From Terriglobia bacterium (GTDB taxonomy: Bacteria; Acidobacteriota; Terriglobia; Acidiferrales; UBA7541): DNA of 46,668 bases. The translations under genes and the position numbers were made by a program. Positions within the stretch are counted from its first letter, which is position 1. The number at the start of each line of letters is the position of its first letter. The stretch lies in NCBI GenBank assembly GCA_020072805.1, contig JAIQGC010000028.1, positions 1 to 46,668 on the forward strand, in the 5' to 3' direction. Of this stretch, positions 1 to 46,668 are shown one piece after another. A model generated the notes under the pieces. It was not told the origin of the DNA. It did no database searches and saw nothing but the letters and a program-made list of their open reading frames with translations.

Positions 1-1308
1 TACCAGTACCAGCACGAGGACGGCGGCTGGGGTTGGTGGGAAACCGACCAGACGCATCCCTTCATGACCGCCTACGTCGTCAGCGGCCTCGGCCAGGCCC
101 GCGCCGCCGGCTATGACGTGGACGCCGAAGCGCTCACCAAAGCGCAGAACTTTCTCACTGCCGCCCTCGACAAACACGCCAACATGCGTCCCGACCTGCA
201 ATCCTACGTTCTCTATGCGCTGGCGCTCAACAAAGCCTCCAAGCCCGAATACCTCCAGTCCACCTGGGACAAGCGCAACGACATGTCCACGCAAGGTCTG
301 GCCATGCTCGGCCTGGCGCTGATCGCTGAAAAAGACCAGGCCCGCGCCAGAGAGATCGCCGAAAAACTCGAAGCCTCCGCCAAGTCCGACGACCGCGAAG
401 CCTGGTGGCCCGCCGCGTACGACTACTTCATGGAATTCGAAATCGACGACGCCGCGGAAACCACCGCCTTCGCCGTCCGCCTTCTCAGTCTCGCGCAACC
501 GCAAAGTCCGCTGCTTCCCAAGGCGGCCTTCTGGCTGGTCAATCACCGCAACGGCGGCTACTTCTGGGACAGCACCAAGCAGACCGCCATGGTCGTCTTC
601 GGCCTAACCGAATACGTCAAGGCCAGCCACGAACTCGACGCCAATTTCAAAGCCGAGGTCTTCGTCAACGGCAAGCAGGTTCTTTCGAAACAGTTCACCG
701 CTGCGGACAGCTTCAACCCCGTCCAGCCTTCCATGCATCTCACCGCCGCGCAGTTGCAAACCGGGCGCAATGAAATCCGCATCCACAAATCCGGCCCCGG
801 CAGGCTCTATTGGTCCGCCAGCGGCTCCTACTTTTCGAACGACAAGCGCCTCATCCAAACCAACAAGTTTTCCCTGAACATCACCCGCGATTATTTCCGC
901 CTGCGGCAGGAGAAAAAAGACGAGAAGATCGTCTACGCGCTCGATCCTCTCAGCGGCACGGTGCAAACCGGCGACGTCATCGCCGTGCGCCTCACCATCG
1001 GCGGCGGCGAATGGCGCTACCTGCTCATCGAGGACCCCATTCCCGCCGGCGCGGAATTCGTCCAGCACGACAGTCTCTACGAACTGAAGGAGCGGCCCTC
1101 CTGGTGGGAATCCTACTGGACCCGCCGCGAGTTTCATGACAATCGCGCGGCATTTTTTCAAACTTACTTCAGCAAGAAACAACAGTACGTCTATCTGCTG
1201 AAAATCGTGAATCCGGGCAAGTTTCAGATCAGCCCGGCCATGGTTCAGCCCATGTATCAGCCCGCGATGCTGGCCACGACCGACGCTGCCAGCCTGGAGG
1301 TGAAGTGA
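1..1308 (+). CDS. Alpha-2-macroglobulin family protein, C-terminal part (5' truncated)
   Basis: The reading frame is open from the first base, so the gene begins upstream of the window and only its last 435 residues are seen. The opening residues (YQHEDGGWGWWETDQTHPFM) are the helical toroid of the thioester domain (TED), and a YFWDSTKQTAMVVFGL turn about 185 residues on is another alpha/alpha-toroid repeat. The rest is the beta-rich receptor-binding-like end typical of bacterial alpha-2-macroglobulins. Family members are very large envelope proteins thought to trap proteases in the periplasm; that role is family knowledge, not seen here. The thioester CXEQ site would lie upstream and cannot be checked. 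The stop overlaps the start of the following membrane gene (TGATG), so the two are probably co-translated. Confidence 0.9.
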   Translation, partial: YQYQHEDGGWGWWETDQTHPFMTAYVVSGLGQARAAGYDVDAEALTKAQNFLTAALDKHANMRPDLQSYVLYALALNKASKPEYLQSTWDKRNDMSTQGLAMLGLALIAEKDQARAREIAEKLEASAKSDDREAWWPAAYDYFMEFEIDDAAETTAFAVRLLSLAQPQSPLLPKAAFWLVNHRNGGYFWDSTKQTAMVVFGLTEYVKASHELDANFKAEVFVNGKQVLSKQFTAADSFNPVQPSMHLTAAQLQTGRNEIRIHKSGPGRLYWSASGSYFSNDKRLIQTNKFSLNITRDYFRLRQEKKDEKIVYALDPLSGTVQTGDVIAVRLTIGGGEWRYLLIEDPIPAGAEFVQHDSLYELKERPSWWESYWTRREFHDNRAAFFQTYFSKKQQYVYLLKIVNPGKFQISPAMVQPMYQPAMLATTDAASLEVK

Positions 1309-2120
1309 TGTCGCGCTTCGACGCTATTAAGGATGCCGCCGCGGCGCTTCGCGCTCCGCGTCTCTGGCTCCTGCATTTCTTCGGCAATGCCGCGCTCTTT
1401 TTCCTATTCTACGAATGGCTGCGCATCCCCGAGGCCAAACTCTGGCAGCTCGCTCTCAATATCGTTCTTGGCGCGGCTCTCGTCTTTGCCGCTCTTCTCC
1501 TCCATTGCGGCACGTTAGCCTGGTTCCGCGACGCTTCCCGCTCGGAGACTTTTCCTATGGCGGATTCATTCCGTCGCGCCGTGCGGCGTCTTCCCGCCTT
1601 CCTTCTTTTTCTGTTTCTCGCCTGGATCCTCTGGGTCATCGTATATGTCCTCAGCATCTCCGGCGAAGCCTGGTCTCTTTTCCTGCGCTCGATGATGCCC
1701 GCCTTTCTCCGCAGGCACATCTCGGTCGCTTTGCTGACCCACCTCAGCGCCGCCTTCTTTTTTGCGCTTCGGTGGATTCTTGTGCCGGGACTCCTTCTGC
1801 CCCTCGGCGTGCTGGCCGCGGACACCGGTTTTTCCGCCTTCGCCCGCCGCCAGTGGAAGACCTGGCGCTCTTCACTGGCCTGCCGCCACTATTCGGCCGT
1901 GGTGGCTCTCGCTGCCCTTCTGATCTTTTACGCGGCGATCCCGCTGGCTGGCTGGACGCCCCGTTCGGAGCATCCGACCTTTGCCGGCGAAACCGCCAGC
2001 TTGCTCATTCGCCTTCCGCTGGCTTACTCCCTCGGACTGGCTTCATGGCTGCTGCTCTGCGCGATGGCCGCCGGGCGGTTCGCCGCCATCGAGCGCGCCG
2101 CCGGGAATCCCGCTGCTTAG
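1308..2120 (+). CDS. Polytopic membrane protein of unknown function, coupled to the alpha-2-macroglobulin gene
   Basis: I do not recognise this 270-residue protein. It has about six hydrophobic segments (near residues 20-40, 48-72, 97-120, 145-172, 200-222 and 230-252) separated by Arg-rich loops, so it is an inner-membrane protein. The ATG at 1308 is preferred because it overlaps the upstream stop as TGATG and has GGAGG 7 bases upstream. A GTG at 1305 is also possible. Its coupling to the alpha-2-macroglobulin gene suggests an accessory role for that protein, but nothing in the sequence shows what it does. The last 78 bases overlap the 3' end of the convergent SpoIID-like gene, so both C-termini use the same DNA. 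Confidence 0.75.
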   Translation: MSRFDAIKDAAAALRAPRLWLLHFFGNAALFFLFYEWLRIPEAKLWQLALNIVLGAALVFAALLLHCGTLAWFRDASRSETFPMADSFRRAVRRLPAFLLFLFLAWILWVIVYVLSISGEAWSLFLRSMMPAFLRRHISVALLTHLSAAFFFALRWILVPGLLLPLGVLAADTGFSAFARRQWKTWRSSLACRHYSAVVALAALLIFYAAIPLAGWTPRSEHPTFAGETASLLIRLPLAYSLGLASWLLLCAMAAGRFAAIERAAGNPAA

Positions 2121-3794
2121 CCAATCCAGAACGGCCGCGCGCCCGAATTTCAGAAACAATTGCGCGACGCGCATCCGTGCCGCGCGATAGGTCTGCTGCA
2201 TCTGCTCGCGGCTGGCGGGATTTTCCAGAATTTTTTCCATTCGGCGATCGCTCATCGCCGCCTCATCTTTGTCTTTTTCTTCCGGCGCGGAGAGATAGAG
2301 AACCAGTCCTTCGCGAAACCAGAGCGGCAACTCGGCCTGTCCCCGCGATTCGACCAGAACGTGAAACAGCTCATGACGCAGCGTGGATTCCAGCACTCTT
2401 TTTTGTTTCAGCACCGCCAGCGGTTGCAGGCGGATGGTATTTCCTCGCGTCGTCGCCGCCACCCAGCCAGCCTGCCCGGTCGTGTCGCGATAGCTTTTCA
2501 GCGTTGAAAACACTTTCAGACGCACGCGGAATCCGATCTTCCAGCCTGCCGCCGCTTCGTTTTCCTTTAGAATTTTTTCCGCCAGGTCCAGCAGGGCCGT
2601 ATCTTCCTCGGGCTGCGTGCTGAGCAGTTCGAAACGTTCGCTTTCGCGTCTCTTCCACGCCTCTTCGTCCGCGCCCTTCACGGTTGTGCCCGGATAATAA
2701 AAGTTTAAAATCTCCTGGTAAGTTCTTCCTTCCCGGCCCATCTCTTCGGCTCCGGCCTGGCAGAGGCCCACGCCGTGGCCCGCGCCGTGGCCGGAAAAAA
2801 TAATTTTCCCGCCGTCGCCGCGGACTTCATACAAATCGCTGCGCAGCTTTTCCCATCCCAGCGCCCGGCCCACCGCGAAGCGCAGCGAAGACGCCGCGAC
2901 GGTCAGCACCGGCAATGCTCCTCCGCCGAGCCGCACGAGCCGCACCCGCCCGCTCCCCGTTCGCGCCGCGACTTCCAGCTTCGTCCAACCCGCCGGCGGC
3001 GTAATCCCGGCCGCCCGCAGCGCCGCATCCAGGTCCGCCACGGCCAGCGCCGATTCCCAGCGCAGCGGCGCACCCGCCACGCAATAGCGGTCGGCATGCG
3101 CGCGCAGATACGCCTCACGCACGCCCGACCACGCTTCGCTCCCCGCCGCAATCATCCCGCCGCAATTCTGGTGGTAATGCGCCGCCGCGGGGCCCCCGTT
3201 AAACCACAGCTCTTCCCCCTGGGTGGCCGCAGCCGCCACGCGAAATCTTTCCCTGGCGCCATTCCACCGCGGGAACTGGCAGTGCGTCGTGTCGCAGAAA
3301 TCGTATCCTTCATCGCCGTGCCTACCGCGAAAACGTGTGGCGTACGTTCGCACCGTCACCGCCATGGCCTTCAGCGCCTCTGCATTTCGAAACTCCCCCG
3401 TCTCTCCCGCCAGCACCGCCGCCGTGTACTCCTCCAGAGGCACTTGCGCCGTCAGCAGCAGCCGTCCTTCCCGCGCCGTCACCCGCAACGCAAAATCTTC
3501 CTCGATGTACGGCATCCCCGCCGCTTCCAACCGGTATTTTCCCTGGATAAAAATCTCCGCGCTCGTCCCGGCATCCTTCACCATCACTTCGCCGCCCGCA
3601 CCCTGCAACAGCAGCCGCTTCGCCGTGTTCTCCGGACACTGGGCGCACGTCTTCCAGCGCAGTTCCCCCGCTGCCACGGAAATCACCGCCTCGGCCGGCG
3701 GATGCGTAGCATAAAAGCGCACCCGCACCTCCTCCGCCCGCCCCGCGCCTGGAAACGCTGCCGCCAGCAAAAGCAACAGCCACGCAGCCTTCAC
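2043..3794 (-). CDS. Secreted SpoIID/LytB-domain protein fused to a peptidase-MA-like metallopeptidase domain
   Basis: 583 residues with a signal peptide (about 1-20). Residues about 95-375 match the SpoIID/LytB domain, a lytic transglycosylase or amidase-enhancer module acting on peptidoglycan. The likely catalytic glutamate lies in VPLEEYTAAVLAGE (about 119-132), the HYHQNCGG motif is at about 206-213, and the signature GHGAGHGVGLCQAGA is at 335-349. A second domain follows (about 385-505) with an HELFH zinc motif at 474-478 and a downstream WFREGL glutamate at about 495, as in the gluzincin-like peptidase MA family. The GTG start has GGAGGAG 6 bases upstream and overlaps the stop of the upstream transpeptidase gene by four bases (GTGA), so the two are co-translated. 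Both probably remodel the cell wall. The SpoIID assignment is strong; activity of the metallopeptidase part is inferred. Confidence 0.88.
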   Translation of the reverse strand: MKAAWLLLLLAAAFPGAGRAEEVRVRFYATHPPAEAVISVAAGELRWKTCAQCPENTAKRLLLQGAGGEVMVKDAGTSAEIFIQGKYRLEAAGMPYIEEDFALRVTAREGRLLLTAQVPLEEYTAAVLAGETGEFRNAEALKAMAVTVRTYATRFRGRHGDEGYDFCDTTHCQFPRWNGARERFRVAAAATQGEELWFNGGPAAAHYHQNCGGMIAAGSEAWSGVREAYLRAHADRYCVAGAPLRWESALAVADLDAALRAAGITPPAGWTKLEVAARTGSGRVRLVRLGGGALPVLTVAASSLRFAVGRALGWEKLRSDLYEVRGDGGKIIFSGHGAGHGVGLCQAGAEEMGREGRTYQEILNFYYPGTTVKGADEEAWKRRESERFELLSTQPEEDTALLDLAEKILKENEAAAGWKIGFRVRLKVFSTLKSYRDTTGQAGWVAATTRGNTIRLQPLAVLKQKRVLESTLRHELFHVLVESRGQAELPLWFREGLVLYLSAPEEKDKDEAAMSDRRMEKILENPASREQMQQTYRAARMRVAQLFLKFGRAAVLDWLSSGIPGGALDGGEPPGGHRAEQQP

Positions 3795-4732
3795 CGCTTA
3801 CTCCTCCGCGCCGAATACGTTTCCAGCACAGGCTGCGCCACCGCCGCCGCGTCCATCCCCCGTCCCTGCTCCAAATAAACCACCACGGCGATCTCAGGAA
3901 AATCCGCCGGCGCATATCCCGCGAAAAATCCGTGCGTCCAGCGCGTATTCCGCGCCGGCGAAGTTCCCGTCTTCCCCGCCACCTTCATTCCGTTTACGGC
4001 TGCGCTGTGGGCCATGCCATATTCCACCGATTTCTCGAGTCCGGCGAACACTGCCGCATCGCGGGCCTCCGCGCCTTTCCTCTTGCGCAGCGCCAGCCTG
4101 CGGTAGGCTTCCAGCAGCTCCAGCGGCGTCACCTCCACGCCGGAATAGCCCAGTGCCTCGAGTTGCACTTCCTCCTGGCTGGCGGGCACCGCGATGCGCC
4201 CTTCGGCCTCGCCCCCGGCCATCCCGCTCCGCGTATCCAGCCCCGCGCGCCGCAGCGCCTCCGCGAGTTCTCTCCCGGTCAGCCGCGCCGCTACCTCGGC
4301 GAAATAGGAATTGCAGGAATAGGCCAGCGCCTCCGCGGCATTCAATTCGGCCACTTCCTCCGGATGCGTGCAGTCCAGATTCGCGCTTCCGATGCGCAGC
4401 GGCTTGCGGCAAATCCGCGCCTCCGCAACGTCCACTTTGCCCGCATCGAGCAGAGCCATCAGCACAAAGGGCTTCAGCGTGGACCCCGGCGAAGTCACTC
4501 TTCTCCGCGCCGTCTCCATCCCCCGCGCCGCCACAATTTTTCCCGACGCCACATCCACCACCACCACCGTCCCCCGCCGCCCCGCCAGGCTGCGCTCCGC
4601 CGCCCGCTGCAGCGGCTGATTCCGCTGCCCGCCCTGGGCATCGAGGAACAATCCCAGGCACACGATGGCCGCCGCAATCGCCGCCATCCGCGCAGCCAGT
4701 CCCGCGTACCGGTTTCTTCGCATGAGCCTCAT
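3791..4732 (-). CDS. Small membrane-anchored penicillin-binding transpeptidase-domain protein
   Basis: 313 residues from the chosen start. One N-terminal membrane segment (about 15-32) is followed by a transpeptidase/beta-lactamase-fold domain with the three diagnostic motifs in order: STLK (SxxK, catalytic Ser84), SCN at 138-140 and KTGTS at 253-257. It lacks the dimerisation and glycosyltransferase domains of ordinary PBPs, so it is a minimal transpeptidase. The sequence HGFFAGYAP after KTGTS fits the class B PBP/MrdA core. An ATG at 4723 (three residues shorter) is possible; AGGAG lies 17 bases before 4732, so the start is not well fixed. It follows the knuckle protein by 25 bases and overlaps the SpoIID gene by four, suggesting a wall-remodelling operon. 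Confidence 0.85.
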   Translation of the reverse strand: MRLMRRNRYAGLAARMAAIAAAIVCLGLFLDAQGGQRNQPLQRAAERSLAGRRGTVVVVDVASGKIVAARGMETARRRVTSPGSTLKPFVLMALLDAGKVDVAEARICRKPLRIGSANLDCTHPEEVAELNAAEALAYSCNSYFAEVAARLTGRELAEALRRAGLDTRSGMAGGEAEGRIAVPASQEEVQLEALGYSGVEVTPLELLEAYRRLALRKRKGAEARDAAVFAGLEKSVEYGMAHSAAVNGMKVAGKTGTSPARNTRWTHGFFAGYAPADFPEIAVVVYLEQGRGMDAAAVAQPVLETYSARRSKR

Positions 4733-4757
4733 TGTAATCAGGATTTTCGCTCCTGTC

Positions 4758-5255
4758 TCATCGCGTTCCTCGATTTGCCGCGCTCGATTTCTTTTCCGTT
4801 TCTCCTGGTGCGCCGGACTCCAGCCCGGCATCTTGTTCTTGCCTCTGGTTTTCAAGCGGATCGCGCGGTGGGCGGGGAATATCCCAGATGATGGTGGGCG
4901 CGCCGGAAGCGGCGTCCGGGTCCAGCTCCTGCTCGATGGCCGGAAGGGTGCGGAGGAGGAGGTTGCTGATATAGGCGAGGACGGCGGCGCGGCGGGGGGA
5001 GATACGATTGTCGGCCAGGTTGCGGTAGAGGTGGCTGAGGGATTTGTGTATGCCGGCGGCGGTCTGAAAGCCGTCGGACTGGCGGGTGAGGGCTGCGGCA
5101 AGGCGGGCGTCGTCCTCGGCCTGCTTGCGGCGGAAGGCGTGGCGGAGGCAAAAATTAGAGTCCGGATCGGCGATGGGGAGGCGACAGCGGCGGCCGGTGG
5201 GAAAGCGGTGGTGACAGTGGGGCGCAGAGCTGAGATTAGAAGGATTCGAGGTCAT
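4758..5255 (-). CDS. Hypothetical Cys/His-knuckle protein (C-H-C-C-H pattern)
   Basis: 165 residues from the ATG at 5255, which has AAAGG about 7 bases upstream; a start 21 codons earlier is possible but adds unconvincing sequence. The N-terminus holds a metal-knuckle-like cluster (CHHRFPTGRRC, then CLRHAF about 11 residues later). Small proteins with a comparable Cys-rich N-terminus followed by a helical body recur in Acidobacteriota genomes and have no known function; that comparison is from memory. The middle (about 50-105) is predicted helical (AAGIHKSLSHLYRNLADNRI), and the end is acidic and Pro/Glu rich. It lies upstream of the transpeptidase and SpoIID genes on the same strand, so it may be the first gene of that operon. 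Confidence 0.65.
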   Translation of the reverse strand: MTSNPSNLSSAPHCHHRFPTGRRCRLPIADPDSNFCLRHAFRRKQAEDDARLAAALTRQSDGFQTAAGIHKSLSHLYRNLADNRISPRRAAVLAYISNLLLRTLPAIEQELDPDAASGAPTIIWDIPRPPRDPLENQRQEQDAGLESGAPGETEKKSSAANRGTR

Positions 5256-5305
5256 GGGAGTGCCTTTTTGGGAAAAGTTTGGGTACACCCCGGCTGTTTT
5301 CGTAA

Positions 5306-5362
5306 GAGTGGCAAACAAAGGGGGTTACGGGGGTAGAAGTTTGTATGAGTGGCAAATAAAGG
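5306..5362. repeat. Two 16-base direct repeats (GAGTGGCAAAYAAAGG)
   Basis: Copies at 5306-5321 and 5347-5362 differ at one base and start 41 bases apart, close to four helical turns. They lie 50-110 bases upstream of the knuckle-protein start and could be a tandem regulator site for that operon. Binding is inference. Confidence 0.55.
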
Positions 5363-5373
5363 ACTTAGAAGAA

Positions 5374-5400
5374 GTAAGGAGGTAGAGAGGTAAGGAGGTA
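5374..5400. repeat. 11-base exact direct repeat (GTAAGGAGGTA)
   Basis: Copies at 5374-5384 and 5390-5400, 16 bases apart, lie in a purine-rich tract on the plus strand. The AGGAGG cores look like Shine-Dalgarno sequences, but no gene follows at the right distance, so this is more likely local slippage duplication. Confidence 0.45.
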
Positions 5401-5689
5401 ATGAGAAGAGGGGGGAATGGAGCGGCGACGTCACAAGGGAGGGTAGCATGGAAGTTTTATGATGTCAACAGTTAACTACGTGGTACTAGTTTCGAAAGCG
5501 TTTGGGGCAGTACGAGGAAGAGGCAAGGAAAGGACGAACAAAGGGCAAAGTCAAAGACCCCACCCTTGCAATAACCGCAAGGATGGACACACCCGGCGCG
5601 GTGAACGACCAATTGAGTGCCCACTTGTACGATATTAATAACTCCAATTAGTTCCATCGGTACTACTTTGTGACTAACGGCACACCAAC

Positions 5690-5707
5690 TAGTGACCAAG
5701 GTCACTA
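5690..5707. promoter_or_regulatory. Perfect palindrome, candidate operator
   Basis: TAGTGACCAAGGTCACTA reads the same on both strands apart from the AA centre, with 8-base arms. It lies about 143 bases upstream of the GTG start at 5850. The size and symmetry fit a dimeric transcription-factor site; no regulator can be assigned. Confidence 0.4.
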
Positions 5708-5849
5708 AGTACAGTTGCTGCCTGAGGTAAAATTTGCCCCCGATCAGCCCGAAAAGGAGACTGAAACCAACATAGGTCATGTTGTTAACTGGCTTTCAAA
5801 TCGGAAGTAAAACGGAGAATTGCAATAAGAATAGCGGAAGGAGTTACCA

Positions 5850-6539
5850 GTGAAAATGCGGACCAAATTCGTTCCTTGGGCTGTGGCCAGCTTCGTTATC
5901 GTTTGTGCCGCGACCCTGGCCTACGGTCAATCCTGTTTAACCATTCAGAGTGGCTTACTCAAAGACGTTAACGGCAACACCATCACCATGGGCTACGATG
6001 CCTGGGGATATAACTATCAAGCCCATGCCTTCAACGGCCTCCTCGGCAACTACACCCGGCCCACTCCGCCCCTGACAGAAGACAACTGCGCTACCGGTCC
6101 CATGGGCGCCGACGGCTGCATCAATCTGCAGATGAAGTGGAACGATGCCTGGTTGAGCAATAAAAGTTGTGATGGCGACGACAAACTGGATCGCTACTTT
6201 GGATTCACTTCGTACATCGGCTCCGGGGCCTGGCTAACCAACCACCTCAGCAGCAGCTATAGCGTCCTTGTCAACGGCATGAATAAGCAGGCGACTTGGA
6301 CGGACTTCATTAAGATTGTTGCTGTTCCGGCGGACGCCACCTGTAACACGGCCAAACCCTCGATCTACGGGGACAACTGCACGTGGGTTGGCTCGGATGG
6401 CGTTGAGATTGGTCCCTCAATCTGGGGCCAGTTTGCCGTCATCCAGGAGGTCTACAACGATCCATTCGCCGGCCTGCATGGCAACTTGTACAAGAGTCCC
6501 GCAGGACCCGGCCTGGGGATCTACGGAACCAACCCATAG
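5850..6539 (+). CDS. Secreted protein of unknown function (GYDAWGYNYQAHAFNG family)
   Basis: 229 residues. The GTG at 5850 is chosen because GGAAGGAG lies 6 bases upstream; an in-frame ATG two codons on is spaced too far. A signal peptide spans about 1-26 (ending AYGQ), so the protein is exported. The mature part has aromatic and Asn/Gly-rich blocks: GYDAWGYNYQAHAFNG, then MKWNDAWLSNKSCDGDDKLD whose DGDDKLD stretch resembles a calcium-binding loop, then FGFTSYIGSGAWLTNH and a VKIVAVP-like strand (IKIVAVPADATC). Several Cys residues could form disulfides. I recall proteins with these blocks in unrelated environmental bacteria without known function, but I cannot name a family. The gene stands alone in a lower-GC stretch, which suggests acquisition by transfer. 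Confidence 0.72.
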   Translation: MKMRTKFVPWAVASFVIVCAATLAYGQSCLTIQSGLLKDVNGNTITMGYDAWGYNYQAHAFNGLLGNYTRPTPPLTEDNCATGPMGADGCINLQMKWNDAWLSNKSCDGDDKLDRYFGFTSYIGSGAWLTNHLSSSYSVLVNGMNKQATWTDFIKIVAVPADATCNTAKPSIYGDNCTWVGSDGVEIGPSIWGQFAVIQEVYNDPFAGLHGNLYKSPAGPGLGIYGTNP

Positions 6540-6570
6540 TGGCGTAGTGTTTCGTTCACAGTCATCCCGA

Positions 6571-6606
6571 TCAGCGGGGCGGGGGCTCGGCGCTTCCGCC
6601 CGCTGA
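6571..6606 (+). terminator. Stem-loop after the secreted-protein gene
   Basis: TCAGCGGGGCGG pairs with CCGCCCGCTGA (one bulged G) around a 13-base loop, 31 bases after the stop at 6539. There is no clear T-run, so it may be a transcript-end or RNA-stabilising hairpin and not a classic intrinsic terminator. Confidence 0.45.
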
Positions 6607-6709
6607 CCGTAATCCCTGTGGGCTTCCTCACGGGGGTATTGCGCTTGCGGCGAGAATTGGCTCTCTCGTACAGTAGTCGGACCATATCACCTGCTACACT
6701 GTTTCCCGC

Positions 6710-7528
6710 ATGGCACGGCAACGGCTGGGACAGCATTTTCTGGCGGACGCGGGCTGGCGCGACAGGATCGCGCAGAGCATTGGGGCGTCGCGCTTCGCTT
6801 CCAGTTTTTCCCCTGCGCCGCCGTCGCGGACGCCGTGGATCGAGATCGGAGCGGGGCACGGGGAGATGACCGAGCACCTGCTTTCGACCGGGCTGGCGGT
6901 GACGGCGGTCGAATTGGACCCGCGGCTGGCGGCCGGCTTGCGCAAGCTGGCCGAACAGCATCCGCAGCTCACCGTGGTCGAGGGAGATATTTTAGAGGTG
7001 GATCTGGAGAAGTTGCTGGGCGGGCAGCGCATGCGGATTTACGGCAATCTTCCCTACTACATCACTTCGCCGATTCTGCACCGGCTCTTCGAGCATGCGG
7101 CGTCGATTGAAGCCATACACATTGTGATTCAGAAGGAAGTGGCGGAGCGGCTGGTGGCGCGGCCGGGGACATCGGACTATGGCTATCTGTCGGTGCTGAC
7201 GCAATATTATTCGCGGGCGGAGATTGCCTTGGAGATTCCGCGGGAGGCGTTTCAGCCGCCGCCGGAGGTGACTTCCGCGCTGGTGTCGCTGCGCTTGCCG
7301 GGAGCAGGGGCGGAGTTGCAGGTGAGCGACGAGGGGCGTTTTCTGGATTTCGTGAAAGTGTGTTTTGCGCAGAAGAGAAAGACGCTGGTGAATAATTTGC
7401 GGGCGCTGGCGGGGAGGGAGGTTGTGCGGGCAGTTTTTGACGAGATGCCGTTGCGGGCGGATGCGCGCGCGGAGCAATTGAGCGTGGGGGAGTTGGCGGA
7501 GCTATTCCGGCGGCTGGCCAAGCGGTAA
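6710..7528 (+). CDS. rsmA: 16S rRNA (adenine(1518)-N(6)/adenine(1519)-N(6))-dimethyltransferase RsmA/KsgA
   Basis: 272 residues, the normal length for the family. It dimethylates two adjacent adenines in helix 45 of 16S rRNA with S-adenosylmethionine during late 30S assembly. The N-terminal RQRLGQHFLAD is the family's typical beginning; IGAGHGEMTEHLL is the SAM-binding loop (about 44-56) and NLPYYITSPIL (about 110-120) is motif IV, which positions the target adenine. The C-terminal helical part includes CFAQKRKTLVNNL. About 20 extra residues (SRFASSFSPAPPSRTPW) sit between the first motif and the SAM loop. No strong ribosome binding site precedes the ATG, but the family alignment fixes it. 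It stands alone, followed by palindromic repeats. Confidence 0.96.
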   Translation: MARQRLGQHFLADAGWRDRIAQSIGASRFASSFSPAPPSRTPWIEIGAGHGEMTEHLLSTGLAVTAVELDPRLAAGLRKLAEQHPQLTVVEGDILEVDLEKLLGGQRMRIYGNLPYYITSPILHRLFEHAASIEAIHIVIQKEVAERLVARPGTSDYGYLSVLTQYYSRAEIALEIPREAFQPPPEVTSALVSLRLPGAGAELQVSDEGRFLDFVKVCFAQKRKTLVNNLRALAGREVVRAVFDEMPLRADARAEQLSVGELAELFRRLAKR

Positions 7529-7537
7529 AGGAAAGAT

Positions 7538-7570
7538 GCCAGGCTAAAGCCTGGCGCTACATAAGCGGGG
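7538..7570. repeat. Interspersed palindrome with CTACAnAAGC tail, copy 1
   Basis: GCCAGGCT-AA-AGCCTGGC followed by GCTACATAAGCGGGG, starting 10 bases after the rsmA stop. The same plan, a perfect palindrome with a 2-base centre and then CTACA-AAGC(GGGG), occurs at 17549 and 23241. As RNA it would form a tight hairpin. Confidence 0.7.
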
Positions 7571-7588
7571 AAAAGGCAAGAGCCGGGC

Positions 7589-7822
7589 TAACCCGCATTT
7601 CTCACCAGGAAGGGTGGGGCTGCGCGGCGGGGATGGAAAGGCCCGCCCTCTGAAGAGGGCGGCTACAGAAGTCTGGGGAGTTTTCTCGGCAGGAATCAAA
7701 ACCACAGTGTGACGCTTGCGGCTGGGTGGTCAATCGTGCTGCTGGTGATGCGGGCGGAGCCCCGACTGCTGTCCGGGGCAGGCAAGCTCCGCCCCTACTG
7801 CGCGAGTCTTGCAAGAATTCGG
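7589..7822. repeat. Composite interspersed repeat, about 234 bases, copy 1
   Basis: It aligns end to end by eye with 40888-41122: CCCGCATTTCTCAC at the start, GGAAAGGCCCGCCCTCT with its hairpin, a CGGC(A/G)GGA block, GACGCTTG, GCTGTCCGGGGCAGGCAA and a final GTCTTG. Internal palindromes are CCGCCCTCT-GA-AGAGGGCGG (7643-7662, followed by CTACAGAAG) and a nested hairpin with arms GGGCGGAGC and GCTCCGCCC (7752-7794). It fills the gap between rsmA and the convergent cyclodeaminase-like gene. No coding potential is seen. Confidence 0.75.
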
Positions 7823-7823
7823 A

Positions 7824-8801
7824 TTAGAGGGGCAAGTCGGCGCCGATTCGCTTTTCGAGGGCTTTGCGGTGGATGAGGACTGCGGTGGCCATGTCGCCGA
7901 GGGCCAAGCCGAGATTGATGGCGAAGGTGCGCTCGCGGGGGTGCTGGCGGCCGGGCTTTTTGCCAGTGACGAGGTCGCCGAGGTCGGCGTAGGGTTCCGG
8001 GGTATCGCGAAAGTAGCCTGCCTTACGGTAATAGGACATTTGGGGGATGTCGTCGGTCGAGAGTTTATCGGCCTGCCGGAGGGCGGAGCCCTGCCAGTAG
8101 GAGTCGAAGTCAACGAGGCTGGCGAAGGCGCCTTCGGAGAGCCAGTTGGGTTCGATGGCGGGCTGGGGGTCTTTGAGGATGGGGCCGCTGGTGACGACGA
8201 TGTCGAGACCCTTGACGGCTTGGGCCACGGTGGAGACGGGTTCGATTTCGAGATGCAGTTGGGCGGACATTTCGTCGGCGAAGCGGCGGGCGATTTCCGG
8301 GCGGAGGTCGAAGGCTTTTACCTGCTTGAGGGGAAAGAGGCAGGCGAGGGCTTCGAGATTGCTGCGGCCCTGGACGCCGCAAGCGACGATGCCAACGGAG
8401 GAGGAGTCTTTTCGCGCGAGGTGCTTGGCGGAGACGGCGGTGGCGGCGCCGGTGCGCTTGGCGGTGATCCAGGTGCAGTCCATGACGGAGAGGGGGAAGC
8501 CGGTTTCGGGGTCGTTGAGGATGAGCAGGCCGCTGATGTAAGGGAGTCCCTGGAGCTGATTTTGCGGGTAGCCGGCGACCCATTTGATGCCGGCGGCGTC
8601 CATGGCGGGGATGGAAGCGGGCATGGCGTGAATGAAGGCGTCGGGGCGGGGATGGATGCCCGGCTTGGGGGGCATTTCGACTTTGCCGAGGCCCTTTTGC
8701 TCGAAGGCTTTTTCGACGGCGGCGATGACTTCGGGCATGGAGAGGGCGGTTTTTTCCACATCGGAGCGGGAAAGGTACCGCAGGGTGTGAGTTGCGCTCA
8801 T
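7824..8801 (-). CDS. Ornithine cyclodeaminase / mu-crystallin family protein
   Basis: 325 residues. Family members are NAD(P)-dependent and act on amino acids or imino acids as ornithine cyclodeaminases, alanine dehydrogenases or ketimine reductases; the substrate cannot be told from sequence alone. Family features are the N-terminal dimerisation strands, IKWVAGYP (about 73-80) with the conserved lysine, TAKRTGAATAVSAKHLARKD (about 115-134), the nucleotide-binding GIVACGVQGRSNLEA (about 138-152) and a DFDSYW motif near 235. The ATG at 8801 is chosen because GGAGG lies 9 bases upstream; an ATG six codons earlier lacks such a site. It is separated from the tRNA gene by about 118 bases and converges on rsmA across the composite repeat. 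Confidence 0.88.
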   Translation of the reverse strand: MSATHTLRYLSRSDVEKTALSMPEVIAAVEKAFEQKGLGKVEMPPKPGIHPRPDAFIHAMPASIPAMDAAGIKWVAGYPQNQLQGLPYISGLLILNDPETGFPLSVMDCTWITAKRTGAATAVSAKHLARKDSSSVGIVACGVQGRSNLEALACLFPLKQVKAFDLRPEIARRFADEMSAQLHLEIEPVSTVAQAVKGLDIVVTSGPILKDPQPAIEPNWLSEGAFASLVDFDSYWQGSALRQADKLSTDDIPQMSYYRKAGYFRDTPEPYADLGDLVTGKKPGRQHPRERTFAINLGLALGDMATAVLIHRKALEKRIGADLPL

Positions 8802-8919
8802 CGTTCGGGGCCTCCGCAAGATGCGTTTCGTTCGTTGATGGCAGGACAGCGAATGCTACCACTTGTGGGCGGAATCGATGAAGGGAAAGGAAGTTATTTG
8901 TTTTGGAGGAGGAACAAAA

Positions 8920-8996
8920 TGGTGCGCCCGGAGAGACTTGAACTCCCAACCCCCACGTTCGTAGCGTGGTGCTCTATCCAGTTGAGCCACGGGCGC
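8920..8996 (-). tRNA. tRNA-Arg (anticodon ACG)
   Basis: The reverse strand folds into a full cloverleaf: acceptor stem GCGCCCG/CGGGCGC, D stem GCTC/GAGC, anticodon stem CCACG/CGTGG with loop CTACGAA (anticodon ACG), T stem GGGAG/CTCTC with loop TTCAAGT, discriminator A and an encoded CCA end. It reads CGU (and CGC/CGA if A34 is deaminated to inosine). Confidence 0.96.
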
Positions 8997-9060
8997 ACAG
9001 TAATAAAAATTCTAGCATAGGTGGGGGCGGTCTGCCACCCGGCGGGGGCAAAAAGAGGAA

Positions 9061-9103
9061 ATGCGAAAAGCGAAATTCGAAATACGAAAATCGAAATTCG
9101 AGG
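9061..9103. repeat. Short A-rich repeat (CGAAATTCGA-type units)
   Basis: GCGAAATTCGAAATACGAAA is followed by ATCGAAATTCGAG, so the CGAAATTCGA unit occurs twice within about 40 bases between the tRNA and the MFS gene. It is low-complexity and partly palindromic. Function unknown. Confidence 0.45.
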
Positions 9104-9119
9104 GATTGACGGACGGCGC

Positions 9120-10349
9120 TCAGGCCGGGGGCGGAGCGACGGGCGTGCGGAGGAAGCTGCGGCCGCGGGCTTCCGTGCCGGCGAGGAGCAGGGCGGCGAG
9201 GGCGAGGATGGTGACGATTTCGAAACCGGCGATGGCCCACTGATAGCCGACGCGGTCGCGCAGGGCGTACTGGATGGAGTTGGTGGGGGCGGCGAAGAGG
9301 ATGCCCATCTGATAGGCCAGGCCGGGCATGAGGCCGCGGGCGGCGTCGGCGGAGAGTTCGTTGAGGTGGACGGGGATGACGCCCCAGGCGCCCTGCACGC
9401 CCATCTGCATAGCAAAGGCAGCGGCGGCGAGGAGCCAGAGCTGCGTGCCGAAAGCCCACAGGGGAATGATGCACAGGCAGAGGGCCAGGGCGGCGAGCAT
9501 GCTCTTTCTGCGGCCGGCCACTTCGGAGAAATGGCCGAAGAGAACCGCGCCGAGGATGGCGCCGAGGTTGAAGATCATGGCCATATTGGCGCGGGCGGCC
9601 TGCGAGACGTGGTGCACTTCCTGAAGAAAATCGGGATAGAGGTCCTGGGTGCCGTGGGAGAGGAACATCATGAAAGTCATCAGCAAGGCGAGATAGGCGA
9701 ATTTTTTCCATTCGCCGGCGACGATGCGCAGGAGTTTGCCGGTGCTTTCGGCGCGGTGCTGCTTCCAGGCTTCCGACTCAGGGACTTTGGTGCGGATATA
9801 GAGAGCCAGAAGGGCGGGCAGGGCGCCGAGCCAGAACATGGGGCGCCAACCCCAGTGGGGGAGCACGAAACGGGCCGCGGCCGCCGCGAACAGGAAGCCG
9901 ATGGAGTATCCGCTCTGCAGGATGCCGCTGAGAATGCCGCGCAAGCGCACAGGGGCGGCTTCCATGGCGAGCGAAGCGCCGACGCCCCATTCGCCACCCA
10001 TGCCGATGCCGAAGAGAGCCCTGAGGACGAGGAAAACAGAGAAGTTGGGAGCGAAGCCGCAGAGCACTTCGATGAGGGAGAAATAAATGACGTTGGCCAT
10101 CAGGGGAATGCGGCGGCCGAAGCGGTCGGCCAGCAGGCCAAAGAGGAGAGCGCCGAGGGGGCGCATGGCCAGGGTGAGGGTGGTGGTGAGGACGATCTGT
10201 TTTTTGGAGACGCCGAATTGATGGGCGAGGGTGTCAAAGAGGAAAACGACGACGAAGAAGTCGAAGGCGTCGAGGGTCCAGCCGAGGAAGCCGGCGAGGA
10301 CGGCGTGATGCGCGCCGGATTGCCGGGTGGTGGAAGGGGGCGGGGTCAT
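9120..10349 (-). CDS. MFS transporter, metabolite:H+ symporter type (sialate/carboxylate-transporter-like)
   Basis: 409 residues with about 12 hydrophobic segments, the normal size for the major facilitator superfamily. TM1 carries the acidic GWTLDAFDFFVVVF motif found in aromatic-acid and carboxylate/sialate proton symporters. The loop 2-3 motif is GLLADRFGRR, and GIGMGGEWGVGASLAMEAAP (about 115-134) is a strong signature of that subgroup. A second GHFSEVAGRRKS motif opens the C-terminal half. The substrate is probably an organic anion, but it cannot be resolved. The gene follows the M28 peptidase by 36 bases on the same strand, so import of a peptidase product is conceivable. No strong ribosome binding site was seen. 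Confidence 0.9.
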   Translation of the reverse strand: MTPPPSTTRQSGAHHAVLAGFLGWTLDAFDFFVVVFLFDTLAHQFGVSKKQIVLTTTLTLAMRPLGALLFGLLADRFGRRIPLMANVIYFSLIEVLCGFAPNFSVFLVLRALFGIGMGGEWGVGASLAMEAAPVRLRGILSGILQSGYSIGFLFAAAAARFVLPHWGWRPMFWLGALPALLALYIRTKVPESEAWKQHRAESTGKLLRIVAGEWKKFAYLALLMTFMMFLSHGTQDLYPDFLQEVHHVSQAARANMAMIFNLGAILGAVLFGHFSEVAGRRKSMLAALALCLCIIPLWAFGTQLWLLAAAAFAMQMGVQGAWGVIPVHLNELSADAARGLMPGLAYQMGILFAAPTNSIQYALRDRVGYQWAIAGFEIVTILALAALLLAGTEARGRSFLRTPVAPPPA

Positions 10350-10385
10350 TTGGCGTTGGGGGCGCGCTTGGTTGTAGGGAGCATG

Positions 10386-12074
10386 CTAAGGCTTCTGGCT
10401 CTCCTTGCGGGCGGTCTCGAATTCATCGCCGGGCAGCCAGGCGGGCAGGGAGGGCAGGGTGGCGGCTTTCCAGCCGAGAGCAAAACCGAAGCGGGCGATT
10501 TTGGCGGTGCCGGAAAAATCCATTTCGGGCTTGTACTCGTCGGAGGGCTGGTGATAGCGGTGGTCGACGTAATCCTTGGCCTGGGCCAGACCCCATTCGG
10601 CGGGATGGCCGGCAAACTTCACGCCTTGATTCACGGAAAAGCCGGGAACGCCCACGCGGGCGAGGCTGAAGTGGTCGGAGCGGTAATAGTGACCCGCTTC
10701 GGGGCGCGGGTCGGGTTTATTGGCCAGGCCAAATTCCTTCGCTGTTTCCTCGACCTGGGGAAAAAAAGTGGTGCGCTCGGCGCCGCTAACCTCGACCTCC
10801 CCGGGATCGCCGAGGGGCGGGACATTGTCGAAGTTGAGATCCAGCGCGATTTTGCCGCGGGCCAGCGGCGCATGCTTGCCGAGGAATTCGGAGCCGAGCA
10901 GACCCTGCTCCTCGGCGGTGACCGCGGCGAAGTAGACGGAGCGCGCGGGTGGCGTGCCGAGCGAGCCATAGACACGGGCCATTTCCAGGAGGATGCCGCA
11001 GCCGGTGGCGTTGTCCATGGCGCCGTTGAAGATTTTGTCGCCGGGAAGATCGGGATTGATGCCGAAGTGGTCGTAGTGGGCGGTGAAGAAGACGGCTTCG
11101 CTGCGCCGGGCGGGATCGGCGCCGGGGAGATAAGCGAGGACGTTGGTGGAGACGAAGGGGCGAAGCTTGCTGGCGATATGGGCCTTCAGGCGGACGGGCA
11201 GCTCGATGGGCTTGAAGTCGCGGGACTGCGCCGAGGCGAAGAGCTTGTCGAGGTCATGCCCGCCGAAAGCGACGAGCTTTTTCGCGACGTCCCAGGAAAT
11301 CCAGGAGGCCGCCTGGAGAACCGGCGTGGCATCGCGCTCGAGATAGGAGTGCTCGCCGCCCCAGGAATTGCGGACGACTTCCCAGCCGTAGCTGGCCAAA
11401 TCCGTGCGGTGAATGATCAGAGCGGCGACGGCGCCGCGGCGGGCGGCTTCTTCAAACTTGTAGGTCCAGCGGCCGTAGTAGGTGAGGGCTTTGCCCTTGA
11501 AGAATTTGGGGTCGTCCGAGGCGGGCTCGGCAACGAACATGACCAGGACTTTGCCGCGCAAGTCCAGGCCCTTGAAGTCGTCCCAATTGTATTCGGGGGC
11601 ATGGATGCCAAAGCCGACAAAAACGACCGGCGCGTCAATCTCGGAAGAAGGGCGCTGGGTCTGATCGCCGGTGACATAGTCTTCCAGCAGCTTCAATGCC
11701 AGGGGGGCGCCGGCAGCGGGTTGCAGAGTGAAAGTGGTTTCGGGAAGGGTTTGCACGCCCATCATGGGAACTTTCTGGAGGAAGGAGCCGTTGTCGCCGC
11801 CGGGCTTGAGCCCGGCCAGGGCGAATTGCGTGGCGATGTATTCGGCGGCGATTTCACCGCCGCGTGCGCCAGTGCCGCGCCCTTCGAGAAGGTCATGGGA
11901 GAGGAAGCGGACATGGGCGCGCAGGTTTTCCGGATTGATGGCGCGCATGGCGGCGGCCGCGGCGGGGGGAAGCCCGGAGGATTCCTCGCCGGCGAGCAAG
12001 CGCGCGCCGGCGAATGCCGCGGCGCCCAGAAACACCGCCGCCAGCAGCGCAATCTTTTTCCCGTTTCTGTTCAT
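10386..12074 (-). CDS. Secreted M28-family zinc aminopeptidase with PA-domain insertion
   Basis: 562 residues. A signal peptide or membrane anchor spans about 8-30 (ALLAAVFLGAAAFAG). The M28 core begins near 50 (NLRAHVRFLSHDLLEGRGTG) and is interrupted by a PA-like domain at about 135-275. The zinc and catalytic residues then follow: HYDH at about 333-336, GAMDNATG (bridging Asp near 354), TAEEQGLLGS (Glu base and ligand near 388-389), LDLNFDN (Asp near 412) and a final His in DHRYHQPSDE near 505-515. Such enzymes remove N-terminal amino acids outside the cytoplasm. The second ATG (12074) is preferred because GAGG sits 6 bases before it but directly abuts the first ATG at 12080. It lies between nrdR (43 bases) and the MFS gene (36 bases). 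Confidence 0.92.
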   Translation of the reverse strand: MNRNGKKIALLAAVFLGAAAFAGARLLAGEESSGLPPAAAAAMRAINPENLRAHVRFLSHDLLEGRGTGARGGEIAAEYIATQFALAGLKPGGDNGSFLQKVPMMGVQTLPETTFTLQPAAGAPLALKLLEDYVTGDQTQRPSSEIDAPVVFVGFGIHAPEYNWDDFKGLDLRGKVLVMFVAEPASDDPKFFKGKALTYYGRWTYKFEEAARRGAVAALIIHRTDLASYGWEVVRNSWGGEHSYLERDATPVLQAASWISWDVAKKLVAFGGHDLDKLFASAQSRDFKPIELPVRLKAHIASKLRPFVSTNVLAYLPGADPARRSEAVFFTAHYDHFGINPDLPGDKIFNGAMDNATGCGILLEMARVYGSLGTPPARSVYFAAVTAEEQGLLGSEFLGKHAPLARGKIALDLNFDNVPPLGDPGEVEVSGAERTTFFPQVEETAKEFGLANKPDPRPEAGHYYRSDHFSLARVGVPGFSVNQGVKFAGHPAEWGLAQAKDYVDHRYHQPSDEYKPEMDFSGTAKIARFGFALGWKAATLPSLPAWLPGDEFETARKESQKP

Positions 12075-12117
12075 GGCCATCCTCGATTCCGTCCCGGAAT
12101 GATTTTTCCTGTTACCT

Positions 12118-12582
12118 TTACTTTTTTGTGCGGTCCTTCAGCAGCCCCTTGAGTTCGCTCATGAATTCCTTGACGTCCTTGAAATCCATGTAGACGGAAG
12201 CGAAGCGGACGTAGGCGACTTTATCCAGTTTTTTCAGGTGGTGCATGATCATTTCGCCCACTTCGGTGGTGGTCAGTTCCCTTTCGGTGGCGTCGTGGAC
12301 GACGCCTTCGATTTCATCCACGATGGCTTCGAGCTTGGGGGTGGGCACGGGCCGTTTTTCGCAGGCCTTGAGGAGACCCTGAAGAATTTTCTGGCGGTCG
12401 AAGCGCTCGCGACGGCCGTCTTTCTTGATGACCATGTAGGGGATTTCGTCAATCCGCTCGTAGGTGGTGAAGCGCCGTCCGCATTTGAGGCATTCCCTGC
12501 GGCGGCGGATGGTGTCGCCGGTGCGGACTTCGCGGGAGTCGATCACCTTGTCGTCAACGTGCGCGCAAAAAGGGCATTTCAC
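12118..12582 (-). CDS. nrdR: Transcriptional repressor NrdR
   Basis: 154 residues from a GTG start, matching the family's usual length and its canonical beginning (VKCPFC). NrdR represses ribonucleotide reductase genes in response to bound ATP/dATP. The N-terminal zinc ribbon uses CPFC and CLKC (about residues 3-6 and 31-34), followed by RRFTTYERI and an ATP-cone domain (MVIKKDGRRERFDRQKI onward). AGGAG lies 10 bases before the GTG at 12582. The frame stays open 18 codons upstream to an ATG at 12636, but those residues are unlike the family. No ribonucleotide reductase gene is in the window. It is probably the first gene of a nrdR-M28-MFS transcription unit. Confidence 0.95.
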   Translation of the reverse strand: MKCPFCAHVDDKVIDSREVRTGDTIRRRRECLKCGRRFTTYERIDEIPYMVIKKDGRRERFDRQKILQGLLKACEKRPVPTPKLEAIVDEIEGVVHDATERELTTTEVGEMIMHHLKKLDKVAYVRFASVYMDFKDVKEFMSELKGLLKDRTKK

Positions 12583-12641
12583 TCGGCTGCTTCTCCTGAC
12601 CCGGCGGGATTCAAGTGTACGTGCCGGTAAAACCATCCGTT

Positions 12642-12688
12642 GAGATTCTTTGTCCCGGGAAGAAGTACCGGGGCTCAGAATGACAAAC
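12642..12688. repeat. GAGATTC...AGAATGACAAAC interspersed element, copy 1
   Basis: Ends GAGATTC and AGAATGACAAAC enclose an inner hairpin CCCGG-GAAGAAGTA-CCGGG. A related element with the same ends lies at 24334-24390. It occupies the gap between nrdR and the flippase-like gene. Confidence 0.6.
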
Positions 12689-12701
12689 TTTGTTGAGGCG
12701 G

Positions 12702-13763
12702 CTAGGCCGACTCTTCCTCTTCCTTCAGGGCCACGCGGCGAAGTTCGCCGAGGGACCAGCCCTCATGAATCAGCAAGGGCACGCCGGCCAGACTGACCGA
12801 GGCGAAGGAAATCAGCCAAACGACAATGGCGGCCACGGCGGCGCGCTCCTTTTCTACCCCAAAGATCGCCGTATAGGCAAGGAACGTGGCGACCTGGGAG
12901 CCGCCGCCCACCCCGGGCAACTGCACCGCGGAACCGACCAGGGCAAAGGCCAGGACCAGAAGAGTGCCGCCGAAGCTGATGGCCGCGAGAGAACCGCCAA
13001 AGCTTTGCGCCGTCCAATAATAAACCACGGCCACCAGGGCCCAGTGAACGCCGGAATAGGCCAGGGTCTCACCGAGATCGCCCCAGGTGCGGATGGTCTG
13101 GACGCCGCGGGCAAATCCCAGGATCATGCGGGCGCCGTGACCGCGCCAGCCGTGGACGTGATGCCATTTTTCGAGGCGGCGTTCGAGGACGATCGTGCCG
13201 TGCAAGCGGAAATAAACCAGGAAGCCGATAGCGGCAAGAACGCCGGCGAAGAGGATGCCTCCAGTGGTCCGGGCGGCTTTTTCCAGGCCGCCCGTGGATT
13301 CACCGGCGGGGTGCGTGGCGGTGAAGACGAACAGGCCGATGGCGGCGATGACCACGGCGCAGGCCATGTCCAGCAAACGTTCGAGCACGTAAACGCCGAA
13401 GGTATCCGCAATGGGAAGTTTTTCCTTGCGCGCCAGCAGCAACGGGCGCACCGGCTCGCCCGCGCGGCCCAGCAGGAACATGGCGCTGAATCCGGCCAGG
13501 GTCACGCGGTAGATATTGCCAAAATTGGCGGCGCCCAGGCGGCGGGCCAGGCGCATCCAGCGCAGGGCGCGAATGGCGAAGCAGGTGTAAATGGCCGCCA
13601 GGGAGAGAAGCAGGAGGGAGAGGCGAGCCTGGCGGAGAGAAGCGAGAAGGAGTGCACCGCTGAAGCTCGAGAAAGGGATGGACTTGCGCATGCGGTAGAG
13701 CAACGCCCCCAGCAGGCACAGCCCAATGATGGTAAAAAGCACTTTCCGGCTTGTCCGACCCAT
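12702..13763 (-). CDS. Flippase-like integral membrane protein (LPG synthase TM / UPF0104 family)
   Basis: 353 residues from the ATG at 13763 (MGRTSRKVLF). About eight hydrophobic segments and the family blocks ALRWMRLARRLG, FSAMFLLGRAGEPVRPLLLA, YVLERLLDMACAVVIAA and LPGVGGGSQVATFLA place it in the lysylphosphatidylglycerol-synthase transmembrane / AglD2 / YbhN group. Members carry or flip lipids or lipid-linked sugars; the cytoplasmic aminoacyl-transfer domain of MprF is absent, so lysyl transfer is unlikely. The start is chosen for its Lys/Arg-rich N-terminus; the frame continues 27 codons upstream to 13844. It is divergent from the ECF sigma operon, with which it shares a 248-base regulatory interval. 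Confidence 0.85.
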   Translation of the reverse strand: MGRTSRKVLFTIIGLCLLGALLYRMRKSIPFSSFSGALLLASLRQARLSLLLLSLAAIYTCFAIRALRWMRLARRLGAANFGNIYRVTLAGFSAMFLLGRAGEPVRPLLLARKEKLPIADTFGVYVLERLLDMACAVVIAAIGLFVFTATHPAGESTGGLEKAARTTGGILFAGVLAAIGFLVYFRLHGTIVLERRLEKWHHVHGWRGHGARMILGFARGVQTIRTWGDLGETLAYSGVHWALVAVVYYWTAQSFGGSLAAISFGGTLLVLAFALVGSAVQLPGVGGGSQVATFLAYTAIFGVEKERAAVAAIVVWLISFASVSLAGVPLLIHEGWSLGELRRVALKEEEESA

Positions 13764-13934
13764 GGAAGGCAGCCTACTGGCCCCCCGGCTTGGCGTCAAG
13801 CCCGACTTGGGCTTCCGGAGACAAGACAATTCCCATGATTGCAAGAATTTAGCGGTCTTGCGCGGCCTGGGGGGGATGAGAGTAAGATGCCCTTGCCGGA
13901 CGATTTAGCGGGTGCCGTGCCGGCCTGCTTTCGG

Positions 13935-13960
13935 GGAACATTCGAGACCCCTTTTTCGTT
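13935..13960 (+). promoter_or_regulatory. Candidate ECF-sigma promoter (GGAAC-N17-CGTT)
   Basis: GGAAC at 13935-13939 and CGTT at 13957-13960 are 17 bases apart, the arrangement recognised by many ECF sigma factors. It lies about 50 bases upstream of the sigma gene start, as expected for positive autoregulation. Assignment is by motif only. Confidence 0.5.
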
Positions 13961-14011
13961 ACATCATCAGCAGGCCGAAATGCGAAGCGGGGTTTCGAGA
14001 CTGAGGCGAAG

Positions 14012-14608
14012 TTGGAGCAGGATTCACAACTGGTCCAGCAATGCCTCCAAGGCGACGGGTCGGCCTGGGAGGAGCTTGTACGGCGCCATACGCGGCGGGT
14101 GTATAACCTGTGCTACCGCTTCACGGGAAATGGCAGCACCGCCGAGGATTTGACGCAGGAGGTCTTTTTGAGGATTTACAAGACCATCGGGAGTTACCGC
14201 TCGGCGCACGGGGGCTTTGCCACGTGGATGACCAGCGTGACGCGCAACCTGCTGATCGACCATTACCGGCGGACCAAGCGCGACCGGCTGACGGATTCTC
14301 TCGACGACGCCATGCCCGTGGTGGAAAACAAGGAGTCCTCGGCGCGGCGGCCGGATCAGCAAGCGCTGGCCGGAGAGTTGAGCGCGCAGGTGCACAGCGG
14401 ATTGCAGAAACTTTCCCCGGACCTGCGGGAAGCGGTGATCCTGAGGGATTTGCAGGGACTGGACTATGGGGAGATCCGGCAGGTGCTGGGAGTGCCGGAA
14501 GGAACGGTCAAATCGAGAATCAACCGCGGGCGGATTGAACTGGCGCGCGTTCTGGAGCAGATGGGAGTGCGGCCGAACCAGGGAGCGAGGGCGCGGAGCG
14601 GATTATGA
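14012..14608 (+). CDS. RNA polymerase ECF-type sigma factor
   Basis: 198 residues. Region 2 (about 25-95) includes the core-binding block AEDLTQEVFLRIYKTIGSYR and the -10-recognition segment FATWMTSVTRNLLIDHYRR. Region 4 (about 130-185) includes LSPDLREAVILRDLQGLDY and the helix-turn-helix GEIRQVLGVPEGTVKSRINR that reads the -35 element. Regions 1.1 and 3 are absent, as in ECF factors. The start is a TTG at 14012 with GAGG 5 bases upstream; no ATG in frame fits. The stop overlaps the anti-sigma start (ATGA), and a GGAAC/CGTT promoter-like site lies upstream. It presumably directs RNA polymerase to this operon and to unlinked envelope genes. Confidence 0.93.
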   Translation: MEQDSQLVQQCLQGDGSAWEELVRRHTRRVYNLCYRFTGNGSTAEDLTQEVFLRIYKTIGSYRSAHGGFATWMTSVTRNLLIDHYRRTKRDRLTDSLDDAMPVVENKESSARRPDQQALAGELSAQVHSGLQKLSPDLREAVILRDLQGLDYGEIRQVLGVPEGTVKSRINRGRIELARVLEQMGVRPNQGARARSGL

Positions 14609-15291
14609 ACTGGACCTGCGAACAAATCGAAGAGCGACTGAGCGATCAGCTCGACGGTCAGCTCACGGCCACGGAGCTAGAAGCTTTTCTGGAGCACTTG
14701 CGCGGTTGCGCACCGTGCGCCGGGCTGCTGGCGCGGGTATCCCAAGCGCTGGCGGGCCTGCGGGAAATCGGAGCGGTGGAAGAGCCGCCGCGGCTCGTTT
14801 ACAACATTCTTGACCAGACGCTGGGGAAGAGGGAAAGCGCGGCGGGCTGGAGTGTGGCGCTGGGATTCCTGCGCGGTCTGGCTTCGCCGAAATTCGCCTA
14901 TGGAGCGATGTCCGTGGCGGCCACGCTGGCCCTGCTGCTGACGGCCGCGGGTTTCTCCGGGAGCAGGCCGCAACTGGCGGATCTGCACCCGGCGCAGATC
15001 TATCGCAACGCCGACCGGCAGGCGCACCTGATCTATGCGCGGGGAACGCGCTATGTGAACGACCTGCGGGTGGTCTATGAGATTCAGTCGCGGCTGCGGC
15101 CGGAGGGGGAAATGCCGTCCGCGCCGGAAAATGGCGCGCCGGATTCTTCGCCGAAGACGCGGCCGGATGACGTCACCGACGGCCCGCAGAAATCCGCTCC
15201 GCGGCATTACAACCGGGCCAACGATCTTCAGCGCATCGTCACCGTGCTCGCCTCTCAGGTGACGGCGCTTAGTCCAAGGAGTCTGCGATGA
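14605..15291 (+). CDS. Membrane-bound zinc-binding anti-sigma factor (ZAS type)
   Basis: 228 residues. The cytoplasmic N-terminus has the ZAS motif HLRGCAPC (HxxxCxxC, His31/Cys35/Cys38) with an upstream Cys5 as possible fourth ligand; in the family this domain holds the sigma factor inactive. A single membrane segment lies at about 98-118 (AYGAMSVAATLALLLTAAGF), leaving a periplasmic tail of about 110 residues that could sense envelope state. The tail is hydrophilic with a Pro/Glu/Asp-rich middle. The four-base overlap with the sigma gene shows coupled synthesis, and its own stop overlaps the next gene's start in the same way. Loss or cleavage of this protein would be expected to release the sigma factor. 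Confidence 0.88.
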   Translation: MNWTCEQIEERLSDQLDGQLTATELEAFLEHLRGCAPCAGLLARVSQALAGLREIGAVEEPPRLVYNILDQTLGKRESAAGWSVALGFLRGLASPKFAYGAMSVAATLALLLTAAGFSGSRPQLADLHPAQIYRNADRQAHLIYARGTRYVNDLRVVYEIQSRLRPEGEMPSAPENGAPDSSPKTRPDDVTDGPQKSAPRHYNRANDLQRIVTVLASQVTALSPRSLR

Positions 15292-15731
15292 ATTGCGCGG
15301 TCCATGCGGAGCGGGAAGCAACCGGCTATTGCCGGAATTGCGGGAAGGCCTTGTGCGGGGAGTGCACGCGGGCGGTGCGCGAAGTGCTCTACTGCGAAGA
15401 TTGCCTGGCCAAGGTGATGGGGCACGCGGCAGGCGCGGGCGCGACGGCGGCGGCCCCTGGTTCTCCCGCTTCCGGTCATCCGAGCACGGGTAGCCCGGGG
15501 ATCGCCTTCGTCCTCGGCTTCTGCCCCGGGCTGGGCGCGATCTACAACGGCCAGTACAACAAGGCGCTGATTCACATCCTGGTCTTTGCCACGCTGGTTG
15601 CCGGCGTCAGCATCGCCCACGGGGGACTTGCGCCTGTCTTTGGCCTCTCCATCGCCGGATTCATCTTTTATATGGCCTTCGATTCATTGCGCACCGCGCA
15701 GAACCTGCGCGCGGGCGCTCACGAGCAATGA
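15288..15731 (+). CDS. B-box-like zinc-binding membrane protein
   Basis: 147 residues. The N-terminal 40 residues hold a regular Cys/His array (C3, H6, C15, C18, C23, C26, C36, C39), a B-box/treble-clef-like zinc module. A Gly/Ala/Pro/Ser linker (about 47-70) joins it to two or three hydrophobic segments: GIAFVLGFCPGLGAIYNGQY, then ALIHILVFATLVAGVS, then LAPVFGLSIAGFIFYMAF. The GLGAIYNGQYNKAL block resembles TM2-domain-type membrane proteins. Similar zinc-finger/TM proteins are frequent in Acidobacteriota beside ECF systems; this is recollection. The start overlaps the anti-sigma stop by four bases, so it belongs to the same operon. Function unknown. Confidence 0.8.
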   Translation: MNCAVHAEREATGYCRNCGKALCGECTRAVREVLYCEDCLAKVMGHAAGAGATAAAPGSPASGHPSTGSPGIAFVLGFCPGLGAIYNGQYNKALIHILVFATLVAGVSIAHGGLAPVFGLSIAGFIFYMAFDSLRTAQNLRAGAHEQ

Positions 15732-15738
15732 TGACTCG

Positions 15739-15918
15739 ATGGAGACATGGACCAGGGAAAAGCCGATAGGGCCGATTCTGCTCATCACGCTGGGGGTACT
15801 TTTCCTGCTGGATAATTTTGGATGGCTGCCCTGGGAGCGCGTGGAGCGGTTCTGGCCAGTGCTGCTGATTGTCGCGGGGATCATCCTGCTGCGGAAACGT
15901 CTGGGGCAATCATCCTGA
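15739..15918 (+). CDS. Small two-helix membrane protein (LiaI-like), first of three hairpin copies
   Basis: 59 residues, almost all membrane hairpin: PIGPILLITLGVLFLLDNF, a short Trp-rich loop, then FWPVLLIVAGIILLRKR. This matches the LiaI/LiaF-type transmembrane region seen next to envelope-stress regulators. The ATG at 15739 lies 7 bases after the preceding stop; there is no good ribosome binding site, so translation probably depends on coupling. The same hairpin recurs in the next two genes. No catalytic residues are present, so a structural or sensory role is likely. Confidence 0.75.
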   Translation: METWTREKPIGPILLITLGVLFLLDNFGWLPWERVERFWPVLLIVAGIILLRKRLGQSS

Positions 15919-15931
15919 GAGGAGCACGGCA

Positions 15932-16177
15932 ATGATCGAGCGAATTCGTTGTGCCTGTCCGCGCTGCACGATTCGCGGAATCAAGGGTCCGGCCGTGCTA
16001 ATCACGCTGGGGGTGCTGTTCATGCTGGGCCAGTGGCGCGGGGAGTTCTTTGCGTTTCGCTACACCTGGCCGGTGCTGCTCATCGTGCTGGGGCTGATCA
16101 AGCTGGCCGAATCGCTCGCCTCTTCCGAGGGGCATGGAACCAGCGACGCGCAGACGCCGCAAGGACAGGGGCAATAA
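15932..16177 (+). CDS. Small two-helix membrane protein (LiaI-like), second copy
   Basis: 81 residues. A Cys-containing N-terminus (CACPRC) precedes the hairpin GPAVLITLGVLFMLGQW ... YTWPVLLIVLGLIKLAESL, nearly the same as in the preceding gene, followed by a short Gln/Gly-rich tail. AGGAG sits 9 bases before the ATG at 15932. The TAA stop directly abuts the next gene's ATG. CPRC could bind metal or form a disulfide; this is not tested by context. Confidence 0.78.
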   Translation: MIERIRCACPRCTIRGIKGPAVLITLGVLFMLGQWRGEFFAFRYTWPVLLIVLGLIKLAESLASSEGHGTSDAQTPQGQGQ

Positions 16178-17536
16178 ATGGCCATGGGAGCAAACGGACA
16201 ACCGCGACGCAGTTCGCTCTTCAGCGCCCTGGTGCTGATCCTTTTCGGGACGCTCTTTCTTCTGCACAACTACCGCGGAGGGGTCAACTTCGCGGAGCTT
16301 ATCCACCACTGGTGGCCGGTCCTGCTCATTCTGTGGGGAGTTTCGAAGCTCTACGAGCGCACCATGGGACGGCGGGAGGGAGCAAAGGCGCCGACGGTCA
16401 CCGCGGGAGAGATTTTTCTGGTGCTGGGCATGCTCACCCTGGTGGGAGTCTTTGCGCTGGCGGAAATTCTTCCCGGGAAGATCCAGGGCACGGAGCCGCT
16501 GTGGGGAAGCGAATTCACCTATGACGCGGCCGTGGCGCCGCGGGCGGTTTCTCCGACGGCGCGAATTGCCGTGCGCATCCCGCGGGGAAACATCACGGTG
16601 CACACCGCGGACACGCCGGAACTGAAGGTTGCCGCGCAAAAACGGGTGCGCGCGTGGAGCGAGGCGAGAGCGGAGAGCATCGCCAATGGCGTGAGGATCG
16701 AGATTGCCCCGGACGGGGACGACTTTGAGGTGCGCACCAGCGGGACGGACACGCGAGCCGCCAGCGTCAGCGTGGACCTGGAGATCACCGTGCCGCGCAA
16801 GGCGGCGCTCACAATTCGTGATGAGCGCGGCGACGTGGAGGTCAACGACGCAGGCAGCGAGCTGGCGATCAGCACGCGCTACGGCGATGTGACGGTTTTG
16901 AATGCGGGCGCCGGAGTGAGCGTGGAACTGGGGCACGGCGACGTGAGGGTTTCGGGCGTAAAGGGCAACGTGAAGATTTCCGGAAAAGGCGGCGAGGTAG
17001 AGGTCAGCGAGGCGACCGGGGGCCTGACGCTCGACGGGGAATTCTACGGACCCATCCGCGCGGAGAAGGTGGCCAAGGGGGTGCGGTTTATCTCCAGCCG
17101 CACCGATCTGACGCTGACGCAGCTCAACGGGAGGATGGAGGCCAGTTCGGGCAATCTGGACATCTCCAAGTCGTCAGGGGATCTTACCCTGCGCACAAAA
17201 TCGTATGTCGTCAGCCTGGAAGACGTGACCGGACGGATGAACATCGAGAACCGCGGCGGAGACGTCTCCGCGCGGTTCACCACACCGCCGATGGAAGAGA
17301 TTGAGATTACGAATAAGTCCGCGAGCATTTCGCTGACGCTGCCGCGCGCTTCCACGTTCGAACTTTCGGCGGAGTGCCGCTCCGGGGATATTGATTCGGA
17401 ATTCGAAGCGCCCACGCTAAAGAAGACGACGGGAGAATCCGGCGGGGCGCGGCTCGAGGGCAAGGTGGGAACGCGCGGGCCGCGGATTACCTTGAAGACG
17501 AGTTACGGGTCGATTGGGTTGCACAAGGGGTCGTGA
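16178..17536 (+). CDS. LiaI/LiaF-like membrane region fused to a DUF4097 beta-repeat domain
   Basis: 452 residues. The N-terminus has a third copy of the hairpin (SALVLILFGTLFLLHNY ... WWPVLLILWGVSKLYER, about 14-62) and a further membrane segment (EIFLVLGMLTLVGVFALAEI, about 78-97). From about 125 to the end is a long run of short beta strands with recurrent G-D/N-hydrophobic turns (GDVEV, GDVTV, GDVRV, GEVEV, GNLDI, GDLTL, GDVSA), the pattern of the DUF4097 family, probably a solenoid outside the membrane. It is the last and largest gene of the sigma operon and starts immediately after the preceding stop. In Firmicutes, related Lia proteins respond to envelope damage; a similar role here is inference. 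The convergent aroA gene ends 47 bases downstream. Confidence 0.85.
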   Translation: MAMGANGQPRRSSLFSALVLILFGTLFLLHNYRGGVNFAELIHHWWPVLLILWGVSKLYERTMGRREGAKAPTVTAGEIFLVLGMLTLVGVFALAEILPGKIQGTEPLWGSEFTYDAAVAPRAVSPTARIAVRIPRGNITVHTADTPELKVAAQKRVRAWSEARAESIANGVRIEIAPDGDDFEVRTSGTDTRAASVSVDLEITVPRKAALTIRDERGDVEVNDAGSELAISTRYGDVTVLNAGAGVSVELGHGDVRVSGVKGNVKISGKGGEVEVSEATGGLTLDGEFYGPIRAEKVAKGVRFISSRTDLTLTQLNGRMEASSGNLDISKSSGDLTLRTKSYVVSLEDVTGRMNIENRGGDVSARFTTPPMEEIEITNKSASISLTLPRASTFELSAECRSGDIDSEFEAPTLKKTTGESGGARLEGKVGTRGPRITLKTSYGSIGLHKGS

Positions 17537-17548
17537 GAAGAGAAAACC

Positions 17549-17580
17549 GGCCGGGCTAAAGCCCGGCCCCTACAAAAGCC
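17549..17580. repeat. Interspersed palindrome with CTACAAAAGC tail, copy 2
   Basis: GGCCGGGCT-AA-AGCCCGGCC, 9-base perfect arms, followed by CCTACAAAAGCC. It lies exactly between the convergent DUF4097 and aroA genes and could end transcription in both directions. Confidence 0.7.
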
Positions 17581-17583
17581 AGT

Positions 17584-18885
17584 TCAACGCTCGGCCAGGC
17601 GGTCGAGTTCCCTGTAAAACTCGGGATAGGAAACGCCGGCGCATTCGGCGTCGCGGATGACGGTGGTTCCCTGGGCGGCGAGGCCGGCGACGGCGAAGGC
17701 CATGGCGATGCGGTGATCGCCGCGCGGCTCGATTTCCGCGCCGTGCAGCCGCCCTGTCGAGCGGCCTTCGACGCGCAGGCCGTCGGGCCGCTCGTCCACG
17801 TGCGCGCCCATGCGGCGAAGATTTTCGGCGAGAGCGGCGATGCGGTCGCTCTCCTTCACGCGCAGTTCCTTGGCGTCGCGAATTTCGATGCCCTGCTCGG
17901 TGAACGGCCCCAGGGCCGCCAGCATGGGCAGTTCATCGATCAGCAGCGGAATTTGCGGGCCTTCGATGATGCCGCCCTTGAGCTGCGAGCCGCGCACGGC
18001 GATCTGTCCGGTGATCTCGCCGTTGGCCACCAGCGGAGAAAGAATGGTGATCAAGCCGCCCATGGAGGCCAGGGCGTCGAGCACGGCAGTGCGCGTGGGA
18101 TTCAGGCCGACGTTGTGAATGAGCAGGTTGGAGTCGGGCAGGAGCAGTGCGGCGGCGATGAAAAACACGGCGGAAGAAATATCGCCGGGGATATCCAATT
18201 GGCGGGGTTCGAGGCGTCCGCTGGAGGCCATGCCAGAAACGCGCACGGTACGGCCAGTTTTTTCAACGTGCGCGTCGAAGGCTTCCAGGGCCAGTTCGGT
18301 GTGGTCGCGAGTGCGCGCGGGTTCGGTGACCGATGTGACGCCCTCGGCGAAGAGGCCGGCGAGGAGCACGGAGGATTTTACCTGGGCGCTGGCCATGGGC
18401 ATGGGATAGTCAATGGCGCGCAGAGCGCGGCCAGTGATTTCCAGCGGGGCAAAATTGTCCTCGCGGGCGCGGATTTCGGCGCCCATCTGGCGGAGCGGGT
18501 CCACCACGCGGCGCATGGGGCGGCTGCGCAGGGAGGCGTCGCCGGTGAGGGTCGAAGAAAAACGCTGGCCCGCGAGAATGCCGGCGAGGAGGCGCATGGT
18601 GGTGCCGGAGTTGCCGGCGTCGAGAGCGCTGCGGCTGCCGGCGAGCCCGCGCAGGCCTTTTCCGGTGATGCGTACGGTGTCCTTCTCGCGCTTCACTTCG
18701 GCGCCGAGCGCGCGCATGCAGTCGAGCGTGCTCTGGCAATCGGCGGCGGAGGCGAAGTGGCGGAGTTCGCTCGAGCCCTCGGCCAGCGCCGCGAGCATGG
18801 CGTAGCGGTGTGAAATGGATTTATCGCCGGGCGTTTCGATGGCCCCGGTGATGATCTTCGCCGGACGTATGCTCTCTTTTCCCAT
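17584..18885 (-). CDS. aroA: 3-phosphoshikimate 1-carboxyvinyltransferase (EPSP synthase)
   Basis: 433 residues. It joins phosphoenolpyruvate to shikimate-3-phosphate, the sixth step of the chorismate pathway, in the cytoplasm. Family blocks: PGDKSISHRYAMLAAL (about 19-34), LDAGNSGTTMRLLAGILAG (about 88-106), SRPMRRVVDPLRQMGAEI, SAQVKSSVLLAGL, and the C-terminal LRVKESDRI and EPRGDHRIAMAFA. The four short motifs used to define class II EPSP synthases are all present: RDHTE, GDKS, SAQVK and NPTR. That class tends to be less sensitive to glyphosate, but no sensitivity can be read directly. It stands alone among shikimate genes. The ATG at 18885 has only a weak ribosome binding site. Divergent from the S55-like protease gene. 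Confidence 0.97.
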   Translation of the reverse strand: MGKESIRPAKIITGAIETPGDKSISHRYAMLAALAEGSSELRHFASAADCQSTLDCMRALGAEVKREKDTVRITGKGLRGLAGSRSALDAGNSGTTMRLLAGILAGQRFSSTLTGDASLRSRPMRRVVDPLRQMGAEIRAREDNFAPLEITGRALRAIDYPMPMASAQVKSSVLLAGLFAEGVTSVTEPARTRDHTELALEAFDAHVEKTGRTVRVSGMASSGRLEPRQLDIPGDISSAVFFIAAALLLPDSNLLIHNVGLNPTRTAVLDALASMGGLITILSPLVANGEITGQIAVRGSQLKGGIIEGPQIPLLIDELPMLAALGPFTEQGIEIRDAKELRVKESDRIAALAENLRRMGAHVDERPDGLRVEGRSTGRLHGAEIEPRGDHRIAMAFAVAGLAAQGTTVIRDAECAGVSYPEFYRELDRLAER

Positions 18886-18982
18886 GATTCAGTTTACCAT
18901 GCGGGTTTTGGATTTTTCTCCCCGGCGGCGCGGCTTCCCTTCCGTTGCTTCCGGCCATGCCGGGGGGTATGATTTTTGCTTG

Positions 18983-20797
18983 ATGCCCCTGATGAAAACA
19001 TTTCCATCTGTCCTTCCGCGTATTCTGCTTGCTTCAGCGCTGGCGCTTGCGGCCAGCATGCTGCCTGCCTCGGCGCAATCGCCGCCGGCTGCGGCGGCCG
19101 CGACGGGCGAAATCCTCCCGGTGAGCGAAGTGCGCGCGGGGATGAAGGGCTACGCGTACACGATTTTTGCGGGGGATCAGGTGGAGAAGTTCGACCTGGA
19201 AGTGATCGGGGTGCTGCCCAATTTCCTGGGGCCGCGGCAGGCCATCATCCTGGTGCAACTGCTGGGGGCCAAGGTCGAGCACACCGGCGTGGTGGCGGGG
19301 ATGAGCGGCAGCCCGGTGTATCTCGAGGGAAAACTGGCGGGGGCGCTCTCCTTGAAGCTGGGGATATTCACGAAGGAAGCCATCGCCGGGGTCACGCCCA
19401 TCGAGGACGTGCTGCAAGCGCCAGTGAGTTTACCGGGGGCGCAACAAGCGGCACAGTCCGCCGCATCGGCCGTTCTGCCGGAAACTTTTTCCGCGCGCAG
19501 CGGGCTCCCAGCGGCATCGGCGCTGGAGCGCATCGAGACGCCGCTGGTCTTTTCCGGATTTCAGCAGAGCACGCTGCGGGAATTCGCGCCGCAACTGGCG
19601 GGCTACGGATTCGTGGCGGTGCAGGGAGGAACGGCCGAGCCGCGCGCGGATGATGCGCAATTGCACCCCGGGGAAATGGCCGGGATGGTGCTGGTGCAGG
19701 GGGACGCTTCGATCAATTCCGCGTGCACGGTGACGGCGGTGCGCGGCGACCAAGTATTTCTGTGCGGGCACCCGTTTCTGGGGATGGGAACGCTGAGCCT
19801 GCCGATGGCCCGCAGCCGCGTAGTGACCACGCTGGCCTCGAGTCTGGCTTCGACCAAGATCGTGAACGTCGGCGGGCCCATCGGCACGATCACGGCGGAT
19901 CATCTGACGGCGGTGGTGGGCAAGCTGGGCCCGCCGCCGGCGATGATTCCGCTGGACCTGGCGGTGGTCTGGGGCGGCGCAGAAAAACAATTTCATTTCG
20001 AAGTGGCCCACCTGCAGAAACTGACGCCGATGCTGGTGGCCATTTCCACGCTCAACGGGCTGACGCAAAATCCGCTCTACGGCGAAGGAAACACGCTGCA
20101 GGTGACCGGCGAGGTGCGGGTGAAGGGGCATGCGAGCCTGCGCATCGAGAACACCTACGCGCCGGGAGATTCCGGCAACCCGGACGGAATGTCCGTGGCG
20201 CTGGGAATCCTGGGAACGGTATCGCGGCTATTTTCGAATACGTATGAAGAGCCGGCCATCGAGCGTATCTCGCTGCGGGTGGAGAGCGCGGCCGGGAACC
20301 ACTCGTACCGGATCGAAGGCGCGTGGCTGGATACGGCCGAGGTTGCTCCCGGAGGAACCGTGCGGGTTCGGGTGCTGCTGCGGCCCTACCGCGGCGAACC
20401 GCAGATGAAGGAACTCACCTTGCGCGTGCCGGAACAGGCCGCGCGCGGGAAGACGCTGCGCGTGCTGGTAAGCGACGCGGAAGGCCTGAACCGGGCCGCG
20501 CGCGGATTTTTTCCAGGCGGCGCCGGAGCGGAAGGCGGGCTGGAACCGTTCATCGCGCTGCTGAACCGCGAGCGGCGCAACGACCGGGTGTACGCGGGGC
20601 TTTTTCTTCCCGCGCCCACGCTGATTCTGGCGGACAAGGAAATGCCCAACGTGCCGCTTTCGCAACTCAACGTGCTGGACGGAAAATCCGCGCCGGGACC
20701 GGCGCAGATTTTGCGGGAGTCGCTGGCCGGCGAAGATGCCGTGGCGCTAGGCGGGCCGGTCGGCGGAGCGGTTTCGCTGACGCTTGTGGTGCGCTGA
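18983..20797 (+). CDS. Secreted SpoIVB/S55-like serine peptidase-domain protein
   Basis: 604 residues from the ATG at 18983 (18992 is also possible; neither has a strong ribosome binding site, and the frame runs open to 18815). A signal peptide spans about 5-32 (ending ASAQ). Residues about 42-140 match the part of peptidase S55 that carries the catalytic serine: DQVEKFDLEVIGVLPNF, then VVAGMSGSPVYLEGKLAGAL with Ser110. A GHPF motif (His263) in VFLCGHPFLGMG resembles the GH(V/I)ISD histidine motif of SpoIVB but lies after the serine. The C-terminal third is beta-rich and unrecognised. SpoIVB itself is a sporulation signalling protease; here no sporulation genes are seen, so a periplasmic processing role is inferred. 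The beta-propeller gene begins 62 bases later. Confidence 0.82.
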   Translation: MPLMKTFPSVLPRILLASALALAASMLPASAQSPPAAAAATGEILPVSEVRAGMKGYAYTIFAGDQVEKFDLEVIGVLPNFLGPRQAIILVQLLGAKVEHTGVVAGMSGSPVYLEGKLAGALSLKLGIFTKEAIAGVTPIEDVLQAPVSLPGAQQAAQSAASAVLPETFSARSGLPAASALERIETPLVFSGFQQSTLREFAPQLAGYGFVAVQGGTAEPRADDAQLHPGEMAGMVLVQGDASINSACTVTAVRGDQVFLCGHPFLGMGTLSLPMARSRVVTTLASSLASTKIVNVGGPIGTITADHLTAVVGKLGPPPAMIPLDLAVVWGGAEKQFHFEVAHLQKLTPMLVAISTLNGLTQNPLYGEGNTLQVTGEVRVKGHASLRIENTYAPGDSGNPDGMSVALGILGTVSRLFSNTYEEPAIERISLRVESAAGNHSYRIEGAWLDTAEVAPGGTVRVRVLLRPYRGEPQMKELTLRVPEQAARGKTLRVLVSDAEGLNRAARGFFPGGAGAEGGLEPFIALLNRERRNDRVYAGLFLPAPTLILADKEMPNVPLSQLNVLDGKSAPGPAQILRESLAGEDAVALGGPVGGAVSLTLVVR

Positions 20798-20859
20798 AGC
20801 GGCGGCGATCGGAAAAAAGTTCACTGACAGGCGAAGATGGCAGTTTTTCGGGGAGAGCG

Positions 20860-23199
20860 ATGAAAACGAAGGCGTGCAGGAATGTGTTTGCCGGCTTAGT
20901 GGCCGTGATGCTGTTCAGCGGGGCCACGGCGCTGCACGCGGAGCAGACGCACCGCTGGCGGCAGTCCTCCCACGATGAGTTTCTCAAGGGCACGGCCAAC
21001 GGAATCGCCGTGCGCAGCGATGGGCGGCTGGAGGCCGCGCCGCGATTTCTGCTGCTGGCGGATACGGACTCCTCCTATCTGTGGTCGCTGCGGCTGGATG
21101 GCCAGGGGGCGGTTTATGCCGCGGGAGGATCGCCCGCAAAAGTCTTCCGGCTGGATTCCGGGAGCAACAAGCCAGTAAAAGTTTTCGAATCGAGCGAACT
21201 ATCGGCGCAGGCGCTGGCGTTCGACGGCAAGGGCGGATTTTTCGTGGGAACCTCGCCCGACGGCAAGGTCTATCACGTAACGGCGCAGGGACAGAAGACG
21301 GTCTTCTTCGATCCCGGGGCAAAATACATCTGGGATCTGGCGCTGGGCGCCGACGGAACGCTGTATGTGGCCACCGGCGACAAGGGATTGCTCTTTGCCG
21401 TATCGCCCGAGGGCAAGAGCGAACGATTTTATTCAAGCGATGAGGCGCACATCCGGGTGCTGGCGTTCGATGGCCGGGGAAATCTGCTGGCAGGGACCGA
21501 GCCCAACGGGCGCATCCTGCGGTTCGCTCTCGCGCCCGTCAAGCCTGGGCAGGAGCACAGTGCGTTTGTGTTGCTGGAAACCTCGAAGCACGAAGTGACC
21601 GCGCTGGCGACCGCCGGCGACGGAAGTGTTTTCGCCGCGGTGATCGGCGAGAAGCAGCGCCCCGGAGCGGTGGCTGCGCCGGGAGCGGCGCAGGCTTTCA
21701 TTTTTTCTACGGGGCCCGCGGGCAGCGCCGCCGGCGGCGCTGCTCCGGCGATGCCCGCGCCCGGCGCCGGGCAACTCTCTCCACAGATAAAGCCGCTGCT
21801 TTCTCCAGCTCCCGCGCCGCTATCGAGCGCCATTTACCGCATCGCGCCCGACGGTGCGCCCGAAGAGCTATGGAGCTCACGCGAGGAGGCGGTCTATTCG
21901 CTGGGGCTGGACATCTCAGGGCGCGTGCTGGCGGGAACGGGAAACGGCGGGGCGCTGCTGGCGATTGATGGCCGCAAAATTTCGGCACAACTGGCCAAAT
22001 CCGGCGCGGCGCAGGTTACGGGGATTGCACGAGGCACGGACGGGAAAGTGTATCTCTGCACAGCGAATCCGGGAAAGATTTTTTCCGCGGGACCGGAACT
22101 GGAAACGGAGGGCAGCTACGAATCGCGCTCGTTTGACGCGCAGATTTTTTCGCAGTGGGGACGGCTGGAATGGTGGAGCACGATTTCCCCGGATTCCAAC
22201 GGCAAAAGCGCCAACACCCGCCTCTCATTTTTCGTGCGCTCGGGAAACACGGAAGATCCGGGGCGCGAATGGAGCCCCTGGGCCGGGCCGTATACGCGCC
22301 CGGGAGAAACGGTGCATGCCCCGGCGGCGCGCTTTGTGCAGTGGAAAGCGGTGCTGAGGAATGCCAAGGCCGGCGAGGAGATTGACTGGGTGAGCCTGGC
22401 CTATCTGCCGCGCAATGTCGCGCCGGTGCTGGACGCGATCGTGGTGCAGGAGCCGGGAGTGCGCGTGCAGGGGCCGTTCGGGAGCGTAGGAGGAGCCGGG
22501 CAGGCGATGGTGACGCTGAAGCTTCCCGCGCAGAAAGGCGCTTCCGGAGTGTTCGGCGCGCCGGGATTGCCCGGCCTGACGGCAGGGATTACGCCGCAGA
22601 AAATTGACGCGGCGCCGCAAGGGATGGCGCAGAAGGGCTACCGCTCGGTGTTGTGGGCGGCGCACGATGACAACGAGGACGAGCTGCGCTACGCGGTGTA
22701 TTATCGCGGCGAAGCCGAGCACGACTGGAAGCTGCTGAAGGACGGGATCGAGCAGAACTTTTTCAGCTGGGACGCCACGGCGCTTCCCGACGGGGCCTAC
22801 TATTTGAAGATCACGGCGACGGACGCGCCTTCCAATCCGCCGGCGGCGGCGCTCACGGCGGAGCGCGAGAGCGAACGCTTCGAAGTGGACAATACGCCAC
22901 CGGTGGTGGAAGGGCTGCGCGCGGCGCAGAGCACGAAGAAGGGCGGCGGAATCGACGCGCAATGCGTGGTGCGAGACGCCGCGAGCGGAATCGAGCGCGC
23001 GCAGTACAGCCTGGATGGCGGGGAGTGGACGCTGCTCGCTCCCCTTGGCGAGCTGAGCGACGCGGCCGAGGAGCGCTACGAGTGGAGCTTCTTCGGGCTG
23101 GCGCCGGGCGAGCACACGCTGGCGGTGCGGGCCTACGACCGTCAGGAGAACATTGGCAGCGCGAAAATTGTCTTTACGGTGCTAGTGGCCAAGCGTTAA
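20860..23199 (+). CDS. Secreted beta-propeller protein with C-terminal Ig-like domain
   Basis: 779 residues with a signal peptide (about 1-27). Residues about 45-420 repeat the pattern hydrophobic-DGKGxxFVGTSPDGKVY, LALGADGTLYVATGDKGLLF and similar at about 40-residue spacing, typical of NHL/SMP-30-like propellers. A low-complexity Ala/Gly/Pro insert (about 265-325) interrupts it. Residues about 425-520 look like a carbohydrate-binding-type beta-sandwich (EWSPWAGPYTRPGETV), and about 600-779 hold fibronectin/Ig-like domains (FEVDNTPPVVEGLRAAQS, then LAPGEHTLAVRAYDRQEN). The ATG has GGGAGAG four bases upstream. It follows the S55-like gene closely, so the two are probably co-expressed. No enzymatic motif is evident; binding of sugar or protein partners outside the cell is likely. 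Confidence 0.85.
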   Translation: MKTKACRNVFAGLVAVMLFSGATALHAEQTHRWRQSSHDEFLKGTANGIAVRSDGRLEAAPRFLLLADTDSSYLWSLRLDGQGAVYAAGGSPAKVFRLDSGSNKPVKVFESSELSAQALAFDGKGGFFVGTSPDGKVYHVTAQGQKTVFFDPGAKYIWDLALGADGTLYVATGDKGLLFAVSPEGKSERFYSSDEAHIRVLAFDGRGNLLAGTEPNGRILRFALAPVKPGQEHSAFVLLETSKHEVTALATAGDGSVFAAVIGEKQRPGAVAAPGAAQAFIFSTGPAGSAAGGAAPAMPAPGAGQLSPQIKPLLSPAPAPLSSAIYRIAPDGAPEELWSSREEAVYSLGLDISGRVLAGTGNGGALLAIDGRKISAQLAKSGAAQVTGIARGTDGKVYLCTANPGKIFSAGPELETEGSYESRSFDAQIFSQWGRLEWWSTISPDSNGKSANTRLSFFVRSGNTEDPGREWSPWAGPYTRPGETVHAPAARFVQWKAVLRNAKAGEEIDWVSLAYLPRNVAPVLDAIVVQEPGVRVQGPFGSVGGAGQAMVTLKLPAQKGASGVFGAPGLPGLTAGITPQKIDAAPQGMAQKGYRSVLWAAHDDNEDELRYAVYYRGEAEHDWKLLKDGIEQNFFSWDATALPDGAYYLKITATDAPSNPPAAALTAERESERFEVDNTPPVVEGLRAAQSTKKGGGIDAQCVVRDAASGIERAQYSLDGGEWTLLAPLGELSDAAEERYEWSFFGLAPGEHTLAVRAYDRQENIGSAKIVFTVLVAKR

Positions 23200-23240
23200 A
23201 ACGGCTTTCGTCAGTTGCGGAAGAAAGTCTGAAAGCAAGA

Positions 23241-23275
23241 GCCGGGCTGAAGCCCGGCCTCTACAAAAGCGGGGG
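23241..23275. repeat. Interspersed palindrome with CTACAAAAGCGGGG tail, copy 3
   Basis: GCCGGGCT-GA-AGCCCGGC followed by CTCTACAAAAGCGGGG. Its G-rich end runs directly into the GGGGGGAG that serves as ribosome binding site for the gene at 23279. Confidence 0.7.
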
Positions 23276-23278
23276 GAG

Positions 23279-24304
23279 ATGAAACTACCGCCCAAACTAC
23301 CGCCCAAGCCCGTTCAGGAAGCGGACTTCCCTTCCCCGGCGGCGATTGCCGAAGCGCACGCGCGCATCGCCCCGCGCATTCATCGCACGCCGGTGCTGAC
23401 CAGCTCGTCGCTGGACGCCCTGAGCGGAGCGCGGCTCTATTTCAAATGCGAAAATCTGCAGAAGACCGGATCGTTCAAGATTCGCGGAGCGACGAATGCC
23501 ATTTTTTCGCTGAGCGAGCAGGAAGCGGCGCGGGGCATCGTGACGCATTCGAGCGGTAATCATGCCGCAGCGGTGGCCTGCGCGGCGGGGTGGCGGGGAG
23601 TTCCCGCGTGGATCGTGATGCCGCGCAACGCCCCGCAGATCAAATGCCGAGCGGTGGAAGCCTATGGCGGAAAGATTACGTTCTGCGAGCCGGCCGTTTC
23701 CGCGCGGGCGGAAACGGCGGCGCGGATTCAACTGGAAACCGGGGCGGTGCTGGTCCATCCGTATGACGATGACCGGATCATCGCCGGGCAAGCCACCGCG
23801 GCGAAGGAACTGCTCGAGGAGGTTGGCGACCTGGATGCGGTGCTTGCGCCGGTCAGCGGCGGCGGGCTGCTGAGCGGGACGGCGCTGGGTGCCAAAGGAG
23901 TTTCTCCCGAGATTCGTGTGTTCGGGTGCGAGCCGGAGCGCGCGGACGATGCCTACCAGTCGATGGCCACGGGAAAGCTGCAGTCGCTCGAGAAGAGCGA
24001 CACCATCGCGGACGGTTTGCGGGCTTCGCTGGCGCCGCGAACGTTCGCCATTCTGCGGCGCAATGTCGAGGGCATCCTGCTGGTGCGCGAGGAAGAGATT
24101 GTTTCCACCATGCGCACGGTGTGGGAGCGGATGAAGATCATCATCGAGCCGTCCTCGGCGGTGGCCCTGGCGCCGCTATTGCAGCGCAGCGGAGTGGCGG
24201 AATTGCATTTGCGTCCGCGGGCGGATGGCGAGCTGCTGAAGATTGGGATTATTTTTTCGGGCGGGAATGTGGATTTGGCGGCGCTGCCGTTCGGGCTAGC
24301 GTAG
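23279..24304 (+). CDS. PLP-dependent threonine/serine dehydratase (or serine racemase)
   Basis: 341 residues. This fold-type II PLP enzyme family deaminates L-threonine to 2-oxobutanoate or L-serine to pyruvate; some members racemise serine. KTGSFKIRGATNA (about 64-76) holds the PLP-binding lysine, THSSGNHAAAVACAA (about 96-110) the substrate loop, VSGGGLLSGTALG (about 192-204) the phosphate-binding glycine loop, and EPSSAVALAPLL and IIFSGGNVDL the C-terminal cofactor contacts. No ACT regulatory domain follows, so it resembles the short catabolic or racemase type, not IlvA. The N-terminus has an unusual Pro/Lys run (KLPPKLPPKP). The ATG is 4 bases after the end of an interspersed repeat whose G-run supplies the ribosome binding site. 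Confidence 0.93.
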   Translation: MKLPPKLPPKPVQEADFPSPAAIAEAHARIAPRIHRTPVLTSSSLDALSGARLYFKCENLQKTGSFKIRGATNAIFSLSEQEAARGIVTHSSGNHAAAVACAAGWRGVPAWIVMPRNAPQIKCRAVEAYGGKITFCEPAVSARAETAARIQLETGAVLVHPYDDDRIIAGQATAAKELLEEVGDLDAVLAPVSGGGLLSGTALGAKGVSPEIRVFGCEPERADDAYQSMATGKLQSLEKSDTIADGLRASLAPRTFAILRRNVEGILLVREEEIVSTMRTVWERMKIIIEPSSAVALAPLLQRSGVAELHLRPRADGELLKIGIIFSGGNVDLAALPFGLA

Positions 24305-24333
24305 AAGTCATCCCTACACAGAAGAAGAAAAAA

Positions 24334-24390
24334 GAGATTCCTCGGCTGCGGGCCGATAAACATCATCGGCCCTTCGCTCGGAATGACAAC
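24334..24390. repeat. GAGATTCC...GGAATGACAACG interspersed element, copy 2
   Basis: Outer complementary ends ATTCC/GGAAT enclose a perfect 8-base stem GGGCCGAT-AAACATC-ATCGGCCC (24350-24372). It lies between the convergent dehydratase and BNR genes and may act as a two-way terminator. Related to 12642-12688. Confidence 0.65.
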
Positions 24391-24438
24391 GTTTATCTCT
24401 TAAGAGGCCGTAAGGCTGTGTGTGTCCGGCCTTCCCCT

Positions 24439-27400
24439 CTATTGCACGACGAGGGTGAAGGGAGTGGTGTGGGTGATGCCTCCCGAGGTGCCGGTTACGG
24501 TGACGGTGTAGGTCCCCGCGGGGGTCGTGTTGGTCGGCGGAGGCGGCGCAGAGGGACCGCTGCCGCAGCCGGCCAGGGGAAGAATTGCGGCGAGCAGGAG
24601 CGCCGCGCAGGCAGCGGTCAGGGCGAAGCGCAGCCGAGGCTGTTTTCTGGAGAAGGCCAGCAGCGCGGCGATGGCCAGGGACGCGAGAGCAATTGGCAGC
24701 GGGAAGCCAGGACCCGCGGGCGGACGGAAGGCCGTGGGAGGAAGCAGCACTGTCGTGGTTACGGAGACGGTGCCGTTTCCGTTGACGGCCAGCGGCGTCG
24801 TGACCGCACAGGTTGTTCCTTTCGCGGATACGGGAAGAGAGCAGCTCATGGTTACAGAAGAGGTGAAACCGTTGAGAGCGGCGATGGAGACAGGGAAAGA
24901 GGCCGAGACTCCGGCCTTGACCGTCTTGCTGGTGGCGCCGGTGCTGACGATGACGAAGTCCGGACCGAGGACGACGAAGGGAACCGTGGCGGTGGTGGCC
25001 GGCCCCGGATTGGTGACGGAAACCTGGGCGACGCCCTGCGCAGCCAACTGGGCCGAGGGCAGCGTGGCGACCAATTGGGTGGAAGTTACCGATGGAGTGA
25101 GGACGGTGGTGGTGGTGCCCATCTTGAAATTGATGGTGGCGCCGGAGAGGAAGCCCGTGCCGTTAACGGTGAAATTGGCGATGCTGGCCGCGCCCTGCAT
25201 GGCCATGACCGGAGAGATGGAGCTGATCTGGAAGGAAGGCGTATTGGCGGCGGGACCGAGGTTGATGTCCCAGACGCCGCGGCCGTGGGTCCCGGCGCGC
25301 AGCGTGCGCGAGGGATCGTGCAGGGTGAGAGAAAGAATTTCGGAATTGGGCAGGGTGGTTGCCGCGCCGAGAGGAGCCCAGGTGGTGCCGCCGCTTGTGG
25401 ATGCGTTGGTGGTGAAGAAGGCGCCGATGTCCGTGGCAACGTAAATCGTGCTGTGCGTTGAATCATCGGGGTCGATGACCAGATCGTTTACCGGAATATC
25501 CGGGAGGGAGCCGAGAGCGCCGTATGCCCCGCTGATGTCGGTCCAGACCGGGGGAGCAACCGTGGCGTCGGCGGTCACGAAGACGTGGCCCTTGCCGTCG
25601 CAGACGACCACTACATTGTTGCAGCTTCCAAAACCGGAAAAGGTTACGTAGGCCTTTTTGGAGTTGGAGGGGTCCGCGGCAATCTGCGTGATGACTCGGC
25701 CGGGTAGCGTGCCGGTGGTCAGGCTGGCCCAAGCCGTGCCGCTGTTGGTGGTGGCTTCGATTTCGCCGTCATCCGCACCGGTGTAAATGGTGGAGGAGGC
25801 GCTGGGAGCGACGGCAATGGCGGTAAGGACGCTGGCGCCGCCCGAGCCGCAGCCGGCTGGATGGGTGGAACTGGTCAAATCGGGCGAGATGGCGTTCCAG
25901 GAGTTGGCGCCGTCCTTGGTCTGCCAGACGCGGCAAGTGCCGAAATAAAGCGTGAGCGGATTGTTCTTGTCGAGGATGAGCGGGGGGATGAAATTTCCGC
26001 GGTCGGTGGAGGTAATGCCGGTGGTGCCGACGAAGCCGTTGCCGAACATGCCGTCGCCGGAATAAGCAATGCCTATGAGAAGAACGCCGTTGGGATCGGG
26101 AAGATATTCGCACTCGGAGTAGGACGTGGTGGGAGTCTGGGGATCGATGGCGGTCATGCCACCATCGCAGCCGAGGCCGGAATCGGTCCACGTCAAAGAA
26201 GGACCGTTGTAAATTTGCACGCCATTGTCCTGAGCGCCGCCCAGCGCGAAGGCCGGGGTGGAGGGATGGATGGAGATGCCGGGATAGAACTGGGTGATGT
26301 TGAGCGGGCCGTTGAGATTGGACCAATAGTTGAGGCCGACCGTGCCCTTGGGATCGTTCGTGCCGGAACTCCAGACGCCGCCATCATTGCCGGCGTAGAG
26401 GGAGAAAGTGGGAGTGGCGCTGGTCTTGGCAAAGGCGATGGCGTGCATGTCCACGTGGAGGCCATCGCTGAAGGCGGCGCGGGAGATTTCCGTCCATGTG
26501 GAGCCGCCGTCGGTGGAACGAATAAGGGTGGCGTTCTTGGCGGAGCCCCCTGCATAGACGGTGTTGGGATCGGTAGGGTGGACGGCCAGGACGATGTCGT
26601 AGAAGCACTGGTCGTTGCAGAAGCCACTGGTGGTCAAGAGAGTGCTGCCGGTGAGCTTCGCCCAGGTGGTTCCGCCGTCAGTGGTCTTGATGACGCCGAG
26701 GAGCTTGGAAGAACTGCCGGAGCTGTCGGCGATGGCCGCGTAGAGGGTGGTGTTGTTGGAAGGAGCGATGGCCAGGGCGATGCGGCCCAGGTTGGCGGTG
26801 TTGATGGTCCCCGGCATGGTCAACTTGTTAAAAATGATGCCGCTGCAGGAGGTGATCGCAGCGGAAGACTTGTAAATACCGTTGCGCGATTCGCCGAAGG
26901 GAAAACCCAGGGCGACATAGGCAACGCCCGTGCTGTCAAAGACAATTCCGGTGGGCGGGTCGCCGGCGGTATCGGTGGGTTGCATGACCGGGAGGACATG
27001 AGCCCAGGTCGCGCCGCTGTCGGCGGAGCACCACAGGCCGGACTGCAAAGCCAGACCGCGGCCGCGCACACCGGCGAGAAGAATATTGTTCTTTAGGGAT
27101 ACGGGGTTGACGGCCAAGTTGCCGATCATCGGACCTTGCCGGTTATTGTCCAGGGGAGAAGGAGACGCGGGAGCGCCAAAAGTGGAATCGCGAGTCCAGG
27201 TGGAACCGCCGTCGATGGACTTGTAAACGCCCGCGCCGTAGACGTTGTCCCCCCCATAGTTGTCTTCGCCGGTGCCCACGTAAATCGTCGATGGATTCGT
27301 GGCGGGGTCCAAGACGATGGAGCCGATGGAAACCAGCGGCTGGTAGTCGAACAGAGGAGTCCAGGTGGCGCCGGCGTCAGTGGTCTTCCAGACGCCGCCG

Positions 27401-28008
27401 TCGGCGCCGCCGATATAGACCGTCTTTCCTGTGGCATCGCGCGGGTCGGAGGCAATGGCGGTCACCCGGCCGGAGGTGAAGGGCGAATTAAAAGTCGAAC
27501 TGGTGGCTTGCGGGCCGATGGGGAGCCAGGCCGCTCCGGTGCCACTGGGAGGAACAACAAAGCCGCCGCCGGCGTTGCCGCTGATGATGGCCACCTGGCC
27601 GCCGCTGGATGTGGATGTGCCGGCGATCTGTGTGGTCTGCGCGGGAAGCGGAGGGAGGCCCAGAGCGCGGCGCTGAGAATTGTGCATCTGGCGGAGTTGT
27701 TCGAGGGCCCTGGCGCGCGCGCCCTGGGGGATGAATCCGAGAGGATAGGCGCGCTGCTGATAGAACCAGCGCTGGCGGCGCTTCAAGAATTCCGCGCCTT
27801 CGCGCTCACGGTCTTCCGCGGGAGTCACCGCCGCCCCCTGGCCGTTGGCCGGAGCCGCGGCGCCGGGCATGGGCTTGACCTGCGCGCGGGCCGGCGCAAC
27901 CGGCAGCAAAAGAGCGAAGAGCAGCAACAGGGAGACGGCCGCGAGGCGGGCACAACCGGCAGCAAGACGAGAGTGAAAAGCATCCATCGTGGACGGGATC
28001 GGCTTCAT
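24439..28008 (-). CDS. Large secreted BNR/sortilin-type propeller protein with IPT and Ig-like domains
   Basis: 1189 residues from the ATG at 28008, which has AGGAGG 11 bases upstream; an ATG seven codons later is possible. Signal peptide about 13-43. After a basic/Gln-rich segment, about 140-800 is filled with sialidase-type Asp-box repeats (KSIDGGSTWTRD, KTTDGGTTWAKL, RSTDGGSTWTEI, VWKTTDAGATWTP) as in Vps10/exo-alpha-sialidase-like propellers. Then come an IPT/TIG domain (ISSISPVMAMQGAASIANFT, about 860-950) and an Ig-like domain. The C-terminus has two hydrophobic helices (PLPIALASLAIAALLAF and AACAALLLAAILPLAGC), then a short Thr-rich strand (PAGTYTVTVTGTSG). No catalytic residues were identified, so it is probably a surface-exposed binding or adhesion protein. 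Convergent with the dehydratase. Confidence 0.88.
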   Translation of the reverse strand: MKPIPSTMDAFHSRLAAGCARLAAVSLLLLFALLLPVAPARAQVKPMPGAAAPANGQGAAVTPAEDREREGAEFLKRRQRWFYQQRAYPLGFIPQGARARALEQLRQMHNSQRRALGLPPLPAQTTQIAGTSTSSGGQVAIISGNAGGGFVVPPSGTGAAWLPIGPQATSSTFNSPFTSGRVTAIASDPRDATGKTVYIGGADGGVWKTTDAGATWTPLFDYQPLVSIGSIVLDPATNPSTIYVGTGEDNYGGDNVYGAGVYKSIDGGSTWTRDSTFGAPASPSPLDNNRQGPMIGNLAVNPVSLKNNILLAGVRGRGLALQSGLWCSADSGATWAHVLPVMQPTDTAGDPPTGIVFDSTGVAYVALGFPFGESRNGIYKSSAAITSCSGIIFNKLTMPGTINTANLGRIALAIAPSNNTTLYAAIADSSGSSSKLLGVIKTTDGGTTWAKLTGSTLLTTSGFCNDQCFYDIVLAVHPTDPNTVYAGGSAKNATLIRSTDGGSTWTEISRAAFSDGLHVDMHAIAFAKTSATPTFSLYAGNDGGVWSSGTNDPKGTVGLNYWSNLNGPLNITQFYPGISIHPSTPAFALGGAQDNGVQIYNGPSLTWTDSGLGCDGGMTAIDPQTPTTSYSECEYLPDPNGVLLIGIAYSGDGMFGNGFVGTTGITSTDRGNFIPPLILDKNNPLTLYFGTCRVWQTKDGANSWNAISPDLTSSTHPAGCGSGGASVLTAIAVAPSASSTIYTGADDGEIEATTNSGTAWASLTTGTLPGRVITQIAADPSNSKKAYVTFSGFGSCNNVVVVCDGKGHVFVTADATVAPPVWTDISGAYGALGSLPDIPVNDLVIDPDDSTHSTIYVATDIGAFFTTNASTSGGTTWAPLGAATTLPNSEILSLTLHDPSRTLRAGTHGRGVWDINLGPAANTPSFQISSISPVMAMQGAASIANFTVNGTGFLSGATINFKMGTTTTVLTPSVTSTQLVATLPSAQLAAQGVAQVSVTNPGPATTATVPFVVLGPDFVIVSTGATSKTVKAGVSASFPVSIAALNGFTSSVTMSCSLPVSAKGTTCAVTTPLAVNGNGTVSVTTTVLLPPTAFRPPAGPGFPLPIALASLAIAALLAFSRKQPRLRFALTAACAALLLAAILPLAGCGSGPSAPPPPTNTTPAGTYTVTVTGTSGGITHTTPFTLVVQ

Positions 28009-28287
28009 GGAAGGGATATCCTCCTCGGTCGTGCTGGAACAGGCCCGGCAAGAAACTTGGGATTGAGATGAGATTCGCCAGGGGATGGTTGGCTCAGTCA
28101 CCCGGAAATATTCATCCCAAGGAAGGTTACTACAAGCAAAGCGCCTCCGCAAAACACAGGCAGTGGGGTGACGAAAGAGTCGTCAACAGTACCTCAAGAA
28201 CCGAAGCGTCATCGCAAACGAGGAGCCACAGAATGGGCAGACCATGGATATCGCACCCAAGCTGAAAAGATGCTATTTACAGTACCG
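28009..28287. other. Intergenic region upstream of the BNR protein
   Basis: 279 bases between the second PilZ gene and the BNR gene, both on minus. It should contain the BNR promoter and a leader of up to a few hundred bases. No terminator, riboswitch or repeat was recognised. Confidence 0.4.
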
Positions 28288-28677
28288 CTAGACGCCGGAC
28301 GATGGAAAGATGACATCCCAAAACGCGGAGGTGCGCTCGGCGAATTCCACGGGAAGCATGAAGCCTTCGGCGGTTTTCTGAGGAACCCGCGTGACTGTGG
28401 CGCCCAGGCGCTTCTGGGAGCGGGGATTTTCAACCACCAAGCGGGTGCCTTCGGGAAGAGAGTCCGCCACGACCAGCATGGCGCCGATTTCGCTAACGGC
28501 CACGGTCATGGCCTTCAGCGATTCCTTTTTCCCGCTCACATGCAGGAGCACGGGCATCCGCAGCATGGCACGCAGATGGCGGCGGCGGTCATCCAGCAGA
28601 GTGGCGGCGCGCAGGGGAGCATCATCGGCTTTGACCGGCTTGAGTGGAATCTTGGAATGGCGCTCCGGTGGCTTCAC
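28288..28677 (-). CDS. PilZ-like domain protein, second of a pair
   Basis: 129 residues from a GTG that overlaps the stop of the upstream PilZ gene (GTGA at 28677-28674). A short basic N-terminus is followed by RAMLRMPVLLHVSG, which carries the RxxxR motif of c-di-GMP-binding PilZ domains, and by VAVSEIGAMLVVA, a (D/N)xSxxG-like second motif with an acidic position changed. The C-terminus ends in AFWDVIFPSS, close to the FWGLEL end of its neighbour. The frame continues upstream into the neighbouring gene, but that part is a shadow. It is expected to bind c-di-GMP or to act as an adaptor. The two genes look like an ancient duplication. Confidence 0.72.
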   Translation of the reverse strand: MKPPERHSKIPLKPVKADDAPLRAATLLDDRRRHLRAMLRMPVLLHVSGKKESLKAMTVAVSEIGAMLVVADSLPEGTRLVVENPRSQKRLGATVTRVPQKTAEGFMLPVEFAERTSAFWDVIFPSSGV

Positions 28678-29018
28678 AGTTCCAACCCCCAAAAATCGGT
28701 CTCCGGACCGATCAGCTCGAATCCGTATTCCCAGCCTTCCGGGCGCGGCTTGCTCTTGGAAACGACCACAGCAACGACGCTGGCCCGCGTGGCCCGATTG
28801 GTCAGAGCGACACGGTGGTCGGTTTCCAGATCGCGGGAAAGAATCATCATGCAGCCGGTGGGGTTGACCACGCGGGTATGCACGTCCAGCCGCACGCGCT
28901 GGCCATCTTCCTCGTCCCACTCGATGCGCACGGGAACTCTCGAGTTCATGCGCGGGCCGCGGCGCTTGTCTCCCAGCGGTTCGCGCTCGCAGGTATGCTT
29001 AAACCAACTCACAGCCAT
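28674..29018 (-). CDS. PilZ domain protein, first of a pair
   Basis: 114 residues from the ATG at 29018, chosen because GGAGAGG lies 8 bases upstream; an ATG at 29039 adds seven residues and has a weaker site. GPRMNSRVPVRIEW holds the RxxxR motif, and VVNPTGCMMIL takes the place of the DxSxxG motif with the glycine shifted, so c-di-GMP affinity is uncertain. The C-terminal GWEYGFELIGPETDFWGLEL is the last PilZ strand. The stop overlaps the next gene's GTG start. The divergent deacetylase/glycosyltransferase pair begins 124 bases away, which may place surface-sugar genes and a second-messenger receptor under shared control. Confidence 0.82.
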   Translation of the reverse strand: MAVSWFKHTCEREPLGDKRRGPRMNSRVPVRIEWDEEDGQRVRLDVHTRVVNPTGCMMILSRDLETDHRVALTNRATRASVVAVVVSKSKPRPEGWEYGFELIGPETDFWGLEL

Positions 29019-29142
29019 CGCCCGCACCTCTCCACTCATGCTAAAGTCGTCCTCTGGGGCAGTCAATAGTACTGCCGCGAATGCGCCACCGTGCAAAGAC
29101 GGAAGGCGCGCCCCTGGCGAGCGCTGGGCGCCAAAAAAAACA

Positions 29143-30024
29143 TTGAAAACACTAATTGTTAACGCGGATGACTTGGGATGGACCGAAGGGGTGAACCGGG
29201 GTATTGGCGAAGCGCACCGCCGGGGAATCCTCACCAGCGCTTCCCTGCTGGCCAACGGCCCGGCCTTCGCCTCGGCCGTGGAGCTGGCCCGCGCGGAGCC
29301 CGCGCTGGGCATCGGCGTGCACCTCAACCTCAGCGACGGCCCGCCGGTCCTTTCCCCCTGGGACGTGCCCAGCCTGATCGCCCAGGAGAGAAAAATGGGC
29401 GGGGGGCCGGGCTCGCTCTATACCTGGCTGCTGCTGGGGCGGCTGGACCCCGGCGAGGTGGAACGCGAATGGGACGCGCAAATCCGCAAAGTGCGCGACG
29501 CAGGAATATCCCCCACGCATCTGGACGGGCACAAGCACGTGCACATGATTCCCGGCCTCTTCGAAATCGCGCTGCGCCTGGCGCGCCGCCACGGCATTCC
29601 CGCCATCCGTATTTCCCATGAGTCGCCGCAACTGCGCGCCGCGCTCTCCGCCGGGAGCGGCTTTTCCCCTCGGGCGGCCCTGCAGAGACTGCAAGGCCGC
29701 TTCTTGAAGCTCCTGACGATGAACGCCGCCGCGCTGGCCCGCGGCGCGGGGATCGCCAGCCCCGGCCATTTCTGCGGAATCACCCAGACCGGCCTGCTGA
29801 CCGAGGAGGGCGTCGCCACCCTGCTGCACAACCTTCCCGAAGGCACGACCGAACTGATGACTCATCCGGGAGAAGCGGACGAGGAATTGCACCGGGGGGC
29901 CACGCGGCTGCGCCAATCGCGCCACACCGAGCTGTTCATCTTGACGTCACCCGCGATTCGAAATCTTGTCGCCAGCCAGGGCATCCGCTTGCTACACTAC
30001 GGAAGCGTGGTTTTGCCCGAATGA
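29143..30024 (+). CDS. ChbG/HpnK (YdjC) family carbohydrate deacetylase
   Basis: 293 residues from a TTG start (29143); no other start codon fits the conserved beginning MKTLIVNADDLG, and no strong ribosome binding site is seen. The family removes acetyl groups from N-acetylated sugars (chitobiose for ChbG, acetylglucosaminyl-hopanoid for HpnK) with a metal in a TIM-barrel-like fold. NADDLG (about 7-12) provides the metal-binding Asp, GVHLNLSDGPP (about 60-70) and LDGHKHVHMIP (about 126-136) the His ligands, and MTHPGEADEEL (about 242-252) the C-terminal His/Glu. It overlaps the following glycosyltransferase by four bases (ATGA), so the product is probably a lipid-linked or surface sugar. Confidence 0.9.
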   Translation: MKTLIVNADDLGWTEGVNRGIGEAHRRGILTSASLLANGPAFASAVELARAEPALGIGVHLNLSDGPPVLSPWDVPSLIAQERKMGGGPGSLYTWLLLGRLDPGEVEREWDAQIRKVRDAGISPTHLDGHKHVHMIPGLFEIALRLARRHGIPAIRISHESPQLRAALSAGSGFSPRAALQRLQGRFLKLLTMNAAALARGAGIASPGHFCGITQTGLLTEEGVATLLHNLPEGTTELMTHPGEADEELHRGATRLRQSRHTELFILTSPAIRNLVASQGIRLLHYGSVVLPE

Positions 30025-31046
30025 GAAGTGATAACCCGATTCAGTACTCGATCGTCGTCCCGTTCTTCAATGAACAGGAGAACATACCACCCCTCTATCT
30101 GAAGCTCACCGAAGTCATGGACGCCATCGGCGAGTCCTACGAGATGATTTTCATCGACGACGGCAGCCGGGACAACACCTACCGAGTGCTCGAGGACATC
30201 TACGAACATGACCGCCGCGTGAATCTGGTGCGCCTGCGGCGCAACTTCGGGCAGACCGCGGCGCTGAAAGCGGGATTTGATTATTGCCGCGGCGACGTGA
30301 TCATTTCCATGGACGGCGACCTGCAGCACGACCCCGCGGAGATTCCCCAGTTTCTCGAAAAAATCGAGGAAGGCTATGACCTGGTCAGCGGCTGGCGCGT
30401 GGCCCGCAAGGACCGCTGGCTGACGCGGCGTCTGCCCAGCAAGGTGGCCAACTGGATGATGGCCAAGCTGAGCGGCATATCCGTGCATGATTTTGGAACG
30501 ACCTTCAAGGCTTACCGCCGGGAAATCATTCAGGAAATTCATCTGTACGGAGAGCTGCACCGGTTCATTCCCGCGCTGGCGGGGTCCAACGGGGCGCGTA
30601 TCGCGGAAGTGCCCATCGTCAACCTCGAGCGCAAGAGCGGCAAATCCAATTACGGGATCGGGCGCACCATCCGCGTCTTCCTGGACCTGCTGATCATCAA
30701 GTTCATGCTGGACTATTCCACGCGTCCGCTGCAGCTCTTCGGCCTGGTGGGCGTGGCCGGGACGGGCCTGGGCGGGATCATCTGTGTGGCCCTGGCGCTA
30801 GAAAAGCTGATCTTCCATACGGCGCTATTCACCGAGCACGGCCCGCTGCTGCTGCTGGCCGTGGCCCTGATCGTCAGCGGCATTCAGTTCATTTCCATGG
30901 GCCTGCTGGGTGAAATGATTTCGCGCACCTACTATGAATCGCAGAACAAACCCATTTACGCCTTGCGCGAAGTGAAAAGCCACCGCAAGGAAATGGGCGA
31001 TTCCGCCGAAACGCGTCCCTCCGGCGGCGGCTCTCCCGAGCGGTAA
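30021..31046 (+). CDS. Family 2 glycosyltransferase, polyprenyl-phosphate type with two C-terminal membrane helices
   Basis: 341 residues. The GT-A domain (about 8-235) has SIVVPFFNEQENI, the nucleotide-binding FIDDGSRDNT, RRNFGQTAALKAGFDYCRGD and the metal-binding MDGDLQHDP, then the DFGTTFKAYRR block typical of DPM1/ArnC/GtrB-type enzymes that load sugars onto undecaprenyl or dolichyl phosphate. Two membrane helices follow (about 243-265 and 278-302), as in GtrB and ArnC. The tail is Lys/Arg/Ser rich. The start overlaps the deacetylase stop. Together the pair could make a deacetylated sugar-phosphate-lipid for envelope decoration; donor and acceptor are unknown. Confidence 0.92.
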   Translation: MRSDNPIQYSIVVPFFNEQENIPPLYLKLTEVMDAIGESYEMIFIDDGSRDNTYRVLEDIYEHDRRVNLVRLRRNFGQTAALKAGFDYCRGDVIISMDGDLQHDPAEIPQFLEKIEEGYDLVSGWRVARKDRWLTRRLPSKVANWMMAKLSGISVHDFGTTFKAYRREIIQEIHLYGELHRFIPALAGSNGARIAEVPIVNLERKSGKSNYGIGRTIRVFLDLLIIKFMLDYSTRPLQLFGLVGVAGTGLGGIICVALALEKLIFHTALFTEHGPLLLLAVALIVSGIQFISMGLLGEMISRTYYESQNKPIYALREVKSHRKEMGDSAETRPSGGGSPER

Positions 31047-31099
31047 ACCCCGCCAGTCATCCAACGGAACTCCCTGAAATGTGAGCAATGAGCCGCGCG

Positions 31100-34000
31100 T
31101 TAATCCGCGGGCGTAACCGAGGCATGCGCCGGGCGGCGCTGCGCGCTGCGCTTGATCCAGCTTTCAAACTGGTCCATGTAGATGTACACGGCCGGGGTGA
31201 GATAGAGCGTCACCACCTGCGAGAGCAGCAACCCTCCCACGACCGCCAGGCCCAGCGGGCGGCGCGCTTCCGAACCCGCGCCGAGGCCCAGCGCGATGGG
31301 CAACGTGCCCATCAAAGCGCACATGGTCGTCATCATGATGGGCCGGAAACGGACCACGGAGCCCTTGAAGATGGCTTCCGCCGGAGGGAGATTGTCCTTG
31401 CGCTGCGCATCCAGCGCGAAATCGATCATCATGATGGCGTTTTTCTTGACGATGCCCACGAGCATGATGACGCCAACAAAAGCGTAGAGATTCAGTTCGG
31501 ACTTAAAAAGTTTCAGCGTGAACAGCGCTCCGAAGGCCGCCGAAGGCAATCCGGAGAGAATCGTCAGCGGGTGAATAAAGCTCTCATAAAGAATGCCCAG
31601 AATGATGTAGATCACCAGAACGGACATCAGCAGGAGAATGCCCAGCCCGGCCATCGAGGATTCAAAGGCCTGCGCGGCTCCCTGGAAGCTGGTGGAGATG
31701 GTGGCGGGAAGGTTTCTGCGGGCCAGTTCGGAGATTTCCTCGACGGCCGTGCCCAGCGATACATCCTGCCTGAGGTTGAAGGAGATGGTGACCGCGGGGA
31801 GCTGGCCCAGGTGATTGATGGCCATGGGGCCGACCGAGGGGCTGAGGCTGGCGACGGCGTCCAGCGGAACGAGGCTGCCGGAAGTGGACCGGATAAAAAG
31901 CAGCGGCAAGGCGTTGGCATCGCGCTGGTAGCGGGGCTCGAGTTCGGTGATGACCCGGTATTCATTCGTGGGCGTATAAATCGTGGAGACCTGGCGCGCC
32001 CCGTAGCTGCTGTAGAGCGCTTCCTCGATCTGCTGCGCGGAAACGCCCAGGCTGGCGGCGCGTTCCCGGTCGATCTTCACGTCCACCTGAGGATTCTTGA
32101 TCTGCATGTCGGAGTTGACGTCCTGCAGCCCGGGCAGCGCGCGCACCTTTTCCTCGAACAAGGCCGCGGCGCGATAGAGCTCGGCGGTGTCCGAGCCCTG
32201 CATGGTGAACTGATAGAGCGCCTTGGTGAGCTGCCCACCGATGCGAATGGGAGGAAGATTTTGCGGATAGGCGCGGATGCCGGGAACCACGGCAAGCTGG
32301 GCGCGCAGTTCGTTGACGATCTGGTCCACGTGCTGGCGGGTGTTGCGCGGCTTCAGGCGAAGAAAAAGACGTCCGGCATTGGAGGCGCCCACGACGCCGG
32401 CGGTCCCTCCGCCGATGCTGGACATGGAATTGGCCACGGCGGGATGGCGCATGGCAATCTCCATCAGCTGCTTCTGGTGCTCAACCATGGAATCGTAGCT
32501 GATGCCTTCCTGCGCCTCGGTGAAAATAAAAATCTGCCCGGTATCTTCGCTGGGCAGAAATCCCTTGGGAATCGACCGGAACAATACGACGGAGGCGACC
32601 AGCATCACCACGGAGAGCATCACCGTGGCCAAGCGGTAGCGCAGCGCAATCCGCAGCGAGTTCTCATAGGCCCGCTCGACCGCCTGGTAGCCGTTCTCGA
32701 AGAGATTGAACAGCCGGCCATGGGTCTGCTGGGAATGCGCGCGCAGGAAGCGGCTGCACAACATGGGCGTGAGCGTGAGCGAGACGAAACCGGAAACCAA
32801 GATGGCCATGCCGATGGTGACGGAAAATTCATGCAGCAGGCGGCCCAGGATTCCGCCCATGAAGAGCACCGGAAGAAAAACGGCGGCGAGCGACAGGGTC
32901 ATCGAGAGAATGGTGAAGCTGACTTCGCGCGAGCCGCGGAAGGCCGCCTCCAGCACCGGTTCTCCCGCCTCCATGTGCCGGACGATGTTCTCCAGCATGA
33001 CGATGGCGTCGTCCACCACGAAGCCCACCGAGAGCGTCACGGCCATCAGGGAGAGATTGTCCACGGAAAAATTGAGCAGATACATGCCGGCGAAAGTGCC
33101 GATGATGGAAAGAGGCACGGCCAGGCTGGGAATCACCGTGGCGGAAAGATTGCGCAGAAACAGGAAGATGACCAGGATGACCAGGGCGATGGTGAGCAGC
33201 AGGGTGAATTTGACGTCGCGCACGGAATCGCGAATGGAAACGGAGCGGTCATACAGGATCACCATGTTAACCGCGGGGGGAATCTGCTGGCGATAGACCG
33301 GCAGATTCTTGCGGATGGCGTCCACCACCTGCACAGTATTGGTTCCCGGCTGCTTCTGGATGGCCAGAACAATCGCGCGCACGCCGTTGAACCAGCTGGC
33401 AATCTTGTCGGTTTCCACGCTGTCGAGAACCGTGCCGACATCATCGAGACGCACCGGCGAGCCGTTGCGGTAAGCCACGATCAGCGGCCGATAGGCGGCG
33501 GCGTTGGTCAGCTGGCCGTTGGCCTGCACGGTCACCGCGCGGTGCGCTCCCCACAGGGTGCCGGTGGGGAGATTGACGTTGGCCGCCTGCACAGCCTTTT
33601 GCACTTCATCAATGCCCACGCCGCGGCTGGCCAGCGCGCGGGGATCCAGCTGCACGCGCACGGCATACTTTTGCGCGCCGAAGATGCTCACTTGGGCCAC
33701 GCCGGAAATCGTCGAAATGCGCTGAGCCAAATAAGTTTCCGCGTATTCATTGACCGCGGAAATCGGCAGGCTCTCCGAGGACATAGTGATGTAGATAACC
33801 GGCTGGTCCGCCGGATTCACCTTGGAAAACGACGGCGGGCTGGGCATGTTCTGCGGCAGTTGCGCGCCCGCCTTGGTGATGGCCGTTTGCACGTCCTGCG
33901 CCACGCCATCCAGGCTGCGGCTGATATTGAATTGCAGGGTGACCTGGGTGGAACCCAACTGATTGACCGAGGACATCGAGTCCAGCCCCTCGATCGTGGA

Positions 34001-34207
34001 GAACTGCTTTTCCAGCGGCGTGGCCACGCTCGAGGCCATCGTTTCCGGGCTGGCCCCGGGCAGCGAGGCGAACACCTGAATGGTCGGAAAATCCACGCTG
34101 GGCAGGTCGCTGACGGGCAGAATGCGGTAGGCGAACAGTCCGAAAAAGAGAATGGCCAGCATCACCAGAGTGGTGGCAATAGGCCGGCGGATGAATAGAT
34201 CAGACAT
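31100..34207 (-). CDS. RND-family efflux transporter, inner-membrane subunit (HAE-1/MdtB-like)
   Basis: 1035 residues, the standard length. It exports drugs or lipophilic compounds by proton antiport as part of a tripartite pump. The N-terminus SDLFIRRPIATTLVMLAILF begins TM1; two periplasmic loops of about 300 residues each follow, with 12 membrane segments in all. The GFVVDDAIVMLENI block in TM4 carries the Asp-Asp proton-relay pair, and GVIMLVGIVKKNAIMMID in TM10 carries the conserved Lys, features of the hydrophobe/amphiphile class and not the metal-exporting class. The adaptor gene lies 12 bases upstream on the same strand. No outer-membrane TolC partner is in the window. The antisense strand is also open across nearly its whole length, which is a GC-bias shadow. 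Confidence 0.96.
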   Translation of the reverse strand: MSDLFIRRPIATTLVMLAILFFGLFAYRILPVSDLPSVDFPTIQVFASLPGASPETMASSVATPLEKQFSTIEGLDSMSSVNQLGSTQVTLQFNISRSLDGVAQDVQTAITKAGAQLPQNMPSPPSFSKVNPADQPVIYITMSSESLPISAVNEYAETYLAQRISTISGVAQVSIFGAQKYAVRVQLDPRALASRGVGIDEVQKAVQAANVNLPTGTLWGAHRAVTVQANGQLTNAAAYRPLIVAYRNGSPVRLDDVGTVLDSVETDKIASWFNGVRAIVLAIQKQPGTNTVQVVDAIRKNLPVYRQQIPPAVNMVILYDRSVSIRDSVRDVKFTLLLTIALVILVIFLFLRNLSATVIPSLAVPLSIIGTFAGMYLLNFSVDNLSLMAVTLSVGFVVDDAIVMLENIVRHMEAGEPVLEAAFRGSREVSFTILSMTLSLAAVFLPVLFMGGILGRLLHEFSVTIGMAILVSGFVSLTLTPMLCSRFLRAHSQQTHGRLFNLFENGYQAVERAYENSLRIALRYRLATVMLSVVMLVASVVLFRSIPKGFLPSEDTGQIFIFTEAQEGISYDSMVEHQKQLMEIAMRHPAVANSMSSIGGGTAGVVGASNAGRLFLRLKPRNTRQHVDQIVNELRAQLAVVPGIRAYPQNLPPIRIGGQLTKALYQFTMQGSDTAELYRAAALFEEKVRALPGLQDVNSDMQIKNPQVDVKIDRERAASLGVSAQQIEEALYSSYGARQVSTIYTPTNEYRVITELEPRYQRDANALPLLFIRSTSGSLVPLDAVASLSPSVGPMAINHLGQLPAVTISFNLRQDVSLGTAVEEISELARRNLPATISTSFQGAAQAFESSMAGLGILLLMSVLVIYIILGILYESFIHPLTILSGLPSAAFGALFTLKLFKSELNLYAFVGVIMLVGIVKKNAIMMIDFALDAQRKDNLPPAEAIFKGSVVRFRPIMMTTMCALMGTLPIALGLGAGSEARRPLGLAVVGGLLLSQVVTLYLTPAVYIYMDQFESWIKRSAQRRPAHASVTPAD

Positions 34208-34219
34208 GGGCTGAGCGCG

Positions 34220-35353
34220 TCAGGACGCGGGCTTGACCATCACTTTGGAGCCGCTGACGATCCGGAGTTGTCCGTCGGTGACCACGGTTTCTCCGGGGAG
34301 CAGCCCCGATTCCACGATCGTTTCCGTGCCCACCGTGCGCCCGGGCGTGACCCCGCGCAGCTCCGCGGTGTTATCGCTCTTGATGATATAGACAAATGAT
34401 CCGCTCTGCCCGGTATTGATGGCCTGCGAAGGCACCACCAGCGCATTGGGCTGGGTGGTCAGCGTCAGCACCACGGTGACGTACTGCCCGGGCCACAGCC
34501 GCCTCTTGCCGTTCGAAAAAGACGCCTTCAAACGAATCATCCCCGTGGTGGAATCCACGGCATTGTCCACGAAGCTGAGGTTTCCTTCTTCGGTCACGCC
34601 ATCTTCCCCCGGAACAAGCGCCTTCACGCGCAGCGTGCGCTTCGTGTCGTAGCGCTTCACGTCGGCCAGGCTCTGCTCGGGAACGCCGAAATTCACGTAG
34701 ATGGGCGTGATCTGGTTGATGGTCACCAGGATGGGCACGTCGTTGGCCTTAGCCAGATTTCCCGGCTTCACCAGGACGTTTCCGGTGCGTCCGTCCAGCG
34801 GCGAACGAATCAGGCAATATTGCAGATTGAGCTTGGCGGATTCGATGGCGGCCTTGTCCGCCAGCACCGCGGCATCGAGCGCGTCCGCATTGGCGCGCTG
34901 CGCATCATACTGCTGCTTCGGCGTGATGTTCTGCTCGAAGAGCTTGAGATAGCGGTCCGCATCCACCCGCGCGTTTTCGGCCTTGGCCCGGTCCCGCGCC
35001 AGGTCCGCCTGGGCCTGCTGCAGAGCCACCTCGAACGGCCGCCGGTCGATTTCAAACAGCGGATCTCCCTTGCGCACGTCCTGCCCTTCCCGGAAATGCA
35101 CCGCCACCACCGGGCCAGTCACCTGCGACTTCAGCGAAACGCTGGCCAGTGCTTCCACGTTGCCGATGGCCCGCAGCTCCAGCGGCACATTCTTCTTTTC
35201 CACTTTGGCCACCACCACCGGAACCGCCGGCGCCGCCGGCGCCGCCGCCTGCTGGCTCGTGCAGCCAATCAGCAGGACCGAGGCAAGGAAGCACCCTGCC
35301 ATGGCCGGTAGGTACAGACGGAACAATTTGCCGCGCTGCTCGATTTCCCTCAA
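34220..35353 (-). CDS. RND efflux periplasmic adaptor (membrane-fusion) lipoprotein
   Basis: 377 residues from a TTG start at 35353, preceded by AGGGAG at 9 bases; it gives a sound lipoprotein signal with a basic N-region and lipobox LLIG-Cys31. The frame runs upstream to 35461 without a comparable site. Order: lipid anchor, Ala/Pro linker, first beta-barrel half and lipoyl half (LKSQVTGPVVAVHFREGQDV), alpha-hairpin (about 90-160, QAQADLARDRAKAENARVDA), second lipoyl half (CLIRSPLDGRTGNVLVKPGN), beta-barrel (about 200-280) and a C-terminal membrane-proximal domain. It joins the RND pump to an outer-membrane channel. Expressed with the downstream pump gene. Confidence 0.93.
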   Translation of the reverse strand: MREIEQRGKLFRLYLPAMAGCFLASVLLIGCTSQQAAAPAAPAVPVVVAKVEKKNVPLELRAIGNVEALASVSLKSQVTGPVVAVHFREGQDVRKGDPLFEIDRRPFEVALQQAQADLARDRAKAENARVDADRYLKLFEQNITPKQQYDAQRANADALDAAVLADKAAIESAKLNLQYCLIRSPLDGRTGNVLVKPGNLAKANDVPILVTINQITPIYVNFGVPEQSLADVKRYDTKRTLRVKALVPGEDGVTEEGNLSFVDNAVDSTTGMIRLKASFSNGKRRLWPGQYVTVVLTLTTQPNALVVPSQAINTGQSGSFVYIIKSDNTAELRGVTPGRTVGTETIVESGLLPGETVVTDGQLRIVSGSKVMVKPAS

Positions 35354-35655
35354 AGGAACATGCTCCCTAAAATTAAAATTCAAGACGGAAGAAAACTCTC
35401 TGATGCGCACCCCGCCCCTCCGGCGTCCGATCCGGGGAGACCCCGAAGAATTGTATCGCATTGCTCTCTCTAGGAGATAGATGCGCGAAGGGCGCAGCCG
35501 GTTTCATTTCCCACCGCATCTTTTCAGCACCGCTGCCTGCCCCAGCCGGCTTCCTCACGCTTTACCCGTTTCTTCCGTCCGGGGCTTGCGATAGCCTGTA
35601 GCCTGCTGCGGGGAGCAAGCCCTGCCCGCACCGTCTTGGCCCAAGGAGGCCCGCG
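35354..35655. other. Divergent intergenic region between the efflux operon and the dioxygenase-like gene
   Basis: 302 bases that must hold promoters in both directions. I saw no clear operator, riboswitch or repeat, and no regulator gene lies beside it. GGAGG at the right end serves the gene at 35656. Confidence 0.4.
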
Positions 35656-36396
35656 ATGAACCGCGAACAGTTCTACGCCCTCATGGGCGGAGAAGGCACG
35701 CTCGATTACGAGCTCTATCTCAAGACCAAAACGCTGTTGGGTTGCCAGTCCGACTATTCCGAGCTGTGCAACAAGGATGAATTGCAGTTCCAGATCGTGC
35801 ACCAGGTCGAAGAGCTGTGGATGAAGCTGATCGCCTACAGCCTGCTGGATATCGACGAATATCTCCAGCAGGAAAACACCAACCGCGTCATCACCCTCTT
35901 CCGCCGCGTCCATCTGCTCCAGCAGATGATGACCCAGCAGCTCACCCTGCTGGAAACCATGTCGCCCAAGGAATACCAGGAGATCCGCCTGAAGCTGGGC
36001 AACGGCAGCGGGCAGGAATCCCCCGGCTTCCGCGTCCTGCTCAAGATGTACCAGCCCATCTGGCATTCCTTCAAGAGCCACTACCTGGACAAGCACGGGC
36101 TGACCGTCGAGAAAATCTACGATTCCGAATACAACCACGGAGACGCCTACATGGTGGCCGAAGCCCTCGTCGAGTTCGATGAGCTTTTTCAGAAATTCCG
36201 CGCCGACCACATGCAGCTGATCCACCGGAGCATCGGGTTCGGGGCCAAATCGCTCAAGGGACGGGCGGTGGAAATTCTCGAGGAAGGCATGCGCCAGAAG
36301 TTTTTTCCGGAGCTGTGGGAGATTCGCACGCGCATGACCGACCGCTGGGGCGCTTCGTACGGAGTAAAACGTGATTCGCTCGGCGGGCACCACTGA
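35656..36396 (+). CDS. Tryptophan 2,3-dioxygenase superfamily heme protein
   Basis: 246 residues, somewhat shorter than typical TDO (about 270-290). DYELYLKTKTLLGCQ (about 17-31) is close to the YDSYL-LL opening of TDO, and FQIVHQVEELWMKLI (about 45-59) carries the catalytic-region His and Phe. GNGSGQESPGFRVLL (about 116-130) matches the Q-x-FR substrate loop. The expected heme-ligand His is probably in QLIHRSIG (about 190-197). The usual GTGGSSG loop after it is replaced by GFGAKSLKGRAVEIL, so tryptophan may not be the substrate; the superfamily also includes enzymes acting on other indoles and tyrosine derivatives. The ATG has GGAGG 7 bases upstream. A flavin-reductase-like gene converges from the right. 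Confidence 0.82.
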   Translation: MNREQFYALMGGEGTLDYELYLKTKTLLGCQSDYSELCNKDELQFQIVHQVEELWMKLIAYSLLDIDEYLQQENTNRVITLFRRVHLLQQMMTQQLTLLETMSPKEYQEIRLKLGNGSGQESPGFRVLLKMYQPIWHSFKSHYLDKHGLTVEKIYDSEYNHGDAYMVAEALVEFDELFQKFRADHMQLIHRSIGFGAKSLKGRAVEILEEGMRQKFFPELWEIRTRMTDRWGASYGVKRDSLGGHH

Positions 36397-36403
36397 GAAA
36401 AAA

Positions 36404-36432
36404 GTTGTCAGTGTTCAGTTGTCAGTTTTCAG
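36404..36432. repeat. GTTGTCAGT direct repeats, with TCAGTTTTCAG also at 37802
   Basis: GTTGTCAGT occurs at 36404-36412 and 36418-36426, running into TCAGTTTTCAG (36422-36432). The same 11-mer recurs at 37802-37812 just after npdG. Both copies lie between convergent genes, as is usual for interspersed filler repeats. Confidence 0.5.
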
Positions 36433-36435
36433 GAG

Positions 36436-36951
36436 CTAGGCGGACGGGGCGAGTTTGCGGTATTTACCGCTGAAGAAGAGCAGCGGCTCGCCGCTCTGAA
36501 TTTCCGCGCTTTCCACTTCGCCGATGAAAATCACGTGGTCCCCGGCCGTGTAAGTCGCCGCGACGTTGCACGCCATCTGGGCCAGGGTTCCTTCCACGAG
36601 CGGGATGCCGCTGGCGCTCCGCCGGAAGCGAATCCCCAGTCTTTTTTCGCCCTCGTCGTTCTGTTCGCCCCTGGAAAAATAGACGGAAAGCTCCTGCTGC
36701 TCCGCCGCCAGAATGGAAACGCCGAAGCGGCGCTTCTGATGCAGCAGCGGCAGCGTCCGCGCGCGCTGGTCCACGCAAATCAGCACCAGCAGCGGGTCCA
36801 GAGACACCGAAGTGAAGGAATTGGCGGTCATGCCGTGCACCGCGGAGGCGCCGTCTTCGCCGGACGATTCCACGGTAACCACGGTCACGCCAGTGGAGAA
36901 CTGGCCCAGAACGCGGCGAAATTCTGCGGGAGTCAAAGTGGGTGCGCTCAT
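36436..36951 (-). CDS. Flavin reductase-like (HpaC/FMN-binding split barrel) protein
   Basis: 171 residues from the ATG at 36951 (MSAPTLTPAEF). The single domain binds FMN and usually reduces it for a partner monooxygenase: FRRVLGQFSTGVTVVTV (about 10-26), GMTANSFTSVSLDPLLVLIC (about 42-61, FMN phosphate contacts), FGVSILAAEQQELS (about 78-91) and DHVIFIGEVESAEI (about 137-150). No monooxygenase partner is adjacent; the nearest oxygenase-like gene is the TDO-superfamily gene, which should not need flavin. Because F420 genes lie alongside, a deazaflavin-linked role is possible but unsupported by motif. Divergent from npdG; the start has no strong ribosome binding site, and the frame is open to 37044. 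Confidence 0.85.
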   Translation of the reverse strand: MSAPTLTPAEFRRVLGQFSTGVTVVTVESSGEDGASAVHGMTANSFTSVSLDPLLVLICVDQRARTLPLLHQKRRFGVSILAAEQQELSVYFSRGEQNDEGEKRLGIRFRRSASGIPLVEGTLAQMACNVAATYTAGDHVIFIGEVESAEIQSGEPLLFFSGKYRKLAPSA

Positions 36952-37026
36952 TTTTACTTTCGAAACTTTAACACACCCGGCCCTTCGATGGGCAATACCC
37001 CGCGCCGCATGTGCGCCATGCCGCAG

Positions 37027-37054
37027 GTGAACTTTTCCCGGCATCGCGTATAAT
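37027..37054 (+). promoter_or_regulatory. Candidate sigma-70-type promoter upstream of npdG
   Basis: GTGAAC (37027-37032), 16 bases, then a perfect TATAAT (37049-37054), about 70 bases before the npdG start. A consensus -10 is notable in such GC-rich DNA. Confidence 0.45.
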
Positions 37055-37123
37055 CAGACATCACTTTTGCCGCCGCCGAAATCCGCGGCAGGACAACAGC
37101 AACACCACTGGGAGAGCGCCTCT

Positions 37124-37801
37124 ATGTCACGCATCATATCCATTCTCGGCGGCACCGGGCCGGAAGGTTCCGGCCTGGCTTTTCGCTGGGCAAGCGCCGG
37201 CGAGCACATCGTGATCGGCTCGCGCGACGCGCAACGCGCCGCCGAGGCCGCAAAACAACTCCAGACGCGCATCGGCGGAAACGCCATCGTCGAGGGCATG
37301 GACAACGCCGACGCCGCGGCTAAGGGCGACATCGTGGTCCTCACCGTGCCCTTTGCCGGGCTGGCCGCGCTTCTGAAATCGCTGAAGACCGCCTGGAAAC
37401 CCGGCGCCATCGTCATTGACACGACCGTGCCGCTGGCCACCACCGTCGGCGGCCCTCCCACGCGCATGCTGGGCGTTTGGCAGGGTTCGGCGGCGCAGCA
37501 GACGCAGGAGCTTGTCCCCGCGGGGATCAGCGTGGCCGCCGCGTTCCAGAATTTGGGTGCTGAAATTCTGGCCAAGGACGAACCGGTGGATTGCGACGTG
37601 CTCATCTGCAGCGACGATGAAAAGGCCAAGCAGGCAGCGTCCGAATTGGCGGGGAAAATTCCCGGGGCGCGCCCGCTCAACGGCGGAAAGCTGGAGAATG
37701 CGCGGATTGTGGAATCGCTGACGTCCCTGCTGATTGGATTGAATATTCGCTACAAAGTGCACAGTGCGGGAATTCGCTTCACCGGACTTCCGGCGAAGTA
37801 A
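37124..37801 (+). CDS. npdG: NADPH-dependent F420 reductase (F420:NADP+ oxidoreductase)
   Basis: 225 residues. It transfers hydride between NADPH and coenzyme F420. The Rossmann start ISILGGTGPEGSGLAFRWA (about 4-22) binds the dinucleotide, VIGSRDAQRAAEAA (about 29-42) carries the Ser-Arg pair that selects NADP's 2'-phosphate, and VLTVPFAGLAALLKSL and VIDTTVPLA (about 70-105) follow. The C-terminal part (about 160-225) including NARIVESLTSLLIGLN completes the family fold. The ATG at 37124 has GGGAGAG 7 bases upstream. It converges on cofD, placing coenzyme reduction beside coenzyme synthesis. TDO and flavin-reductase genes lie on its other side. Confidence 0.92.
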   Translation: MSRIISILGGTGPEGSGLAFRWASAGEHIVIGSRDAQRAAEAAKQLQTRIGGNAIVEGMDNADAAAKGDIVVLTVPFAGLAALLKSLKTAWKPGAIVIDTTVPLATTVGGPPTRMLGVWQGSAAQQTQELVPAGISVAAAFQNLGAEILAKDEPVDCDVLICSDDEKAKQAASELAGKIPGARPLNGGKLENARIVESLTSLLIGLNIRYKVHSAGIRFTGLPAK

Positions 37802-37838
37802 TCAGTTTTCAGTTAGAGACGCGTTCCTGCACGGGGGA

Positions 37839-38813
37839 TTACAGCGCTAGCAGCGCGCGCGCCAGCCGGCGCTTCTGCGCCGGCGTTTTCATCACCGTGG
37901 GCATCACCGCCACATCCATGCCCAGCGCGCGTATCGCCTCCGCCTGGGACTTGTCCTCCCCGTCGATCACGAAGATGCCCGTGAAATCCGCGTACAGCCG
38001 GGCCACCCCGCGCGCCGATGCCTCATAGCCCAACTGCGCCAGCATGCGGTCGGAAGGGCCCTTAAGCGACTTGCCGCCCACAATCGGGCACACCGCGATC
38101 ACGTCCTTCTTCCGCGCCTGCAACTCCTCGCGCACGCCGCGCACCGCCAAAATCGGACCGATGCTGATCAGCGGATTGCTCGGGCAGATGATGATGCGCC
38201 GGGCGCCGCGAATCGCCTCGAGCACGCCCGGCGCGGGTGCGGCAATCTCCACGTTTTCAAAATGGATTCCGCGCACCACCGGCTCGGCCCGGCGCTTTAC
38301 GAGATACTCCTGAAAATGCAGCGGGCCCTCGCTGGACTCGATGATGGTCGGCACGGGCTGATTGCTCATTGGCAGGATGCGCGATTGCACGCCCAGCGCC
38401 AGACGGATGGACTCCGCCGCCTCGCCCAGCGTCTTCCCTTCCGCCAGGAGCGCGCTGCGGTGCAGGTGCGTGGCCAGATCGAGATCGCCAAGGTTGAACC
38501 AGTTTTCCCGGCCATACGCGCGCAATCGTTCCAGCGTGCGGAATGTCTCTCCGCGGAAGCCCCAGCCCTTGGCCGCGTCCACCACGCCGGCCAGCGTGTA
38601 GGTGACAATGTCCAGGTCGGGCGAAATGCGCAGCCCGTGCATCACGATGTCGTCGCCGGTGTTGACGATGATCTCCAGCTTCTCCGGATCGCATTCCGCG
38701 TACAACCCGAAGAGCAGCTTGGACGCTCCCACTCCTCCGGCCAGCGCGGCGATGCGCTGCGCGGACCGCGCGGGAGAGCGCCGCGCCGTCTTTTTCCTCT
38801 TCGCCGAACTCAT
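37839..38813 (-). CDS. cofD: CofD-type phospholactate/enolpyruvate transferase (F420-0 synthesis)
   Basis: 324 residues. It transfers the activated phospholactyl or phosphoenolpyruvyl group onto Fo to give (dehydro-)F420-0. AALAGGVGASKLLFGL (about 22-37) is the nucleotide loop, VNTGDDIVMHGLRISPDLDI (about 50-69) the metal/substrate motif, and YGRENWFNLGDLDLATHLHR, LPMSNQPVPTIIES and ICPSNPLISIGPIL (about 210-223) the Fo-pocket blocks. A basic N-terminal tail of about 20 residues is extra. The ATG overlaps the cofG stop by four bases (ATGA). Which activated C3 donor is used cannot be read from the sequence, and no CofC/FbiD guanylyltransferase is present to make it. Confidence 0.95.
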   Translation of the reverse strand: MSSAKRKKTARRSPARSAQRIAALAGGVGASKLLFGLYAECDPEKLEIIVNTGDDIVMHGLRISPDLDIVTYTLAGVVDAAKGWGFRGETFRTLERLRAYGRENWFNLGDLDLATHLHRSALLAEGKTLGEAAESIRLALGVQSRILPMSNQPVPTIIESSEGPLHFQEYLVKRRAEPVVRGIHFENVEIAAPAPGVLEAIRGARRIIICPSNPLISIGPILAVRGVREELQARKKDVIAVCPIVGGKSLKGPSDRMLAQLGYEASARGVARLYADFTGIFVIDGEDKSQAEAIRALGMDVAVMPTVMKTPAQKRRLARALLAL

Positions 38814-40015
38814 GGCGCCGCCTGCACGGCCACGGCGTCCTCGCGCGCGTAACCCTTTTCATCGGACAGCGGCAAGGCCCGCCGGCGCACGCCCGGCGCC
38901 AGAAATTCCGCTCGCGCCAGATATTCGGGATAAAGCGCCAATCTCTCGCGCAGCACGAACCCGCGCGCTTCCGTTTCCTGGCGCAGCAGCGCAATCTGCG
39001 GCCAGGCCGCTTCGGGATTGATGAAATCCCGCGTCACCGGCGAAATTCCTCCCCAGTCGTTGATTCCCGCTTCCAGCAAGCGTGGGAAATCTTCATAGCT
39101 CAGATTGGGCGGCGCTTGCAGGTTCATCTCCCCGCCCAGCACCAGCCGCGCCATGGCCACGGTGCGCAACATTTCCTCGAGCGTGGGGTCGGGATGGCCG
39201 GCCATGGGAATCTCCGGCTTAGCGCGAAAATTCTGCACGATCACTTCCTGCACGTGGCCGTAGCGCCGGTGCAGCTCGCGAATCGCCAGCAGCGAGTCCA
39301 CGCGATCTTCCAGCGTTTCGCCGATGCCGATCAGGATGCCGGTGGTAAAGGCCATCGAGAGTTTTCCCGCTTCTTCGATGGTGCGCAGGCGCAGCGCGGG
39401 AACTTTGTCCGGGGCCTTGGCGTGCGGCCCGCCGTCGCGCAGCAGCCGCGCGCTTACATTTTCGAGCATCAGCCCCACGCTGGCGTTGGATTCGCGGAAG
39501 CGCTCCAGCGCGGCGCGGTCCATCACCCCCGGATTGGCGTGCGGCAGCAGGCCCGTGCGCTCGAGCACCAGTTCGCACATGGCCGCGGCATAATCGAGCG
39601 TGCGCGAATAACCCTGCTGGCGCAAAAACTCGCGCGCTTCCGGAAAAATCCGCTCCGGCTGGTCGCCCAGGCTGAACAGCGCTTCCTTGCACCCGGCCTG
39701 CCGCGCGGTTTCCGCCAGCGCCAGAACCTCCTCCGGAGTCATGAAGGACGCGCCGGGCTCGCCGGGGTCCTTGCGGAACGTGCAGTAGCTGCAATAGTCG
39801 CGACACAGCGTGGTCAGCGGAATAAATACTTTTTTCGAATAACTGACGACGGTTCCCTTCCCCCGCGCGCGCACGTCCCCCGCAATGCGCAGCAGATCAT
39901 CGGTGGAAGCCTTCGCATAGAGCAGCAGCGCGGCCTCGCGTTCGATTCCGCGCCCCTCGCCCGCCTGGGCCAGCGCAGCAGCAAGCTCCGGGCCAGTGTT
40001 CTCCTGGGTTTTCAT
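38810..40015 (-). CDS. cofG: 7,8-didemethyl-8-hydroxy-5-deazariboflavin synthase, CofG subunit (radical SAM)
   Basis: 401 residues. With CofH it forms Fo, the F420 chromophore, by radical-SAM chemistry. PLTTLCRDYCSYCTF (about 66-80) has the CxxxCxxC cluster motif. GKEA/GDQPERIF, SNASVGLMLENVS, FTTGILIGIGETLEDRVDSL and VQNFRAKPEIPMAGHP are typical CofG blocks, and NDWGGISPVTRDFINPEAAWP lies near the C-terminus. It is single-domain, unlike the fused CofG-CofH (FbiC) of Actinobacteria, and somewhat longer than archaeal CofG because of an N-terminal extension of about 50 residues. The ATG at 40015 is 13 bases after the cofE stop; its stop overlaps cofD. No CofH gene is in the window. Confidence 0.94.
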   Translation of the reverse strand: MKTQENTGPELAAALAQAGEGRGIEREAALLLYAKASTDDLLRIAGDVRARGKGTVVSYSKKVFIPLTTLCRDYCSYCTFRKDPGEPGASFMTPEEVLALAETARQAGCKEALFSLGDQPERIFPEAREFLRQQGYSRTLDYAAAMCELVLERTGLLPHANPGVMDRAALERFRESNASVGLMLENVSARLLRDGGPHAKAPDKVPALRLRTIEEAGKLSMAFTTGILIGIGETLEDRVDSLLAIRELHRRYGHVQEVIVQNFRAKPEIPMAGHPDPTLEEMLRTVAMARLVLGGEMNLQAPPNLSYEDFPRLLEAGINDWGGISPVTRDFINPEAAWPQIALLRQETEARGFVLRERLALYPEYLARAEFLAPGVRRRALPLSDEKGYAREDAVAVQAAP

Positions 40016-40028
40016 CGTCTCGCTTTCA

Positions 40029-40832
40029 TTAACGGAAAAGGTCCTCGCGGGCCGGGCGAATGATCTTCGCCGCGGTCTCGTCCGCGGCGGCAAAAACATG
40101 GCCGCGAATCACCACCACCGGCACGCCATCGGCTTTGCCCATGCGCAGACCGGCAGCCGCAGCCAGCTCATCAGCCACCGCCAGAATCGTAGCATGCAGG
40201 CGCTTGCCCGTGCGGTCGCGCGAGCCGCGCAGATCATTCAGCACCGGCAGCCCCGCCGCGCCGATGGCCACTTCCACCAGTCCCAGTCGCCAGGCCCGCC
40301 CAAACGTATCGCTGATGATCACCGCCACGCGCTTCCCCGTGCGTTTGCCCAAGGCCGCGCGCAGCCGCCTCGCCGAAGCGTCCGGGTCCTTGGGCAGCAG
40401 CGAAACCACATCGCGTCCGGGCACGTTCGAGCGGTCCACTCCGGCATTGGCGCAGACCAGGCCGTGATGCGTCTCCACAATCAGCACGTGCGGGCTCTCG
40501 CGCACGATGCGCCGCGTCTCGCTCAGCACCACTTGCACGAATCGCGGATCGTGGCGCAACTCCTTGCCCAGCGCCCGCGCCGCCGCCGATGCCCGCACGC
40601 GGGACAGCCGCACCACGCATCCTTCCGCCTTGGAAACGATTTTCTGCGCCACAACCACCACGTCGTCATCCGCCAGAGGCGTTCCCGCGCGCCGCGCCGC
40701 GGCATCAATCAGCTTCGCCAGATCGTTCCCTTTGCGCACTTCGGGGAGTCCCGCGAGCGGCAGAATGCTGATCCCGCCCGCCGGCGCGGGTGCCGCCGCC
40801 GCTTTCTTCCGAATTTTCTTTCGTTTCGCCAT
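40029..40832 (-). CDS. cofE: Coenzyme F420-0:L-glutamate ligase (CofE)
   Basis: 267 residues. It adds glutamates to F420-0 in GTP-dependent steps. LPLAGLPEVRKGNDLAKLI (about 25-43), DVVVVAQKIVSKAEGCVV (about 56-73), VLIVETHHGLVCANAGVDRS (about 118-137) and IISDTFGRAWRLGLVEVAIG (about 171-190) are family blocks. It ends with the CofE domain and lacks the nitroreductase-type C-terminal domain of mycobacterial FbiB, so dehydro-F420-0 reduction would need another protein. A Lys/Ala/Pro-rich N-terminal tail is extra. ATG 40832 is preferred over 40838, because AGG sits closer to the usual distance. It is the first gene of the cofE-cofG-cofD operon; a composite repeat lies upstream. Confidence 0.93.
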   Translation of the reverse strand: MAKRKKIRKKAAAAPAPAGGISILPLAGLPEVRKGNDLAKLIDAAARRAGTPLADDDVVVVAQKIVSKAEGCVVRLSRVRASAAARALGKELRHDPRFVQVVLSETRRIVRESPHVLIVETHHGLVCANAGVDRSNVPGRDVVSLLPKDPDASARRLRAALGKRTGKRVAVIISDTFGRAWRLGLVEVAIGAAGLPVLNDLRGSRDRTGKRLHATILAVADELAAAAGLRMGKADGVPVVVIRGHVFAAADETAAKIIRPAREDLFR

Positions 40833-41229
40833 GAACATGCCTGTAATGATAGTACGCGAGGTCGAGATTGGTTTCACGCCGCAAACGCTAGCCCGCATTT
40901 CTCACGAGGAAAGGCAGGTAAGCGAGGTTGGGAGGGAAAGGCCCGCCCTCTAAAGAGGGCGGCTACAGAGGCTGGGGGGAATTTATTCGGCGGGAGAGAA
41001 AATTACAATGCGACGCTTGGGGTTAAGCGGCAATTATGCGGATAACCCAACGGGCGGAACCCCGACCGCTGTCCGGGGCAGGCAAACTCCACTTGTACTC
41101 CGCGGGTCTTGTGAGAAATCCGGACAAGCCGCGCAAACAACTCGGGCGGAGCCCCCGCCGCCGGCAGGACCTCCGCCCGATGAGACTTCCCATCTCGATT
41201 GTTCCGCAGCTCCAGGCAGAGCCTGAAGC
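40833..41229. other. Intergenic region upstream of cofE, mostly repeat
   Basis: 397 bases between cofE and the FecR/YXGXW gene, both on minus. About 235 bases are the second copy of the composite repeat; the remaining 100 bases next to the FecR gene's stop show no terminator or promoter that I can name. The cofE promoter must lie in or beside the repeat. Confidence 0.5.
40888..41122. repeat. Composite interspersed repeat, about 235 bases, copy 2
   Basis: Partner of 7589-7822 in the same orientation. It keeps CCCGCATTTCTCAC, the hairpin CCGCCCTCT-AA-AGAGGGCGG followed by CTACAGAGG, GACGCTTGG and GCTGTCCGGGGCAGGCAA. The third hairpin is degenerate here (GGGCGGAAC against AACTCCACT). It begins about 56 bases upstream of the cofE start. 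Confidence 0.75.
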
Positions 41230-43626
41230 CTAGTCCCTTTCCTTTTCCTTGTCCTTGGTCCGGGGCTGAGGATGAACCGCCGGTGGTTTCGGCGCCGGCG
41301 GCTTTACTGTCTTCTCCGGCTTGGCTTCCTTTTCCGTCTTGGGTGGCTTCTCGGTCCTTTCCGGCGCACGCTGCTCTTCCTGCTGCCTCTTTCGCAGTTC
41401 CTGCTCCTGTTGCTGGTGCTGGCGTTCCAGTTCCTCGAGCCGCTTCTGCTGCTGCTCCTGGATCTGCCGCTGCCTGTCCTCGTTGGCCTTCTGCTGCTGA
41501 ATCTGCATCTGTTCGCGCACTTGTTCCTGCTCGATGCGCTGCCGTTCCAGGTCCTGCTGATGGCGCAGTTTTTCCATTTCTTCCTTATTCTGCTCATCGC
41601 GCGGCGTTACCGTGGGCGGCAGCACCCGCGGGGCCACGCTGGGACGATCCTGGCGCTCCTGCGGAATCACCGCGGGTCGCGCTGGCGCAGACTGCACGGC
41701 TGGCGGCGGAACGGGAGCCACCGGCGTCTGCACCGGTGGCATTGCCGGACGCTCGGAACGATCGGGGCGATCCTGTGGAGTCTCCGCGGGGCGCACCGGA
41801 ACCGGCTGCGCGACCACCGGCGCAACCGGACTCACCGGCGGCTGCACCGCAGGTGTTCCCGTGGGCCGCGCTTGCCGCGCCCCTGCCCCTTCCGGAGAAA
41901 CCGGCGGCATCGGCGCGACTGGAGTGACAGTAACTGCGGGAGTTGCCGGCGGCCGGACGTCACCGGGGCGTCCTTCCCGTGCGTCCTGCGGCGTACGCGG
42001 CATCACGCGAGGCAGTATCCGCACTGGAGGCTGCATCACCGGCCGCTCGGGCTGCTCGTATCTGGGTTGCTGCTGAGGAAGAGGCTGCGCCTCCGGCCTC
42101 TGCTGCGGAAGTGGCTGAACGCCGCCTCGGCGCGCCTGCGCTTCCTGCTGCTGGCGGAAAAACGGGACCACTTCCGGCGGAGCCGTTTTGGCCACAACGG
42201 GGCGGTTCTGGAACGCCGCCGGAGGCCGCACCGTGGCCGCCGGTCCCGCGCCCAGCACGCTCTTCATTTGCGGAACAAACTGCGGCGCCGCCGCGGTTTC
42301 CACTGGCCCGCGCGGAGACTCCCGCGGAATATACGACATGTTTTTGCCCACGGGCTGCCCCGAGGTAAAGACGGTCTGCGAAGTGCCGGTCATCGCATCG
42401 CGCGTGCCCTGGTGGACGTAGGTGATATTGTTCACCGTATTGTTCTGCGTGTAGTTGTTGTAGACGTTGGTGACGTTGATGTTGGTCACCGTAGTGTTGG
42501 TGATGTTCACGTTGTTCACGTACGTCTGGCTCACGCGATAGCTGGGCACATAGACTTCGCGCGGCGCCAGCGGCACCCAGCCGATATCCATCGCCGGCTG
42601 GCTGCCGAAGTGCAGATAGATTCCCGTGTGCCGCACAGGTATCCAGGCCACCAGCGCCGGCGCGTATACCGGCCGCACATAGATGCGGTCTTCGCGTCTG
42701 GCCGGAGGCGGCACCCAACCCCACACCCCGCGCACCACCACCCAGCGCCCGTAATGAAACGGAGCGAATCCCCACGGCTCATCGTCGATCCACGTCCATC
42801 CCCACGGCCAGACCCAGGCCCAATGGCCGTAGCGATAGGGCGCCCAGCCGACGATGCTGGTATGTGGAAACCAGACCTGGCCGTAGTCGGGAACTTCCCG
42901 CCAGCCGCCGTGGTCATCCAGGTCTTCGTATCCGATGACGTCGCGCGAGACGTAACGCGAGGACTCCGCCAGGCGCTCCCGGCGGTCGCGCGCCCTGCAC
43001 CAATCCTCGAAATCATCGGGGTCCGGGCTTTCCACAAAGTCCGAGATCACATCATCGTCATCCGCAGGCCGAAACACCGCGGTTTCTCCCCGGCGCATCC
43101 CGAACTCCTGGCCACCTCCGGTAATGTCCGCGTGCCCGCGGCGCACGGTGACATCGGTCTTGTCCCCGTCTTCGTCAACATGGACGCGGTAGACTCCCGG
43201 CTGGGTGATGCTCACTACAACGCTCGGCGTATCGATTTCAAAATCCTCGTCATCGTCTATCCGCCAGACGCGCACATAAATCGTTCCCGCGCTCAGGCGC
43301 ACCTGGGTAAATTGATCGTCCAGACTCAAAAAGGCCAGCCCGGTATTGTCGCCCATGCGAATAACCGTGGAACCCAGGTGCAGTTCGGCGCGCGAGTCCC
43401 GGTCCGACCAGAGTTTGTCCCCCGCAGTCATCGGGCGGTTGACGCTGGCATCGATCCATTCGCCCGTCCCGGAAGGCTGAAAGGCCACGCTGCCGCTGGC
43501 AAAACCCAGCCGGGCCACCCGCCCAGGAGGATCATCGTGCTCGGCCGCTGCCGGCTGCGGCAGAACGGACATTGCAAAAAGGGCCAAGCCCAACAGGACT
43601 GTCCACTTCGCCAGAATGGTTCTCAT
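41230..43626 (-). CDS. Secreted FecR-domain / YXGXW (DUF6600-like) surface protein with coiled-coil tail
   Basis: 798 residues, signal peptide about 1-28. Residues about 35-195 form a FecR-type beta domain (LGFASGSVAFQPSGTGEWID ... GRGHADI-like strands). An Asp-rich segment follows (about 195-225). Residues about 240-355 hold Trp/Tyr/Gly-rich YXGXW-type repeats (YGQVWFPHT, YRYGHWAWVWPWGWTWID, FAPFHYGRW). Residues about 375-410 are almost only Asn, Thr, Val and Tyr. Residues about 430-690 are Pro/Gln/Val low complexity, about 690-750 a strongly predicted Glu/Gln/Arg coiled coil, and the last 40 are Lys/Pro/Glu. The ATG has AAGGAG 6 bases upstream. No anti-sigma role is shown; such proteins are probably exported surface or periplasmic structures. 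Confidence 0.85.
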   Translation of the reverse strand: MRTILAKWTVLLGLALFAMSVLPQPAAAEHDDPPGRVARLGFASGSVAFQPSGTGEWIDASVNRPMTAGDKLWSDRDSRAELHLGSTVIRMGDNTGLAFLSLDDQFTQVRLSAGTIYVRVWRIDDDEDFEIDTPSVVVSITQPGVYRVHVDEDGDKTDVTVRRGHADITGGGQEFGMRRGETAVFRPADDDDVISDFVESPDPDDFEDWCRARDRRERLAESSRYVSRDVIGYEDLDDHGGWREVPDYGQVWFPHTSIVGWAPYRYGHWAWVWPWGWTWIDDEPWGFAPFHYGRWVVVRGVWGWVPPPARREDRIYVRPVYAPALVAWIPVRHTGIYLHFGSQPAMDIGWVPLAPREVYVPSYRVSQTYVNNVNITNTTVTNINVTNVYNNYTQNNTVNNITYVHQGTRDAMTGTSQTVFTSGQPVGKNMSYIPRESPRGPVETAAAPQFVPQMKSVLGAGPAATVRPPAAFQNRPVVAKTAPPEVVPFFRQQQEAQARRGGVQPLPQQRPEAQPLPQQQPRYEQPERPVMQPPVRILPRVMPRTPQDAREGRPGDVRPPATPAVTVTPVAPMPPVSPEGAGARQARPTGTPAVQPPVSPVAPVVAQPVPVRPAETPQDRPDRSERPAMPPVQTPVAPVPPPAVQSAPARPAVIPQERQDRPSVAPRVLPPTVTPRDEQNKEEMEKLRHQQDLERQRIEQEQVREQMQIQQQKANEDRQRQIQEQQQKRLEELERQHQQQEQELRKRQQEEQRAPERTEKPPKTEKEAKPEKTVKPPAPKPPAVHPQPRTKDKEKERD

Positions 43627-43890
43627 TTCGGACTCCTTGGAGTTCGGGACGGTTTTAAAAGGCCGCCATCCCGGTTCGCTGACGTTCGGGGTTCTCCATC
43701 GAATCTAGCACCAAGCCGCCACGGAGAATCCCTCAATTCGCCGGCGCGTCGCGAAAGAGCCAGCCCGCTCCCGGATTCTTTCTTCCTAGGTTAAACCCGA
43801 TCCACCGCCCGGAGTTTCGCGGGAAGACAAGGAAGAATATGTTGATTACAAAGGCCTTGCGGATGCGCCGCAATGCTTTCTCCCGGGGAA
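43627..43890. other. Intergenic region upstream of the FecR/YXGXW gene
   Basis: 264 bases between two minus-strand genes. It should contain the FecR-gene promoter and the end of the DUF5916 transcript. I saw no clear hairpin-plus-T terminator and no consensus promoter. Confidence 0.4.
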
Positions 43891-46242
43891 TCAATAACGG
43901 AACTGATAGGAAAGCTTGACGAAGAGCAGGCGGCCGTCATTGACCAGCGGGCCATTGCGGTAAAGCAAACCCGGCCCGGCCGGATCGCAGGGGCCCGCGG
44001 GCAGCCGCTGGCAGAGCGCCGGATTAATATTTTCCAGGTTGCTGTTATAGCCGATGTAAAGCGCGGTGCCGGGATGCACCAGATAGGTAATCAGAAAATC
44101 GCCGTTGACCGCCCTGGTTCGGCTGAGCGAGGAAAGCAGGGGATTGGATAGCACCGCCGAATATTGCAGGATCATCCGCGCGGAAAGCTTGCGGGTGAAC
44201 TGATAGTTCCACTTGGAACGAACGATGTGGTTGGTAAACGCCACGGAATTCGACCGGCGGTCGCGCAACCGATCCAGGAGATAGGAGTTTTCAATTCCCA
44301 GGGCCGTCAGCGGACGCACCGTCACCCCCGATTCGATGAACTCTTCATCCGCGAGGTAGGGAGCAACGCCGTCGGGCGGATTGTAATTGATGGAGGCCGA
44401 GCGGAAAGCGATCATTCTCAGGGAAAACGACGGCAGGGGACTCGCGATCATGGCCGCGAACTTATAGGGCTCGCCAAAGGCCTGGTTCGCCGGCAGCGCG
44501 CTGTAATCCTTGGGGCGCAAAGTCTCCCGAATGGCTCCCGCGCCGACTTCCAGATGGATCTGCCGGGCAAACTCGATTCCTCCTCCCATGCCGTAGAGTT
44601 CGTCCAGCAACAATCCACTGTAGTCGTAACTGCGCGCCAGGCTGGCGTGCGGCCCCCAGGAAACCACCCGCTTCCCTTCCGGCCGGAAGCTGTAGTTCAT
44701 GAACTGAATGGCCCGGCGGATGTCCGGGCGGCGGAAGAATCCCGTGTCGGTGATGAATCCGGGAGAAGTGTCGTGGTATTCCAAGGAATAGTTGAACTGC
44801 CGGCCTTTGCGGTTCAGCAGAAGATCGTAGGCAGGCCCGGTGGAATAGACCCCGTCCGAATCTATCGTGCTGCTGTAATCCGCCCCGGCGCTGGCCACCC
44901 AGTTATCTCCCAGCTTGAGCCGCGCATCCATGCCTCCCACGCGGTTGTACTGCGCGTCGAATTCCCGGTCCGTATAGAACACCCCGAAGCTCGCCCGGCT
45001 GCCCAATTCCCGCTGCACTCGGGCCACCGCGAAATAGGCGCGCTTGCCGAAATTGGGGTCGCCAGGACTCACGCTCTCCCCCGGCCCGCGGTCGTCGCTC
45101 ACCAGCAGGCCCAAAGAATACGGCCCGCTCTTGCCGGTCAGGCGCAGACCGAATTCCGGATCTAGGATGTTGCGCGTGAAGACGAAGCTCTCCCGCGGCT
45201 GAAAAAAATTCATCCCCTCCGGGGTGAATGCGGGCCCCTGAAAATAGTCCGAATTTTCCAGGAAGAACGGGCGCTTCTCCGGATAATAAACCTCAAAACG
45301 CTGGTTGGCGGTGGATTGCGGCTCGTCCGATTCCACCTGGCTGAAATCGGGATTGACCGTGGCGTCGAGAACGAAGCTCTGGTGCAGCACGGCCTTGGCA
45401 TCGAGACCGCCGGTGCCCCCGATGCGCTTGCTGGTGTAGTGCGGGTTGGCATCGTCGCGCAGATCGAGCTGTTTGAACGAGCGCATCACCCCATAGGGAG
45501 TCAGCGAGAGATTGCGCCCCGAGGAAATTCCGTTCAATCCGTCCAGTTCCGCTTCCTGCGTGAGCAGGCCCTGCAGCTTGGAAGAGACGTAGGGCCAGGA
45601 AGAGACTTCCCCGGAGCGGGAAATGCTCCGCTGCAGCACAATGCCCCAGTGCTTGCCCTCCTGCGCCGGAAAGCGCAGGCTTTTGAAGGGGATGGCCAGC
45701 AAGACCACGTATCCCCGCGCGGTGCGCCGCCCTTGTGAATCCCATACGGTGTCGAAGGAGTCGTCCGGGCCTCCCGATTCCGTCCAGATCATGTCCCGCT
45801 GCACCCCCAGGGGGTTGCTGACGAATGCGTAGCTTCGCCGCCGGTCCTGAAAGGTGTCCAGGTAGACGCCTACCGTGTCCTCGCCCTCCAGATTCTCCCT
45901 GCGAGTCATGTGCGCGCGCACATGGCCCTGCTGGCCGTCATAGCACACGAAGACCACGAAGAGATGTCTCTCGTCGTAGCCCAAATACACTTCCGTGCGC
46001 TGGCTGGCGGCTTCCCCATCGTGTGGTTCCCGCTGCAGGAACCCATCCTCGCGCGCCATCTGCGCGGCCACAGCCCCATGCGGCTCCATGCCCAGAAAAT
46101 CATCGAGCTTGGGTTCGCCGCTCAGATGAGGGACGTGAACCGAACTGGAAATGACGCGCGCCGCCGGCTCCGCCCCTGCCGCCGAGCACACCCCAAGCGC
46201 TGTCAGGGAAATAGCCAGCCAATAGCCGCGCTGGAATGCCAA
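43891..46242 (-). CDS. DUF5916 outer-membrane protein with N-terminal CBM9-like domain
   Basis: 783 residues from a TTG at 46242, chosen because GGGAG lies 5 bases upstream and the result is a normal signal peptide (about 1-25); a GTG at 46269 gives nine more residues. Residues about 30-230 resemble the CBM9-like carbohydrate-binding domain used by this family (KLDDFLGMEPHGAVA, VYLGYDERHLFVVFVCYD, VGVYLDTFQDRRRSYAF). The remaining about 550 residues are long alternating strands with YPEKRPFFLENSDYF and a terminal ...FVKLSYQFRY, the C-terminal aromatic typical of outer-membrane beta-barrels. DUF5916 proteins have no established function; nutrient uptake or surface binding is inferred. The gene is bracketed upstream by a hairpin terminator of the next transcription unit. 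Confidence 0.85.
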   Translation of the reverse strand: MAFQRGYWLAISLTALGVCSAAGAEPAARVISSSVHVPHLSGEPKLDDFLGMEPHGAVAAQMAREDGFLQREPHDGEAASQRTEVYLGYDERHLFVVFVCYDGQQGHVRAHMTRRENLEGEDTVGVYLDTFQDRRRSYAFVSNPLGVQRDMIWTESGGPDDSFDTVWDSQGRRTARGYVVLLAIPFKSLRFPAQEGKHWGIVLQRSISRSGEVSSWPYVSSKLQGLLTQEAELDGLNGISSGRNLSLTPYGVMRSFKQLDLRDDANPHYTSKRIGGTGGLDAKAVLHQSFVLDATVNPDFSQVESDEPQSTANQRFEVYYPEKRPFFLENSDYFQGPAFTPEGMNFFQPRESFVFTRNILDPEFGLRLTGKSGPYSLGLLVSDDRGPGESVSPGDPNFGKRAYFAVARVQRELGSRASFGVFYTDREFDAQYNRVGGMDARLKLGDNWVASAGADYSSTIDSDGVYSTGPAYDLLLNRKGRQFNYSLEYHDTSPGFITDTGFFRRPDIRRAIQFMNYSFRPEGKRVVSWGPHASLARSYDYSGLLLDELYGMGGGIEFARQIHLEVGAGAIRETLRPKDYSALPANQAFGEPYKFAAMIASPLPSFSLRMIAFRSASINYNPPDGVAPYLADEEFIESGVTVRPLTALGIENSYLLDRLRDRRSNSVAFTNHIVRSKWNYQFTRKLSARMILQYSAVLSNPLLSSLSRTRAVNGDFLITYLVHPGTALYIGYNSNLENINPALCQRLPAGPCDPAGPGLLYRNGPLVNDGRLLFVKLSYQFRY

Positions 46243-46401
46243 AGGAAACTCCCAAGTACCCGCCGCCACGTGCGGCCAGTCCGCAGGCAGCCTTTCAGTG
46301 AATACATCGCGGCATTCAGACTACCACACCGGTTTGGACCCGCATTTTCCGAAATCGTTAGCTGGATCTGCCTGAAGGACAAGCGCCTTGCCGCGCGCCG
46401 C

Positions 46402-46437
46402 AAAAAATAAAGGAGGCCCCCAGTATCGGAGGCCTCC
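46402..46437 (-). terminator. Intrinsic terminator (hairpin GGAGGCC/GGCCTCC)
   Basis: GGAGGCC (46412-46418) pairs with GGCCTCC (46431-46437). Reading on minus, it is followed by TTTATTTTTT (46411-46402), a good T-run, so it should end a minus-strand transcript coming from the right edge. On plus it is followed only by CTTTT. Confidence 0.7.
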
Positions 46438-46440
46438 CTT

Positions 46441-46668
46441 TTATACAATGCCTGCGATGCCGCGGTTAATGATCCCGGCCGCGCGCTGTCCCACCGTTGG
46501 AATGAGATGATCCTTTCGCAGGCTTATTTCCGCCCGAATTGCCCCTCGGCGCGGAACGCGCGCCGGAGCCGCCGGAACTACGCGCGGGAGCGGATGTTCG
46601 CGGCGCGGAGGAGGACCTGGAAGGGTATATACTCTTTTAGTTTCCTTATTACATCTCTCACCTATATG
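46441..46668 (-). other. Right edge: possible 3' end of an unidentified minus-strand gene
   Basis: Two minus-strand frames are open here. One has no stop from the window edge to a TAA at 46441-46443 (75 codons, no recognisable family). The other runs from just inside an in-frame TAA at 46637-46639 to a TAA at 46466-46468 (56 codons) and is Ser/Gly/Ala/Pro/Arg rich (SSSAPRTSAPARSSGGSGAR), like a basic low-complexity protein tail. The intrinsic terminator just downstream supports a gene ending here, but I cannot say which frame is real. The last 45 bases are AT-rich and unlike the rest. Confidence 0.3.

Follow-up and report, generated by a model that had tools for sequence, protein, structure and literature searches.

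A compact operon, found in many soil-dwelling Acidobacteriota, resembles an established response to cell-envelope stress but seems to be a variant in its own right. We consider it fairly probable that it forms the core of an autoregulated ECF envelope-stress switch, one built from Psp/Lia-type membrane parts, lacking PspA, and taking in scattered genes with a like promoter motif. A fuller reading, which we offer tentatively, is a PspA-free Psp/Lia response placed on an ECF sigma factor, in which a membrane complex whose genes lie in the operon gates an anti-sigma factor with no sensor of its own, and the same sigma drives scattered PspC genes, secreted Toastrack genes, and an unnamed exported family. 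Acidobacteriota abound in soils and are little understood, and our literature search found no paper joining the phylum, a sigma factor, and envelope stress. For such a response, the operon offers a candidate spread across the phylum, along with a defined promoter, predicted targets, and an unnamed exported protein family.

The window, by which we mean the whole 46,668-nucleotide stretch of DNA analyzed, carries the operon at 13935–17536. The first-pass annotation had placed six packed genes there, and all are present where it put them. The junctions are two ATGA overlaps, followed by gaps of 7, 13, and 0 bases. The parts are as follows.

13935..13960, + strand: ECF promoter-like site, GGAAC-N17-CGTT, 77 bases upstream of the sigma start codon
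14012..14608, + strand: ECF sigma factor, 198 aa, TTG start (Pfam Sigma70_r2, 2.2e-22; Sigma70_r4_2, 2.1e-14)
14605..15291, + strand: membrane class I zinc anti-sigma factor, 228 aa, one predicted TM (zf-HC2, 1.1e-10)
15288..15731, + strand: B-box zinc finger and TM region, 147 aa (zf-B_box, 5.2e-6); corresponds to the N-terminal portion of a longer gene in relatives
15739..15918, + strand: hairpin a, a LiaI-like TM hairpin, 59 aa (PF18917, 1.1e-12); corresponds to the C-terminal portion of the B-box gene in relatives
15932..16177, + strand: hairpin b, a LiaI-like TM hairpin, 81 aa, with an N-terminal cysteine cluster (PF18917, 2.8e-7)
16178..17536, + strand: hairpin–Toastrack/DUF4097 fusion with a third TM, 452 aa (DUF4097, 3.3e-18; PF18917, 6.2e-8)

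Each of the last three genes matches PF18917, the LiaI-LiaF-like TM1 family of Pfam. Between 12000 and 19500, Rfam gave no match at the gathering threshold, and a search for sigma-70-type promoters found none. The start given in the first-pass annotation, 13935, is the first base of the promoter-like site.

The grouping of these genes is not due to chance, because the full set is kept together in 72 of the 74 loci of the window's order, and the other two (L061 and L105) are truncated by contig ends. In the rest of the phylum, 54 of 80 sampled loci hold the full set together. Approached from the B-box end, in the best 80 of 328 relatives (the named loci, which overlap the order set), the full gene set is present in all 65 loci with room, and the sigma factor in all 73 loci with 2 kb upstream. 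This search of gene order across Acidobacteriota, which had been proposed as a check, shows the original observation to be right, and firmer than was claimed. B-box and Toastrack genes are not found mostly apart from the sigma pair, a pattern that had been named as evidence against a module, although LiaI-type hairpins, as a family, also occur at other sites in these genomes. At the level of genomes, the sigma factor has one strong match in each of 75 of the order's 95 genomes, that of the window included, and PF18917 is present in all 75. Fifteen of the 20 genomes without a sigma match also lack PF18917, among them every one of the 10 from genera g10 and g12; this co-absence has a Fisher value of 1e-13, uncorrected for kinship and genome completeness.

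In all 72 order loci, and in all 80 named loci (the best 80 of 328 relatives), a single fused gene takes the place of the B-box gene and first hairpin gene. Elsewhere in the phylum, 51 of 56 loci with a B-box gene also have this fusion; in the remaining five, no hairpin was detected in that gene's frame. Within the order the two are split only in the window, where a net 4-base difference near 15700 shifts the frame of the hairpin. The earlier count of six genes, three of them LiaI-like, is thus correct for the window and does not carry over to the relatives. The B-box residues C3, H6, C15, C18, C23, C26, and C36 are invariant in 38 of 38 fused relatives from the class, and the strict zinc pattern is present in 107 of 128 relatives, being partly lost in some.

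The promoter is conserved along with the genes. A GGAAC-N17-CGTT-type site, with a spacer of exactly 17 bases, lies upstream of the sigma gene in 71 of 72 order loci, as against about 1 in 72 for shuffled sequences. A promoter with the 17-base spacer is found in 64 of 76 named loci (from the best 80 of 328 relatives) and in 52 of 55 operon-bearing phylum loci. Among 24 other sigma loci, three have the promoter, and all three have the anti-sigma gene and are truncated by contig ends, leaving 0 of 21 true no-operon loci. The genes are presumably co-transcribed, and the sigma factor, once free, would drive its own operon from this site.

The sigma factor has the features of an ECF protein, namely Sigma-70 regions 2 and 4 and a length of about 200 residues. 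We dropped the notion that every related sigma marks this operon, as 16 no-operon sigmas form one clade in the sigma tree; three of these (L173, L185, and L190) adjoin lysA-like genes, named by eye. The tree has 98 rows, keeping roughly one in six of the order loci, and the outgroup rows L002 and L003 were not relied on. Because its paralogue branches are very long, only placements inside the operon-like sigmas were used.

The anti-sigma factor carries, in an N-terminal domain, the zinc motif HX3CX2C in 129 of 131 relatives and HX4CX2C in the other two, and the H, C, and C are aligned in 32 of 32 chosen rows. The pair had been described as a proteobacterial-style switch, a label that we do not find supported, as RsiW of Bacillus is reported to have the zinc anti-sigma motif as well (PMC7406223). 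The protein has one hydrophobic segment, near residue 97, and no recognized extracytoplasmic domain. At rest, this membrane protein, with its cytoplasmic zinc motif, single TM, and short outer tail, would hold the sigma factor, which membrane or wall damage would free. Since no sensing domain is recognized in the anti-sigma factor itself, its input would most likely come from a membrane complex encoded by the adjoining genes, in which the cytoplasmic B-box protein and its hairpins would join the second LiaI hairpin and the hairpin protein with its predicted outward Toastrack. Alternatively, the membrane genes could form a housekeeping complex that merely shares the promoter, with the anti-sigma factor sensing alone through an amphipathic outer helix. 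The membrane-adjoining segment of the outer tail (consensus ADRxxHxxYARxxKxxxDLRxVYE) is indeed its best conserved part within the class. Outside the class, however, the tail is poorly conserved, and the B-box protein stays with the sigma factor in every named locus with room (of the best 80 of 328 relatives), so that we regard this alternative as unlikely.

Beyond the operon, a like motif lies upstream of PspC genes in 29 of 30 loci, of a two-gene unit encoding exported unnamed proteins in 48 of 49, and of secreted Toastrack genes in 17 of 19, where shuffles average less than one for each set. Same-form promoters ahead of PspC and Toastrack genes lend indirect support to an envelope-stress function, and the switch probably also turns on these scattered membrane-protection genes. 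Judging from the likeness of the motif, the freed sigma factor would act on all three sets, and their products would stabilize the membrane. The exported unit belongs to no recognized family, and its exported protein matches nothing significant in the PDB by sequence; an envelope role for it is our guess from its export and putative co-regulation. LiaF-type genes were rejected as conserved targets, with the promoter in only 2 of 18 relatives; the 20 loci tried were hand-picked from non-operon PF18917 matches, two had no LiaF match, and some may not be true counterparts.

In the window's genome, a loose form of the motif has 18 matches, against nine in a reversed control. Six lie outside called genes (an approximate class, as the gene calls come from crude ORF calling), each 48–77 bases upstream of a gene: this operon, PspC, a LiaF-like protein, a secreted DUF4097 protein, an unnamed exported protein, and a 67-aa membrane protein. 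Of the 12 counted inside genes, L396, L399, and L400 overlap nothing but short, doubtful frames, and no known envelope gene was recognized beside them.

The sigma factor could instead run its own operon only, the PspC genes and exported unit answering to a different ECF sigma that recognizes a sigma-W-like GAAAC..CGTA promoter. In the order, the operon consistently has GGAAC..CGTT, whereas GAAAC..CGTA or GGAAC..CGTA predominates ahead of PspC and the exported unit, a difference that would allow another ECF sigma to read these two. Yet operon promoters elsewhere in the phylum also have CGTA or CGTC, and those of secreted Toastrack genes are mostly CGTT (11 of 17). A strict motif is no commoner than control in the window's genome (three matches versus two), as a purely local switch would have it, but across the order it has 221 matches against 79 in the reversed control, and only about 70 of these are the operon's own; for that reason, we dropped an earlier reading of the strict searches as evidence for a near-private motif. 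Two other ECF genes share a contig with the exported unit in the window's genome, about 6–8 kb off; on the other hand, no loose match lies near any of that genome's 12 weaker sigma matches, the nearest being about 5.6 kb away. Finally, in genera g10 and g12, where no sigma match was found, PspC is retained in 8 of 10 genomes, in keeping with a local switch, but the exported unit is gone from all 10 (overall Fisher 0.001), as would be expected if the operon's sigma drove it. On balance, we find the local switch possible but doubtful, and prefer the wider one.

The wider switch has its closest precedent in sigma-W of Bacillus subtilis, whose promoters have the form TGAAAC..CGTA. Sigma-W is described as controlling yvlABCD and pspA (PMC3498285), with YvlB a DUF4097 protein and YvlC a PspC protein (PMC9239133). 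As far as these accounts go, the sigma-W/RsiW regulon (yvlABCD, pspA-ydjGHI) resembles our system in pairing an ECF sigma with a zinc-motif anti-sigma, and the acidobacterial genes share the sigma-W-type feature of an ECF-type motif upstream of PspC and Toastrack genes. In our system, by contrast, the Lia/Toastrack parts belong to the sigma operon and include a B-box fusion, the search of the window's organism yielded no PspA, and a like promoter precedes an unnamed exported unit.

The LiaI hairpins and the DUF4097 (LiaG-like) protein recall the Firmicutes Lia system (liaIH-liaGFSR), described as having LiaI hairpins and the membrane-anchored DUF4097 protein LiaG. They might suggest a true Lia or Psp system, in which the hairpins anchor a PspA/LiaH encoded elsewhere; PspA (PF04012) does occur in 28 of the order's 95 genomes, and in G037 lies about 2 kb from the operon. 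But the search found no PspA, the core protein of a Psp system, and hence no LiaH/PspA partner of Lia type, in the window's genome (99.8% complete), one of 67 order genomes without a match, and the operon has the sigma and anti-sigma genes in place of the LiaRS two-component pair. We consider a true Lia or Psp system very improbable. The operon bears on how Toastrack and LiaI proteins link to transcription without PspA or LiaRS.

Ravi et al. 2024 describe neighborhoods combining Toastrack, LiaI-LiaF-TM, and DUF2089/B-box variants, and mention an operonically linked sigma factor among the Toastrack/B-box contexts (PMC11237479). Their passages on these contexts describe no acidobacterial operon, anti-sigma factor, promoter, or regulon, and the words "anti-sigma" and "acidobacteria" have no occurrences in the main text (PMC11237479). 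The first-pass annotation had seen a hybrid of a sigma switch with Lia parts; a distinct acidobacterial module stands, but the combination is less alien than was implied, given these neighborhoods and the sigma-W control of yvlABCD and pspA (PMC3498285, PMC9239133, PMC11237479).

The operon also bears on the membrane side of the Toastrack domain, where published statements differ: Ravi et al. 2024 place it intracellularly (PMC11237479), whereas the DUF4097 domain of LiaG has been described as extracellular (PMC9239133). TM counts from simple hydropathy were inconsistent for the hairpin–Toastrack fusion, and we used its AlphaFold model instead (mean pLDDT 88.7), which has helices at 14–32, 38–66, and 76–101, followed by a beta-helix. 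Although the protein has no PDB match by sequence, Foldseek on the model returned 4QRK (best, E 3.3e-9) and 4OPW (E 2.8e-4), with poor global superposition (TM-scores below 0.4). The window protein can thus be classed as a Toastrack protein by its DUF4097 profile and its predicted beta-helix fold like that of 4QRK and 4OPW. The NCBIfam LiaG equivalog matches at 1.8e-14, but its 53.7 bits fall far under the cut-off of 285. Alignment rows were chosen by hand, short or overlong ones being excluded from A1 (36 of 39 kept) and A4 (35 of 38); the other hand-chosen alignments kept 38 of 40 (A5), 24 of 41 (A2), 32 of 47 (A3), and 15 of 50 (A6 and A7). The charge pattern is consistent with an outward Toastrack in 33 of 35 sequences of A4 and 36 of 36 of A1.

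The six genes of the operon are tightly packed on one strand and bordered by genes on the other. They and their surroundings in the window are as follows.

12121–13844, − strand: NrdR and an LPG_synthase_TM gene, divergent from the operon and upstream of it
13935–17536, + strand: a promoter-like site and six open frames, read from the window sequence, encoding an ECF sigma factor, a zinc anti-sigma, a B-box/TM protein, two LiaI-like hairpin proteins and a hairpin–Toastrack (DUF4097) protein
17549–17568: inverted repeat rich in G and C, lying between the operon and the aroA-like gene that converges on it and resembling a terminator on the − strand
18815–20797, + strand: 660-aa protein with a sub-threshold match to SpoIVB peptidase S55 (7.8e-5, 23.2 bits, cut-off 25)

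Each of the six frames is supported by Pfam, and neighboring genes either share an ATGA overlap or lie 0–13 bases apart. No terminator-like site falls between the operon genes; the sole + strand site lies within the last gene, and the whole stretch holds two such sites, fewer than its shuffles (mean 4.3). The upstream border is the divergent LPG_synthase_TM gene, and the downstream border is the convergent gene, identified as aroA-like by inspection of its sequence. An NrdR/LPG_synthase_TM-like pair, judged by eye, also lies upstream in two distant loci (L139 and L196), and in 31 of the 69 loci with room for it that were fetched from named genomes, an LPG_synthase_TM gene lies no more than 800 bases from sigma.

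This operon is real and is spread over many families of the phylum. Within the order Acidiferrales, the sigma is strongly matched (E up to 1e-40) in 75 of 95 genomes, the window's included, once per genome, and at 72 of the 74 other loci it is followed by anti-sigma, B-box, hairpin and Toastrack genes; the two exceptions, L061 and L105, run into contig ends. In the rest of the phylum and class, a sigma match at 1e-35 occurs in 166 of 297 genomes, a count that includes the window's. We sampled 80 loci from 78 of these 166, and 54 have anti-sigma, B-box and Toastrack genes. The remainder comprise one locus with B-box and Toastrack genes and no anti-sigma adjoining sigma, one with the B-box only, three with the anti-sigma only, all cut by contig ends, and 21 with none of these genes. 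Two of the 21 are second copies and two (L167 and L179) have too little downstream sequence; 16 no-operon sigmas form a single clade on the tree (support 97/70), and lysA-like genes adjoin sigma at the three loci of this clade that were examined.

The first-pass annotation would have been refuted had homologues of the last four genes usually lain away from a sigma/anti-sigma pair, and a search of named genomes from the B-box end found the opposite among the best 80 of the 328 stretches that it confirmed. Sigma, anti-sigma and Toastrack are all present in 65 of 65 of these loci with enough sequence on both sides; all 73 that extend at least 2 kb upstream have sigma, and all 72 that extend at least 3.3 kb downstream have Toastrack. 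All but one of the 80 are labeled Acidobacteria or groups within; the other (L273, “Bacillota bacterium isolate HOT.MB2.40”) is probably mislabeled, its contig having the length of contig C45 of genome G047, a member of the window's family. At a further locus, L108 (G070:C83), the sigma clusters with a family of the class other than its own, through transfer or contamination, and three loci (L188, L191 and L197) have a second, divergent sigma-like frame 0.6–0.8 kb upstream of the operon.

Sigma and the hairpins also tend to be absent together. PF18917, the LiaI-LiaF-like TM1 family, occurs in 80 of the 95 order genomes, including all 75 with a sigma match, and 15 of the 20 genomes without a sigma match also lack it, including all 10 of genera g10 and g12 (Fisher p ~1e-13, uncorrected for kinship or completeness). 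The five genomes with PF18917 and no sigma match (G020, G039, G050, G080 and G085) are 59–86% complete.

In one respect the window differs from its relatives. The B-box and first hairpin share one frame in 72 of 72 order, 51 of 56 phylum and 80 of 80 named loci having the gene (in the other five phylum loci, the hairpin was not detected in the B-box frame), and the fused protein is 198–265 aa long in the 40 named loci measured. Compared with three relatives, the window's sequence is off by a net 4 bases near 15700, so that the first frame ends and the hairpin lies in another. This could be either a recent real split or an assembly error.

Sigma is preceded by NGAAC-N17-CGTT. Counting CGTT, CGTA or CGTC, the site with a 17-base spacer is found at 71 of 72 order loci, at 64 of 76 named loci and, among phylum loci with the operon, at 52 of 55; some loci belong to both the order and the named set. 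Other spacers, from 12 to 22 bases, occur at 0–5 loci per set. Three of the 24 loci filed as lacking the operon carry it (L141, L154 and L162), all cut by contig ends; thus, the site is found in none of the 21 true no-operon loci. Sites of this form are typical of self-regulated ECF sigma factors, and we infer that this one is in use as a promoter.

The motif extends beyond the operon. Across the order, strict GGAACWTT-N14-CGTT gives 221 matches versus 79 for a reversed control, about 70 of the 221 being the operon's own. In the window's genome, looser GRAACWT-N15-CGTW gives 18 versus 9. Twelve of the 18 lie within called frames, three of which are short and doubtful (L396, L399 and L400), and the other six each lie 48–77 bases ahead of a gene.

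Candidate target 1: this sigma operon
Candidate target 2: zinc-ribbon protein with two PspC domains
Candidate target 3: LiaF-like protein, a hairpin plus a DUF2154 Toastrack domain
Candidate target 4: secreted DUF4097 protein
Candidate target 5: exported protein outside any known family, with a partner gene behind it
Candidate target 6, L391:1278–1478, − strand: 67-aa membrane protein of no family, 48 bases behind a looser motif copy

The copy ahead of candidate target 6 may be due to chance. With a spacer of exactly 17 bases, the motif precedes 29 of 30 PspC genes (the best 30 of 88 genomes) and 48 of 49 exported units (30 best and 20 chosen loci, drawn from 68 genomes, less one whose upstream was too short), the remaining locus in each set having 16; for the secreted Toastrack it is 17 of 19 (20 loci, drawn from 19 genomes, less one that was dropped). 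Shuffled upstreams of these three give 0.3–0.6 matches on average. LiaF-type genes were rejected as conserved targets, the motif being kept in 2 of 18. The exported two-gene family occurs in 68 of the 95 order genomes, with a site of the form GRAAC-N17-CGTH.

L370:1430–2529 (window's genome; loci L340–L389): two-gene family, exported, in which “VPL” domains recur

By hhalign, one domain is common to the exported protein and its partner (probability 98), and neither has a convincing Pfam family match; the family may be connected with the SHOCT-like domains found alongside Toastrack proteins.

Two observations favor this same sigma as the reader of the wider set. First, none of the 18 loose matches is near any of the 12 weaker sigma matches in the window's genome (the nearest is ~5.6 kb away). 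The upstreams of seven weaker sigmas, read directly, contain two weaker look-alikes (L008, with GGTA, and L002, with CGTG and 15 bases) and, in five cases, none. Second, none of the 10 g10/g12 genomes has the exported unit (overall Fisher 0.001). Against this, PspC and the exported unit mostly have CGTA, whereas the operon in this order has CGTT, and PspC is kept in 8 of the 10 g10/g12 genomes.

Among the proteins, the anti-sigma has HX3CX2C in 129 of 131 relatives, the other two having one residue more; its outer tail is poorly conserved in the alignment of relatives and, in the window, has no Pfam match. All 38 class-level relatives of the fused B-box protein keep C3, H6, C15, C18, C23, C26 and C36, and the strict B-box zinc pattern is present in 107 of 128 of all relatives. 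In a model of the fused protein, built for relative L240, the zinc domain is followed by four long helices (mean pLDDT 84, pTM 0.53), an arrangement that, as modeled, fits an N-in/C-in topology. The Toastrack fusion is modeled as three TM helices and then a confident beta-helix, for which Foldseek ranked 4QRK first (E 3.3e-9) with poor superposition. Positive charges lie at both its N terminus and second loop (in 33 of 35 sequences of one alignment and 36 of 36 of another), and with the three helices this pattern predicts a Toastrack domain on the outer side of the membrane. This agrees with LiaG, whose DUF4097 is described as extracellular (PMC9239133), and conflicts with the general claim of Ravi et al. 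that Toastrack is intracellular (PMC11237479).

The operon and the motif-bearing genes are probably an ECF-driven envelope-stress regulon of Psp/Lia parts without PspA. It is not Lia or Psp by definition because PspA was not found in the window's genome and a sigma stands in for LiaRS. Among working systems, the closest precedent is the Bacillus subtilis sigma-W regulon, whose core includes yvlABCD and whose secondary regulon includes pspA (PMC3498285). Ravi et al. also describe Toastrack genes in contexts that include B-box and LiaI-LiaF-TM variants and a sigma factor linked in the operon (PMC11237479), and passages on the acidobacterium Solibacter list only an ECF paralogue (PMC3174227). Searches for literature linking ECF sigma, DUF4097 and anti-sigma, or Acidobacteriota, sigma factor and envelope stress, found none, and no such system appeared in the titles or opening abstract lines of further papers listed, which is weak evidence of novelty because subscription papers were mostly outside the search. 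Elsewhere in the order, one locus (L044, G037:C344) has a PspA gene ~2 kb upstream of the sigma operon; the other PspA sites listed in order genomes are not on sigma's contig.
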